From NCBI GenBank assembly GCA_022616275.1, contig JAKEFB010000218.1:1-54777 (forward strand): a stretch of 54,777 bases of DNA, written 5' to 3'. This stretch comes from Chloroflexota bacterium. Lineage in GTDB: Bacteria; Chloroflexota; Anaerolineae; Promineifilales; Promineifilaceae. Below the pieces are notes generated by a model. The model saw nothing but the letters and a program-made list of their open reading frames with translations, had not been told where the DNA came from and searched no databases. Every line of letters starts with the position of its first letter. Position 1 is the stretch's first letter. A program made the translations under genes and the position numbers. Below, in pieces: positions 1 to 54,777 of this stretch.

Positions 1-10
1 GACAGGTGAC

Positions 11-184
11 ATGGAAACAATAGCAGTCGAACGCAGCGTCTGGATAGCCGTACCCCCTGAACGCGCCTGGCGGGCCGTCACCGAGCCAGAGCAGCTCAAC
101 CAGTGGTATGCCACCGGCCGGGGCTATTCTATGTCGGTGGAGAATCTAAAAGCCTATCTGGAGGGCAGGAGCATGCCGCATTGA
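11..184 (+). pseudogene. SRPBCC/AHSA1-family protein, internally deleted remnant
   Basis: An AGGTGA ribosome site just precedes the ATG at 11, and the frame runs 57 codons to TGA at 182-184. The first 35 residues are the start of an AHSA1-type START-fold protein (VERSVWIAVPPERAWRAVTE, then the LNQWYATG stretch). The last 20 residues (MSVENLKAYLEGR) look like the C-terminal helix of the same family. The family is normally about 140-160 residues, so roughly 85-100 central residues are missing with the frame kept. The join lies near base 117. The TGA overlaps the TTG start of the ArsR gene, the usual coupled arrangement for this pair. The product cannot form the ligand cavity, so it is called broken. 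An assembly collapse is the alternative. Confidence 0.7.
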
Positions 185-501
185 GCGAGACGCCCATTTT
201 CGCCGCCCTGGCCGACCCCATGCGCCGGAAATTGCTGTTGAACCTGGCCGAGAACAGTCCCAGGACGGCGACCCAGCTTGCCGGGGAATACCCCATCACC
301 CGGCAGGGGGTTCTCAAGCACCTTCGTATTCTCGAAGAGGCCGGCCTGGTCGCCGTCCATCAAAAGGGCCGCGAAAAACGCTATACCCTGACGCCGGAAC
401 CCCTCGGCGAGCTTGAGCAATGGCTCAAAGAAATCAGCGCCAGATGGGATGAACGCCTCCTGCGGCTCAAAACACTGCTCGAAAACGAGGCCGCCGGCTA
501 G
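181..501 (+). CDS. ArsR-family winged-helix transcriptional regulator
   Basis: 106 residues. The motif FAALADPMRRKLLLNLAE opens the protein, followed by a helix-turn-helix (TATQLAGEYPITRQGVLKHL) and a beta-wing (VAVHQKGREKRYTLTPEPL), typical of ArsR regulators paired with SRPBCC proteins. No metal-binding cysteine pair is present, so metal sensing is unlikely. TTG at 181 is chosen because it overlaps the preceding stop (TTGA) and begins the conserved domain. A longer reading from 103 only adds sequence that overlaps the upstream gene in another frame. The stop TAG shares the tetramer CTAG (498-501) with the stop of the convergent TetR gene. Confidence 0.85.
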   Translation: MSETPIFAALADPMRRKLLLNLAENSPRTATQLAGEYPITRQGVLKHLRILEEAGLVAVHQKGREKRYTLTPEPLGELEQWLKEISARWDERLLRLKTLLENEAAG

Positions 502-1085
502 CACCCCAGGCACCGCACCATAGCCACCATCAGTTCGATAACGGCCGCGTCATCCAACCCCTGATCGCGCACCAGCGAGCGCCACGTCGTAAAACTCAGG
601 GCGTGACCAATAGCCGCATGGACCAGCGACCTGGCCGCCTCCTGCGGTTGCCACACTTCCGCCAGCACCTCGGCCAGATGTGCCCAATAGGCAAAATAAG
701 GCGCAAGCACCTCACCCAGGACCGGGTTCACCTCAAGCTCACGGGTCGCCTGTACAAACATCGGCTCGGTACGGCGGTGATAAGCATAGACCGCCCTCAG
801 CCCGATTCGCAAGTGCTCCTCAGCATCTTCAACCTCCTGCCAGGCGGCCGGGTCTGGGGGAGGATTGCATGCCAGGTAATGGCCGGTACAGGCGCGTAAC
901 AACGTTTGCTCGTCCGGGAAATGGCGGTACAGCGTCAACCGCTCCACACCGGCAAGCTTGGCTATCGCACTAATCGTTGCCGCCCCGCCCGCTGTTTGAT
1001 GTAGCTGGATCGCCGCGTCAATGATCCGTTGGCGGGTCTCCTCCTGGCGTTCGGCGCGGCGTTTAAGTTGATACTTTCGAGGCAT
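498..1085 (-). CDS. TetR/AcrR-family transcriptional repressor
   Basis: 195 residues. The N-terminus has the TetR DNA-binding domain: basic start, TRQRIIDAAIQLH helix, then the recognition helix region AGVERLTLYRHFPDEQTLLR (about residues 46-65). The C-terminal two thirds is a helical ligand/dimer domain of unknown ligand specificity. It is divergent from the dehydrogenase at 1243 across 157 bases that hold a consensus sigma-70 promoter with inverted and direct repeats, the classic layout of a TetR repressor and its target. Autoregulation and repression of the dehydrogenase are inferred. Its stop overlaps the convergent ArsR stop. Confidence 0.88.
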   Translation of the reverse strand: MPRKYQLKRRAERQEETRQRIIDAAIQLHQTAGGAATISAIAKLAGVERLTLYRHFPDEQTLLRACTGHYLACNPPPDPAAWQEVEDAEEHLRIGLRAVYAYHRRTEPMFVQATRELEVNPVLGEVLAPYFAYWAHLAEVLAEVWQPQEAARSLVHAAIGHALSFTTWRSLVRDQGLDDAAVIELMVAMVRCLGC

Positions 1086-1123
1086 TGCTCACTCGCCTCA
1101 CGAAGAACTCAGCATTTCACTAA

Positions 1124-1199
1124 ACATCTTTGTTCATTGATATTGACAAACCAGCCTGGTTTCACTATAATCTACGCAATGATTATACATCATTGTTCA
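1124..1199 (+). promoter_or_regulatory. Consensus sigma-70 promoter with overlapping operator-like repeats
   Basis: TTGACA (1143-1148) and TATAAT (1166-1171) are separated by exactly 17 bases and face the dehydrogenase gene. The spacer contains a perfect inverted repeat, AAACCAG-C-CTGGTTT (1148-1162). Just downstream of the -10 lies CAATGAT-N5-ATCATTG (1177-1195). A near-perfect direct repeat ACATCNTTGTTCA occurs at 1124-1136 and 1187-1199, offset by 63 bases, about six helical turns. Binding by the adjacent TetR protein is inferred from position. Confidence 0.82.
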
Positions 1200-1242
1200 C
1201 CGAATTAAAAGAACCCAAAAATCAGCGAATGGAGGCATCATC

Positions 1243-2055
1243 ATGATAAAGGAATACCGTACGGCCATTGTGACCGGGGCATCGCGCGGCATTGGCCCCT
1301 ATATTGCCCAGGCGTTGGCTAAAGAAGGAATGAACCTGGTATTGGTGGCTCGCAACGCCGCCGATCTGCAACGTGTGGCAGACCAGATAAACGCGGCCGG
1401 TGCGCGGGCGCTCGCCGTTCCCGCAGATATTATCGACCGCAACGCCTTGAGCACGCTCATCTCTGCCGCCGAGGCCGAGTTTGGAGCCGTTGACGTGCTC
1501 GTCAACAATGCCGCCCTCGATAGCGCCATATCATTCCACAAAGAGCGGCCAGAGGTTATCGAACAGATACTCTTAACAAATCTGAGCGCCCCCATTACTC
1601 TGACACGATTCCTATTGCCGGGAATGTTAGAGCGCGGCCGGGGCCATATCGTCAATATCGCCACCCTCGCCGCCAAGATACCTTTCCCTTACGACGTCAT
1701 GTACGCCACCTCAAAAGCTGGACTGGCCCATTTCACCACCTCCTTACGAGCCGAGTATCGCGGGACCGGCGTAAGCGCCTCCGTGGTTCTGGCCGGCCAA
1801 TTTACAGATACCGGGCTGTCCGCCCAGGCATTGAAAGAGACTGGCGTCGTTAAGCCCAAATCAGTCCCGACGTCCCCTCCCGAGGCCGCAGGTCAGGCCG
1901 TTATCAATGCCCTCAAAAAAGACATTCCTGAGATTGGCATCCCTGCGCCAGCCATATTATTTGCTCGAATTCCCTCATTGGGGACTTTATTTCTCAACCG
2001 CACCGGCGTCAGCGGCATGATTAAAGCGATCGCCGAAGCTCGCGGCCACATGTAG
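1243..2055 (+). CDS. Short-chain dehydrogenase/reductase (SDR)
   Basis: 270 residues. A classical SDR with the nucleotide-binding TGASRGIG motif (residues 11-18), VNNA (87-90), the structural Asn at about 113, and the catalytic YATSK pair (Y154, K158). The catalytic serine, normally 13 residues before the Tyr, is Thr141 here (VNIATLAAKIP). An Arg follows the Gly motif and an R lies at the end of beta-strand 2 (VARN), which hints at NADP(H) preference. The substrate is not evident. It has a good ribosome site (GGAGG) before ATG and is driven by the promoter at 1143-1171, probably under the divergent TetR regulator. Confidence 0.9.
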   Translation: MIKEYRTAIVTGASRGIGPYIAQALAKEGMNLVLVARNAADLQRVADQINAAGARALAVPADIIDRNALSTLISAAEAEFGAVDVLVNNAALDSAISFHKERPEVIEQILLTNLSAPITLTRFLLPGMLERGRGHIVNIATLAAKIPFPYDVMYATSKAGLAHFTTSLRAEYRGTGVSASVVLAGQFTDTGLSAQALKETGVVKPKSVPTSPPEAAGQAVINALKKDIPEIGIPAPAILFARIPSLGTLFLNRTGVSGMIKAIAEARGHM

Positions 2056-2107
2056 GAATACACGGCTCCTCACCTCACTCGCCCGGCGATTGTCTCGCCG
2101 GGCGGGC

Positions 2108-2374
2108 TTATCCTGAACTTACTCTCTCCGCCAACCACAAATTGACGAGCGTTTCCGGCTCAACTCCCCGCAGTTGGGCTTCTTTACTGATCTTTTCGTA
2201 CAGTTCCGGGTCAAGTGTAACCCGCCTGCGCCGCCTGGCCCGGATCTCAAACTCGACCTCGTAAGTCTCATCCCAGTAGTCAGCCAGGCTATGAGTATCC
2301 CAAAACTCCGCCAATTCTTCTAGCGTTGTAGCTTTAGAGATACTAGAACGTTCTTGCTCTTTATTTTCGTCCAT
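2108..2374 (-). CDS. CopG/BrnA-type antitoxin
   Basis: 88 residues from ATG at 2374. The segment TTLEELAEFWDTHSLADYWD matches the acidic N-terminal signature of the CopG-antitoxin family that partners BrnT-like toxins. It is followed by a basic ribbon-helix-helix region (RRRRVTLDPELYEKISKEAQ) and a helix ending ETLVNLWLAERV. A reading from 2419 would add 15 residues wholly within the upstream gene and is not preferred. Its start lies inside the last codons of the upstream kinase-toxin fusion (overlap 2361-2374), so the two are translationally coupled. It would neutralise the toxin and repress the operon. Confidence 0.8.
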   Translation of the reverse strand: MDENKEQERSSISKATTLEELAEFWDTHSLADYWDETYEVEFEIRARRRRRVTLDPELYEKISKEAQLRGVEPETLVNLWLAERVSSG

Positions 2375-3188
2375 GACGTTTCCGCTCTTTCCTATCCATA
2401 TCACGGGCACTGATAACAAGCGCCCTGTTGCCCGGTTTTAAGATGAAAAACACAATGAGATAACGGCCGGCGTAGGTGCTTCCACTAGCTGAATAGACAT
2501 CTTCACCCGGTCTTAAGCCTTTCTCAACGAAGCGAAGCCTTGGTCTATTAAGTAGAAACGGCGCAAAATGCTGCTCGATCAACGTGACCATCTCCCCAGC
2601 CGCCCGCGATCCATCCACTTCAACCATCGTCAGTCCATAGGCTTCGACTTGTTCCCTCACCCGCTCCGCCAGGAGCATATCCCGCCTGAACAGGTTCATC
2701 CTCGCTCGTTCCGGGTCACTCACCTCCTCCCGGAATGAAGGCTTGTTGCGCCGTTCCATCGAGGCCCATTTGAATGCCTCCGTCGGTACCAGCCAGATCG
2801 CCTGGCGCTTGCTCGCCAGCACCGGGACCAGAAGCCCTGGCAGCAACCCGAAACCCTCCGCCACGATCATCGGCGCTTGAGGCAAGCCAAGCAAATCCTC
2901 CACCACCAGCGGAAACCGGTCTTGAAAACTCTGCCAGGCGCGCCGCAGCAGTTCCTCCGGCTCTGGGTACACCCAGCGCTCGTCCATAGAGGCGTTCAGG
3001 AAAGCGCGATAACGCGGCTCTGTTTCCGCCAGGCGTTCCATCTGGCGCGGGTCATGCCGGTCATAATGGTACAGTTGGCATCCATACCGTTCGGCGATAC
3101 GCTCCGTGGCCGTCGTCTTGCCGCTATCGGTCGCTCCCCCGATCCAAAGCACATGAGAAAGGGCCTGTTTGAGGTCTCGCCCCATCAA
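2361..3188 (-). CDS. Fusion of a P-loop kinase-like domain with a BrnT-like toxin C-terminus
   Basis: 275 residues. Residues 1-215 are a P-loop NTPase with Walker A GGATDSGKTT (17-26), an acidic VVEDLL/MIVAEGFG region, and an Arg-rich lid (about 155-180), resembling small-molecule or nucleoside kinases of unknown substrate. Residues 217-275 (bases 2361-2540) match the C-terminal part of BrnT-type RNase toxins: VEKGLRPGEDVY, GRYLIVFFILKPGNRALV and the ending ISARDMDRKERKR. The N-terminal 30 or so residues of a normal toxin are absent, and the kinase runs straight into it. The CopG-type antitoxin follows with a 14-base overlap. Either a deletion merged two neighbouring genes in frame, or this is a real two-domain toxin. 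Both halves are recognised from motifs only. Confidence 0.7.
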   Translation of the reverse strand: MMGRDLKQALSHVLWIGGATDSGKTTATERIAERYGCQLYHYDRHDPRQMERLAETEPRYRAFLNASMDERWVYPEPEELLRRAWQSFQDRFPLVVEDLLGLPQAPMIVAEGFGLLPGLLVPVLASKRQAIWLVPTEAFKWASMERRNKPSFREEVSDPERARMNLFRRDMLLAERVREQVEAYGLTMVEVDGSRAAGEMVTLIEQHFAPFLLNRPRLRFVEKGLRPGEDVYSASGSTYAGRYLIVFFILKPGNRALVISARDMDRKERKRHGRK

Positions 3189-3283
3189 TTAAACTCCAGT
3201 GCCGGCGGCGTGCTTCCATTGCACCATAGCGTTCCCCTGCTGACGGCTGGCATACCAGCCCCTTCATTATAGCACGTCTAAGG

Positions 3284-4567
3284 CTAACGGCGTATGGCAG
3301 TAGCCATTGGTGTCTCCGTCGCCGTCGGCGTGGGCGGTGCAGGTTGTGTCGGTGTGGTGGTGGCCGTCGGCGTGGGCGGCGCAGGATGGGTAGGCGTTGG
3401 GGTCGGGTCTCCCGGATTCAGGTCCGCTACAACCAGGGGAAGATAGACCTGAGTGATACCTGGGGGAAACTCGCCCGGGTCTCCCAGCCGGCAGTCGAAA
3501 GCATCCACGTTATCCGTTGGCAGCAAAGAGAGGAAGGGAGCCGGCAGGAAGGGCACTTGCAGCCCAGAACCAGGGAACGGATCACCTGTGCCGACTTTAA
3601 ATCCATCGGCCGGCGAATAGTCGTCCCCCGTCCCCGGCGTCCCGTCCAGGCCAGTTAGAGAGGGCGAGGAAGGGGTCAGGGAGATAATCAACCGGCCGCC
3701 ATTACTGAAGATCGTATCTGTGTCTGTCAGGCACAACCCGTCTATGTCGTCGCCAGGCTGAAGACCCAGTTCCGCCTCGCTGGCATAAAGTGTCCGGCCG
3801 GATGGATCACTCCCGGCCGGCAGCACCAGTACATCGGCCGGCGAGACTCCCAGGGCGCCTGCGGTGGGTGTGTCTACAGAAAAAAAGACGGGAGTGTCGG
3901 GCACATCATCCCCCGTCGTTTCCAGATCGCCGCGCATTTGCAGGGCATCCAGTTCGTCAAGCGGCTCAGGCAGGCCGATTAATCCCAGGTCTTCCTCGTC
4001 ATACAACTTGATGTTGAGGCGGATGCCGGTGGCCGGGTTCGCCCACAATTGAGCGAAGATGTCGCCGGCCGCCCCATCATCGGGTAATTCGGGGGGAACC
4101 GGCCCGCCGAAGGAAATGCAGAGAGGCCAGATGGGTGCGCCATCGCTGGCCCCGGCCGAGTTCCGGTCAACCGACCAGAAATACAGGGTTGAGATGATAT
4201 TACCGGTCACCGGGTCCACGTAAGCCGGGCAAGGGTCCAGGGGATCAACCCAGTCCGTGCCATCGGAAAGAGCGTCTACGTTGTGGCCGGCCGTTAGTCC
4301 CAGGGCGGCCGCTGTTAGTTCCAGGGCCGGCGTGGTTGAGCCAACCAGCCCAAACAGGTCGGCCGCACTGGCGCCTGCCAGGAAGGGGGAGAATGGGTCA
4401 AGGGAAAAGAAGGGCGGTAGCGCAGGTGACTGTGGGATGGCGGCTGGCCGGACGGGAATCTGCACCTGGGCCGGTGAACCGGCCCAACTGAGACTGGCCA
4501 ACAGGAAAACGATGAGCAGGGTCGCAACCGGTCCCAACCAGTGGAAGGTGGCTTTTGCATTCATCAT
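3284..4567 (-). CDS. Secreted protein with Thr/Pro-rich C-terminal tail, function unknown
   Basis: 427 residues. A signal peptide is clear (basic start, then VATLLIVFLLASLSWAGS). The mature part holds at least two related units built around AADLFG/PADVLVLP, LGL(T/Q)(A/P)G(H/D)N/DIDAL(S/C) and a nearby DxD pattern. These look like a repeated extracellular beta-domain. Residues from about 390 are low-complexity TPTPT/APPTPTAT repeats, likely a flexible wall- or surface-spanning tail. No enzymatic motif was recognised. Two ATG codons are adjacent (MM); the ribosome site GGAG lies close upstream. It stands alone between the toxin operon and a divergent methyltransferase gene. Confidence 0.65.
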   Translation of the reverse strand: MMNAKATFHWLGPVATLLIVFLLASLSWAGSPAQVQIPVRPAAIPQSPALPPFFSLDPFSPFLAGASAADLFGLVGSTTPALELTAAALGLTAGHNVDALSDGTDWVDPLDPCPAYVDPVTGNIISTLYFWSVDRNSAGASDGAPIWPLCISFGGPVPPELPDDGAAGDIFAQLWANPATGIRLNIKLYDEEDLGLIGLPEPLDELDALQMRGDLETTGDDVPDTPVFFSVDTPTAGALGVSPADVLVLPAGSDPSGRTLYASEAELGLQPGDDIDGLCLTDTDTIFSNGGRLIISLTPSSPSLTGLDGTPGTGDDYSPADGFKVGTGDPFPGSGLQVPFLPAPFLSLLPTDNVDAFDCRLGDPGEFPPGITQVYLPLVVADLNPGDPTPTPTHPAPPTPTATTTPTQPAPPTPTATETPMATAIRR

Positions 4568-4850
4568 TCATCTCCAATTTGTATAGGGCCAACTGGCCCT
4601 ACGCTCAATTGAGAGACGGATGACACGCGTCTGACCTTTCCTTATTTCCGGACTATTGGCCCTGATGATGTCGAACTATAGCGACCCGGCCGGGATAATC
4701 CTCTGGTCATTGGGCGAAGGATATGGTGTAATATGGATAGGTTGGGGTTACGCGGACAGCGCCTGGATGATCAGGGTGAGTACTATATCACTGACGCTCA
4801 CCTTGTACACCTTGTTCTGACCAGGCGGCCGCGTCCGTCCGAGGGTATCT
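4568..4850. other. Divergent intergenic region with small hairpin
   Basis: 283 bases separate the secreted-protein gene (minus) and the methyltransferase gene (plus). It contains an 8-base perfect inverted repeat TAGGGCCA-AC-TGGCCCTA at 4584-4601, in the leader of the minus-strand gene, and GGTGAG...CTCACC around 4779-4803. No convincing promoter hexamers or small gene were recognised. Confidence 0.5.
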
Positions 4851-5354
4851 ATGTCTCTCTTCTTAAAAAACCTCCTCTTCACCATCTTCGTCCCCGGCAC
4901 GGCCGCCGTCCTCCTCCCCTTCCTCATCGTCGCCAACCGCCCGGAAGGGCTGGCAACTCGCTGGGGTCTACAGCAATACCTGGCCCTGCTGCCGCTGTTG
5001 CTGGGGGCCGCCATCTATCTCCACTGCGTCTACGGCTTTGCCGTCCTCGGCCGGGGCACCCCCGCGCCGTTTGACGCTCCCAAACAGTTGGTTGTGCGCG
5101 GCCTCTACCGCTACGTGCGCAACCCTATGTACATCGGCGTCCTGCTCGTCACCGCCGGCTGGGCCTTACTGTTTAACGCCTGGCCCGTCCTTGTCTACGC
5201 CCTTGGCCTTAGCCTGGCCTTCCACCTGTTCGTCGTCCTCATCGAAGAGCCTTCGCTGCGCCGCCAATTTGGGCTATCATATGAGCAATATTGCCGGGCT
5301 GTCCGGCGTTGGCTGCCCGGCCCACCCTATGAACCGTCCAATAATCGCTCCTGA
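4851..5354 (+). CDS. Isoprenylcysteine carboxyl methyltransferase-like membrane protein
   Basis: 167 residues with four to five hydrophobic segments. The C-terminal half carries the ICMT/PEMT-type SAM-binding signature: [20 protein letters not shown], then [19 protein letters not shown]. Such proteins methylate small lipids or isoprenoid-like acceptors in the membrane. The true substrate in bacteria is usually unknown. Its 3' end overlaps the start of the LuxR-type regulator by 26 bases in another frame, so the two are probably co-transcribed. Confidence 0.85.
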
Positions 5355-8300
5355 TAAACAGGTGATTTCCCCCGTCCTCGTCGGCCGTAGCCAGGAAACG
5401 GAGCTGCTGGCCGCTGCCCTGGCCCTGGCCGCCCAGGGCCAGGGCCAATGCCTCCTGGTCTCCGGCGAGGCCGGCGTCGGCAAAAGCCGGCTCCTGGCCG
5501 AATGCTGTCGCCGGGCGGCCGGCCTGGGCTTTGCCTCCCTGCAAGGCGACTGTTTCGAGCAGGACGTCACCTTCCCCTACGCCCCCTTCGTTGACGCCCT
5601 GCGCGCCTACTTTGCCCGCCAACCGGCGCCGGCCGTGGCCGCCGCCCTGGGGCCGCTCGGCCCGGAGCTGGTCAAGCTGCTGCCCGAGCTGGCCCTCACT
5701 TTGCCGGCCGTCCAGCCCACACCGCTGCTGGACCCCGAGGCCGAAAAGCGCCGCCTCTTTGAAGCCCTGGCCCAATTCCTGGCCCGCCTGGTGGACGCCG
5801 GCCAGCAAATGCCGCTGTTGCTGCTGCTTGAGGATTTGCACTGGGCCGACGAGACCAGCCTGGACTTTCTCCACTTCTGGATCCGTCGGCTATCCTCGCT
5901 GCCGGTCCTGGTGCTGGCCACCTACCGCCGCGAAGAGGTCTCGCCGCCGCTGGCCCGGCTGCTGGCCCACCTGGAACGGCAGCGGCTGGCCCGCGAAATT
6001 GTTTTGCGGCCGCTCAGCCACGCCCAGGTCCAGGCCATGTTCCAGGCTATCTTTGACTGGCCCCGGCCGGTCCACGAAGAGTTCCTGGACACCGTCTGCC
6101 AACTGACCGAGGGCAACCCCTTTTTCGTCGAAGAAGTCCTCAAGTCGCTGGTCATGGCCGGCGATCTCTTCTACGCCGGTGGCCGCTGGAGCCGCAAACC
6201 GGCCGCCGAGCTGCGCATTCCCCGCAGCGTCCAGGTGGCCGTCCAGCGCCGGACCGAGATGATGGACCCGCCCGCCCGCCGCTTGCTGACCCTGGCCGCC
6301 GTAGCCGGCCGGCGCTTCGACTTCAAGTTGCTGCAGGCGTTAACCGGCCAGGGCGAGGGCGAGTTGTTGGGACAGGTCAAAGCTCTGCTGGGTGCCCAAC
6401 TGGTCGTCGAAGAAACGGCCGATCACTTTGCCTTTCGCCACGCCCTCACCCGCCAGGCGGTGGTCGCCGGCCTGCTGGCCCGCGAACGGGCCGCCCTGCA
6501 CCGGACCATTGCCGAGACGATGGAGCAGCTCTACGCCGATTCCCTCGACATGGTCCTGGCCGACCTGGCTTACCACTTTTACGAAGCCGGCGCCTGGCCC
6601 CAGGCGCTGGCCTACGCCCGTCAGGCCGGGGAAAAGGCCCAGGCCATGTATGCGCCTCGTGCCGCCGTCGAACAGTTCAGCCGCGCCCTGGAGGCGGCCG
6701 GCCACCTGGGGATGCCGCCGCTGGAGCTATACCGGGCGCGCGGCTTGGCCTACGAAGTCCTGGGCCAGTTTGAGCCAGCCCGCGCCGACCTGGAGACGGC
6801 GCGGACCGCCGCCCAAACGGCCGGCGACCGCCAGGCCGAATGGCAGGCGCTCCTGGAGCTGGGCAAGCTGTGGACCTCGCGAGACTACGAGGCGGCCGGC
6901 GATTACTTCCAGCAAGCCCTGACCCTGGCCCAACACATGGAAGAGCCGGCGCTGGTGGCCCGCAGCCTCAACCGGGTCGGCAACTGGCACGTCAACATGG
7001 AACGGCCGGTCCAGGCCAGGCAGTACCACCTGGAGGCCCTGGCCCTCTTCCGCGAGCTGGAAAACCGGCGCGGCATCGCCACGACTTTGGATCTGTTGGG
7101 GCTGGCCTATTACGAGAGCGGGGAGGTCGTCCAGGGGACGGCCTACGACGAGCAGGCCGTGGCCCTCTTCCGCGAGTTGGGCGACCGCCAGGGGCTGGCT
7201 TCCAGCCTGGCAATGATAGCCGGGCGCAGCAGCCCGTACATGTTCGGCGCCGTCGAGTCCGTTGGCATGGTGGCCGAGAGTATGGCCGACGCCGAAGCCG
7301 CCCTCCAGATCGCTCAGGAGATTGGCTGGCGCGCCGGGGAGGCCTTTGCCCGGATGCACCTGGCTTTTTATCACGGCGGGTCGGGCGAGTACGGCCGGGC
7401 GCTGGAGCTGGCCCGGCAGATGCTGGAAATTGCCGAGGAAATTGAACACCGGCAGTGGCAGGCGGCCGGCCATTGTACCCTGGGCTTGCTTTACCTGGAC
7501 GTGCTGGCCTTGCCGGAAGCCCGGCAACACCTGGCGCAGGGGCTGGCGCTGGCCGGCCAAATCCACTCTTTGCTCTGGACCCACCTGGCCAGCGGCGCGC
7601 TGGCTACGACCTGCATTGCCGCCAACGACCTGGCCACGGCCGAAGCCCTGCTCCGGCCCCTGATCACGGGCACGGCCGCCTCGATGGAGACGATTGCCCA
7701 ACGGATGGTCTGGCAGGCCCAGGCCGAATTGGCCCTGGCGCGCCACGAGCCGGCCGGGGCGCTTCAGGTGGTGGACCGGCTGATTACCGCGTTTCCTAAC
7801 CTGGCAGCGGGGCAGATAGTACCGGGATTGTGGCTGCTGCGCGGCCGGGCGCTGGCCGCGCTCAACCGGCCGGCCGAGGCGGAAGCGCATTTGCAGGCGG
7901 CGGTGGAAACGGCTCTGGCCAGGGAGATCTGGTGGCTGGTGTGGCGCGGCCGGCTGCATTTGGGCAACCTCTACCAGGCCCAGGCGCGCCACCAGGAGGC
8001 CGTGCAGTCTTGGGCCGCGGCCCAGACCCTGGTCGAGGAGCTGGCGGGCAGGCTGGCCGACCCGGCGCTGCGGCTCAATTTCTTAGAGCAGTTTAGGCGG
8101 CTGCAAACCCCCGCCCAGGCCGCGCCGCAGCGACCGGCCGAAGAAGTGTACCCTGGTGGCCTCACCCGGCGCGAGCGCGAGGTGGTGGCCTACATTGCCC
8201 GGGGGAAATCTAACCGCGAAATTGCCGAGGAGTTGGTGCTCAGCGAGCGAACGGTGGAAACGCACGTCAGCAACATCCTCTCCAAGCTGGGCTTCTCCTC

Positions 8301-8358
8301 CCGCGCCCAGGTCGCCGGCTGGGCTGTGGAAAAGGGGCTGGCCAAAACCCTCGGTTAA
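5329..8358 (+). CDS. Large AAA-ATPase/TPR LuxR-family (MalT-like) transcriptional regulator
   Basis: 1009 residues from ATG at 5329. An in-frame ATG at 5281 is also possible. The N-terminus is an AAA/STAND ATPase: Walker A GEAGVGKS (46-53), Walker [13 protein letters not shown], and a sensor region [10 protein letters not shown]. The middle (about residues 430-900) is a long run of TPR-like helical pairs such as [20 protein letters not shown]. The C-terminus is a LuxR helix-turn-helix: [20 protein letters not shown], then [20 protein letters not shown]. Proteins of this plan bind an inducer through the TPR region, oligomerise with ATP and activate transcription. The inducer and targets are unknown. 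The coding strand is extremely GC-rich, which creates long spurious reading frames on both strands. Confidence 0.92.
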
Positions 8359-8364
8359 GAATTT

Positions 8365-8427
8365 GACGCCAAGACGCCAAGACGCAAAGGCATAAATTAC
8401 TTTTGCGTCTTGGCGCCTCTTGGCGTC
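8365..8427. repeat. Octamer-repeat hairpin between convergent genes (likely bidirectional terminator)
   Basis: The left arm has three near-copies of an octamer (GACGCCAA, GACGCCAA, GACGCAAA) and the right arm is its inverse complement with two extra bases. The arms pair over about 24 bases around a short AT-rich loop. T-rich sequence follows on the right (8428-8440). It lies between the stops of the LuxR-type gene and mreB, a fitting position for termination from both sides. Confidence 0.75.
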
Positions 8428-8436
8428 TTTGCGTTT

Positions 8437-9453
8437 TTATAAATTGGGAATACTTCTCTGGAGGATGGGTAGTTCGGCCAGGGCTTTGCCGGCGCCCAGG
8501 GCGGTGCAGGCCAGGGGGTTATCGGCCACGTAGGCGGGCACGCCGGTTGCTTCCGTCAGCAGGATGTCAATATCCCGCAGCAGCGCCCCGCCACCGGTCA
8601 AGGCCATCCCCCGGTCAATGATGTCCGAGGCCAGCTCGGGGGGGGTCTTGGATAGGACCGCCCGGATGACGTTAACGATAGCGGCCAGCGGCTCGGAGAT
8701 AGCCTCGACCACTTCGCTGGAGGTAATGGTGATCGTCTTCGGCAGACCGGCAATCTGGTCCCGCCCCTGGACGCTCATTTCCAGGCGCTCGTCCAGCTCG
8801 CTGGCCGCGCCAATCTTAATCTTAATCTCTTCGGCCGTCGGCTCGCCGATGATCAGGTTATATTTTCGGCGGATGTAACTGATGATAGCGTCGTCCAGGT
8901 GGATGCCGGCCACGCGCACCGACTCGGCGCAGACGATGCCGTTCATGGAGACGACGGCCGCTTCGGTGGAGCCGCCGCCCAGGTCCACGATCATGTTCCC
9001 GGTAGGCGTGCCGACCGGTAGCCCAGCGCCAATGGCCGCGGCCAGCGGTTCGGGAATCAGGTGGACCTCGCGGGCGCCGGCGGCCAGGGCCGCTTCCTTG
9101 ACCGCCCGCCGTTCGACGCTGGTCACGCCATAGGGCACGCTAATCATCACCACCGGCTTGCGCAGGTGGAAACGGCCGGCCACCTTGTCAATGAAATAAT
9201 TCAGCATGGCCTGGGTGACGAAGTAATCGGCAATGACGCCATCACGCAGCGGCCGCATTACTTCGATTTCTTCGGGGGTCCGGCCGTACATTTCCCGGGC
9301 GGCCCGGCCGACTTCGACAATCGTCGTCTTGTTGCCATCCTCGCGAATGGCGACCACCGACGGTTCTTGCAGGACGACACCCCGGCCCTGTTCATAAACC
9401 AGAACGTTGATCGTCCCCAGGTCAATGGCAATGTGGGGAGTAAAAAGTGCCAA
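8437..9453 (-). CDS. mreB: Rod shape-determining protein MreB/Mbl-like actin homologue
   Basis: 338 residues. Actin-fold signatures are clear: phosphate-1 [28 protein letters not shown], phosphate-2 [15 protein letters not shown] and the adenosine motif [13 protein letters not shown]. It forms membrane-associated filaments that guide lateral wall synthesis. The start is TTG at 9453 ([13 protein letters not shown]), with AGGAGA about 12 bases upstream. No mreC/mreD is present nearby. A monocistronic copy downstream of the ATP synthase genes suggests a paralogue of the mbl type, and the exact paralogue cannot be told from sequence alone. Confidence 0.92.
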
Positions 9454-9477
9454 GTTTGTTTACGTTCTCCTGGAAAG

Positions 9478-9532
9478 GTAATTGGGTAATTCAGTAATTG
9501 GTAATTACCCAATTACTGAATTACTTGATTAC
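9478..9532. terminator. AT-rich octamer hairpin downstream of atpC
   Basis: GTAATTCAGTAATTGG (9486-9501) and its exact inverse complement (9509-9524) form a 16-base perfect stem around a 7-base loop. Units of GTAAT and ATTAC recur at 7-8 base spacing across 9478-9532. The element sits between the atpC stop and the mreB start, both minus strand, so it probably ends or attenuates the ATP synthase transcript. It overlaps the atpC stop codon. Confidence 0.6.
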
Positions 9533-9993
9533 TCATTCTCTTCTTCGCCGCGCAGGCCGGTCATCGGCATCCGCCGGCGGCGCATGCCGGAGGCTCGCCG
9601 CAGGCTCACGTCAATGCGGATTTGCGCCCGCCGCAACTCTGCCTCGATCTGCGCGTACCGCTCGGTATCTTTGGGCGCTTCGCGCATGGCTCGCTCGGCC
9701 GCTTCGCGCGCCTGTTGGGCTCGATCAATGTCAATCTCTTCGGCGTGCTCGGCCGAATCGGCCAGGACAATGACATGGCTCGGCCGGATTTCGGCAAAGC
9801 CGCCGCCAATGGCAAAAAACTCTTCCTGGCCGCCCTGCCGCACCATCACTTCGCCAAAGCCCAGGGCCGTCAGCAGGGGTGAGTGGTTCGGCAGAATACC
9901 CATGCGGCCTTCCGTGCCCGGCAGACTGACGTAATCCACCTGACCGCTGAAAACCGACCGTTCCTGGGTGACGATATCACATTGCAATGGCAT
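9529..9993 (-). CDS. atpC: ATP synthase F1 epsilon subunit
   Basis: 154 residues. The N-terminal beta-sandwich is typical (VDYVSLPGTEGRMGILPNHS, then FFAIGGGFAEIRPSHVIVLA). A two-helix C-terminal domain follows (about residues 85-135). It belongs to the central stalk, contacts gamma and the c-ring, and can inhibit ATP hydrolysis. It is the last gene of the atpA-G-D-C cluster, separated from atpD by 72 bases that contain a heptamer hairpin. Confidence 0.93.
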   Translation of the reverse strand: MPLQCDIVTQERSVFSGQVDYVSLPGTEGRMGILPNHSPLLTALGFGEVMVRQGGQEEFFAIGGGFAEIRPSHVIVLADSAEHAEEIDIDRAQQAREAAERAMREAPKDTERYAQIEAELRRAQIRIDVSLRRASGMRRRRMPMTGLRGEEENE

Positions 9994-10009
9994 AGTTAAA
10001 TCCCATCAA

Positions 10010-10062
10010 GACCACGGACGACGGACAACAGTTTGTCGTCTATCGTCCGTCGTCTGTCGTCC
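10010..10062. repeat. Degenerate heptamer repeat hairpin between atpD and atpC
   Basis: Seven heptamers follow each other exactly: GACCACG, GACGACG, GACAACA, GTTTGTC, GTCTATC, GTCCGTC, GTCTGTC. The first three are the inverse complement of later ones, so the block folds into a hairpin (GACGACGGAC pairs with GTCCGTCGTC). It may tune the relative amount of epsilon subunit by partial termination or mRNA processing; that role is inferred. Confidence 0.75.
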
Positions 10063-10065
10063 AAG

Positions 10066-11532
<1,467 letters not shown>

Positions 11533-12441
11533 TTACCTGCTTCTGAGCGCCTCAGCCCCGCCGACAATGTCCAGGATTTCGCTGGTGATATTCGACTGGC
11601 GGGCCTTGTTGCGCTCCAGGATTAAGATGTCAATTAATTCGGCCGCGTTGTCGGTGGCGTTGTTCATGGCCACCATGCGGGCGCTGTGTTCGCTGGCTTT
11701 CGCTTCCAACACGGCCTGATAAATCTGCAGCTCCGTAAAGCGCGGCACGATGGTATTCAGCAGGACGGCCGGTTCCGGCTCGTAGCTGTAGACCCGCTGG
11801 GCCACGCCGGTCAGGTCCACATGCTTGACGTACTCGGATAGGGCCATCCCTTCCAGGTCCAGGGGCTTCAGGGGTAGCAGTTGCTTGGCCGTCGGAATTC
11901 GAGTCACCAGGCTGACGAAGTCGGTATAGACGATAAAGACGTCGTCCACCTTGCCGGCCAGGAAATCGTCAATAACCACCTGGGCAATGGGGGAAACGTC
12001 CATGAGCGACGGCTCGTCAGGAATCCCGTCAAACGAGGCGACGACGTTGTAGCCCCGGCGGATCATCAGGTCACGCCCTTTGCGGCCGACGGCCACCACC
12101 TGCGCCGGGGTGGTGAGGGCATGGATAAACCTTTCGGCCTGACCGACGATGTTGGCGTTGTAAGCGCCGGCCAACCCCCGGTCGCCGGTGATCAAGATCA
12201 GGGCCGTGTTGCGGATGGTTGGGCGCGTCGTCAGCAAGGGGTGGCCGGTTTCGCCGACGCCCGGTTGGGAGGCCAGGTTAATGAGGATTTCGTAAGCCTT
12301 GCCGGCGTAGGCGCGGGTGGCGGCCACCTGATGCTGGGCCTTGGAAGCCTTGGCGGCCGAAACGGCGGCCAGGGCGCTCGTCACCTGGGAAATATTCTTG
12401 ACGCTCCGGATCCGTTTGTTCAGTTCGCGTTCAGTAGCCAT
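11533..12441 (-). CDS. atpG: ATP synthase F1 gamma subunit
   Basis: 302 residues. The conserved N-terminal helix (LNKRIRSVKNISQVTSALAA), the central ITGDRGLAGAYNANI and the C-terminal helix ARMVAMNNATDNAAELIDIL identify the rotor shaft subunit. It couples proton flow through the membrane ring to beta-subunit catalysis. It sits between atpA (24 bases upstream) and atpD (72 bases downstream), as expected. Confidence 0.96.
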   Translation of the reverse strand: MATERELNKRIRSVKNISQVTSALAAVSAAKASKAQHQVAATRAYAGKAYEILINLASQPGVGETGHPLLTTRPTIRNTALILITGDRGLAGAYNANIVGQAERFIHALTTPAQVVAVGRKGRDLMIRRGYNVVASFDGIPDEPSLMDVSPIAQVVIDDFLAGKVDDVFIVYTDFVSLVTRIPTAKQLLPLKPLDLEGMALSEYVKHVDLTGVAQRVYSYEPEPAVLLNTIVPRFTELQIYQAVLEAKASEHSARMVAMNNATDNAAELIDILILERNKARQSNITSEILDIVGGAEALRSR

Positions 12442-12465
12442 AGGTTCAGCGTCTCGGCGCGACGT

Positions 12466-14133
<1,668 letters not shown>

Positions 14134-14153
14134 TCACCAATCTCCTAACTACT

Positions 14154-14216
14154 GGTTGTTGGTTGATGGTTGGTAGTTGATAGTAGCCGTCAACCATCAA
14201 CCATCAACTATCAACT
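14154..14216. repeat. Heptamer repeat hairpin upstream of atpA
   Basis: Nine consecutive heptamers run from GGTTGTT/GGTTGAT/GGTTGGT/AGTTGAT on the left to GTCAACC/ATCAACC/ATCAACT/ATCAACT on the right. The two halves are inverse complements and form a long hairpin. It lies between the M42 peptidase stop (14218-14220) and the atpA start on the same strand. Confidence 0.78.
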
Positions 14217-14217
14217 A

Positions 14218-15282
14218 TTATTCCGTCAAACCGGCCACCGTCGCCGCATCCAGCTTAGCCACGACAGCGGTAAGCAACTTAACTGCGTTGTCAAAATCAT
14301 CACGGTGGATAATTGCTCCGTGGCTGTGGATGTGGCGGGCGGCCACACCGATGACGACGGTGGGCACGCCCGTGCCGTGCAGGTGGATCGCTGCACCGTC
14401 CGTAGCCCCCCCGGTCAGGGCCGAAAATTGGACAGGCACGTTCAGTTCGGCGGCCGTGTCAATGAACAGGTCGCGCAGCTTGATGTTGGGGATCATCCGG
14501 GCGTCGTAGACCATGATCGTCGGGCCGGCGCCAAGCTTGATGTTGCTCTCTTCCTCTTTAATGCCCGGCACGTCGCCGGCAATGTCCGACTCCAGGATAA
14601 TGGCCACGTCCGGGTCCACTACCCGCACGCTGGTCGTCGCCCCGCGTACGCCGACCTCCTCCATCACGGTAGTGACGCCGTAGATGTGGTTGGGGTGCTG
14701 CTTACCGGCATAATGGCGCAGCACCTCCACGGCCATGGCGCAGCCAATCCGGTTGTCGAAGGCTTTGGAAAGATAAGTCTTGGGATTGGCCAGGACGACA
14801 AAGTCGCTCTGGGGCACCACCGGATCGCCCACGCGGACGCCGGCCGCTTCTACGTCTTCGCGAGAGGAACCGCCGATGTCAATGTACATATCCTTCTTGA
14901 CGACGATCTTATTGCGTTCTTCGGCGTCCAGCAGGTGGGGCGGCTTGGCCCCAATGACGCCGACGACGTCCCCCTTATGACTCTTGATCACCACCCGGTG
15001 GCCGAGCAGCACCTGGTCCCACCAACCGCCCAATTGGACGAACTTGAGGAAGCCCTCCTTGGTGATGTGGCTGACCATGAAGCCAATCTCGTCCATGTGG
15101 CCAGCCAGCATCACTTTAGGGCCGTCGCCTGGCTGGTGGCAGATGAGGCTGCCCAACTTATCCTGGGTGACTGTGCCTAACGGTTCCATGGCCTCGCGCA
15201 AGACAGCGCGTATTTCTGTCTCGTATCCGGGCACGCCATGAGCTTCCGTTAGCACCTTTAATAGTTGTTCTCTTTCGTCCAC
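14218..15282 (-). CDS. M42-family glutamyl aminopeptidase/endoglucanase-like metallopeptidase
   Basis: 354 residues from GTG at 15282, preceded by AAGGA. It has the M42 two-metal centre: AGHMDEIGFMV, AFDNRIGC, the catalytic MEEVGVRGA, an ESD ligand, and the late ARHIHSHGAII histidine. These cytosolic enzymes form large tetrahedral dodecamers and trim N-terminal residues from peptides left by the proteasome or Clp. It is immediately upstream of atpA, with only a repeat hairpin between them; read-through into the ATP synthase genes is possible. Confidence 0.93.
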   Translation of the reverse strand: MDEREQLLKVLTEAHGVPGYETEIRAVLREAMEPLGTVTQDKLGSLICHQPGDGPKVMLAGHMDEIGFMVSHITKEGFLKFVQLGGWWDQVLLGHRVVIKSHKGDVVGVIGAKPPHLLDAEERNKIVVKKDMYIDIGGSSREDVEAAGVRVGDPVVPQSDFVVLANPKTYLSKAFDNRIGCAMAVEVLRHYAGKQHPNHIYGVTTVMEEVGVRGATTSVRVVDPDVAIILESDIAGDVPGIKEEESNIKLGAGPTIMVYDARMIPNIKLRDLFIDTAAELNVPVQFSALTGGATDGAAIHLHGTGVPTVVIGVAARHIHSHGAIIHRDDFDNAVKLLTAVVAKLDAATVAGLTE

Positions 15283-15525
15283 TTAAATCTTCCTTAAAAC
15301 CAAAACGGGGCTGTAACAGGTGGCAACTTGAGCCTGCCAGGGCAAAATTGGCCAATCCCTGGCAGGGTCGGATATTACCCCACCCGATTCCTTTTGTCCA
15401 ACAATTCACAAACGACGCCAGAGCATCGCCCGCTAACTTCCTGGAGGTTTAAACGATGCCCATCGCCAACCCCCGGGAGGCACATTGCCGAATGAAGATC
15501 GTTTTGTGACAATGGGCTGGCAACG
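15283..15525. other. Divergent intergenic region with inverted repeat
   Basis: 243 bases lie between the M42 peptidase gene (minus) and the first glycosyltransferase gene (plus). A 10-base perfect inverted repeat, CCTGCCAGGG (15333-15342) and CCCTGGCAGG (15357-15366), has a 14-base AT-rich loop. No clear promoter hexamers or small gene were found. Confidence 0.55.
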
Positions 15526-18432
15526 ATGACGACGATTAGCCTGAAACGCAAAGATTCGCCACACCAGGTCGCGCTGCATAGAACTGCGTCTTTCCTGGCG
15601 GCCGTGCTCCTGGTCTGGCTGGCCTTTGCCCTGCGCACTCACCACCTGGACCACTTCGGCTTCTGGCAGGACGAAGGGCTGACACCTTTGCGGGCCGGCT
15701 ATTCCCTGGCCGAGATTTTGAGCAACCGCATCACCATCCAGGAAGGCGTCACCCGCGACACGCACCCGCCGCTCTACTACCTGGCCATTCACGTTAGCCG
15801 CCGCCTGTTGGGCGAGAGTGACTTTGCCTTCCGCTACCCCTCGGTCCTGGCCAGCGTGCTGCTCGTGCCCCTGCTGTACCAGTTCGGCCGCCGGCTCAAC
15901 GGCCGGGCTACCGGTATTGTGGCGGCTCTTCTGGCTGCTGTCAATCCCTTGCACGTCTGGTACGCCCAGGAAGCGCGCATGTACACCCTGGCCGTGCTCC
16001 TGGGGGCGGCGGCCAGCTACGCCTTGTGGCGGGCCATGCAGAGCGGCCCGGCAGCCAACCTGCGGCGCTGGTTCACTGTTTACATCCTCTTTGCCGGCCT
16101 GGCCTTTCTCACCCATTACACGGCCGCCTTCCTGGTGGCCGCCCAGGGCCTGTTGTGGGCCGGGCTGCTCTGGCGGCGGGGGCAGCGGCGGCTGATTATC
16201 GGCGGCGCGCTGGCCGGGCTGCTGGTGGCTCTACCCTTTATGCCTGGCATCATCCCGCGCCTCTTTACCGGCGCGGAGGCCAATTACCACTACGTCTCGC
16301 CGCTGATTATGCTTCAAGATGTGGTCCACGGCTTTGGTATGGGGCTGACGGTGGACTTTCGCTGGCTGGCCATCCGGCTGTTGGACGTGGGGGTGGCCTT
16401 ACTGCTGCTGGTGGGCATCACAAAAAACCCCGCAGGTTTCCGAGGGCACGCATCGTGCCCCAACCTGGGGGGTTTGCGCCTCTTCTTACTCGTCTACCTG
16501 CTGGCCATTGTCGCCGGGCTGGCGTTGGGCTCGCTGATCAAGCCGATGTACCAGGGGGCGCGGCACATCATGATCGGGTCGCCTGCCTTCTTTTTGCTGC
16601 TGGCCCGGGGTGTGCAGGCCCTGCCCCGCCGGCCGCGCCTGGCCCCGGCCGTGGGGCTGTTGCTGGCCCTGGCCGGCCCGGCCATCTCCCTGGCCAACCT
16701 CTACCTGGATCCCCAGTACGCCAAGGACGACGTACGCGCCCTGGTGGCCACTATTGAACAGCGTGCCGGCGACCGGGACGTGATCGTCTATAACAATGCC
16801 ATCCTCCTGGGGCTGCACTGGCATTACCAGGAACGGACCGAGCTACCCGTCACCGCCCTGCCCGTCTACCCTTTCCCAGCTACGGCCGAGACCACCAACC
16901 AGCTCCAGGAACTGGCCGGCCGGTACGAGCGTATCTGGTTTGTCGTCGAGCCGCCGGCCGTTGGCCTGGACGCTGCTGGCCTGGTCAGCGGCTGGCTGGA
17001 AGAACGGTTGTTGCGGGTGGAGCGCCACGCCGAGCACGCCCGAACGATGCGGGTCGAAGCCATCGCCTATACCACCACTCCCTGGCAACTCACCTCGCTG
17101 CCGGCCGGCAGCCAATCCGTCGAAGCTCAGTGGGACGAGACCCTGGCCCTACAAGGCTGGCAGCCAGGCTTCGCCCAGCCGGCCGCTCTCTCTACCCTGT
17201 GGCTTGACCTCTTCTGGCAGGCCGGCCAACCACCGCCGGCCAGCCAACAACTGCGCTTTGCCCTGCGCGGCCCGGACGGCCAGACCTGGCTGGACGACAA
17301 CCGCCCCTTCTGGCCAACGGATACCACCCGGCTCTTCACGATCCCTCCAACCGCCCAATCTCCAATCTCCAATCTCCAATCTCCAATCTCTACGGCTCTC
17401 ACCCGCCTCAGTTACGGCCTTTCCCTGCCGGCCGCCATGCCGCCAGGCGATTACGAATTGCTCCTGCTGCCCTGGGACAAGGCCAGCGGCGCGGCCGGCG
17501 GCGAGTGGGCCTCATTGGGTGTGGTGACGCTGGCCCCGGCCAGCCAGTGGCCCCGGCCGCCGGAATTACCGGTGCAGGCTCTCTTCCCCGTGTACTTTGC
17601 CAATGGCTGGCGGCTGCTGGGGGTGGATAGGAACTGGACGGAGAGCCGGCCGGGCCACAACCTGCCGCTCTATTTCTTCTGGCAGGCCCCGGCCGGCGTC
17701 GCGGACGACGCAGTTGGCTACGAGCTGGAAGTGGTCGGGCCGGACGGCCAGAGCTGGTTCAGCCACGCCTCAGCCCCCGGGCCGGAGTGGTTGGCCCCGG
17801 CCGACTTTCCGGCCGGGGCGCCGGTACGGGAATACCTGGGCCTCTCCTTCCCGGCTGAAGCGCCGCCGGGTGTTTACCGGCTGCGCTGGCGCTTGCGGCA
17901 GGGCCAGGAGATTATTCCTGGCCGGCCGGCCTGGCGGCCGTGGTCCAACGAGTGGATCACCTTTGGCGAAATCACGCTCCGGCCGTGGCCCCTGGTGACC
18001 AAATTGCCGGCGGCCGGCCAGGTGGTCGAGGCCCAATTCGGCCCGGCCATCCAACTGTACGGCTACGACGCCGCCCCGGCTGTGCCCCAGCCTGGCCAGA
18101 CGCTGGAACTGGCGCTGTACTGGCGGGCCCTGGCCGTACCCCAGGAGAATTACTACGCCTTCGTTCACCTGGTCGCCCCGGACAGTGAGGAGATCGTCTA
18201 CCAGGTAGACCGCATTCCCGTGGAGTGGCTGCGGCCGACGAAGGGCTGGCGCCAGAACGAGATCCTGTCCGACGCCTACCAGTTACCCATCCCGGCCGAT
18301 TTGCCCCCCGGCAACTACCGCCTCTACGTGGGTCTCTATAATCCGGACAGCTTCGAGCGGCCGGCCGTCACCATCCAGGGCCAGCCCCAACCCGACAACC
18401 GGCTGCTGCTGATGGCTATTTCCGTTCCCTGA
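15526..18432 (+). CDS. GT39/ArnT-like membrane glycosyltransferase with three C-terminal beta-domains
   Basis: 968 residues. Residues 20-400 form a polytopic GT-C core. The first extracytoplasmic loop carries the catalytic acidic pair (FWQDEG, D49/E50), followed by THPPLYYLAIH and the conserved NPLHVWYAQEARMYTL. Such enzymes move a sugar from polyprenyl phosphate to an acceptor on the outer face of the membrane. The C-terminal half has three related beta-sandwich modules (about 535-650, 685-810, 835-960), each with an LxLYW-type strand and a PPGxYRLxVGL-like strand. Two short repeat elements are embedded in frame (16425-16475 and 17355-17389). Donor and acceptor are unknown. Confidence 0.85.
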   Translation: MTTISLKRKDSPHQVALHRTASFLAAVLLVWLAFALRTHHLDHFGFWQDEGLTPLRAGYSLAEILSNRITIQEGVTRDTHPPLYYLAIHVSRRLLGESDFAFRYPSVLASVLLVPLLYQFGRRLNGRATGIVAALLAAVNPLHVWYAQEARMYTLAVLLGAAASYALWRAMQSGPAANLRRWFTVYILFAGLAFLTHYTAAFLVAAQGLLWAGLLWRRGQRRLIIGGALAGLLVALPFMPGIIPRLFTGAEANYHYVSPLIMLQDVVHGFGMGLTVDFRWLAIRLLDVGVALLLLVGITKNPAGFRGHASCPNLGGLRLFLLVYLLAIVAGLALGSLIKPMYQGARHIMIGSPAFFLLLARGVQALPRRPRLAPAVGLLLALAGPAISLANLYLDPQYAKDDVRALVATIEQRAGDRDVIVYNNAILLGLHWHYQERTELPVTALPVYPFPATAETTNQLQELAGRYERIWFVVEPPAVGLDAAGLVSGWLEERLLRVERHAEHARTMRVEAIAYTTTPWQLTSLPAGSQSVEAQWDETLALQGWQPGFAQPAALSTLWLDLFWQAGQPPPASQQLRFALRGPDGQTWLDDNRPFWPTDTTRLFTIPPTAQSPISNLQSPISTALTRLSYGLSLPAAMPPGDYELLLLPWDKASGAAGGEWASLGVVTLAPASQWPRPPELPVQALFPVYFANGWRLLGVDRNWTESRPGHNLPLYFFWQAPAGVADDAVGYELEVVGPDGQSWFSHASAPGPEWLAPADFPAGAPVREYLGLSFPAEAPPGVYRLRWRLRQGQEIIPGRPAWRPWSNEWITFGEITLRPWPLVTKLPAAGQVVEAQFGPAIQLYGYDAAPAVPQPGQTLELALYWRALAVPQENYYAFVHLVAPDSEEIVYQVDRIPVEWLRPTKGWRQNEILSDAYQLPIPADLPPGNYRLYVGLYNPDSFERPAVTIQGQPQPDNRLLLMAISVP
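16425..16475. repeat. 51-base cruciform repeat inserted in frame in a glycosyltransferase gene
   Basis: Outer arms AAACCCCGCAGGTT and AACCTGGGGGGTTT flank a perfect inner stem GGGCACG-CAT-CGTGCCC. The element is 51 bases, 17 codons, and encodes a hydrophilic stretch (KNPAGFRGHASCPNLGG) between two hydrophobic segments. It resembles the intergenic hairpin at 32088-32120. Confidence 0.7.
17355..17389. repeat. Five tandem CCAATCT heptamers inside a coding region
   Basis: Five exact copies of CCAATCT encode a Ser/Pro/Asn/Gln linker (AQSPISNLQSPIS) between beta-strands of the first C-terminal module. The inverse complement of this heptamer forms the repeats near 25561 and 36599. Confidence 0.85.
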
Positions 18433-18433
18433 A

Positions 18434-18465
18434 GCGAGTTTGCGAGTCTGCGAGTTTGCGAGTGG
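18434..18465. repeat. Four tandem octamers GCGAGTNN between convergent genes
   Basis: GCGAGTTT, GCGAGTCT, GCGAGTTT and GCGAGTGG lie between the glycosyltransferase stop and the histidine kinase stop. A short GAGTG...CACTC hairpin overlaps the right end. A transcription-ending role is possible because the flanking genes converge. Confidence 0.7.
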
Positions 18466-18471
18466 AGAAGT

Positions 18472-20727
18472 TCACTCCTCCTCATTATTTCGAGTTGCCG
18501 GGAGCGTAAACCAAAACGTACTCCCCTGGACCCCGTCGCTTTCTACTCCTACCTGCCCGCCCAAATTCTCGACGATGCGCCGGACAATGGTCAGGCCTAA
18601 GCCATGCCCCCTCGTTCCCTGCTGGCCCAGCCGTTCAAAAGGCTCAAATACCCGGGCCTGCTCCTCGGCCGACAGACCTGGACCGTTATCCCGCAGCCAA
18701 AAGTATAACTGCTGCCCCTCCGGCTGGAGGCTGGCCCCCAACTCAAGCACTGGCGGCCGGCCGCCATATTTGATGGCGTTGCTCAAGTAATTGACCCAGA
18801 CCTGTTCGACCCAGGGACTATAGCCAAGAGCCAATGGCCAGTCATCGGGCCTGGTAATTTGCGGGTTATGTTCGGCGCAAAGCGCCTCCAGGCTCTGAAT
18901 AGCATTGCTCACAACCCGATCCATGAGCAGCGGCGCGACATCTACCTCTTGCTGGCGGACCCTGGCCAGTAGCAGAAGAGCATCAATGATTTCGTTCATC
19001 TTGAGCGCGTGCTGGTAAATCTTGCGCAGGTATTGCTGTTGGGCTTCATCCTGGCCATTGAGTTGTAGCAGTTCGGCATAGCCGCTGATGGCCAGGAGCG
19101 GGTTTTTCAGGTCGTGGGCCACCGTGTAGGCGTAGGCATTCAACTCTTCGTTGGTGGCCTGCACCTCGCGCAGGTGCTGCTGTTCTTTTTCGTACAGCCG
19201 CACATTCTCAATGGCCATGGCCGCCAGGTTGCCCATGGCCAACATCAGGTCAGCGTCACCCAGGGTGAAGTCTGGCTGGTCTGGCCGGTTGATACCTGTC
19301 AAGACACCCAACAACTGCCCCTGGTACTGCACCGGCACGACCAGAACAGCCCCGCAGTTCGTCTCGATCCGCCGGCGCTGTACTTCCAGGCTCTCCCGGG
19401 GATCAGGTTCACTTTTAGGAGACAGCGCTGGCTGCAACTCGCGCAGGACCCAGCCGGCCAACCCGTTCATCAACTCCTCAAAGGAGACGTAGGCCACGTT
19501 CTCGAAACCGGGACCACCTTTGATAAAATGGGTCACCTGTTTCTGCGCAAAATCAACCGTGATCAGCGTGACCCGGTCGGCCGGCAACGCGCTGGCCACG
19601 GTATCGGCCAGGGTTTGCAACAGGTGGGGTAAATTTTCGTAGCCGATTAACGACTGGACTACCTGGTAGAGGGCTCCTGTTCTGACCAGGGCAGCCTGGG
19701 TGATCGTTTCCATGCGCTTCCGCTCGGTGACGTTGCGCAAAACGACGACGCGTCCCGATAACTGCCCGCCCTGGTCATAGAGGGGCGAAATGTGCAGGTC
19801 AAAGTAATTGTCTCCGACGAAGATTTCCGTGCGGATTTTCTTAACCTGACCATACCGTTCCAGCATCTCCGGCTGACCGGCTACAACCTGGTCAATGGAC
19901 TGGCCGAGCAACTCGGCCGCCGGCCGCCCCAGGAGCCGCTGCCCGGCCGGGTTGAGGTCCACGATCCGGCTCCGCTCATCCAGGACGATGACAGCGTCGT
20001 CCATGCTCCCAAAGACCAGGGAGTAGACCGCCGGTAGAATATCGGCCGGCTGGAAGCGAAAGAACCCCCAGGCCAGGATCAGGGCCGACAGGCTGTAAGC
20101 AAAATAAGCAAACTTTATGACCGGGGATGGTGCAGCAACAAAGGCAAAGATGGTGAGAACCCAGGGGGTCAGAGCGCCAAAGACAGCGTAACTGGCCGTG
20201 TTCGTCGGAAACAGCCGGGGAAAGCGAATAAAAGCCTGGGTGGACAACAGGGCTGCCAGCAAGACCAACAGGTAAAGGTAACCAGTGTGGACGGCATGGC
20301 CGGGGCCGCGCACGAAAGCCAGAAAAGAGGAGGAAGGCTCCAAATAAAGTTCCGACCACAGCAGCCTATGGGAGCCGCTGGTTAACAGCAGTAACAACTG
20401 GCCGGCCGCCTCGACAACGAGTGGAACCGCCAGTCGCCTGAGCCACTGTTGTTGGCGGACATATTGCAAGATGAAAATGAACCAGGTTGGGGGTATGAAG
20501 ATCAGCCAGACAAATTGAAGGTTGAACCAAAAAAGCTTGCCGTTAAAGCTGGCGCTATACCCCTCCAGGGAGTAGGTCAGCGACCAGGCGGCCAGGAGGG
20601 CCAACAGGAGCGCCAGGACCGCCCCGCCGGAAGCAGCGCGCCGGCGCCAGGTCAGAAAAGCCAGGCCGGCAAAAATGGCTAAACTGGTGAGCAGGAAGAT
20701 GATTAAGAATTGCTGCGGCCCTGACAT
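18472..20727 (-). CDS. Hybrid-free sensor histidine kinase: 7TM, PAS, GAF, HisKA, HATPase
   Basis: 751 residues. Residues 1-235 contain seven hydrophobic segments of the histidine-kinase N-terminal 7TM type. A PAS domain follows (MDDAVIVLDERSRIVDLNPA onward, about 240-360), then a GAF domain (about 370-515). The phospho-acceptor is His538 in VAHDLKNPLLAI. The ATPase part shows the N box (VNYLSNAIKYGG), G1 (RDNGPGLS), F box (FEPFERL) and G2 (GHGLGLTIVRRI). No receiver domain or response regulator is encoded nearby, so it is an orphan kinase. It lies inside the membrane glycosyltransferase block on the opposite strand and may control that block, which is inference from position. Confidence 0.93.
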   Translation of the reverse strand: MSGPQQFLIIFLLTSLAIFAGLAFLTWRRRAASGGAVLALLLALLAAWSLTYSLEGYSASFNGKLFWFNLQFVWLIFIPPTWFIFILQYVRQQQWLRRLAVPLVVEAAGQLLLLLTSGSHRLLWSELYLEPSSSFLAFVRGPGHAVHTGYLYLLVLLAALLSTQAFIRFPRLFPTNTASYAVFGALTPWVLTIFAFVAAPSPVIKFAYFAYSLSALILAWGFFRFQPADILPAVYSLVFGSMDDAVIVLDERSRIVDLNPAGQRLLGRPAAELLGQSIDQVVAGQPEMLERYGQVKKIRTEIFVGDNYFDLHISPLYDQGGQLSGRVVVLRNVTERKRMETITQAALVRTGALYQVVQSLIGYENLPHLLQTLADTVASALPADRVTLITVDFAQKQVTHFIKGGPGFENVAYVSFEELMNGLAGWVLRELQPALSPKSEPDPRESLEVQRRRIETNCGAVLVVPVQYQGQLLGVLTGINRPDQPDFTLGDADLMLAMGNLAAMAIENVRLYEKEQQHLREVQATNEELNAYAYTVAHDLKNPLLAISGYAELLQLNGQDEAQQQYLRKIYQHALKMNEIIDALLLLARVRQQEVDVAPLLMDRVVSNAIQSLEALCAEHNPQITRPDDWPLALGYSPWVEQVWVNYLSNAIKYGGRPPVLELGASLQPEGQQLYFWLRDNGPGLSAEEQARVFEPFERLGQQGTRGHGLGLTIVRRIVENLGGQVGVESDGVQGSTFWFTLPATRNNEEE

Positions 20728-20809
20728 TGCCGCCAGTCCCTCCTTGGGGCCTATGGGGTATTGTAGTGGCCCACTATCAGCCTGGCAACCAATATCAACA
20801 GATCACATT

Positions 20810-20857
20810 GGAACGCGGGCATCTTGCCCGCCTCTGCGGACAGGGTGTCCGCGTTCC
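20810..20857. repeat. 48-base cloverleaf-like intergenic repeat
   Basis: The ends GGAACGCGG and CCGCGTTCC pair. Inside are two further inverted repeats, CGGGCATCTTGCCCG and GCGGACA-GGG-TGTCCGC, giving alternative folds. It lies between the CotH-like gene and the histidine kinase, both on the minus strand. It is 48 bases, long enough for a small non-autonomous repeat or an RNA structure in the leader of the kinase mRNA. Confidence 0.65.
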
Positions 20858-20881
20858 CAGGGCATTCCGATCTACTGAACA

Positions 20882-23224
20882 TCAGGGACTTTCCCACACC
20901 CCGTCGGCGAGGATACCAAAATCGGCCGGCGACACGGCCGGCGTTGCTTCGCAATAATCGCAAAGCCCTTGCCGGAGGAGCGTCATAGCAATGCCTTGAT
21001 CGTCGGCCCAGGTGGGGCCTGGGCCGGGCGCCAGGAGGGCCAGGCTGTCATTAAGGCCCAACCGGAAGCCAGGGTCGGTGTAGTTGTCTAAGGTCTGGTT
21101 GCCGACGGTGAGGACCAGCCGGCCGTCATCGGCGTCCAGGTCATCGGGGGGGCAGTCGGCCGGCGGCCGGGCACAACCTAGAACGATAAGAATCGTCGTG
21201 CCCTCGGGCACAGCAGCCAGGGCTGGCCCGGCGGCGAAAATCAACGAGCCTTCGTCGGTCGCCGTTTTGCCGTCGTTGTCCGTCACCCGCCAGCCGCGCA
21301 GGTCCACGCCACCCGGCCGGACCACCTCCAGGGCCAACCAGCCCGCCTGGCGCTCATCCCCCAGGCCATAGCCGGCGAAGTCCACGTCGCCGGGCCAGGG
21401 CTGCTCCACGTCGAGAGGCGCAAAACGGGGGGTTAGCCGCTGCTCGCCAGCCACCGGCAGGGCCAGTACAGCCTCACCCGCTACTTCTTCCCAACCGGCG
21501 AAGCGGAAACCCGGCCGGGGCACAGCCGTTACCGTAATCGTCGTGCCCTGGAAATAGACCCCTTCCCAGGGTAGTTCCGGCAGGATCTGGCCGTTGACGG
21601 CCACAGCGCCCACGCCAGTGGCCGGGGCTGAGAAGGAGAGGCGGGCCGTTCCCGGCAGATTGTATTGAGCCACCAGTTGCTGGCGAAGGAGTTCCGGCCG
21701 CTGGCCGGCAAAGTCGCGCAGGTAGGCTACCCCCCGCTCCCAGCTATACGGGTTGGCCCAGACGAGCGCTTCCTGGGTCATATTGGGGGCCAGAGCGGCC
21801 GCCAGAGCATCAACCTCGGCCGTCACCGTTTCCGGGGCAAAGGCCGTGTTGAGCAAGTCGGCAGCCCGGGTCAGGAAGCGCTCAAAAAAGAGGGGATTGG
21901 CCATCAGATGCTGCAATAGCAACGTGTGGCGGCCGGTGGTAGATGGGTCCGGATCTGCCACCAGGGCGTTCACCACCAGGTTGGCGTTGACGCTATTCCA
22001 GCGCGTCGGGTAGCCGAAGCTGTGGTCGCCGTCAAAAATCAGCCAGTGCCAGCGGCCGCCCTGGGTGTAGGAACGAAACTGGTGGACGTTGCTGTTAGGC
22101 CAGTCCACGTTGCCGGCGTAAAGCTGCAAAATGGTGTAGTCAATGAGGTTATCCAGGTCGAGCTGGCTCTGCACGTAGGTATAGCTGGCCGGATCGGCCA
22201 GGTCGTGGGTGGCCACGAAGGCCATCAGGTGGTCCCAGTGGCGGCGATTGCCGCTCTCGATACGTGGCCCCTCTTCCAGGACCCGCTCCGGCGTGTCCAG
22301 AAAATCGGCTTCGGCCAGGTTATAGCGAGCGGCCAGGAAGCGGGCGTCCAGCCGCTCGCGGATGAAGTAGACGCCCATTGGTTCGCCATTGAGGAAGAGC
22401 AGCACCGGCCGGCCGCGGGTAGCGTCGGCCCGCGTCTCCCAGGCCAGTTGGGAGACCAATGGGTTGCGCATCAACGTCCAGTAAGGCTCCATTTGCGGGG
22501 CCATATCTTGCCCACCATTGTGCAGGATCAGACGCTTGAAGGTCGTCGTGCCTTCCCCGGCAAACAAGGGATATTCCAGCCGGCTCTGGCCGTATTCCTG
22601 GCGGAAGTAGAGGCGCAGCGACTTTTTCGGCGAGGTCCGGCTGGCGCCACCATGCACCCTTACACCGGCCACAATCATAAAACCGTCCCGGCGTTCTTCG
22701 TCCACAAAGGTGATGTGGGCCGGCCGCTCCCACTCCGGTCCTTTTTCGTTGGCATTGGCAAAAATGCCCCGTTCCGGCCCCTGCCAGTCGGCCGGGTCTA
22801 TGATCAGGGAAACGAGGGGCAGCGTCGCCTCGACGCCCATCAAGTAGGAGGCAGTTGCCACCTCGCCCAGTTCGCCATCAGGCAGTATGGTCCTGGCCCG
22901 GACGACGGTGACAATGGGCGCGGCGGCGCTCAAGTGGAGCGGCTGGGTATACACCTGGCCGCTCTCCAGGGTGGGCAGGCTGCCGTCGGTGGAAAAGAGG
23001 ATTGTTGCCCCAGGTTGGGAGGCCTGGATAGCCAGGCTCAGATCGCCGGCATAGTAGCCGCCCGGGTGGGAGAAGCGCGGAGCCTCGACAACCACCCCGG
23101 CAGCCAGGGACGGCCGGGCGGCCAGCCAGCCTGTCTGCCAGAGGAGCAGAATCAAAAAGCTCCCCAGGATAATGGCCAGATGTGGCGACAGGCGTTGATG
23201 ATTAGAAACGGTTACCTGGTTCAT
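20882..23224 (-). CDS. Exported CotH-kinase-family protein with chitobiase-like and lamin-tail-like domains
   Basis: About 780 residues from ATG at 23224; a start at 23272 is possible but adds only Pro/Cys-rich residues before the signal segment. After one hydrophobic segment (AIILGSFLILLLWQTGWLAA) comes a chitobiase C-terminal-like domain (FSTDGSLPTLESGQVYTQPL), then the CotH core (VRVHGGASRTSPKKSLRLYF, LHNGGQD, GVYFIRERLD, and LIFDGDHSFG with likely metal-binding Asp residues). A beta-grasp-like RPGFRFAGWEE region and a C-terminal lamin-tail-like domain follow. CotH proteins phosphorylate protein serines in spores; bacterial exported versions are poorly understood. It lies divergent from a glycosyltransferase, 84 bases apart. 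Confidence 0.85.
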   Translation of the reverse strand: MNQVTVSNHQRLSPHLAIILGSFLILLLWQTGWLAARPSLAAGVVVEAPRFSHPGGYYAGDLSLAIQASQPGATILFSTDGSLPTLESGQVYTQPLHLSAAAPIVTVVRARTILPDGELGEVATASYLMGVEATLPLVSLIIDPADWQGPERGIFANANEKGPEWERPAHITFVDEERRDGFMIVAGVRVHGGASRTSPKKSLRLYFRQEYGQSRLEYPLFAGEGTTTFKRLILHNGGQDMAPQMEPYWTLMRNPLVSQLAWETRADATRGRPVLLFLNGEPMGVYFIRERLDARFLAARYNLAEADFLDTPERVLEEGPRIESGNRRHWDHLMAFVATHDLADPASYTYVQSQLDLDNLIDYTILQLYAGNVDWPNSNVHQFRSYTQGGRWHWLIFDGDHSFGYPTRWNSVNANLVVNALVADPDPSTTGRHTLLLQHLMANPLFFERFLTRAADLLNTAFAPETVTAEVDALAAALAPNMTQEALVWANPYSWERGVAYLRDFAGQRPELLRQQLVAQYNLPGTARLSFSAPATGVGAVAVNGQILPELPWEGVYFQGTTITVTAVPRPGFRFAGWEEVAGEAVLALPVAGEQRLTPRFAPLDVEQPWPGDVDFAGYGLGDERQAGWLALEVVRPGGVDLRGWRVTDNDGKTATDEGSLIFAAGPALAAVPEGTTILIVLGCARPPADCPPDDLDADDGRLVLTVGNQTLDNYTDPGFRLGLNDSLALLAPGPGPTWADDQGIAMTLLRQGLCDYCEATPAVSPADFGILADGVWESP

Positions 23225-23307
23225 GACCCAATCAAAGGGGGGCATTGTACAACAAATGCCAGCCCCCGGCACTTGCCGGCCGGCCGGCTGGTGACTAGAC
23301 TTATCGA

Positions 23308-25557
23308 ATGCTCAGGCCCCCTTCCTTGGTGGTCATTGCGCTGGCTCTCATGTTATGCGGCAGCGCCATCCGTTTTCACAACCTGGGCGGCGACAGCCTG
23401 TGGTTCGACGAGGTGTTAACGGCCAACGCCGCTCGCAGTGGGCTGGACGGCGCTTTTGCTGCCCGCGACCACCCGCCCTTGCTGTATTTGATCACCTGGC
23501 CGTTCCTCCGGGCACTGGGCGATAATGAGTTTGCCCTGCGCCTGCCCCAGGCCCTGGCCGGGATTCTAGCCATTCCTTTGCTGGCCCAGTTGGGCCGGTC
23601 GCTGGGCCGGCAGCGCGCCGGGCTGTGGGCGGCCTTCTTGTTGGCCCTTTCTCCCTTTCACCTGCGTTACTCCCAGGAAGCGCGCCACTACGCCCTGCTT
23701 ATGACCTTCTCCCTGGCCACTTACCTGTTACTCGTCCAGGCCCTAGCCGGGGGACAGTTTCGCCAGTGGCTGCTCTTTGCCCTGGCCACGGCGCTGAATT
23801 TATACACCCACTATGGCGCGTTCCTGGTCCTGGCCGCCGAGCTGGTCCTGGTTGGCGCCTGGCTCGCCCGGCGGTTGCAGGCCCGGCAGTTCCGCCTGGC
23901 CGCCCGGCCGGCGCTGGCCGGGCTGTTCCTCCTGGCGCTTTACGCGCCCTGGCTGGCCCGGCTGGTGACGGCCGTCGGCAGCAATCTTGGCGAGGCGGCC
24001 GGCCCGGGCACGACCGGTATTACTCCCCTCAACGTCTGGCTGCGACAGGCTTTTCTGGCCTTCGGCTTTAACCATAGCGTGCTGGCCACCCTGCTGGTTA
24101 TCCTGGCCGCGGCTGGCCTGGCCCTCCTGGCCTGGCAACGGGAGTGGCGGGGGGCTTCCCTCATCGTGTCCCTCCTGACTATTCCCTTTGTAGCCATCGG
24201 CCTGTTCCAGGTGGCCCGGTGGGGCTTTCCCAAATACGTCATTTACATGCTGCCCCTTTACCTGCTGGCGGCCGGCGTCGCCCTGGACGGCCTGCTGCTG
24301 GCCCTGGCCCGGCCGGACCCACGGCAAACCAGACTCTATGCGGCCGGGACGGCCGTTGTCATTGTTTTATTTATGTTAACTATCTGGCCGCGCCTCCAGG
24401 AGGAGTACCGTTATGTAGAACGAGAGTGGCGTGGGGCGGCCGCTTACCTGGACGGGCGGGCGGCCGAGGGCGACATCTTCCTGGTCATGACGTTGGACCT
24501 ACCCGATGGCTTTAACGAAGGAGGTGTGGCCCTGCCCTACTACCTGGAGAGTTCTTTTGAGCGCTACACTACCCTGGACGCCAACCGGCTGCGGTTGGAA
24601 CAGCTCCAGGCGCTGGCCGGAACAGAGGCCACTGTTTGGGCGATAGTCCTGGACCGGGTGACGCCGGTCACGCCGGCCGGCCCGGCCATGCACGTCGAGC
24701 CGGTTGACGGGGCGCTCTTTGTCATTCACCCGGTGCGCCCGGCCGGGCCGCCGCTGGCCCAATTGGTGGCGCTGTACGAACAAATTGCGCCCCTGGCCGT
24801 GACCCCGTCGCCCCAATGCCTGCTGCGACAGGACCAGGCAACGCTCCAGGCGGCGATGGGCGATTTTGTGGCGGCGGCCGGGGCCCTGGCCCAGGCCCAG
24901 GAACAATGTCCCATCCCGGCCACTGGCGAAGAGGCGCGGCGGGCGTTGCAGCAAGCCATTGATCGCGGTCTGTTGGCCCATCACCTGGCGGCCGGGAACG
25001 AAGCGGCGGCGCGACAGGTAGCCCGGCGGCTGCTCCAGGTAGACGCCAAGGACGAGGCGGCCCTGGCCGCCCTGACGGTCGAAAACCTGTTGCAGCGTTT
25101 CCTGGCCGGCCAGGCCCAGGTCCAGGACGAGGCGTCCCCGGAGCCGATCCAGGTCCGGCGTTTTGTCATGCCCCACAACGGCGATTGGGGCGAAGTCCTG
25201 TTCGTCCACCCACCGGCGGCCGTTTCCTTCACCATCACTCTGCCGGCCGAGCCGGCGGCGCTCCGTTTTCGTCTGGCCCTGGCCCCGGAAAGCTGGACCT
25301 GGGGCGGCGACGGGAGTACTTTTGTCGTCCGGGTGGCTGCGGCCACTGGGCCGTTAGCCGGCGGGCCGGCGACGGAACTGTTTCGCAAGCACGTAGGCAA
25401 CGGGCCCGGCGACCACGACTGGCAGGAGGGCCAGGTAGACCTGGCCGCCTACGCCGGGCAGAGTATTACCCTGACGCTGGCGACTGAGGCTGGCCCGGCC
25501 GGAGACAGCACCGGCGATTGGGCCGGGTGGGAGACGCCGCGGATTGTCTGGCGGTAA
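23308..25557 (+). CDS. GT39-like membrane glycosyltransferase with TPR-like and beta C-terminus
   Basis: 749 residues. Residues 1-370 are a GT-C membrane core: catalytic loop DSLWFDEVLTAN (D34/E35), DHPPLLYLITWPF, and SPFHLRYSQEARHYALLM. About 490-600 is helical and TPR-like (QATLQAAMGDFVAAAGALAQ and similar). Residues 620-749 form a separate beta-domain resembling carbohydrate-binding NPCBM-like folds (FVVRVAAATG, DWQEGQVDLAAYAGQSITLT). It probably glycosylates an exported acceptor. The next gene follows on the same strand after a repeat block of about 80 bases. Confidence 0.85.
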   Translation: MLRPPSLVVIALALMLCGSAIRFHNLGGDSLWFDEVLTANAARSGLDGAFAARDHPPLLYLITWPFLRALGDNEFALRLPQALAGILAIPLLAQLGRSLGRQRAGLWAAFLLALSPFHLRYSQEARHYALLMTFSLATYLLLVQALAGGQFRQWLLFALATALNLYTHYGAFLVLAAELVLVGAWLARRLQARQFRLAARPALAGLFLLALYAPWLARLVTAVGSNLGEAAGPGTTGITPLNVWLRQAFLAFGFNHSVLATLLVILAAAGLALLAWQREWRGASLIVSLLTIPFVAIGLFQVARWGFPKYVIYMLPLYLLAAGVALDGLLLALARPDPRQTRLYAAGTAVVIVLFMLTIWPRLQEEYRYVEREWRGAAAYLDGRAAEGDIFLVMTLDLPDGFNEGGVALPYYLESSFERYTTLDANRLRLEQLQALAGTEATVWAIVLDRVTPVTPAGPAMHVEPVDGALFVIHPVRPAGPPLAQLVALYEQIAPLAVTPSPQCLLRQDQATLQAAMGDFVAAAGALAQAQEQCPIPATGEEARRALQQAIDRGLLAHHLAAGNEAAARQVARRLLQVDAKDEAALAALTVENLLQRFLAGQAQVQDEASPEPIQVRRFVMPHNGDWGEVLFVHPPAAVSFTITLPAEPAALRFRLALAPESWTWGGDGSTFVVRVAAATGPLAGGPATELFRKHVGNGPGDHDWQEGQVDLAAYAGQSITLTLATEAGPAGDSTGDWAGWETPRIVWR

Positions 25558-25560
25558 GGA

Positions 25561-25636
25561 GAGATTGGAGATTGGAGATTAGAGATTCTGTGGTCGGATC
25601 CAAAATCCAAAATCTAAAATCTAAAATCCAAAACCC
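25561..25636. repeat. Two heptamer arrays at the start of a glycosyltransferase gene
   Basis: Four GAGATTN heptamers occupy 25561-25588, and five AAAATCY/AAAACCC heptamers occupy 25602-25636. The second array is translated in the gene starting at 25590 (KIQNLKSKIQN). The GAGATTG unit is the complement of the CCAATCT array at 17355. Confidence 0.8.
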
Positions 25637-27911
25637 ATTGTGGGTCGTTCTGGCCGTTTACCTGCTGCTGGCTTTGGGCTATGGCGTCGTCAACCCGTTG
25701 TTTGAAGCGCCGGACGAGCACTGGCACTATTTTACGGCCCAGTACATTGCCGATACCGGCCGTCTGCCGGCCGTGGCGGCCGAGCCGGACCCCTTCATCA
25801 TGCAGGAAGCGGCCCAGCCGCCGCTCTACTACGTCATTGGGGCGCTGCTGATAGGCGGCGTGGACACAGCCGGGGCGCGGGAAGAACTCTGGCCCAATTC
25901 GCGGGTCTGGCTGGGCGACGCCAGCTCGCCAACGAACAAAAACGCCTTCGTCCACGGGCCGCAGGAAGCCTGGCCCTGGCACGGTTACGTCCTGGCCGCC
26001 CACCTGCTGCGTATCCTGTCGGCCGTCTACGGCCTGGGGACGTTACTGTTTCTTTACCACGGGACTCGCCTGACGTGGCCGGAGCGGCCGGGGCTGGCTC
26101 TGTGGGCGGTGTCCCTGGTGGCCTTCCTACCCCAATTCACCTTCGTTCACGGCACGATCAGCAACGATACCCTGATCACGCTGCTGAGCGCCGCCGCCCT
26201 GTGGCAATTGTTGCGCCTGTGGCGGAGCGGCGTCACCGAGGCACGGCTGCTGCTGTTGGGCTTGACTATCGGGCTGGCTATCCTGGCCAAAACGGCCGGG
26301 CTGCTGTTGCCGGTCTATGCCGCGGCCGTCGTCGCCTGGCTGACCTGGCGTGAGGCGGGAACGGCCGGGTGGCGCACATTTGCCGGCCGGGCTGCCTTGC
26401 TGGTCGTTCCGGCCCTGGCGTTGAGTGGCTGGCTCTTGTGGCGCAACTGGAACCTTTATGGGGACGTCACCGCCGCCAACCAGTTCGTCCGCATCGCCGA
26501 CGGCGACCGGAATTACACCCTCTGGCAAGTAATGGCTGAGACCCCAGGCCTGTGGACCTCTCTCTTCGCCATCTTCGGCTGGTTTAACGTCCGCGCCCCG
26601 CAGTGGGTGTATGCCGTCTGGAATGGGATGGCCGTGTTAGCCGTGGCCGGTGTGCTGCTTTTCTGGAGGGGGAGAGGGTCGCTCTACGAGCGGGGGGACA
26701 AGGTGACAAGGAGACAAGGTGACAAGGTGACATCCCCGCACCTCCACACCCCTACACCCCTACAGTCCTTCACCCCCTCTCCTCCTCTCCCCCTCTCCAA
26801 GCGACCGGAGGTCGCCGCTCCCCTGCTCCTGCTTTGGCTACTTCTCATCTACGCCGGCCTGGTCCAGTTCCTGCTCAAGACACCGGGGGCGCAGGGGCGG
26901 CTACTCTTTCCGGCGCTGCTGCCGCTGGCTACCGGGCTGGTCTACGGCCTCAGCCGCTGGCGCTGGCGCTGGCTGCCGCCAGTGACGGCCGGGCTGGCTC
27001 TCCTCACCAGCCTGTACGGCCTATTCGTTCTCATTCCCCGCGCCTACGCCCGGCCGCCGCTGGTGGCTGAGGCTGACATCCCGGCGACGGCCACCCGTTA
27101 TCACACTGACCTGGGGGAGGGGCTGGAGCTGGTAGCGGCCGAGCTACACACCCCGGCCGCCTACCCCGGCGACTGGGTCTTGGCCACCCTCTACTGGCGG
27201 GCCGAACGGCGACCGGTTTATAGCCGCTACCAGGACGTGCCCTACTTTGTCCTGGAACTATACGGTCGGGAGTTGGAACCGGTGGGCAAGCTACAAAGCT
27301 ACCACGGGGGTGGTCTCTACCCGCCGTCTTTCTGGCCGCCGGGCCAGGTGGTCGTAGATCGGGTGGCAGTGCAACTGACAGAGACGCTGGCCCTGCCCAC
27401 CCAGATCACCGTCTTTGCCAAGCTGGCCGGCGCTGAGCCGTCACAAAACGTCGGCGCCTTAAAAGTGGTCCCAGAAACATGGCCAGCGGCATCGGAAGCA
27501 GTCCTGGCCAGCATCGGCGACGCCGTCCAGTTGGCGGCGGCTACGGTGAACCAGACCACGGCCTGGCCGGAGGATATCATCACCCTCACCGTCCGCTGGC
27601 AGGTCCAGGCTCCGCCCGGCCGGGACTGGACGACCTTTGTCCACCTGGGCGACCCGGCGCAGCCGCCCCTGGCCACGGCCGACAGCGTGCCACTGGCCGG
27701 CGATTACCCTACTCGCTATTGGGCCGCCGGAGAAGTATTTGACGACCAGTATACTCTGGTGGTGCCGACGGACATGGCCTCCGGCCGCTACCCCCTGTTG
27801 TTGGGCATGTACGACAGCGAGAGCATCACCCGCCTGCCGCTGCTGGTGAACGGGGAGCGGCAATTTAACGATGCTTACATAGTGGAGTGGATCGCCGTTG
27901 AAGAACGCTAA
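25590..27911 (+). CDS. DUF2142/GT39-like membrane glycosyltransferase with two C-terminal beta-modules
   Basis: About 773 residues from GTG at 25590. No ATG exists near; TTG at 25638 directly before the first helix is the main alternative. The first loop carries FEAPDEHWHYFTAQYIADTG with the acidic pair (D/E) and HWHY, then EAAQPPLYYVIGALL, typical of DUF2142-type transferases. About ten hydrophobic segments follow. A low-complexity insert (bases 26664-26815) sits in one cytoplasmic or periplasmic loop. The C-terminus has two beta-modules of the shared type (VLATLYWRAERRPV; RDWTTFVHLGDP ... GRYPLLLGMYDSES). It overlaps the next gene by 14 bases. Confidence 0.8.
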   Translation: MVGSKIQNLKSKIQNPLWVVLAVYLLLALGYGVVNPLFEAPDEHWHYFTAQYIADTGRLPAVAAEPDPFIMQEAAQPPLYYVIGALLIGGVDTAGAREELWPNSRVWLGDASSPTNKNAFVHGPQEAWPWHGYVLAAHLLRILSAVYGLGTLLFLYHGTRLTWPERPGLALWAVSLVAFLPQFTFVHGTISNDTLITLLSAAALWQLLRLWRSGVTEARLLLLGLTIGLAILAKTAGLLLPVYAAAVVAWLTWREAGTAGWRTFAGRAALLVVPALALSGWLLWRNWNLYGDVTAANQFVRIADGDRNYTLWQVMAETPGLWTSLFAIFGWFNVRAPQWVYAVWNGMAVLAVAGVLLFWRGRGSLYERGDKVTRRQGDKVTSPHLHTPTPLQSFTPSPPLPLSKRPEVAAPLLLLWLLLIYAGLVQFLLKTPGAQGRLLFPALLPLATGLVYGLSRWRWRWLPPVTAGLALLTSLYGLFVLIPRAYARPPLVAEADIPATATRYHTDLGEGLELVAAELHTPAAYPGDWVLATLYWRAERRPVYSRYQDVPYFVLELYGRELEPVGKLQSYHGGGLYPPSFWPPGQVVVDRVAVQLTETLALPTQITVFAKLAGAEPSQNVGALKVVPETWPAASEAVLASIGDAVQLAAATVNQTTAWPEDIITLTVRWQVQAPPGRDWTTFVHLGDPAQPPLATADSVPLAGDYPTRYWAAGEVFDDQYTLVVPTDMASGRYPLLLGMYDSESITRLPLLVNGERQFNDAYIVEWIAVEER
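26664..26815. repeat. 150-base purine/pyrimidine repeat block inside a coding region
   Basis: The left part is purine-rich (GGAGGGGGAGAGGG and several GACAAGGT heptamer-like units), the right part pyrimidine-rich (ACACCCCT units, CCCCTCTCC). The ends pair roughly, GGTCGCT with AGCGACC. It encodes about 50 hydrophilic residues (GDKVTRRQGDKVTSPHLHTP and a Pro/Ser run) between transmembrane segments, with no frame break. Confidence 0.75.
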
Positions 27912-30900
27912 CTGGCGCGCCCACGCGCCCTGGCTCCTGGGCTGGACGGCGCTGTGGGCCTTGTTCTTCGCCACCATCCTCCTGGGGCTGGAGCGACTGC
28001 CGACCAGCGATTTCTCCGGCCAGTTCCACGCCTTTGCCCGCTTCCAGGCTCAAGAAGTGCTGGCCGGCCGGCTGCCGGTCTGGTCGCCGGGCAGCTACGC
28101 GGGCATCCCCTTTGCCGCCGACCCCCAGGCAGCCGTCTTTTACCCACCCCGCTGGCTGACTATCCTGGCCAGCGCCCCCTGGGGCCTGCCTTATTACGCC
28201 CTGGAATTGGAAGCGTTGCTGCACATCTGGCTGGCTGGCTGCTTCACCTATGCCCTGGCTTACGCCATCACCGGCCGGCGGCCGGCGGCGCTGCTGGCCG
28301 CCGTAGCCGTTGGCCTGGGCGGCTATCTGACCAGTTACCCGCTGCTGCAACTGGCCGTCCTGGAGACTGTTACCTGGCTGCCCCTGGTCTTGCTGCTGCT
28401 GCGCCTGGGCGTGGCCCGGCCGAATCCTACACCTTACCTCGTCGCGGCCGGGGCCGCCCTGGCCGTTAGCCTGGCCGCCGGCCACCCCCAGACCTTCCTC
28501 CACACCGGTTACCTGGCCGCCGCCTACTACCTCTTCCTGGCCGCGCGCGCCCGCTGGCCCTGGCGGTGGGTGGTAGGGTTGGGCGCGCTGGTAGCGGTGG
28601 TTGCCGCGGGATTGGGAACGGCCGCCTGGCTGCCGGTGTTGCGCTACGCACCGACTACCCTCCGGGGAGGGGTAAATTACAGCTTCGTCTCAACCGGCCA
28701 GCCGATGTTAAACTATTTGCAGGCGCTGGCCCCGGGCACTCTGGCTTTCTGGTCGCCGGAGTATGCCGGGCTGGCCACTGTCATCCTGGCCCTGCTGGCC
28801 TGGCTCGGCCGGCGCCACGGCGACCGGGCTGAAATTATCTTTTGGGCTGTAGCGACGGGGCTGATCGCCTGGGTGGCACTGGGAGACCGGGGCATTTTGT
28901 TCTGGCTCGTCTACCGGCTGGCTCCCGGCTTTTCTCTCTTCCGCCAGCAGGAACGGCTGCTGGGCCTGGTCAGCCTGAACCTGGCTTTGTTGGCCGCTCA
29001 GGGGCTGGCTTTGTGGTTGGAAGTGGGCGCCAGCCCACGCCGCCGGTTGCTGCGGCCGGTGATCCTGCTGGCCAGCGGCGCGTTACTGGCGGCGGGTCCG
29101 GTCCTGGCGCTGACAGCCGCCATTCACACCTGGCCGGACTGGCCGGCCACCTGGGTGCGGCAACTATTGCTGGCGGCGGTTGTCCTGGGGCTGCTCTGGC
29201 TATCTGCCACCCGCCGAACGAAGCTGGTCGCCCTGCTGCCCCTCTTGCTGGCCGGCGATCTGTACCTGGCAACGCTGGGCGGAGTGGACCGCCAGCCAGG
29301 CCCGCCCTCGGCCTTCTGGCCCCGGCCGGCCTGGACGGCAGTGCTGGATAGCGAGAGTCCAGCGCGGCTCGATTCGCGGGGGGTGTTTTACGCCAACGTG
29401 GGCGAGCTATACGGCTGGGAGGATATGCGCGGCATTAGCCCGTTGCAGCCGGCGGCGCTGGCCCGCCTGGACCGGCTGCCGCGGCCGATACGCTGGCAAT
29501 TGCTCAACGTCACTCACGTCCTGGCCTGGGCGGAAGACGCCGGCGAAATGGCCCAGGAGCCGCTGGCGCCCGTGGCGGCCATTGACGCGCCCCTGTTGCC
29601 GGACCGGCCGCTGCTAGGAACAGTCTATCGCTTTGAACGGGCTTTTGACCGGGCCTGGATGGCTTACCGGCCGGTGGCGGTGGCCGACGCTGAGGAAGCC
29701 TTTCGCCTGCTGGACGATCCATCCTTCAACCTGGCCGCCGACGTCCTCTTTCACACCCCGGTAGACAGCGCCAGGGTTGCTTTTCCGGCCAGGCCCTCTT
29801 CGGTCCGGGTCAGGCGCCTGCAGGCCAACGCACTCCAGATCGAAGTGACTACGGAGACGCCCGGCTTCCTGGTTATTAGCGAGTGGAACTACCCTGGCTG
29901 GCGGGCGACGCTGGACGGAGAGCGAATCACCGTTCACCCGGCTAACTACGCCTTTATGGCTGTGGCTGTCCCGGCCGGCAGACACTTCGTCCGGCTGACT
30001 TTTATCCCCCCGGATGTGATCGCCGGAATGGCCATTTCCGTGGTCGTACTGGTTATGGCCGGGGTTATAGCCTGGCGTTGGCGGCCGAACATCACCCTGA
30101 ACGAGCGTTCAATCACTCCGGTGAACCTCCCACCACTAAACCTCCCAGAGGTTGGGAACCTCCGGAAGGTTGTTGTTGCTCAGCAGAGGCCGACCATCAC
30201 GGTGGCAACAACGGCCATTTTACTCTTGGCCTTTGGGCTGCGGGTCTACACGGCCGCCACCCAGGAATTGCGGGCCGACGAGGCTTTCAGCACTCTCTTT
30301 TCGCGCCAGCCTCTGGCCGAAATCGTCGCCCAGTTGATTGAGGTCGGCGAAACGCACTCTCCCTTCCATTTCCTGTCGCTGCACGCCTGGACAGAATTAC
30401 TGGGCGAGAGCGAATTTGGCTTGCGGACCCTATCTATTTTTCTGGGCACGCTACTACTGGCGCTGCTCTACCAGCTTGGCAGGAGGTCAGGCGGCCGGGC
30501 CACCGGCCTGCTGCTCATGCTCGTGGCGGCCGTGTCGCCACTGTTGATCTGGATCAGCCAGGACGTGCGTAACCTCTACACCTGGGCTCCGCTGCTGGGA
30601 CTGCTGGCGGCGTTGCTGCTGGCCGACATTGGCGCCGGCCGCCGGCCGGCCAGGCTGCTCTGGTGGGGGCTATACGCCTTGCTGGCGGCGGCCACGGTCT
30701 ATAGCCATTATTACGGGGTGGTGGCCCTGGCCGGCCACGGCCTCTATCTGCTGGCGAAGCCGGGCAGGCGACGGTTGGTGTGGCCCTGGCTGGCCAGCGT
30801 CCTGGCCGCCGCATTGTTGTTCGCCCCCTGGCCACTCACCCTGTGGTCGCAGTGGCTGGCCGCCGGCCACCTGGCCAGCCCGGACTCGCCCGACCTGGCC

Positions 30901-32082
30901 CAACACCTGACCCGGCTGGGCCGGGAACTGGTGGTTGGCAGCTCTTATGAGCATCCCATGACCCGGTGGTTGTTCCTGGTCGCCCTGGGGCTGGTGGCCG
31001 CCGGCGCTTACCATCTCCAACGACGCCGGCCGGGCTGGGCGGGCATCCTGGTGGCCTGGCTGGCGGCCGGCGCTTTCGGGTTGTACCTGGTTCGGTTTCA
31101 CCGCTCGACCTTCAACCCTTTTTACATTGTCCTGGCAGCGCCGGCCTGGTACGCTTTGCTGGCCATAGGGTTAGGGCGGCTAGGCGGCGGCCGGGCCTGG
31201 TGGTTACGCCTGGCCGGCCTGGCTGCTCTGGCCGGCCTGCTCGTTGCCAGCTTGTTGAGCCTGGCCAATTATTATTTTAATCCCACCTATAACCGTACCC
31301 TGGGCTACCGGCCAATTGCCGAAGAGGTAGCCGCCTTATTAGAACCGGGTGACGTTTTCCTGGCCAACGCCCCCGACCCGTCGCTGACCTACTACCTGGA
31401 AGGGGTGACCATCCCCACGGCTATCTGGCCTTCCCATTGGGGTGAGTCGGCGGAGGAGACGGAGGACGGACTGGCAGCGCTGGCAGCTCGATACGACCGG
31501 ATCTGGTTTGTCCCGGCTACGGGCAGCGGCTGGGATGAGGAAGGAGTGGCCCTGGGCTGGTTGAACGACCACATGTTACTGGAGCAGGCCACCACGTATG
31601 AGAAGCTGTCCTTGCTGGTCTTCCGGCCGCTGCACGCCGTGGACCAGGTGCTCCGGCCATTAGGCACGCCTTTGGATGGCTTGCTGGAACTGGAAGGGGT
31701 TTACCTGACGGTTAATGGACAGCCGGCCCCGGCCGGACCCCTACTCCTTGCGCCCGGCGACACGCTGCAAGTTACCTTGCTGTGGCAGGCTTTGGCCGGC
31801 ATGCCTGACGATTATACCGTCTTCGTCCATGTGCTGGCCGAAGACGGCCGGCTGGTGGCCCAGCACGACGGCGTGCCGGTACACGGCACGCGCCATACAT
31901 CCACCTGGCAGCCAGGCGAACGCTTGCTGGACCGGCACGAGATCACCATCCCGGCCGGCGTCTCAGCCGGCGGCGGCCGGTTGGTGGTGGGGATGTATGA
32001 GATGCAAACGCTGGAGCGGCAACAGTTTGCCAATGGACAGGATGTCGTCACTATTACTCCTCTGGCCATCCGGCCGGAATAG
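27898..32082 (+). CDS. Giant fusion: YfhO-like membrane glycosyltransferase joined to a GT39-like glycosyltransferase
   Basis: 1394 residues from TTG at 27898, overlapping the upstream stop. Residues 1-740 match YfhO-type GT-C proteins: LPTSDFSGQFHAFARFQAQE, GSYAGIPFAADPQAAVFYPP, many helices, a long loop (ESPARLDSRGVFYANVGELY) and FLVISEWNYPGWRATLDG before a last helix. Residues 765-1394 are a second GT39-like core with its own acidic pair (ELRADEAFS, D794/E795), SPFHFLSLHAWTELLGESEF, SPLLIWISQDVRNLY, and a terminal beta-module (DDYTVFVHVLAEDG). The join (bases 30124-30171) is a hairpin-type repeat read in frame. Homologues would normally be two proteins. Both halves keep their key residues, so a bifunctional enzyme is plausible. 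Confidence 0.8.
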   Translation: MKNANWRAHAPWLLGWTALWALFFATILLGLERLPTSDFSGQFHAFARFQAQEVLAGRLPVWSPGSYAGIPFAADPQAAVFYPPRWLTILASAPWGLPYYALELEALLHIWLAGCFTYALAYAITGRRPAALLAAVAVGLGGYLTSYPLLQLAVLETVTWLPLVLLLLRLGVARPNPTPYLVAAGAALAVSLAAGHPQTFLHTGYLAAAYYLFLAARARWPWRWVVGLGALVAVVAAGLGTAAWLPVLRYAPTTLRGGVNYSFVSTGQPMLNYLQALAPGTLAFWSPEYAGLATVILALLAWLGRRHGDRAEIIFWAVATGLIAWVALGDRGILFWLVYRLAPGFSLFRQQERLLGLVSLNLALLAAQGLALWLEVGASPRRRLLRPVILLASGALLAAGPVLALTAAIHTWPDWPATWVRQLLLAAVVLGLLWLSATRRTKLVALLPLLLAGDLYLATLGGVDRQPGPPSAFWPRPAWTAVLDSESPARLDSRGVFYANVGELYGWEDMRGISPLQPAALARLDRLPRPIRWQLLNVTHVLAWAEDAGEMAQEPLAPVAAIDAPLLPDRPLLGTVYRFERAFDRAWMAYRPVAVADAEEAFRLLDDPSFNLAADVLFHTPVDSARVAFPARPSSVRVRRLQANALQIEVTTETPGFLVISEWNYPGWRATLDGERITVHPANYAFMAVAVPAGRHFVRLTFIPPDVIAGMAISVVVLVMAGVIAWRWRPNITLNERSITPVNLPPLNLPEVGNLRKVVVAQQRPTITVATTAILLLAFGLRVYTAATQELRADEAFSTLFSRQPLAEIVAQLIEVGETHSPFHFLSLHAWTELLGESEFGLRTLSIFLGTLLLALLYQLGRRSGGRATGLLLMLVAAVSPLLIWISQDVRNLYTWAPLLGLLAALLLADIGAGRRPARLLWWGLYALLAAATVYSHYYGVVALAGHGLYLLAKPGRRRLVWPWLASVLAAALLFAPWPLTLWSQWLAAGHLASPDSPDLAQHLTRLGRELVVGSSYEHPMTRWLFLVALGLVAAGAYHLQRRRPGWAGILVAWLAAGAFGLYLVRFHRSTFNPFYIVLAAPAWYALLAIGLGRLGGGRAWWLRLAGLAALAGLLVASLLSLANYYFNPTYNRTLGYRPIAEEVAALLEPGDVFLANAPDPSLTYYLEGVTIPTAIWPSHWGESAEETEDGLAALAARYDRIWFVPATGSGWDEEGVALGWLNDHMLLEQATTYEKLSLLVFRPLHAVDQVLRPLGTPLDGLLELEGVYLTVNGQPAPAGPLLLAPGDTLQVTLLWQALAGMPDDYTVFVHVLAEDGRLVAQHDGVPVHGTRHTSTWQPGERLLDRHEITIPAGVSAGGGRLVVGMYEMQTLERQQFANGQDVVTITPLAIRPE
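30124..30171. repeat. 48-base repeat forming the linker of the YfhO-GT39 fusion
   Basis: AACCTCC and AGAGGTT units pair, and the element ends GGAAGGTT, so it folds like the intergenic AACCTG/CAGGTT hairpins elsewhere in the window. It is 16 codons long and translates to a NLPPLNLPEVGNLRKV linker without a stop. Confidence 0.7.
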
Positions 32083-32087
32083 TGGGA

Positions 32088-32120
32088 AAACCCGGCAGGT
32101 TTCAGAAACCTGCCGGGTTT
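32088..32120. terminator. Perfect 15-base hairpin after the fusion gene
   Basis: AAACCCGGCAGGTTT (32088-32102), loop CAG, AAACCTGCCGGGTTT (32106-32120). It begins 6 bases after the stop of the giant glycosyltransferase gene and precedes the LCP promoter. The stem is GC-rich but the T tail is only three bases. It is also a member of the dispersed AACCTG repeat family. Confidence 0.65.
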
Positions 32121-32143
32121 GGCGCAGGCAGAATGGCGGCGCG

Positions 32144-32171
32144 TTGCGTTCCCTCTTCCCCATGTTATAAT
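32144..32171 (+). promoter_or_regulatory. Putative extended -10 promoter for the LCP gene
   Basis: An extended -10, TG-T-TATAAT (32163-32171), matches the consensus fully. A -35-like TTGCGT (32144-32149) lies 16 bases upstream. Transcription would begin about 27 bases before the ATG at 32206. Confidence 0.6.
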
Positions 32172-32205
32172 GCTGCCCATTACGGCCATCAATTGTTAAT
32201 GCATC

Positions 32206-33630
32206 ATGAGTATGGATTCACCGAGAAGACAGCGTTCAGGGGTACGCTTGCCTTTGTGGGGGCTGGGGGTGTTGGCTCTGGCGGCTGTGCTATTCCTGGC
32301 AGCCACCTCAGCCTGGTTGTTTGATACGGTTGAGGGCCTGGCTTCGGCCTGGGAGGTCACCGACCCGGATTTTGGCGTTGTCTCCGAGCCGGCCGGCCAG
32401 GCAGGCAATGATCCGTCGAACCCCTTTGCCAACCCAGGGGACAGCCAGCCCCTGCTGCCGGATGAATCGCTTGAGCCGTGGTCGGGCCGGGAGAGGGTGA
32501 CTATCCTGGTCCTGGGTATTGACCAACGTTGCGACGAAGAAGGCCCTACCCGCACCGATACGATGATGGTCTTCACGATGGACCCGGTTGGTCTATCGGC
32601 GGCCGTCCTTTCCCTGCCCCGCGATCTGTGGGTGGAAATTCCTGGCTTCGGCGTAGACCGCATCAACGAAGCGCATTTCCTGGGCGAAGTCTACGATTAT
32701 CCCGGCGGCGGCCCGGCCCTGGCCGTGGAAACGGTGGAAGCAACGCTGGGGGTCAAGATTGATTATTTTGCTACAGTGAACTTCGACGCTTTTGTCCAGG
32801 TTGTGGACCAGGTCGGCGGCATCGACGTCGTGGTGACAGAAACGATTAACGACGATCAATACCCGGACCGCTGCTATGGGTACGATCCCTTCACCATTGA
32901 GGCTGGCCAGCAGCACCTGGACGGCACGATGGCCTTGAAATACGCCCGGACCCGGGCCACCTTTGGCGGTGACGTAGACCGGGCCGCCCGGCAACAGCAG
33001 GTGGTCATGGCTCTGCGGGATAAGGCGCTGCAGTTAAACATGGCGCCGCAACTGGTGGCCGGCGCTCCCGAACTGTGGCGCATCTTCCAGAACAACGTCC
33101 GCACCAACCTGACATTGAACGAGGTTATTCAACTGGCGCTACTGGCCCAGGAGATTCCCAGCAGCAGCATTCGCACGGAGGTTATTGACTATAACTACGT
33201 TTACAATGAGACGACCCCCGATGGGCGGCAAGTTTTGGTTCCTGTTCGGGAAAACATTCGTCTCTTGCGGGATGAACTCTTTGCCCCGCCAGCCATCCCG
33301 ACCCCTGTTCTGGAAAATATCCCCGAGATGATCGTCGAAGAAGAAGCCCGAGTGGCTGTTTATAACGGCACCAGCGTCTATGGCCTGGCGGCCGCCACCC
33401 AGCAATATCTCCTGGACCATGACATTAACGTAGTGGAAGTCGGCAACGCCGATTCCGCTACCTATCGTACCTCACAAATTATTGATTACGGCTCTCATCC
33501 AAATACTACCCTTTACCTGGTCCAACTCATGGGCATCCCGCCGCTTAACGTGAGCAACGGCACGAGACCCGGCGGCGACTTCGACGTACTCATCATCCTG
33601 GGCAACGACTGGCAAGTGCCAGACCCTTAG
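32206..33630 (+). CDS. LytR-CpsA-Psr (LCP) family cell-envelope ligase with LytR_C domain
   Basis: 474 residues. One N-terminal transmembrane helix (LPLWGLGVLALAAVLFLAAT) anchors the protein with the catalytic domain outside. The LCP domain (about 95-290) shows TILVLGIDQR, RTDTMMVFTMDP, VLSLPRDLWVEIPGFG, DRINEAHFLG and ALKYARTRATFGGDVDRAAR, with the Arg/Asp residues that hold pyrophosphate-polyprenyl lipids. A LytR_C domain lies at 375-470 (ARVAVYNGTSVYGLAAATQQ). LCP proteins transfer polymers from polyprenyl carriers to the wall or to surface acceptors. It follows the glycosyltransferase block, so attachment of those glycans is plausible. The lipoprotein gene follows after 6 bases. Confidence 0.93.
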   Translation: MSMDSPRRQRSGVRLPLWGLGVLALAAVLFLAATSAWLFDTVEGLASAWEVTDPDFGVVSEPAGQAGNDPSNPFANPGDSQPLLPDESLEPWSGRERVTILVLGIDQRCDEEGPTRTDTMMVFTMDPVGLSAAVLSLPRDLWVEIPGFGVDRINEAHFLGEVYDYPGGGPALAVETVEATLGVKIDYFATVNFDAFVQVVDQVGGIDVVVTETINDDQYPDRCYGYDPFTIEAGQQHLDGTMALKYARTRATFGGDVDRAARQQQVVMALRDKALQLNMAPQLVAGAPELWRIFQNNVRTNLTLNEVIQLALLAQEIPSSSIRTEVIDYNYVYNETTPDGRQVLVPVRENIRLLRDELFAPPAIPTPVLENIPEMIVEEEARVAVYNGTSVYGLAAATQQYLLDHDINVVEVGNADSATYRTSQIIDYGSHPNTTLYLVQLMGIPPLNVSNGTRPGGDFDVLIILGNDWQVPDP

Positions 33631-33636
33631 GAGACG

Positions 33637-35745
33637 ATGAGGAAAATCAACTGTTCGTGGTTGGTGCTGGGTTTTCTGCTGTCCTTGACGGCAGCCTGCA
33701 ATGCCCCAGGCCCGGAAGCAACGCCAACGGCAACGGTTCGAGCTACCACAAATCCTTTACCGACAGAGCCTCCTATAACTGCGGCCGCGCCTCGCCTCAC
33801 TCCTAGCCGAACTCCCCCGCGACCGACCAACACCCCACCAGCGGCTCGCCGCCTACCCACTAACTGGCGTCTTTTTGGCAACGAGCGCTTTGGCTTGCAG
33901 GCGGCCGCGCCGCAAAGCTGGGTAGACGTGGGCGGCCTATTTCGGGCCAGCGCCCAGAGCAGCCAGGTAGGTCCGCGCCTCCTTTTCCTGGCCAATTCTC
34001 GCGAAACAGGTGAAAGGCTGCTGGCAGGGTCCGGTCTGGACGAGCAGGCTGGGTTTATTTTTGGTTTTGCCACGGAACCGGCCGGACTGGGTGGGCCGTC
34101 TATTCCGGTAGAAACCGACCCATCCCACATTTTGACTCAGTTCCTGAGCCAGGCCGGGGCAACCGGTCCCACCGGCACACCTCTCCCGGCCGTCGTTCCG
34201 CTGACTATTAACGACGTCCCGGCCGCCTACGCCGACACCAGCCAGTTGCCGTTGCCCCTTTTTCCACTGCCGGCCCAGGAGTGGCGGATACGGGTCGTTC
34301 TGCTGTTAAAACTAGGAACGGAGGCGCCGGCGATTTTCTTGCTTGGCGCCCCGGCCGAAAACTGGCCGGCAATACAGGAAACGTTCGAGGCGGCAATGGC
34401 CACCATCATGCTGCCGGACAGCAACAGTAACGTCCGGGAGCACCTGGCGGGCAGCGACCAAACTAACGGAGAGCTGGAAAAGGGGCGGCGCGACGTCTGG
34501 ACCTTTAACGGGGAAAGCGGCCGCTACGCCACTATCAGCCTGACGCCTGAAGACAGTAGTATTGACCTGACCCTGGCCTTGATTGACCCGTCCGGTAAAG
34601 TGGTCATTAGCGCCGACAACGGTTTTGCCGGCGACCTGGAAGCTTTGACAGACGTTCTGTTGGTGGAAAGCGGCACCTATCTGATCGAGGCTGGCGAGTT
34701 TTTTAACGAGGCGGGGGGCTATCAGTTGAGTCTGTTACTGACCGACGAACCTCAATTTGGAGGCGGCGGCCGGATCGAATTCGGCCAGGAAATTACCACG
34801 GACCTGGTGGACAATGGCGAACACACCTGGGTCTTTAACGGCACGGCCGGGCAGACGGTAACTATTATCTTAACGCCACTGGACGAGCAACTGGACCTTA
34901 TTATAGAGGTCGAGGGACCGGGCGGCCGGCAACTCCTCTCCCTGGACGAAGGCTTCGCCGGAGACGCCGAGATCCTGACCGGCTTCGAACTTTCAGTGAC
35001 GGGTGAATACACGATCCTGATCCGAGGCTTCGCCGGCCACGGTGGGATGTATAAGCTATCCCTCGATGAAGGCGGGGAAAGCACCATTAACTTTTACGAC
35101 GCGGGTGACCTGGCCAACGGCGACACCCAGCGGGAATTCTTACGGGAGGATGAAATCCACGCCTGGTTCTTCGAGGGCCAGGTCAACGACGAGGTCGTCA
35201 TCGAAGTGACACCACTGGGCCGGAACATGGACCTGGACCTCTGGCTGCTGGACCCTAACGCCAACCAGCTGGTAACGAAAGATGAATTTTTATCCGGCCA
35301 GGCAGAAACGATTGAATATATCCTGCCTGTGGACGGGCAGTTTATGATCCTGGTTCGGGAATTTTTCGGCGAGCCCGGCGAGTATGAGATTACGCTCCGA
35401 ATTGGCGGTGACGGCGTGGTCGAGCCGGCCGGCAATCTGACTTACGACCAGATGGTTAACGGCGACCTGGCGCCCGGCCGGCGGGCCGGCTGGACGTTCA
35501 CCGGGCAGGCCGGAGACGTGATTGACGTGACCCTCACCCCCGTCACTCCAGGTAGAGACCTGGTGATTGTCCTGCTGGATCCGGCCGGCAACGTGGCCAT
35601 TACGGTGGACGCCACACTGGGTGGCTTCCCGGAGCGGCTGGTGCGCTTTGTCCTGACCAGCGACGGCCCGTGGACTATCGTCGTCCAGGAGTTTTTCGAC
35701 GAAGGTGGGGAGTACGAGCTGATAGTAACTAGGCAGGAGGAGTAG
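33637..35745 (+). CDS. Lipoprotein with four PPC-like beta-domains
   Basis: 702 residues. A lipoprotein signal peptide ends at LTAAC (Cys21). A Thr/Pro linker follows to about 65, then a domain (NWRLFGNERFGLQAAAPQSW onward, about 68-260) resembling PsbP-like folds. From about 265 there are four related repeats of about 105 residues, each with WxFxGxxG, VTIxLTPxDxxLDL, LIDPSG-like and GxYxIxVxEFxxxxGxYxL segments, typical of pre-peptidase C-terminal (PPC) domains. No protease is attached. It lies 6 bases after the LCP gene and is probably co-transcribed with it. A role in surface adhesion or glycan binding is inferred only. Confidence 0.85.
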   Translation: MRKINCSWLVLGFLLSLTAACNAPGPEATPTATVRATTNPLPTEPPITAAAPRLTPSRTPPRPTNTPPAARRLPTNWRLFGNERFGLQAAAPQSWVDVGGLFRASAQSSQVGPRLLFLANSRETGERLLAGSGLDEQAGFIFGFATEPAGLGGPSIPVETDPSHILTQFLSQAGATGPTGTPLPAVVPLTINDVPAAYADTSQLPLPLFPLPAQEWRIRVVLLLKLGTEAPAIFLLGAPAENWPAIQETFEAAMATIMLPDSNSNVREHLAGSDQTNGELEKGRRDVWTFNGESGRYATISLTPEDSSIDLTLALIDPSGKVVISADNGFAGDLEALTDVLLVESGTYLIEAGEFFNEAGGYQLSLLLTDEPQFGGGGRIEFGQEITTDLVDNGEHTWVFNGTAGQTVTIILTPLDEQLDLIIEVEGPGGRQLLSLDEGFAGDAEILTGFELSVTGEYTILIRGFAGHGGMYKLSLDEGGESTINFYDAGDLANGDTQREFLREDEIHAWFFEGQVNDEVVIEVTPLGRNMDLDLWLLDPNANQLVTKDEFLSGQAETIEYILPVDGQFMILVREFFGEPGEYEITLRIGGDGVVEPAGNLTYDQMVNGDLAPGRRAGWTFTGQAGDVIDVTLTPVTPGRDLVIVLLDPAGNVAITVDATLGGFPERLVRFVLTSDGPWTIVVQEFFDEGGEYELIVTRQEE

Positions 35746-35775
35746 CAAGGCCGCAGGTAATGTTGCCCTTTGCCC

Positions 35776-36585
35776 CTACTCCAGATTGTAGACCTCTCGC
35801 CTGCGCCAGCCGGATTGGGCAGCCACGACGGCGGCCGCCTCTTTACGGGACAGGCCCTGAGCCAGGTGCGCCGCCAGGGCGGCCCGTACGGCCGCCTCAT
35901 CCCAGCGGATGGCCTCGCCACTGGCCCCGGCAATGACCACTGTTAGCTCGCCCCGAATAGGACCCTGGCCGAAATAGGCAATGGCCTGGCTGGCCGGGCC
36001 GCGCCATGTTTCTTCGTATAGCTTGGTCAGCTCCCGGCCGACGCTGACTGCCCGGTCGCCCAGGGTGCGGATCACGTCGGCCAGCAAGGCTAAGAGGCGG
36101 TGGGGCGCCTCGTAGAGTATCAGGGTATGGGGCAGTGCTGCCACCTGGGCCAGCACCGCCCGGCGAGCCTTCTGCTGGCGGGGCAAAAAACCGAGGAACA
36201 GGAAGCTATCGGTGGGCAGGCCGCTGCTGACGAGGGCGGCAATTGCCGCCGATGGCCCGGGGATGGGGACGACCGTCAGGCCAGCCTCAAGGGCAGCCTG
36301 GATCAACCGGTAGCCGGGATCGGAGAGACCAGGCATGCCGGCGTCGGAGACCAGGGCCACATCGGCCGTGGCCAGCCGCTCAACCAGTTCGGCCACCCGG
36401 CCGGGACCGCTGTACTCGTGATAGCTAATCAGGGGCGTTTCAATGTGGTAATGGCTCAACAGCCGGCCGGTAGTGCGGGTGTCTTCGGCCGCTACCAGAC
36501 TCACCTCGCGCAAGACTCGCAGCGCCCGCAGGGTGATATCTTCCAGGTTGCCGATGGGCGTTCCGACCAGGTAAAGAACAGGCAC
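35776..36585 (-). CDS. rsmI: 16S rRNA (cytidine(1402)-2'-O)-methyltransferase RsmI
   Basis: 269 residues from GTG at 36585 (VPVLYLVGTPIGNLEDIT). It has the SPOUT-unrelated tetrapyrrole-methylase fold: TPIGNLEDITLRAL, VAAEDTRTTGRLL, ALVSDAGMPGLSDPGYRL, VPIPGPSAAIAALVSSGLPT and LYEAPHRL. It methylates the 2'-OH of C1402 in the decoding centre of 16S rRNA. An upstream ATG at 36687 would add 34 residues encoded by a heptamer repeat and by the end of the next gene, so it is rejected. The C-terminus (LSRKEAAAVVAAQSGWRRRE) is a normal helix-turn-helix-like tail. Confidence 0.95.
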   Translation of the reverse strand: MPVLYLVGTPIGNLEDITLRALRVLREVSLVAAEDTRTTGRLLSHYHIETPLISYHEYSGPGRVAELVERLATADVALVSDAGMPGLSDPGYRLIQAALEAGLTVVPIPGPSAAIAALVSSGLPTDSFLFLGFLPRQQKARRAVLAQVAALPHTLILYEAPHRLLALLADVIRTLGDRAVSVGRELTKLYEETWRGPASQAIAYFGQGPIRGELTVVIAGASGEAIRWDEAAVRAALAAHLAQGLSRKEAAAVVAAQSGWRRREVYNLE

Positions 36586-36598
36586 AGATAGAGGGACA

Positions 36599-36667
36599 GA
36601 GATTGGAGAATAGAGATTAGAGATTACGAACGACCTTTGATTGACAACCTCCAATCCCCAATCTCTA
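36599..36667. repeat. Heptamer repeat hairpin supplying a stop codon
   Basis: GAGATTG, GAGAATA, GAGATTA, GAGATTA (36599-36626) face CCAATCCCCAATCTCTAA (about 36651-36668) across an unrelated 24-base spacer. The TAG stop of the minus-strand gene at 36665 lies inside the right arm. Confidence 0.7.
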
Positions 36668-37468
36668 ATGGTTCTGCAAGAACACAAAATACAACAGGTT
36701 TTGATTGCAACTGGCCCAGGTGGTTACCCGGTAAATTTGGGAGACGGCCGTACCATTGACTGTTTCTAACTGGACGTTGTGGCTCTGGACGCGTGGCGCA
36801 TCAAACAGGTACACCTCGTAGCCAGACGGCCCATAAGCCGTGGCCCCACCGACCGGGGCACGTACATCCACCCCACTATCCCAGACATGCACCTGGTACG
36901 TGCTGGACCCTACCGGGTTGCCGTTTAAATCAAACACCTCGCCGGCAATACCCAGCCAGTTGCAGCCGGCATTGTTGGCATAGTTAGCCAGGGGAATGGG
37001 GCTGTCCGGCGACTTGGTGAACGGGAACGGCGACCGGGTGTTGGTGGCGGTGGGCGATGGCCCCGGCGTCGGCGTATGGGTCGGTGTCGGGCTGGGGGTA
37101 CGCGTCGGCGTGAAAGGCGGGAAGGTCGGCGTGATCGAAGGAGTTAACGTGGGCCGGCGGGTATTGGTCGGCGCGAGCGGCCCGCTGGTCTGGCTGGGGA
37201 TTGGGGTAAAGGTCGCTCGTACAACCTCAGGGGTGGCGGACGGTGGCAGGGTGGGAACAACAGCCAACTGTGCCAGGGTTGGCGTCAGCGAAGGGCCTTG
37301 CAGCCCTAACATGGCTGCCAACGTCCCACCAGGCAGAACAAAAGCCAGGATCACCGCCAGGGCAATAAAAAAGGCGGCTACTACCAGCATAGCCGTCAGT
37401 ACGTTCAGTAAACTGACAGCGCAGCCCCCCCCCCGGTTTCTCCTCGATCTCCGACTGGATCTTGCCAT
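36665..37468 (-). CDS. Single-pass membrane protein with Thr/Pro-rich linker and C-terminal beta-domain
   Basis: 267 residues. A basic N-terminus (ARSSRRSRRNR) is followed by one helix (VLTAMLVVAAFFIALAVILA), so the rest is outside the cell. Residues 60-150 are a TPT/SPT-rich linker. The C-terminal 110 residues form a domain with GCNWLGIAGEVFDLNGNPVG, YQVHVWDSG, GPSGYEVYLFDAP and an ending CNQNLLYFVFLQNH. This pattern suggests a carboxypeptidase-regulatory-like sandwich with one disulfide. Codons 12-15 contain a run of ten G (ten C at 37425-37434 on the plus strand). No enzymatic function is apparent. The parvulin lipoprotein gene ends 19 bases upstream. Confidence 0.75.
   Translation of the reverse strand: MARSSRRSRRNRGGGCAVSLLNVLTAMLVVAAFFIALAVILAFVLPGGTLAAMLGLQGPSLTPTLAQLAVVPTLPPSATPEVVRATFTPIPSQTSGPLAPTNTRRPTLTPSITPTFPPFTPTRTPSPTPTHTPTPGPSPTATNTRSPFPFTKSPDSPIPLANYANNAGCNWLGIAGEVFDLNGNPVGSSTYQVHVWDSGVDVRAPVGGATAYGPSGYEVYLFDAPRVQSHNVQLETVNGTAVSQIYRVTTWASCNQNLLYFVFLQNH
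37425..37434. repeat. Ten-base C homopolymer near the start of a surface-protein gene
   Basis: Ten uninterrupted C bases on the plus strand encode RGGG at codons 12-15 of the minus-strand gene at 36665-37468. A gain or loss of one base would frameshift the protein before its membrane helix. Confidence 0.9.
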
Positions 37469-37486
37469 CGCGTGTACCTCTTCTGG

Positions 37487-38485
37487 TTAAGCACCGGTAT
37501 TTACAAAACGGACAACCTCCGCCGAAGCCCGCAACTCGGCCAGCCAGGCCTGGAAATCCTGGTCCAACAATGGGACGCGGTCGGCAATGGGACGTTGCGG
37601 GTCGCGCTCAACCACCTGGACGATGTAATAGGCTGTTTCCGTCCCGCCAGGGATGGTGGCGACAATCACCTCGCTGACCTGCCCCGGCTGCAGGGCAAAG
37701 GCTGCCTCTTCCACGGCCGGCACCAACAGCCAGCCTCGAGCGAAGAAGCCCATATCACCGCCAATAGACGCTGTGTGTGGATCCTCTGAATATTGTTGAG
37801 CCAGCGCAGCAAAGTCGGCGCCAGCCCGGATCTGCTCTAACAGGGACTGGGCCAGTTCCAGGCTGGAGAGCTGGATGTGGCGGGCCCGTATCTGTTCTAC
37901 TGCGAAGGGTACGTCGGCCGTGACAAAAGCCACGACCTGTTCAACCAACAACTCAAAAGCCAGGGCCTGGCGAAATTCCTCTTCGGTGAAATGATTGGCT
38001 GCCAGCCAGGCGGCAAAATTCTCCTCACCCTCAGCTTCCTCCCTTGATTCGGCCAGCGCCGCGTCCACCATCTCCGGTGTGACGGTAATGCCGTTGGCCT
38101 CGGCCGCCTGACGAATCAACTCGTTGTCAATGAGCGTATTTAAGATCAGCTCCTGGTAGTTGCCGCCATCGCTGCCCGGTGCCAGCCCCAGGGCCTGCTC
38201 GTAACGGGCCAGCTCTTTTTCGTAATCGGCCAGGAAAATGGGCTGGCCGTTGACCGTCGCCGCCAGAGGTTCCAGCGTCGGCGTGGGCGGCGCGGCCGTA
38301 GCCGTCGGCTCGACGACAGCGCCGGCCGGTGTGTTGCCGGCCGGCGAACCAGAATTATCAATTGCCGGAACGGCCGCAGTCGACTGGAGGCTGGGTTGAG
38401 CCTCTGGCCCGTCGGCCGTCTTGCCACAAGCTACCAGCCAGACAAAAGAGAACAGGCATATCAAAGCAAACGAACGTTGGCGCAT
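37487..38485 (-). CDS. Lipoprotein peptidyl-prolyl isomerase (SurA_N plus parvulin, PrsA-like)
   Basis: 332 residues from ATG at 38485, which gives a compact lipoprotein signal (MRQRSFALICLFSFVWLVAC). An ATG at 38539 would add 18 residues. A Pro/Thr/Ala-rich linker precedes a SurA_N-like helical region (VNGQPIFLADYEKELARYEQ, NTLIDNELIRQAAEANGI). The parvulin domain (about 225-315) has RARHIQLSS, ADFAALAQQYSEDPHTASIG, GDMGFFARGWLLVP and FALQPGQVSEVI. It would help fold exported proteins at the outer face of the membrane. Confidence 0.9.
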   Translation of the reverse strand: MRQRSFALICLFSFVWLVACGKTADGPEAQPSLQSTAAVPAIDNSGSPAGNTPAGAVVEPTATAAPPTPTLEPLAATVNGQPIFLADYEKELARYEQALGLAPGSDGGNYQELILNTLIDNELIRQAAEANGITVTPEMVDAALAESREEAEGEENFAAWLAANHFTEEEFRQALAFELLVEQVVAFVTADVPFAVEQIRARHIQLSSLELAQSLLEQIRAGADFAALAQQYSEDPHTASIGGDMGFFARGWLLVPAVEEAAFALQPGQVSEVIVATIPGGTETAYYIVQVVERDPQRPIADRVPLLDQDFQAWLAELRASAEVVRFVNTGA

Positions 38486-38679
38486 AAGCAAAACAAACCT
38501 TTTGCAAAGTGACACCAGGCTAAGGTGTCCCCATTTCACGACATAATGTTAGAGAAATTATACCCAGGGCAAGAGCCAAGGCAAAAGGGGCGGCCCGGCC
38601 CGGCTATAACGAGCGCCAGGCAGTTCAACTGGCATTGACCGCTACTCAAAATGAACAAGTGCCAGGCACTTTGGCAGGA

Positions 38680-38850
38680 TCAGCCCAAAAACGTCAGGGC
38701 TACGCCGGCAGCAACGATGAGCAAGATAATGAAGCAACCGACGCGGAAGAGGGTCGCGGTCAACTTGAACGCCACCCGCAGCAACACCCAGCCAATCGCC
38801 AGGACGACGGCAATAATAATAATGGGAACAAACTCAGACAGGCCTTCCAT
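38680..38850 (-). CDS. 56-residue membrane protein
   Basis: ATG at 38850 is preceded by a perfect AGGAGG six bases upstream, and the frame ends with TGA at 38680. The protein starts MEGLSEFVPIIIIAVVLAIG, continues with WVLLRVAFKLTATLFRVGCF and ends IILLIVAAGVALTFLG. It therefore has two hydrophobic helices joined by a short basic turn (RVAFKLTATLFR). The strong ribosome site and uninterrupted hydrophobic pattern support it as a real gene. No family was recognised. It lies alone between the parvulin gene and hutI, on the same strand as both. Confidence 0.75.
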   Translation of the reverse strand: MEGLSEFVPIIIIAVVLAIGWVLLRVAFKLTATLFRVGCFIILLIVAAGVALTFLG

Positions 38851-38866
38851 CTTCAGCCTCCTAAGT

Positions 38867-38963
38867 AGCTGTCAGCTATTAGCTGTTAGCTATAAGCTAT
38901 AAGCCGGCAACTACAACTATTAATCACCAACTATCAACCACCATCACTCATCGCTCATTGCTC
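38867..38963. repeat. Two adjacent heptamer arrays upstream of the small membrane protein gene
   Basis: AGCTGTC, AGCTATT, AGCTGTT, AGCTATA, AGCTATA (38867-38901) are followed by eight degenerate heptamers of the type AACTATC/ATCACTC (38908-38963). The second array resembles the right half of the block before atpA. A small AGTTGGC-AAG-GCCAACT hairpin follows at 38966-38982. Confidence 0.8.
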
Positions 38964-38992
38964 GGAGTTGGCAAGGCCAACTGCGCTCATTG

Positions 38993-40255
38993 CTACTCCA
39001 AGACATGGCCTCGCTTGACGACAGTATGTACCAGGTTGGCGCCAAAGCGGTAACCAAGCTGGCGATAATCGGCCACGTCTAAAATGAGCAGGTCGGCCTG
39101 CTTGCCGGTCTCCAGGCTACCGATTTCGTCCCCCCGGCCGATGGCGTGGGCGGCGTTCAGCGTCGCGGCCGCCAGGGCCTGGGCCTGGGTCAGGCCCTGG
39201 TAACGGCAGGCCAGGGCAATGACCATTTGCATGGACTCGCACCAACAAGTGCCAGGGTTGCAGTCGGTGGCCAGGGCCAGCGCCCCGCCGGCATTTAGAA
39301 TAGCCCCGGCCGGCGTATAATCACGGTGGGCCAGGCCAAAGGGCGTGCCCGGCAGACTGACGGCAACCGTCCGGCCCCGGCCCAGGGCTGCAATATCGGC
39401 CGGGGGCGTCTGGACCAGGTGATCGGCCGACACCGCGCCCAACTCCACGGCCAGGGACGTGCCGCCCAGGCCGGCAAATTCGTCGGCGTGGAGTTTGAGG
39501 CCAAAACCCAAGGCTCGCGCCGCTTCCAGAATGCGCCGCGTCTGGGCCAGGTCAAAGACCCCTTCCTCGCAAAAGACGTCGCAGTAGAGGCGGACGCCCC
39601 GCCCGGCCATCCATTTGGCCGCCGCTGGTAGCATCTCTGCAATCACCAGCTCGACGTAAGCTTCGGTGCGGCCCTGGTATTCGGCCGGCACGGCGTGGGC
39701 CGGGAGAAAAGTAGCGGTTAATTCCACCGGCTGGCGCTCAATCAAAGCCACGATGGCTTCCAGTTGCTTCAGCTCGGCGGCCGTTTCCAGGCCGTAGCCG
39801 GTCTTGGCCTCGGCGCTGGTCGTGCCGTGGCGGAGCATCCGCGCCAGGCGGGGCAGGTTATCGGCCACCAGCGCTTCCAGGGTGGCGGACCGCGTCTGGC
39901 GGACCGTGGACATGATGCCGCCACCGGCGGCCATAATTTCCATGTAGCTGGCCCCAGCCAGCCGTTGCTCAAATTCGTTGGCCCGGTCGCCATACCAGGG
40001 CAAATGGGTGTGAGGGTCCACAAAGCCGGGAATCACGCACCGGCCGTGGGCGTCGAGCGTGTGCCGGGCCGTATACCTGGCCCTCAGCTCGGCGGTAGGG
40101 CCGGTGGCGACAATACGGCCGTCCTGGACGGCCACAGTTCCATCTTCAATCAGGCCCAGTGTGCCCAGTTCGCGGCCCCGCTGCGGGCCGGCCGGCCCGG
40201 GGACGACGCACAACTGGCTGGCTGAGTGAACGAGCAGGTCCACAGATTGCATCAT
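38993..40255 (-). CDS. hutI: Imidazolonepropionase
   Basis: 420 residues from ATG at 40255; a second ATG follows directly. The amidohydrolase metal motif DPHTHLPWYGDR, the substrate-loop RLAGASYMEIMAAGGGI, KTGYGLETAAELK, LPAHAVP, FCEEGVF, KLHADEF and DCNPGTCWCESM match HutI throughout. It hydrolyses 4-imidazolone-5-propanoate to N-formimidoyl-L-glutamate in histidine breakdown. A longer reading to 40420 adds Cys/Trp-rich residues that overlap the upstream MFS gene and is rejected. No other hut gene is in the window. Confidence 0.95.
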   Translation of the reverse strand: MMQSVDLLVHSASQLCVVPGPAGPQRGRELGTLGLIEDGTVAVQDGRIVATGPTAELRARYTARHTLDAHGRCVIPGFVDPHTHLPWYGDRANEFEQRLAGASYMEIMAAGGGIMSTVRQTRSATLEALVADNLPRLARMLRHGTTSAEAKTGYGLETAAELKQLEAIVALIERQPVELTATFLPAHAVPAEYQGRTEAYVELVIAEMLPAAAKWMAGRGVRLYCDVFCEEGVFDLAQTRRILEAARALGFGLKLHADEFAGLGGTSLAVELGAVSADHLVQTPPADIAALGRGRTVAVSLPGTPFGLAHRDYTPAGAILNAGGALALATDCNPGTCWCESMQMVIALACRYQGLTQAQALAAATLNAAHAIGRGDEIGSLETGKQADLLILDVADYRQLGYRFGANLVHTVVKRGHVLE

Positions 40256-40277
40256 TTGCCATTGTACGGCACGGCCG

Positions 40278-41483
40278 TTAAATCTCAAATTCTGCTGATT
40301 GAGAGAGGTGACCGCCGGCCCCTTCCCGTACGCGCCAGGCCAGCAACAGCGCGGCCAGGAGCATCGCCCCGGCGGAGACCAAGCCCAACACCTGAAAACC
40401 AGCCGCTTGCCACAGGGCAAATCCGGCCACTGCTCCGGCTGCTCTGCCCAGGCCGCTGGCGGCCACGTTCATGGATAGGGCTACCCCCCGAGCCTGGGGG
40501 ACGATTTCAGTCATCAATGGTATTCCGCCCACCACGGTCATTTCAAAGAAATAAAAAAGCGTGAAAAGGGTTATCAACGCGCCAACCAGCGTAGCGCTGG
40601 TGTTGGGGATCACCAGGTAGAATAGAGCGGTCAACAGGCCGGTAAGAATAATGACCGGCCGCTTGCCAAAACGGTCTACGGCCAGCCCGGTGGACAGCTC
40701 ACCGCTCAACTCGGCCACGCCAATCACGGCCGTGGCCAGGCCGAGGCCGGTCAGGCTCAAACCGAAACTATCTTCCATCCAGCGGCCGTAGACAATCAAC
40801 AACATTTCGTTGGCCGTCATGACCAGGAAGGTATACGCTGCTGCGGCCCAGATTACTGGCTCACGGCGCATTACCTGCCAGGTCGTACGTAGTGAAGTGG
40901 CCTGGCCAGCCAGCCGGTCGGCGGCCGGCAAGGTGCGCCACAACAGGAGGGCCGCCCCCAACCCAAACAAGCCCATCACCAGGAACGGGGCTTGCCAGCC
41001 CTGCCAGGCAATGAGAAAACCGGCCGCCGGAATCCCGATAAAGAAGGCGCCAGCCCAGGAAAACTCGGTAATGGCCAGGGCCTTGCCCCGGTTTTTATAG
41101 GCAACTACGTCGCCCAGGTAGGCCTGCATGGCCGGGTCGTAAACGACCTTGGCCAGGGCAATGGTCGAAAGCCCCAGGCCCACCAGCCAGTAAGCGGGCC
41201 AGAGCACAATGACCAGGCAGCCCAGGCTAAACAACAACATGGCCAAGGCGATGACCGGCCGGCGGCCGAAACGTTCTGAGAGGGGGCTAAGCAGGAGACC
41301 AAGCAGGCCGGCAAAAGAACGTAGGGAGATCAGCCTGGAGATGGCCCCATCGGAAACGTCCAGGCCGAGGGTCAGGGCGGATGAGAAAGGGTAGACCATA
41401 CGGAGGCCGATGTTCAGAAATAGCCGGCCGAGGGTTAGAGCGCCCAGTTGGAGGAGGAGGTTTTTGATGCGTTGGCTGCTCAC
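40278..41483 (-). CDS. Major facilitator superfamily transporter
   Basis: About 401 residues from GTG at 41483, directly before the first helix; an ATG at 41594 would add a polar 37-residue leader. Twelve hydrophobic segments are recognisable. The signature loop between helices 2 and 3 is LSERFGRRPVIALAM, repeated in the second half as AVDRFGKRPVIILTG. These are typical of drug/metabolite exporters of the DHA type. The substrate cannot be told. It lies 22 bases upstream of hutI on the same strand, so the two may be co-transcribed, though a histidine-pathway role is only suggested by that. Confidence 0.85.
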   Translation of the reverse strand: MSSQRIKNLLLQLGALTLGRLFLNIGLRMVYPFSSALTLGLDVSDGAISRLISLRSFAGLLGLLLSPLSERFGRRPVIALAMLLFSLGCLVIVLWPAYWLVGLGLSTIALAKVVYDPAMQAYLGDVVAYKNRGKALAITEFSWAGAFFIGIPAAGFLIAWQGWQAPFLVMGLFGLGAALLLWRTLPAADRLAGQATSLRTTWQVMRREPVIWAAAAYTFLVMTANEMLLIVYGRWMEDSFGLSLTGLGLATAVIGVAELSGELSTGLAVDRFGKRPVIILTGLLTALFYLVIPNTSATLVGALITLFTLFYFFEMTVVGGIPLMTEIVPQARGVALSMNVAASGLGRAAGAVAGFALWQAAGFQVLGLVSAGAMLLAALLLAWRVREGAGGHLSQSAEFEI

Positions 41484-41594
41484 GGGCGAGGAGTGTAACG
41501 GATCATGCCGGAAAGGTAAAACTCGTAATCCAAAATCGAAACGCTCCTTGCCCTGACCCGCTTTCCGATTTAGAATGTTCTCAATGTACCCCAT

Positions 41595-41647
41595 GCAGGC
41601 TAACAGCCTGCGTTACGAGCTTTAATAGCACAGGCTGTCAGCCTGTG
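41595..41647. repeat. Twin AGGCTGNNAGCCT hairpins between divergent genes
   Basis: GCAGGCT-AAC-AGCCTGC (41595-41611) and CACAGGCT-GTC-AGCCTGTG (41629-41647) are two similar perfect hairpins 17 bases apart. They lie between the MFS gene and the J-domain gene and look like copies of one short dispersed repeat. Confidence 0.75.
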
Positions 41648-41666
41648 GGCTGCAAAGGAGCTGTTT

Positions 41667-42467
41667 TTGACCACCTGGCCGGGCGAAACATTGTCTGAAA
41701 AGCTGGCCCGCCTGCGAGCGGCCTTGAAAGAGGCGCAGGAGGAGTTGATTGAATCGGAGGCAGAGCTGGCCGACCGGCTGGCCGAAGTTCACGCCTTCGA
41801 GCGGGAATTTGAGGCCGGGCTAGGCGTTTTGGTAGACCAGTTGGCAACCCTGGAAAGGGAACTCAACCACTATCAGGAGCGGATGCGCCGCCACCGCAAC
41901 CAGGAAGTCTTTGGCTCCGGCTACGCCTCTATCGAGGAGCAGTTTCGCCGCACCTGGGAAGTCCCCCCTACGGCCGCCCCCACACCACCGCCGGAACCGG
42001 TCAGCCCGGCCACCGAGCAACAAATTAAACGCCTCTACCGCCAGTTGGCCCGCCGCTACCACCCCGACCTGGCCAGCGATACGGCCGACAGAGAGTATCG
42101 CACAGAGAAGATGACGGCCGTCAACGACGCCTACGCCGCCCGCAGCCTGGCCGAGCTGGTTGCCCTGTCCGAGGAGCCGGACGTCACCAGCCTGGGTAGA
42201 GGCAAAGAGGGCCAGACGGAGTCGCAAATGGTGGCGGCGCTACAGGCCGAGCTGGCTCGCATACACAAGAGGCTGCGCCAGATAGAAGCTGAATTGAGCC
42301 GGCTGCACCACCGGGCCAGCGTCCAATTGAGTCTGGAAATGAAACTGGCCCAACGGCGCGGCCGGAACATGCTGGCTGAAATGGCTGCCGAGCTGCAACA
42401 AAAGATTGCCCGCAAAACGGCCGAGCGGGATTTCCTTAAAGCGCAGTTTGACCAGTTGGAGAGTTAG
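41667..42467 (+). CDS. J-domain protein flanked by coiled coils
   Basis: 266 residues from TTG at 41667, with AAAGGAG seven bases upstream. Residues 5-80 form a coiled coil (LARLRAALKEAQEELIESEA and on). A Pro-rich hinge (TAAPTPPPEPVSP) leads to a J-domain-like helical pair with the diagnostic HPD: IKRLYRQLARRYHPDLASDT, then KMTAVNDAYAARSLAEL (about 118-170). A second coiled coil fills the C-terminus (about 190-266). The HPD motif would stimulate a DnaK-type ATPase; no Gly/Phe region or zinc finger is present. Its stop codon lies in a shared hairpin with the convergent Uma2 gene. Confidence 0.8.
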   Translation: MTTWPGETLSEKLARLRAALKEAQEELIESEAELADRLAEVHAFEREFEAGLGVLVDQLATLERELNHYQERMRRHRNQEVFGSGYASIEEQFRRTWEVPPTAAPTPPPEPVSPATEQQIKRLYRQLARRYHPDLASDTADREYRTEKMTAVNDAYAARSLAELVALSEEPDVTSLGRGKEGQTESQMVAALQAELARIHKRLRQIEAELSRLHHRASVQLSLEMKLAQRRGRNMLAEMAAELQQKIARKTAERDFLKAQFDQLES

Positions 42468-42555
42468 AGTCAGGTTTTAGCAAGGCCAAAACTCGGTTAG
42501 AGTTAGAGTGCCAGCCCTCGATTTCAACTCTAATTCTAAACTCTGACTCTAACTC
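42461..42555. terminator. Bidirectional hairpin containing both stop codons of convergent genes
   Basis: GAGTTAGAGTCAG (42461-42473) is the exact inverse complement of 42543-42555. The TAG of the J-domain gene and the TGA of the Uma2 gene fall in or at the edge of the arms. The interior contains more TTAGAGT/ACTCTAA heptamer-like units and AGTTTTGG-type pairs. Bidirectional termination is likely. Confidence 0.65.
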
Positions 42556-43171
42556 AAAAGCCCGGCTGCCAAATCTCTTCCAGGTCGAGGATAAAACCTG
42601 GTAACAGTGGCTCCCCGGAGATAGTCGCTGGGTTTTGCAAGTGAGTCATGGGCGTATCCGGCCGGTAGACGTAAACGCGCCGGCGGACAGGATCAATCAG
42701 CCAGCCTAACTGAGCGCCGTTAGCCATATACTCGTCCATCTTGGCCTGGACATCTTGCAAGCGGTCTGAGGGGGAGCGAAGTTCGACGACAAAATCGGGG
42801 CAAAGCGGCAAGAATTGCTTTTTTTGCCGGGGCGTCAGTTGCACCAGCCGGGAACGGCGGACCCAAGAAGCGTCCGGGGCGCGTGTCGCTCCATTGGGCA
42901 AGATAAACCCAGCCGACGAATCAAAAACAATTCCCGTGCCATCATCTTCTGCCCAATTACCAAGACTGATAATTAGCTTTGCGTTGCGGCGGCCGGTCTC
43001 ACTACTGGCTGGGGCCATAACAATAATTTCTCCCCCGGCCGTGCGCTCAATGCGCAGGTCCCGGTTGATCTGGCAAAAGGCAAAAAACTCGTCATCCGTC
43101 ATCTGGATGACCGGTTCCATTCGCAGCACCAGGGGAGGCTCACCGGCCTGGAGTTCTGTTCTCATGGTCAA
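42554..43171 (-). CDS. Uma2-family (DUF820) endonuclease-like protein
   Basis: 205 residues. It has the restriction-endonuclease-like fold of Uma2 proteins: MTDDEFFAFCQINRDLRIER, NAKLIISLGNWAEDDGTGIV, then the PD-(D/E)xK core PDFVVELRSPSD, followed by KMDEYMANGAQLGWLIDPVR and VYVYRPD. The canonical Lys is replaced by Arg in ELRSPSD, as in many family members. These genes are highly multiplied in Chloroflexota and cyanobacteria and their role is unsettled. ATG codons at 43171 and 43165 are both usable. Confidence 0.9.
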   Translation of the reverse strand: MTMRTELQAGEPPLVLRMEPVIQMTDDEFFAFCQINRDLRIERTAGGEIIVMAPASSETGRRNAKLIISLGNWAEDDGTGIVFDSSAGFILPNGATRAPDASWVRRSRLVQLTPRQKKQFLPLCPDFVVELRSPSDRLQDVQAKMDEYMANGAQLGWLIDPVRRRVYVYRPDTPMTHLQNPATISGEPLLPGFILDLEEIWQPGF

Positions 43172-43201
43172 ACCTCTGCCAGGATTATACCACTACAAGG
43201 C

Positions 43202-43265
43202 AGTGCCTGGCACGGGGCAAACGGCCCTGGATTATCCAGAGTGGCTCTGCCCCGTGCCAGGCACT
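43202..43265. terminator. 18-base perfect stem with inner hairpin after the ABC permease gene
   Basis: AGTGCCTGGCACGGGGCA (43202-43219) and its exact inverse complement (43248-43265) flank an inner CTGGA-TTA-TCCAG. It begins 16 bases beyond the permease stop at 43281, minus strand, and precedes Uma2. It is likely to end the nucleoside-transporter transcript. AGTGCCAGGCACT also occurs near 38658. Confidence 0.65.
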
Positions 43266-43280
43266 ACGATGAATCTCTAT

Positions 43281-44198
43281 TTACTCTTTCTCGTACGGCT
43301 GGCCGACGGCCGCCGGGGGCACCGGCCGGGCCAGGGCAGCTACCAGGATGGTCAGAACGTATGGAAGCATTTGGAAGAACTCGGCCGGAATCTGGGGAAA
43401 GTTGATTTGCATCCGAATTTGAAAGGCGTTGGCCAGGCCAAAGAGGAGGGCCGCGCCAAACGCGCCAAAGGGAGTCCAACGGCCGAAGATGAGGGCGGCC
43501 AGAGCAATGAAGCCCCGGCCGTTGGTCATGTTAATGTTGAATGCGCCCACCCATTCCAGCGTTAACCAGATGCCGGCCAGGCCGGCCAGCAGGCCGCCAA
43601 TCATGACGTTGGCGTAGCGCATGAAGTAGACGTTGATGCCCAGGGTATCGGCCGCCTGGGGGTGCTCCCCCACCGCTCGCGTCCGCAATCCCCAGGGGGT
43701 GAAAAAGAGCACGTAGTGAATAACAACACTAAGAATGATCATCGCGTAAACGATAGGTTGATGTTGGAACAGAACCGTGCCGATAAAGGGGATTTCCGAC
43801 AAGAGGGGAATATCAATGGGCCGAAAGGTGCCGGCCGAGCCAGGAAAGCGCGGCGGCACCAGGAAGATCTGGTACATGTGGCCGGTAAGGCCGGCCGCCA
43901 GAAAGTTAATGACCGTACCGCTAATAATCTGGTCCATCTTAAAGCGGATGGACAGAACGGCGTGCAGGGCAGCCATGAGTGCCCCGCTCAAGAGGCCGGC
44001 TACTACGCCCAAGAACAGGCTGTCCGTGTAGGCGGAAACCAGGGCGGCTACCATTGCCCCGGTCAACATCATGCCTTCAATGGCAATGTTGACGACACCT
44101 GACCGCTCACTGAATAGACCGGCGTAAGCGCCCAGGGCAATCGGCGTGGCTGTCGCCAGAGTCAGTTGCAATAGACCGGCAATTAAAGCCAGGTCCAT
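43281..44198 (-). CDS. BMP-type nucleoside ABC transporter permease (NupQ-like)
   Basis: 305 residues, eight to nine helices. It matches the second permease of BMP-family importers: LTLATATPIALGAYAGLFSE, RSGVVNIAIEGMMLTGAMVA and FTPWGLRTRAVGEHPQAADT. The first and last of these are the conserved contacts with the ATPase subunit. The start is 1 base after the stop of the partner permease, so translation is coupled. It completes a four-gene importer with the binding protein, ATPase and other permease. Confidence 0.92.
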   Translation of the reverse strand: MDLALIAGLLQLTLATATPIALGAYAGLFSERSGVVNIAIEGMMLTGAMVAALVSAYTDSLFLGVVAGLLSGALMAALHAVLSIRFKMDQIISGTVINFLAAGLTGHMYQIFLVPPRFPGSAGTFRPIDIPLLSEIPFIGTVLFQHQPIVYAMIILSVVIHYVLFFTPWGLRTRAVGEHPQAADTLGINVYFMRYANVMIGGLLAGLAGIWLTLEWVGAFNINMTNGRGFIALAALIFGRWTPFGAFGAALLFGLANAFQIRMQINFPQIPAEFFQMLPYVLTILVAALARPVPPAAVGQPYEKE

Positions 44199-44199
44199 C

Positions 44200-45369
44200 T
44201 TAACCTCCCCACCCCCTGGTTAAGGGCGCGCCTTCGGTGACGGCCGGTTTTTGCTTGAGCCGGTACAGGTAACGTACGATGGCTGGGGCGGCCACAAACA
44301 GCAGAATTAAAGCTTGAAGAATAGAAACGATGTGGACCGACAGGCCGGCCCGGCTTTGCAGGAAAAAGCTGCCGGTGCGCAGCGTGCCAAAGATAAAAGC
44401 CGAGGGGATAATGGACAGGGGGTGGTTGAGGGCCAGCAGGCTGACGGCAATAGCGTCAAAGCCATAACCGGAGGCAAAGCTCTCGCTTAAGACGCGGTTG
44501 GTCAGGCCCTGCACTTCTAAAATACCAGCCAGGCCGGCCATACCGCCTCCCAGAACCATAGCCAGGATGTACTCCTTTTTAGGGCGAATGCCGGCATATT
44601 CGGCCGCGTTGGGATTCTGGCCAGTCGTCCGCAGCGAGAACCCCCAGGTTGTCCTGAAAAGGAAATAGTAAACCAGGCCGGCGGCCAGCAAGGCGATAAA
44701 AAAGCCGAGGTGCAGCCGGCCGGTGCCAAATTCTGGTCCAAACAGCTCCGTCAGGCGGGGCAACTCGGCCGTCGCCGCCAGGGGCGGCGTTTGTACCGTC
44801 GAAGGGTTAGGGTCTTTGAGCGGCCCACGGACCATGAAGTTGGTAAAAAAGATGGCAATAAAGTTAAGCATGATGGTATTGATCACTTCATGGGAGTGTA
44901 ACCACGCTTTCAACAAGCCGGGGATCGCTCCCCAAAGCATACCCCCCACAAAACCGGCGGCCAGGACGACGATAGGATGAATGACGGGCGGCAGATCCAG
45001 ATAAACACCGGCCAAGGTACCAAACAGAGCCCCTATTACGAATTGCCCTTCGGCGCCAATGTTAAAGAGGCCGGTGTGAAAGGGAATGGCCACGGCCAAG
45101 CCGGTGAGGATGAGGGGGGTCATGGCGACCAGCGTATCAATCAGCCCCCTGGCGTTAAAAATCGCCCCGTCCAGAATGCCCCAATACCCCGAGGCTACCT
45201 TCTCCAGGCCAACCAGGGGATTTTCGGCGGTAAAGATAATGATAATAGCGCCGATCAGCAGAGACGTAAAAATGGCTAATAGGGGAATGACCAACGGCTG
45301 TAAAAATCGCTGCTGGAAGGACTTCTGGCTTGCTTTGTTGATCTTAATAGTATTTGTGGCCATTTTCAA
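44200..45369 (-). CDS. BMP-type nucleoside ABC transporter permease (NupP-like)
   Basis: 389 residues, about nine helices. Family signatures include LTGLAVAIPFHTGLFNIGAE, GQFVIGALFGTLAGVYLDLP, KAWLHSHEVINTIMLNFIAI and the cytoplasmic coupling stretch WGFSLRTTGQNPNAAEYAGI. It pairs with the smaller permease to form the membrane pore. Its ATG is 66 bases after the ATPase stop, across a short AAGTGC/GCACTT hairpin (about 45400-45414). Confidence 0.93.
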   Translation of the reverse strand: MKMATNTIKINKASQKSFQQRFLQPLVIPLLAIFTSLLIGAIIIIFTAENPLVGLEKVASGYWGILDGAIFNARGLIDTLVAMTPLILTGLAVAIPFHTGLFNIGAEGQFVIGALFGTLAGVYLDLPPVIHPIVVLAAGFVGGMLWGAIPGLLKAWLHSHEVINTIMLNFIAIFFTNFMVRGPLKDPNPSTVQTPPLAATAELPRLTELFGPEFGTGRLHLGFFIALLAAGLVYYFLFRTTWGFSLRTTGQNPNAAEYAGIRPKKEYILAMVLGGGMAGLAGILEVQGLTNRVLSESFASGYGFDAIAVSLLALNHPLSIIPSAFIFGTLRTGSFFLQSRAGLSVHIVSILQALILLFVAAPAIVRYLYRLKQKPAVTEGAPLTRGWGG

Positions 45370-45435
45370 CTGTGCAGTGTAATCATTCAGATGCTAGCAC
45401 TTCTCAAGTGCAGGCACCTCTAGCAGCCTCGATTT

Positions 45436-46974
45436 CTACGCCGCCGCGCCGGCCATCAGCAGCCCCAACCTTTCGCGCGTCGCCTCGGCAATGGGCAGAG
45501 TCTTGACAATCCGCCCTTCAAACATCACCGCCACCCGGTCGGCCAGGGAGAGGATCTCGTCCAGCTCGGCCGATACCAGCAGCACGGCGCTGCCGCTATC
45601 GCGCTGGTTGACGATTTGCTGGTGAATAAATTCAATCGAGCCTACGTCAATACCCCGCGTCGGCTGGTTGGCAATGAGCAGCTTGACCGGCCGGGAGAAT
45701 TCACGGGCGACGATCACTTTCTGCTTGTTGCCGCCGGACAACGAGCCGGCCGGGGTTCGCACGCTGGGCGTCCGCACGTCATATTTTTTAACCAGGGCCT
45801 GCCCATGGGCCTCAATGGCCCTGTGGTCTAAAACAGGGCCATTGGCAAATGGCGTCTGGTAGTAGCGATTCAGGACCATGTTATCGGCCACCGGGTAGGC
45901 CATGACCAGGCCGTGTTTTTCCCGGTCTTCAGGAATGTGGGCCACACCTAGCTCGGTTATGGTCCGCGGCCGGGCGTGGGTCGTCTCCTGGCCGTTAACA
46001 AACACCCGGCCGCTGACGACCGGGCGCAGGCCGGTCAGCCCCTCCACCAGTTCCCGCTGGCCATTGCCTTGGACGCCAGCAATGCCCAGGATCTCGCCGG
46101 CGCGCGCCTCCAGCGAAACGCCATTCACAGTCACGTTCCCGCGCTCGTCCCGGACCACCAACTCTTCCACCTGCAGCACCGGTTGGCCCGGATGGGCTTC
46201 CGATTTTTCCACCTGCAAGATGACTTTGCGGCCGACCATCATCTCGGCCAGGCTGGCTTCCGTGGCTTCCTTCGGTAGAGCAGTGCCCACGACCCGGCCG
46301 CGATGCAGCACGGTAATCCGGTCGGCAATGGCCAGGACTTCTTTCAGCTTGTGGCTGATGAAGATGATAGACGTTCCCTGGGCAGTCAGGTTGCGGATAA
46401 TGGCAAAGAACTCCTCCGTTTCCTGCGGCGTCAGCACGGCCGTTGGTTCGTCCAGGATGAGAATATCTACCAGGCGGTAAAGGGCTTTAATGATTTCCAC
46501 GCGCTGCTGGATACCCACCGGCAAATCTTTAATCACGTCGTTGGGGTCCAGGGCCAGGTTATAATTCTTAGACAGTTGGCGGATGCGATCGGCGGCTTTG
46601 CGCCGGTTCAGCCGGGCCACCAGGGGAAAGCGGCTTAAAGCGCCCCGCGTCTCCTCCACGCCCAGCATAATGTTTTCCGTAACCGTCATCACCTGGACCA
46701 GCATAAAGTGTTGGTGGACCATGCCAATACCGGCGGCAATGGCGTCGCTAGGCGAATTCATGACAATGGGTTTGCCGTTGACCAGGATTTCCCCTTCGTC
46801 CGGGTGGTATAGGCCATAGAGCATATTCATCAGGGTGGTTTTGCCGGCTCCGTTCTCACCCAGCAGGGCCAGCACCTCCCCCCGCAGCAGCGTGAGGTCA
46901 ACGGCGTCGTTGGCCAGGACACCGGGGAAGCGTTTGGTTAGCCCGCGCGCCTCAAGAGCCGGGGTCTCACTCAT
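45436..46974 (-). CDS. BMP-type nucleoside ABC transporter ATPase, two ABC domains (NupO-like)
   Basis: 512 residues with two ABC cassettes. The first has Walker A LLGENGAGKTTLMNMLYGLY, Q-loop HQHFMLVQVMTV, signature LPVGIQQRVEIIKALY and Walker B ILILDEPTAVLTPQE. The second is degenerate at Walker A (GIAGVQGNGQREL) but keeps LSGGNKQKVIVAREFSR. This asymmetry is normal for sugar and nucleoside importers. It energises uptake with the two permeases encoded downstream. A terminator hairpin at 47078-47111 separates it from the binding-protein gene upstream. Confidence 0.94.
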   Translation of the reverse strand: MSETPALEARGLTKRFPGVLANDAVDLTLLRGEVLALLGENGAGKTTLMNMLYGLYHPDEGEILVNGKPIVMNSPSDAIAAGIGMVHQHFMLVQVMTVTENIMLGVEETRGALSRFPLVARLNRRKAADRIRQLSKNYNLALDPNDVIKDLPVGIQQRVEIIKALYRLVDILILDEPTAVLTPQETEEFFAIIRNLTAQGTSIIFISHKLKEVLAIADRITVLHRGRVVGTALPKEATEASLAEMMVGRKVILQVEKSEAHPGQPVLQVEELVVRDERGNVTVNGVSLEARAGEILGIAGVQGNGQRELVEGLTGLRPVVSGRVFVNGQETTHARPRTITELGVAHIPEDREKHGLVMAYPVADNMVLNRYYQTPFANGPVLDHRAIEAHGQALVKKYDVRTPSVRTPAGSLSGGNKQKVIVAREFSRPVKLLIANQPTRGIDVGSIEFIHQQIVNQRDSGSAVLLVSAELDEILSLADRVAVMFEGRIVKTLPIAEATRERLGLLMAGAAA

Positions 46975-47077
46975 GGCTAGGCAACCTGAAATAAGCTAAA
47001 ACAACAACGAACGGCATCAAACCGACTGGCATGGCCCCCATTTTAGCCGGAAACAAAAATTCGCAAAGGAAACTAAG

Positions 47078-47111
47078 AAAAAGGGGCTGCTCACGCGTGC
47101 GAGCAACCCCT
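47078..47111 (-). terminator. Intrinsic terminator between binding-protein and ATPase genes
   Basis: On the minus strand the stem AGGGGTTGCTC/GAGCAGCCCCT (one wobble pair, 8-base loop) is followed by five T then CTTAGTTT. It lies 23 bases past the stop at 47134. Partial read-through would give excess binding protein over transporter. Confidence 0.85.
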
Positions 47112-47133
47112 CTATCGGCTTCACAACCAGGTT

Positions 47134-48174
47134 TTACCCTTCGTAGCCGGTGTCAACGGTGCCGGCCCGCAGGCCTTCCTCGGCTTCCTCGACCTGCGCC
47201 TTGCACTCCTCGGGAATCTGGCTGTCCCAATCGTGGTAGGGCGCCAGGCCAACACCACCGTTAGCCACCGTCGCCAGTTGAATGCCCGGCTGCAGGTTGT
47301 CGTCGGCGAAGGCGCGGACGGCATCGCCGGCGGCCACGTCCATGTTCTTGGCCGCGCTAGTCATCAACGAAGCAGCCACGTCCGGGTAGGTATTGAACTG
47401 GTCTACGTCCACACCGATGGCCATCAGGCCAGCTTCGTGGGCCGCCAGCAGGCCACCGTTGCCGGTGTTGCCGCCAACGCCAAAGATGACGTCAGCACCA
47501 TCCTCGATCATCGTCTGGCCGGCCTGCTTGCCGGTGGCCGGGTCATTGAAGTCGGGGATGTAGACGTTGAAGGTTTCCACGTCCGGGTTTACCGACTTAG
47601 CCCCGGTCTGGTAGCCGGTAACGAAGCGGACTACGGGCGGGATTTCCATGCCGGACACCGAGCCAATCTTGCCCGTTTCGCTCATGCAGCCGGCCAGCAC
47701 GCCGGCCAGGTAACCGACCTCATCCTCGGCGAACATCAGGCTGGTCACGTTTTGCAAGCCGCCCTCCTCGGTGTAGCAGTCGCTCACCGCGGCGTCGCAG
47801 CCGGCGCCGGGGAAGTAAGCGAAGTCCACGATGGCGAACTTGATCTCCGGGTTGGCCCGCGCGGCCGCGGCCGTAGCGTCACCCATCAGGAAGCCCACAG
47901 TGATAATGAGGCCACATCCTTCGGTGATGAAGTTGTCAATGTTCCTTTCGTAGTCGGTGGTGGCTTCGGAGACGATGTGGGCAAATTCCAGTCCCTCCTC
48001 TTCGGCTGCGTCCCGGGCGCCCTTTAGGGTGAACTCGTTGAAGCTCTTGTCATTCTCGCCACCGGTGTCGAGCACCACGCAGACCTTGTCTGACTGGCCG
48101 CCGCTACAGGCCGCGAGAATGAGGCTAAATACCATGACGAAAACAATCATGATATTGAACCGTTTACGAGACAT
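47134..48174 (-). CDS. BMP-family nucleoside-binding lipoprotein
   Basis: 346 residues. A lipoprotein signal ends at LILAACSGG. The BMP domain is typical: VCVVLDTGGENDKSFNEFTL, then CGLIITVGFLMGDATAAAA, DEVGYLAGVLAG, KIGSVSGMEIPPVVRFVTGY, GADVIFGVGGNTGNGGLLAA and the loop GVDVDQFNTYPD. These bind purine or other nucleosides and deliver them to the permeases. A strong AGGAGG ribosome site precedes ATG. The upstream region has a putative promoter and a perfect 8-base inverted repeat. The gene is first in the importer locus, with the ATPase and permeases following. Confidence 0.94.
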   Translation of the reverse strand: MSRKRFNIMIVFVMVFSLILAACSGGQSDKVCVVLDTGGENDKSFNEFTLKGARDAAEEEGLEFAHIVSEATTDYERNIDNFITEGCGLIITVGFLMGDATAAAARANPEIKFAIVDFAYFPGAGCDAAVSDCYTEEGGLQNVTSLMFAEDEVGYLAGVLAGCMSETGKIGSVSGMEIPPVVRFVTGYQTGAKSVNPDVETFNVYIPDFNDPATGKQAGQTMIEDGADVIFGVGGNTGNGGLLAAHEAGLMAIGVDVDQFNTYPDVAASLMTSAAKNMDVAAGDAVRAFADDNLQPGIQLATVANGGVGLAPYHDWDSQIPEECKAQVEEAEEGLRAGTVDTGYEG

Positions 48175-48219
48175 TTTCTTTTCCTCCTCGTTCTAATGGG
48201 AAATAAAACTCAGTTTACG

Positions 48220-48304
48220 GGTCAAACCACACCTGTTTGACCTCTGGCAAACTGACGCTTCCAGCAGCGGAAGTGATTATACTGAGTTTCCATTTTCGCT
48301 CCAA
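48220..48304 (-). promoter_or_regulatory. Promoter and operator-like repeat upstream of the nucleoside-binding gene
   Basis: On the minus strand TATAAT (48281-48276) has a weak -35-like TTGGAG (48304-48299) with a 17-base spacer. Downstream of it, GGTCAAAC-N7-GTTTGACC (48220-48242) is a perfect inverted repeat with arms about two helical turns in total, placed in the leader, a possible repressor site. The regulator is unknown. Confidence 0.55.
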
Positions 48305-48934
48305 CTACTTATACGATTCCGCCTGGAGGTCGCGGATGAAGAGTTGGACGGCTGTCACCGCGTCGCGCATGGCCTGGGGCATGTTCGGGTCACCGTCAGA
48401 CATGACGACGACGTTGGTCTGGCCGTTGTAGGTTACGGCCAGGCTATAGGTGAAGAAGTCACAGCAAATATTGGCCGGCCTGGTCGTCGCCGGCAGGTCA
48501 AAAAAGCCGGTCCTCTCAATCGTCATCTGCAAGTCGGAGACTGCTTGCGGCGTTACCTGCCAGGTGTCCCCGGTGCTTTTAACAACCCGGCCGTCGGCGT
48601 AAATGGTCCAGGATTCCATAATGCCGGCGAAGCCGCCTTCCTGGCTGAAGAAGATGACTGCGCCTTCCGGCAGAAGTCCGGTTACGTCAGGGGTGACTTC
48701 TTCAGGTGGAGCAGTGGGTTCAGTACTCACCGGCGTATCTGTGACCGGAGGCGCCGTAGGGGACACCAGATCCGGCGTCGCTGTATCCGGCCGGGTTGAG
48801 GTAGGCTCCGGGGTCGCCGTTGGTTCGGCCGTTTCTGTGAGCGGCGCGACGGTGGGTTGGGCGGCCGGTTCTGTCTCTGGAGAAGCGCAGGCCACCAGTA
48901 GCGCGGCCAATAGCAAAACTGCGCCTGAGCGCAT
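48305..48934 (-). CDS. Lipoprotein with emfourin-like domain (possible M4 protease inhibitor)
   Basis: 209 residues. A short lipoprotein signal ends at LLVACAS. Residues 20-85 are a Thr/Pro/Glu-rich linker. The C-terminal 115 residues resemble emfourin-type inhibitors of M4 metallopeptidases: IFFSQEGGFAGIMESWTIYA, a TPQAVSDLQMTIERTGFFDL helix and turn, and DFFTYSLAVTYNGQTNVVVM followed by PQAMRDAVTAVQLFIRDL. The match is by pattern and should be treated as probable. It is on the same strand and 130 bases upstream of the BMP gene. No M4 peptidase is in the window. Confidence 0.6.
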   Translation of the reverse strand: MRSGAVLLLAALLVACASPETEPAAQPTVAPLTETAEPTATPEPTSTRPDTATPDLVSPTAPPVTDTPVSTEPTAPPEEVTPDVTGLLPEGAVIFFSQEGGFAGIMESWTIYADGRVVKSTGDTWQVTPQAVSDLQMTIERTGFFDLPATTRPANICCDFFTYSLAVTYNGQTNVVVMSDGDPNMPQAMRDAVTAVQLFIRDLQAESYK

Positions 48935-48995
48935 GATACACCTCCGATTGGTTATCAGGTCTAATAACCAATAACGCTTACTCTTTAGACGCTTT

Positions 48996-49868
48996 TCAGG
49001 CAGCCAGGGTTCCCCCGGCCAGGGCTTTTTCGCTCTCGCTCAGCCGGGAACGAGAGCGGATAAACTCGAATATGGTCGGCCAGACCTCTTCGTGGGTGGG
49101 GTCAAACGGCCGCATCAATTCGTGGCCGGCGTCAGGAAAGAATTTCAGCTCCTTGTCCTGGCCCGGCAACAGGTTGTAGATCTTTTCGGCATTACCTGGA
49201 CTGACGGCCACGTCCCGGCCACCCTGGAAAATGAGCACTGGCAGGTGCAGGCGCGGCCATAACTGCCGGCCGAGGTCGGCCATCCGGCGCATTTCGTCCA
49301 TCCCCGACGTCGGCACACGCGTCATTTGGACCAGGCGAGCCTGCACGGCCGGGTCGTGCAGATCCAGGGTGGGGTCAAAGTCCTTGACCCGCTCCTGTAC
49401 CAGTGACCGCAAGCGTTTAAATTGCCAGGGATAAAACCAGGGCATAGCGTAGCGCAGAAAACGCAGCCAGCGAATTCGCCCGTCCGGTACATCGTCGAGT
49501 GGGGCCAGCATAACCAGGCCGCGAATGTCCGGGTTCTGGCCGATCAGATGAGCCGCCAGCACTGTGCCCATCGAATGGCCCATGAGAAAAATTTCGTCAC
49601 AGTGCTGCCGGATGAAGGCCAGCGCCTCCCTGGCCTCGGCTATCCACGCCTGGCGCGGTATCTTATACAGCTTTTCGGGCAGGTGGCCGTGCCCCGGCAA
49701 AAGCGGGCAGTGCATCGTAATCCCGCGCTCGGACAGATAACCGGCCAGCGGCCGCGAACTAATAGGGCTGCCCATGAAGCCATGCAACATCAGGCAACCC
49801 ACCGGCCCGGCCAGCATCGTATAGGCTTGCCGTTCTTCGGAAACGTCGTAACTTGGCTGAAACGGCAT
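48996..49868 (-). CDS. Alpha/beta-hydrolase, carboxylesterase/monoacylglycerol lipase-like
   Basis: 290 residues. Signatures are LMLHGFMGSP (oxyanion region), LLPGHGHLPEKLY, the nucleophile elbow LMGHSMGTVLAA, the acid region VLIFQGGRDVAVSPG and the late histidine DAGHELMRP. The order Ser-Asp-His and the lid region between them fit small carboxylesterases of the Est30 or lysophospholipase kind. The physiological ester is unknown. There is no signal peptide, so it is cytoplasmic. Confidence 0.88.
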   Translation of the reverse strand: MPFQPSYDVSEERQAYTMLAGPVGCLMLHGFMGSPISSRPLAGYLSERGITMHCPLLPGHGHLPEKLYKIPRQAWIAEAREALAFIRQHCDEIFLMGHSMGTVLAAHLIGQNPDIRGLVMLAPLDDVPDGRIRWLRFLRYAMPWFYPWQFKRLRSLVQERVKDFDPTLDLHDPAVQARLVQMTRVPTSGMDEMRRMADLGRQLWPRLHLPVLIFQGGRDVAVSPGNAEKIYNLLPGQDKELKFFPDAGHELMRPFDPTHEEVWPTIFEFIRSRSRLSESEKALAGGTLAA

Positions 49869-50047
49869 CTGCTATTCTCCAGTCCAGGGATGACGGGCGC
49901 TTCCAGAGGCCATTTTAGGGCCTGAAAAAACGCCAATCACCTGAGTAGATACGGCCAAAGTTTATCAGGGTACGAGGGCGTGGCAACCTCTTGTAGTTGG
50001 AGCCATGAAATCACTAACCTATGGCAGGTTTCACCGGGGCACGCTTG

Positions 50048-50056
50048 TGGTAAAAT
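50048..50056 (+). promoter_or_regulatory. Extended -10 directly before mutL
   Basis: TG-G-TAAAAT ends 7 bases before the mutL ATG at 50064. No good -35 (closest GTTTCA) and no ribosome site lie between. If used, the transcript would begin at or next to the start codon. Confidence 0.45.
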
Positions 50057-50063
50057 AGAAACT

Positions 50064-51875
50064 ATGCCAATCCGGATCTTGCCCGACCAACTGGCTTCTC
50101 AAATCGCCGCCGGCGAAGTGGTGGAGCGCCCGGCTTCGGTGGTCAAAGAGTTAATTGAAAACGCCATTGACGCCGGGGCCACGACCATCAACGTAGACGT
50201 GCGCGGCGGCGGCCGGGAGTTGGTCCAGGTAGCCGACAACGGGCATGGTATCCCGGCCGATGAACTGGAGACCGCTTTCCTGCGCCACGCTACCTCCAAG
50301 CTAGACAGCGCCGAAGCGCTCCTGGCCATTCGCACCCTGGGTTTTCGCGGCGAGGCGCTGGCGGCCATTGCCGCCGTTAGCCAGGTGACGGCCGTTACCC
50401 GGGCGGCCGGGGAGGCGGCCGGGACTCGTTTGGTGTTGGAGGGCGGCCGCAAGGTGGGCCATGAAACCGTGGGCGCGCCCCAGGGCACGGTGATGGCGGT
50501 GGCCAACCTCTTTTACAACGTGCCGGCCCGGCTTAAATTTCTCAAATCCATCACCACCGAAAAACGGCTGATTGACGAACACGTCACCCGCTACGCCCTG
50601 GCCTACCCCGCCATTCGCTTCCGGCTAACCCACGACAACCGCGTCACCTTTCAGACCAGTGGCAACGACAGCCTGATGGACGTTCTGACGGCCGTCTACG
50701 GCCCGGACACGGCCCGGCAACTCTTGCCCATCCAAGAGGAAGAGGAGCAGGAGGGCGGCGACCTTCGGTTGCCTGCCGCCCTGCACGTTTCCGGCGTCAT
50801 TGGCCCGCCCAGCCTCACCTGGTCCAACCGGGGCCAGATCATTCTCTTCGTCAACGGCCGTTGGATCCGGGACAACCACCTCACCTATGCCATTATCCAG
50901 GCCTACCATACCCTATTGCCCACCGGCCGCTATCCATTAGCCATTCTCTTCCTGGTCCTGCCCCCAGAACAGGTAGATGTCAACGTCCACCCGACCAAGA
51001 CTGAGGTCCGTTTCCGCCACGGGAACGCCGCTTTTAGTGCCGTCCAGCGGGCAGTGCGCCAGACGCTGGTGGCCGACAGCCCCATTCGCCAGGCCAGCCA
51101 CTTTACCTCCCTGGCGCCCTCCTTTGGCTGGGGTGGCTCGCTGGATCAGCCGGCCTTTAGCCGCAGAGGCGAGGACGGAGAGCAAGATGAGCTGGCGTTG
51201 AGCTGGGCCGACGAGAGCGACTTCCACCTGGCCCCGGCCGGGCTGGAGGCCGATCCGGCCCAGGCCGCTTTGCTTGGCGGCAACCGGCTGCCTGTCATGC
51301 GCGTCGTCGGGCAGGTGGGCGCCTCCTACATCATCACCGAGGGGCCGGAGGGACTGTATCTCATTGACCAGCACGCCGCCCACGAACGCATCCTCTACGA
51401 GCAGTTCATGGCCGCTTGGCAGCAACAGAACGGCCAGGCCAGAATGGACGCTCAAGGCCTGGTCACCGGCGCTACGGTTCATCTGTCCCCGGCCGAGGCC
51501 ACCCTGCTGGCCGAACAGCTCGATCTACTGGCCCAACTCGGTTTCCAGGTCGAGCCTTTTGGTTCTAACACCTTCGTCGTCCGCACCGTCCCGGCCGTCC
51601 TGCGCCATGTGGACCCCGTTCAGGCGTTGCGGGACGTCCTGGAAGAGCTGGAGCAGGGCGTTTCGCCGCTACAGGAGAAGGTAGAAGCCCGGATCGTTTT
51701 GCGCGTTTGCAAGTCGGCGGCCGTCAAAGCCGGCCAGGTCTTGACTCTACCGGAAATGGAAGCTCTGATTCGCCAGTTAGAAAAGTGCCACAACCCGCAT
51801 ACCTGCCCCCACGGCCGGCCGACGCTCATTTACCTGTCCGTGGCTCAACTGGCTAAAGAGTTCGGCCGGGTATAA
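50064..51875 (+). CDS. mutL: DNA mismatch repair protein MutL (endonuclease type)
   Basis: 603 residues from ATG at 50064. GHKL ATPase motifs are in place: ELIENAIDAGATTINVDV, VADNGHGIP, RHATSKL, TLGFRGEALAAIAAV and GTVMAVANLFYNVPARLKFL. The dimerisation C-terminus has the nuclease motif DQHAAHERILYE (from about residue 435) and the later CPHGRPT metal site, both absent from methyl-directed E. coli MutL. It therefore nicks the strand itself. No mutS is next to it. A longer reading from 49980 adds 28 residues without homology. Confidence 0.96.
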   Translation: MPIRILPDQLASQIAAGEVVERPASVVKELIENAIDAGATTINVDVRGGGRELVQVADNGHGIPADELETAFLRHATSKLDSAEALLAIRTLGFRGEALAAIAAVSQVTAVTRAAGEAAGTRLVLEGGRKVGHETVGAPQGTVMAVANLFYNVPARLKFLKSITTEKRLIDEHVTRYALAYPAIRFRLTHDNRVTFQTSGNDSLMDVLTAVYGPDTARQLLPIQEEEEQEGGDLRLPAALHVSGVIGPPSLTWSNRGQIILFVNGRWIRDNHLTYAIIQAYHTLLPTGRYPLAILFLVLPPEQVDVNVHPTKTEVRFRHGNAAFSAVQRAVRQTLVADSPIRQASHFTSLAPSFGWGGSLDQPAFSRRGEDGEQDELALSWADESDFHLAPAGLEADPAQAALLGGNRLPVMRVVGQVGASYIITEGPEGLYLIDQHAAHERILYEQFMAAWQQQNGQARMDAQGLVTGATVHLSPAEATLLAEQLDLLAQLGFQVEPFGSNTFVVRTVPAVLRHVDPVQALRDVLEELEQGVSPLQEKVEARIVLRVCKSAAVKAGQVLTLPEMEALIRQLEKCHNPHTCPHGRPTLIYLSVAQLAKEFGRV

Positions 51876-51879
51876 GGTT

Positions 51880-54591
51880 ATGAGTAAAAGCTTCGCCTAT
51901 CATACCGGCCGCACCGTCGGCAAGTACCAGTTGGAGAGCCTGATCGGCCGGGGAGGCATGGCCGAGGTCTACAAATCTTTCCATCCAGAGCTAGGCCGGC
52001 CGCTGGCGATTAAGATTCTGCACCCCTTCTACACCGACGATCCCGGCTTTGTCGAGCGTTTCCGCCGCGAGGCCCGGGCTGCCGCCGCCTTGCGCCACCC
52101 CAACATCGTCCAGATTTACGATTTTGACGTGACCGAGGACGGCCTCTATTACATGGTCCTGGAGTACGTCGAAGGCCGTTCGTTAGAGAGCTACCTGCGC
52201 CGGGCAGGCGGGCCACTGGTCACGGCCGAGGCCGGGCACATCTTTGGCCAGGTCGCCGGCGCTGTGCAACTGGCGCACGACAACGGAACGATACACCGGG
52301 ACATTAAGCCGGCCAACATCCTCATGGGCATCCAGAACCACGCCTACCTGACGGACTTCGGCATTGCCCAGATGGTGGGCTCCAGCCGCCTGACCCAAAG
52401 CGGGGCCACGACCGGCACTCCGGCCTATATGGCTCCCGAGCAAGTCCGTGGCCAGGCAGTCACTACAGCTTCGGACATCTATTCTCTGGGCGTCGTCTTG
52501 TACGAAATGGTCACCGGCAAGCAGCCTTACGAAGGGAGCACGGCGGCCGAGCTAATGATCCGCCAGGCTACGGAAACGCCTCTGCCTCCCAGTTTCTTTG
52601 TCGGCGACCTCGATCCAGTGGTGGAAAGCGTGATTTTGCGCGCCCTGGAGAAGGAACCGGAACGACGCTTTTCTACCGTCTCGCTGATGGTTTCGGCTTT
52701 AAACGCCGCCCTGACGACGGCCGGCCGGGAGGTCATTGTCCCTTCGCCAACACCGCCCCTGGCGACAGCCATAGCGGCGCTGGAACCAGATGGCCAGCCA
52801 CCGGCCGCCCACACCGCTCCCAGCCCTACCATCCATGCGGACGGCGATTCAGCCCGCCCGACCACTCCCCATACTACGGTCCAGGCCCAACCGGCGCTGG
52901 TCAGCAAAACGCCGGTCTGGGTCTGGCCGGTCATTCTCATTGGTGCGCTGGCCCTGGTGGCGGTCGGTTTCCTCCTGGCCCAAAGGAACCAGGCGGCCAC
53001 TCCGTCTCCCACCAGCCAGGCCGGGTCAATTGGCCCAACTACGGACGGCCAGGCCACGAGCACGCCGGACCAGTTAGCGGCGGCTGAAACGGTAGCAGCA
53101 ACGCCGACCACGCCGCCGGCCGTACCCGGCATGGGTTTCATTCCCGGTGGCGTCTTCACCCAGGGCAACGACAACGGCAACCAGGACGAACAACCGGCCC
53201 ACGAAATCCAACTGGACGCCTACTACATAGACGAAACAGAAGTGACCAACGGCCAGTACGCCACTTTTGTGGCCGAGACCGGCCGGGCCGCCCCGGCCCA
53301 TTGGCGACCACTGGAACCCTCTCTATGGGAAATTAGAGCCTCCGAACCGTACGTTTTGGGCGATCCGATCAATCGCTTTGATTACGGGGGGCAAACCGCC
53401 CGGCCGGGAACCGGCACGCTGACCATGACCCTGGACGCCGACAACGACATCGGCCTCCTGGTCGCCACTTTTGAGGGCACGTTGGAGCTGCCTGTCGAAC
53501 AGATCGAAGGCGGCGAGCTGATGCCCGGCAGCCAGACTTTCACCGGCCGGTTCCGCATTGAGCAGACCACTTTTTCCGGAGCCAGCACCCCCTTCAAGGA
53601 AAATGGCATTGGCGATTTTGTCGTCATGCACGGCAACAGTGGCAACGAGACGCCCCGCTACCCAGAGCTATTGGGCTACATCGGCACCTGGGGAACGGCC
53701 AGCCTTCACCTGGACGGCGAGCTGATCAAGCGAAACCTGGGCATTCACGTCATGTTCAGCGACGGCGTCCGGGACGACGCAGACCATTTTATCCCTCGCC
53801 AGGATGGTAGTTGCTGTTTCGCGCCCAATGCGCCGGAGGATAAAATGCTGGACCCTAATCGCCCGGAAGTTTCTATCTGGCTCTTCGCTTCTTCCGGCGG
53901 GGGGTATGACCAGGGGGTTTCGACCTGGATCAATATCTATTTCAACCAGGTAGAGGTTCTGGCCGCGCCGGAAAACAGCGGCGACGTCTCTTACCCTGAA
54001 GGATTGGAAGACCACCCGGTGACCAACGTCGCCTGGGCTGACGCGGCCGCTTACTGCGACTGGCGTGGGGCGCGGCTGCCCAGCGAGGCTGAGTGGGAAT
54101 ACGCCGCCCGGGGACCGGAAGAGTTCCTCTACCCCTGGGGTAACATGGCCGGCGCGGCGCTGGCTAACGTCAACGACGCCTTTGACGGCACGACCTCGGT
54201 CGGTAGCTTCACCAGCGCTGCCTCACCTTTTGGCGTGGAGGACATGGCCGGCAACGTCTGGGAATGGACGGCCGACTGGTACCAGGCTGATTACTACGCC
54301 GTCGCGCCGCGTGAGAACCCCACCGGCCCGGACAGTGGTACGCTGCGGGTGGCGCGCGGTGGCGGCTTCCGCATCACCGATATCGTCGGCCTGGACGAGG
54401 CCCGGGCGACCCACCGCCGGCCGCTGGACCCTAACGTAGCGGCCGACGACGTCGGCTTCCGCTGCGCCCTGTCCCTGTCAGGCGTTCAGACGGGAGCCGT
54501 CCCGCTACTGCCCATCTTTGTGCTCCAACCCTCCTTCCTTTGCTCAGTTACGACCAGAGTTGAGTTTGCTGACGACGATCAGACAGGTTAG
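51880..54591 (+). CDS. Transmembrane Ser/Thr protein kinase with split FGE-sulfatase-like extracytoplasmic domain
   Basis: 903 residues. Kinase domain at 14-280: Gly loop IGRGGMAEVY, Lys45, HRDIKPANILM (139-149), DFG (159-161), APE (185-187). A Thr/Pro-rich linker leads to a helix (VWVWPVILIGALALVAVGFL, 346-365). Outside, an FGE-sulfatase/SUMF1 fold begins at 416 (GMGFIPGGVFTQGNDNGNQD, ETEVTNGQYATFV) and resumes at 705 (YPEGLEDHPVTNVAWADAAA, RLPSEAEWEYAARG, EDMAGNVWEWTADWY, VARGGGF, DVGFRCAL). The redox cysteines of true formylglycine generators are missing near RGGGF, so this is likely a binding or sensory version. Residues about 478-704 are an inserted domain. It begins 4 bases after mutL. 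The 37-residue tail after GFRCALS is unlike the family. Confidence 0.9.
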   Translation: MSKSFAYHTGRTVGKYQLESLIGRGGMAEVYKSFHPELGRPLAIKILHPFYTDDPGFVERFRREARAAAALRHPNIVQIYDFDVTEDGLYYMVLEYVEGRSLESYLRRAGGPLVTAEAGHIFGQVAGAVQLAHDNGTIHRDIKPANILMGIQNHAYLTDFGIAQMVGSSRLTQSGATTGTPAYMAPEQVRGQAVTTASDIYSLGVVLYEMVTGKQPYEGSTAAELMIRQATETPLPPSFFVGDLDPVVESVILRALEKEPERRFSTVSLMVSALNAALTTAGREVIVPSPTPPLATAIAALEPDGQPPAAHTAPSPTIHADGDSARPTTPHTTVQAQPALVSKTPVWVWPVILIGALALVAVGFLLAQRNQAATPSPTSQAGSIGPTTDGQATSTPDQLAAAETVAATPTTPPAVPGMGFIPGGVFTQGNDNGNQDEQPAHEIQLDAYYIDETEVTNGQYATFVAETGRAAPAHWRPLEPSLWEIRASEPYVLGDPINRFDYGGQTARPGTGTLTMTLDADNDIGLLVATFEGTLELPVEQIEGGELMPGSQTFTGRFRIEQTTFSGASTPFKENGIGDFVVMHGNSGNETPRYPELLGYIGTWGTASLHLDGELIKRNLGIHVMFSDGVRDDADHFIPRQDGSCCFAPNAPEDKMLDPNRPEVSIWLFASSGGGYDQGVSTWINIYFNQVEVLAAPENSGDVSYPEGLEDHPVTNVAWADAAAYCDWRGARLPSEAEWEYAARGPEEFLYPWGNMAGAALANVNDAFDGTTSVGSFTSAASPFGVEDMAGNVWEWTADWYQADYYAVAPRENPTGPDSGTLRVARGGGFRITDIVGLDEARATHRRPLDPNVAADDVGFRCALSLSGVQTGAVPLLPIFVLQPSFLCSVTTRVEFADDDQTG

Positions 54592-54669
54592 TTAGCTTGT
54601 GGTCGTTTACTCTGGTGACATTATGCGGAGTAAATCAAATAGCCTAGATTTACAGTTGTACCGTAATTG

Positions 54670-54777
54670 CTAATTTGCGATCGCTTGGGTGTGCCAGAGG
54701 GCCAGCAGCGACGCTTGAACTTTAATAAAGAACCCATCATTGGTGCGGGCTCGTAAACGGTTGAGGCCCATACTCTC
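54670..54777 (-). CDS. C-terminal fragment of a possible transposase, cut by the window edge
   Basis: The last 35 codons of a minus-strand frame end at TAG (54672-54670). The visible protein reads ESMGLNRLRARTNDGFFIKV and then QASLLALWHTQAIAN. The RARTNDGFFIKVQASLLAL pattern resembles tails of DDE transposases, but this is weak recall. Its composition is poorer in GGCCGG than its neighbours. The gap 54592-54669 holds nothing recognisable. Confidence 0.3.
   Translation of the reverse strand, partial: ESMGLNRLRARTNDGFFIKVQASLLALWHTQAIAN

Follow-up and report, generated by a model that had tools for sequence, protein, structure and literature searches.

Organization of the locus

The window, that is the whole stretch of 54,777 nucleotides analysed here from a Chloroflexota bacterium, contains on its minus strand an open frame in which a P-loop kinase-like protein runs into the C-terminal part of a BrnT-like toxin, followed by an overlapping antitoxin gene and by a hairpin (Table 1). 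The fused protein has 275 amino acids when read from the TTG at 3188, from which its residues are numbered here, and 274 when read from the ATG at 3185. The latter codon is the likelier start, and a GGAG lies nine bases 5' of it. A first-pass annotation of the sequence had described one uninterrupted kinase-BrnT frame with the antitoxin starting inside its last codons, and both features were borne out, the frame at 2361-3188 and the antitoxin ATG at 2374. Its division of the protein into two parts also holds, but the limits had to be moved, because similarity to BrnT starts at residue 209-213 and similarity at the DNA level at 2549 (residue 214): the kinase ends at about residue 212 and not 215, and the BrnT part comprises 63-64 residues and not 59.

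Chance similarity is far exceeded in both parts, the best values among the matches listed being E = 2.6e-24 (66%) and 4.1e-24 for the tail and 7.3e-68 (54%) for the kinase. The fusion gives no whole-domain match above the curated cut-off of the Pfam family PF04365 (23.6 bits against 34.5, covering profile positions 25-77 of 77), a cut-off passed by all three intact relatives of the tail that were scanned (94-95 amino acids).

Table 1. Features of the kinase-brnT locus and positions in the window
Feature	Position	Strand	Evidence or remark
Fused open frame	2361..3188	-	275 codons and stop
P-loop kinase part, residues 1 to about 211-212	2556..3188	-	54% to the free 213-aa protein L033; 15 invariant residues kept
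Walker A GGATDSGKT, residues 17-25	3114..3140	-	Sequence
Kinase-brnT joint	2546..2558	-	Onset of DNA similarity and drop in GC3
C-terminal BrnT part, residues about 212-275; first ~31 residues of normal BrnT absent	2364..2555	-	Up to 73% to intact BrnT
Overlap of fused and antitoxin frames, 14 bases	2361..2374	-	Shared by 24 of 38 relatives
Intact BrnA/CopG-type antitoxin, 88 aa	2108..2374	-	PF12441, 35.9 bits (cut-off 28)
Perfect hairpin 3' of the antitoxin, 9-base stem	2081..2103		Pattern occurs four times in the genome; reversed control absent

The kinase part

Comparison with 13 other members of the family revealed 15 invariant residues, all of which are present in the kinase part of the window; the G-G and G-K of the Walker A motif are invariant in all 13. 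The closest relative among the matches listed is a 213-amino acid frame of genome G289 (L033), with 54% identity over 8-213, followed by proteins of G629 (51%), G619 (50%) and G076 (L025, 222 amino acids, 46%); more distant relatives include L003 (206 amino acids) and L005 (225 amino acids). The relatives compared are free proteins whose termini fall at about the point where BrnT similarity begins in the fusion. Free kinases stop at the joint or just past it, one of them a dozen residues after HFAPFL; L093 ends in HFAPFLQGGGAATSKD-stop, against HFAPFL-LNRP in the window. The kinase of the window is therefore complete save for its few last residues, and is probably functional. The question raised in the first annotation, whether the tail might be kinase-family sequence, is answered by the same comparison: the free kinases compared end at the joint, the tail matches intact BrnT, and the tail is BrnT.

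Neither Pfam nor NCBIfam placed the window or the relatives scanned in a named kinase family above cut-off, so that the label "kinase" is a guess from the Walker A motif and from weak matches. PADLOC gave no match for the window and weak matches only (E 0.0056-0.024) for two relatives. A sequence search of the PDB with the fused protein returned nothing except one chance match, and a profile search of the PDB returned weak matches, the best of which (8.6e-5) is an adenylate kinase 9 entry. This unnamed P-loop kinase family is spread over the phylum and also occurs in four records of the plasmid collection (H1-H4), from Nonomuraea, Embleya, Streptomyces and Gemmatirosa.

The joint and the BrnT tail

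The frame unites a part of kinase origin and a part of brnT origin, and the joint between them can be placed by several lines of evidence. At the DNA level, resemblance to brnT genes sets in at 2549 at the earliest, the codon of residue 214; at the protein level, the alignment with BrnT starts at query residue 209-213 for 15 of the 20 tail rows that head the list of matches. GC3 drops at the joint: the kinase has 0.72, the tail 0.42 and the antitoxin 0.53. A search of the genome for the missing N-terminal part of the fused brnT returned only an intact paralogue on contig C309. The same genome also contains a second short BrnT-like frame (L023, G000 contig C150, 1501-1644) of 65 amino acids, which matches only profile positions 32-77.

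The tail corresponds to the C-terminal two-thirds of BrnT, intact relatives counting about 95 amino acids, and is 70% identical over 66 amino acids to a toxin of G015 and 73% identical over 63 amino acids to L004, L056 and L058. Of the 19 tail columns that are conserved in 90% or more of 39 BrnT rows, it retains 18; the rows were taken from frames of at least 85 amino acids only, which leaves broken copies outside the count. The exception is a Tyr to His change at residue 272. The conserved R, R-D-M and E-R residues of the C-terminal strands and helix of BrnT are present. The tail is predicted to fold into four strands and one helix, and pLDDT averaged over ten residues is 74-91 for residues 211 to 260, then 69 and 56. 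The kinase part of this model, for which the alignment input consisted of BrnT relatives only, is poor (mean pLDDT 54).

What the tail lacks lies N-terminal to the position of the joint, where a Lys is found in 37 and a His in all 39 of the BrnT rows; the fusion has a gap at both. In the related toxin Aave_1720, Lys-17, His-18, Phe-29 and Glu-86 are reported to be essential for RNase activity and toxicity (PMC10714953), and for BrnT an effect of the Lys, His and Glu on RNase activity had been described before (PMC10714953). By alignment position, Phe-29 would correspond to a leucine of the fusion and Glu-86 to the retained Glu268. Because the Lys-His pair is lost, the BrnT tail is expected to be inactive as an RNase.

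Trees of the tail and of the antitoxin were computed from 34 rows (L018, L020, L030, L045 and L050 were left out). In the tail tree the branch of the fusion, at 0.19, is not longer than the median end branch (0.22), a length compatible both with a recent event and with constraint. For the dN/dS of the tail, dS was saturated or undefined in most pairs.

The antitoxin, the overlap and the downstream hairpin

The antitoxin matches the whole PF12441 domain above its curated cut-off, and scores 20.8 against the NCBIfam BrnA model, under the cut-off of 60. It groups with good support (100/98) with ten antitoxins from modules in which the toxin, too, is close to the fused tail, and its branch in the antitoxin tree is 0.53 compared with a median of 0.38. 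Since the 14-base overlap is the commonest layout among relatives, it is ordinary and indicates no special coupling of the fusion. Three further sites with the hairpin pattern were found in the genome, two on contig C159 and one on C221, and the reversed control was found nowhere. The hairpin is probably a terminator common to the antitoxin and to the convergent gene at 1243-2055.

Distribution of the kinase-BrnT architecture

The first annotation had proposed a search for the same architecture in other genomes. We ran it on 60 relatives, 57 genomes of the order, 397 of the class and 400 of the phylum, four overlapping sets each of which includes the genome of the window (G000), and the fusion was present in that genome only, the result for the 397-genome set applying to the matches listed. 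For the 397 genomes, matches were listed to about E 2e-11 and six candidates were scored per genome; a match spanning both parts would rank near the top. Among named genome contigs, 11 loci were found, each matching query residues 201-275 only. Viral contigs yielded no match with the fused protein and no relative when queried with the kinase alignment, phages yielded no match, and the four matches in plasmid records are all confined to the kinase part. No strain with the unfused order, a kinase gene followed by an intact brnTA module, was found in these searches, and no kinase-BrnT fusion appears in the titles and abstract openings of the papers listed on BrnT/BrnA, on BrnT with kinases and fusions, on degenerate modules and on toxin-antitoxin gene fusion in Chloroflexi.

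Several candidates were rejected. G637 has a nominal span of residues 4-270, but the stretch that follows its kinase comes after a stop codon and is a chance alignment, not BrnT sequence; similarly, the alignment of L093 runs slightly past its own kinase stop. The Lys-His pair is present in L069, L071, L073, L076 and L078, which are toxins with open DNA ahead and no recognised gene joined to them, and L031 and L056 appear to be of the same type.

Damage to related brnT genes

Sixteen brnT copies of the same class, picked by odd frame length and thus not a sample, allowed a comparison with the fusion locus. The N-terminus is clearly lost or broken in six of them: it is absent in frame in L070, L080 and L082, lies in another frame in L079 and L083, and is interrupted by a stop codon in L084. 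In all six, as at the fusion locus, the tail survives and is followed by an antitoxin frame (84-94 amino acids); unlike the fusion, however, they show no recognisable gene joined to the toxin. The N-terminal status of L077 is uncertain and its antitoxin frame has just 56 amino acids, L081 is cut at a contig end, L072 has an altered C-terminus and no antitoxin frame, and the remaining seven copies appear whole. Loss of the N-terminus may be a route by which brnTA modules decay repeatedly.

Of 33 relatives, 25 have a frame of at least 80 amino acids on the same strand that terminates no more than 200 bases ahead of brnT; this is a count of mechanical frames, made with no control, and some of the frames look non-coding. 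Examples of brnTA modules near a preceding unrelated gene on the same strand, likewise listed with no control, are L058, where the two overlap by 11 bases, and L063, L049, L046, L059 and L064, where they are 3 to 24 bases apart. Because brnTA modules often sit close behind other genes and the front of brnT is damaged elsewhere, a deletion that removes the front of the toxin is an easy path.

Origin and nature of the fusion

The locus is likely to be a disarmed brnTA module, produced by a deletion that fused a kinase gene to a truncated brnT. A brnTA module would originally have lain behind the kinase gene in the same direction, and one deletion would have removed the last few codons and the stop of the kinase together with the promoter, the start and the first ~31 codons of the toxin, happening to put the two frames in register. 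The product would be a normal-length kinase that retains its start and its conserved residues and carries about 64 residues of BrnT as a C-terminal rider that, without the Lys-His pair, would have no RNase action. The antitoxin would still be translated through its overlap with the fused frame, its own active partner being gone. The two origins, the joint, the loss of the Lys-His pair, the intact antitoxin frame and the absence of a second case from the searched genomes (among the matches listed for the 397-genome set) are seen directly; we infer the single deletion, the working kinase, the dead toxin and the coupled translation. Altogether, the fusion looks like a one-off, probably recent, disarmed toxin-antitoxin pair and not like a new kind of toxin. 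The 18 conserved columns and the tail branch of ordinary length would also fit a retained function, and count against reading the tail as a dead remnant.

Of the two readings offered in the first-pass annotation, an in-frame deletion fits the joint, the origins of the two parts and the losses, whereas a new toxin layout finds no recurrence in the sets searched, has lost the Lys-His pair and contains a kinase that ends as free kinases do. In such a layout the kinase domain would stand in for the front half of the RNase, and the chimera would be a toxin restrained by the antitoxin. The intact antitoxin behind the fusion speaks for it, as does Glu268, if this residue indeed matches by position the Glu reported to be essential; but the kinase contributes at the joint only its own C-terminal helix, and the architecture recurs in none of the sets of 57, 397 (among the matches listed) and 400 genomes, so that we regard a working toxin as highly improbable. 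An error of the assembler, by which two unrelated loci, one with a kinase gene and one with the terminal part of a brnTA module, were joined, is a less remote prospect, though still an unlikely one. The assembly is a draft in 309 contigs, its contamination is estimated at 5.5%, base composition shifts at the joint, and the join is absent from the other genomes searched. However, the assembly contains a single full copy of the 201 bases that span the joint, with 11 further matches that are short (15-29 bases) and due to chance, and thus no repeat that could cause a misjoin is seen. Random joins would moreover leave the frame open, as it is here, in no more than about one of three cases, and the antitoxin is also low in GC, as expected of an acquired module.

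There is, finally, a small chance that the BrnT tail has been kept as a docking handle, with the antitoxin binding and controlling the kinase or the complex repressing its own operon. The tail is free of stops, retains 18 of its 19 conserved columns, is predicted to fold and has a branch that is not lengthened, and the antitoxin is intact. The conserved tail is, however, equally explained by a recent event, and the intact antitoxin proves little because antitoxins persist behind plainly broken brnT copies. No second genome with the fusion was found in the sets of 60, 57, 397 (among the matches listed) and 400, and a simple scan before ten intact brnT copies found no inverted repeat comparable to an operator, which is weak evidence. 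An antitoxin-regulated kinase is possible but unsupported, and we retain the disarmed module as the probable explanation.

Significance and comparison with known systems

The fusion illustrates one route by which a toxin-antitoxin module may be disarmed while its antitoxin survives: the front of the toxin is gone, and the new start provided by the neighbouring gene would keep the antitoxin overlap translated. The broken brnT copies of related genomes suggest that decay by N-terminal loss is repeated, and this could be counted across genomes. If the tail does bind the antitoxin, a toxin remnant would have been reused as a regulatory handle, turning a toxin-antitoxin pair into an enzyme with a dedicated protein regulator.

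The unnamed P-loop kinases (L033, L025, L092, L093) resemble the fusion in the length of the kinase part and in all 15 invariant residues, but are free proteins without a BrnT tail. With the BrnT/BrnA type II module (PF04365/PF12441), the locus shares the C-terminal BrnT part, the toxin-before-antitoxin order, the 14-base overlap and the intact BrnA/CopG-type antitoxin; in contrast to that module, the first ~31 residues of BrnT, including the Lys-His pair, are replaced by a whole kinase. The fusion can also be compared with the BrnT-BrnA fusion genes, of which 28 prokaryotic and 4 eukaryotic cases are given in Table 2 of PMC11980606. In those genes, as described there, brnT is likewise joined in frame to another gene, but the partner is the antitoxin, whereas here the partner is the upstream kinase gene and the antitoxin has remained separate.
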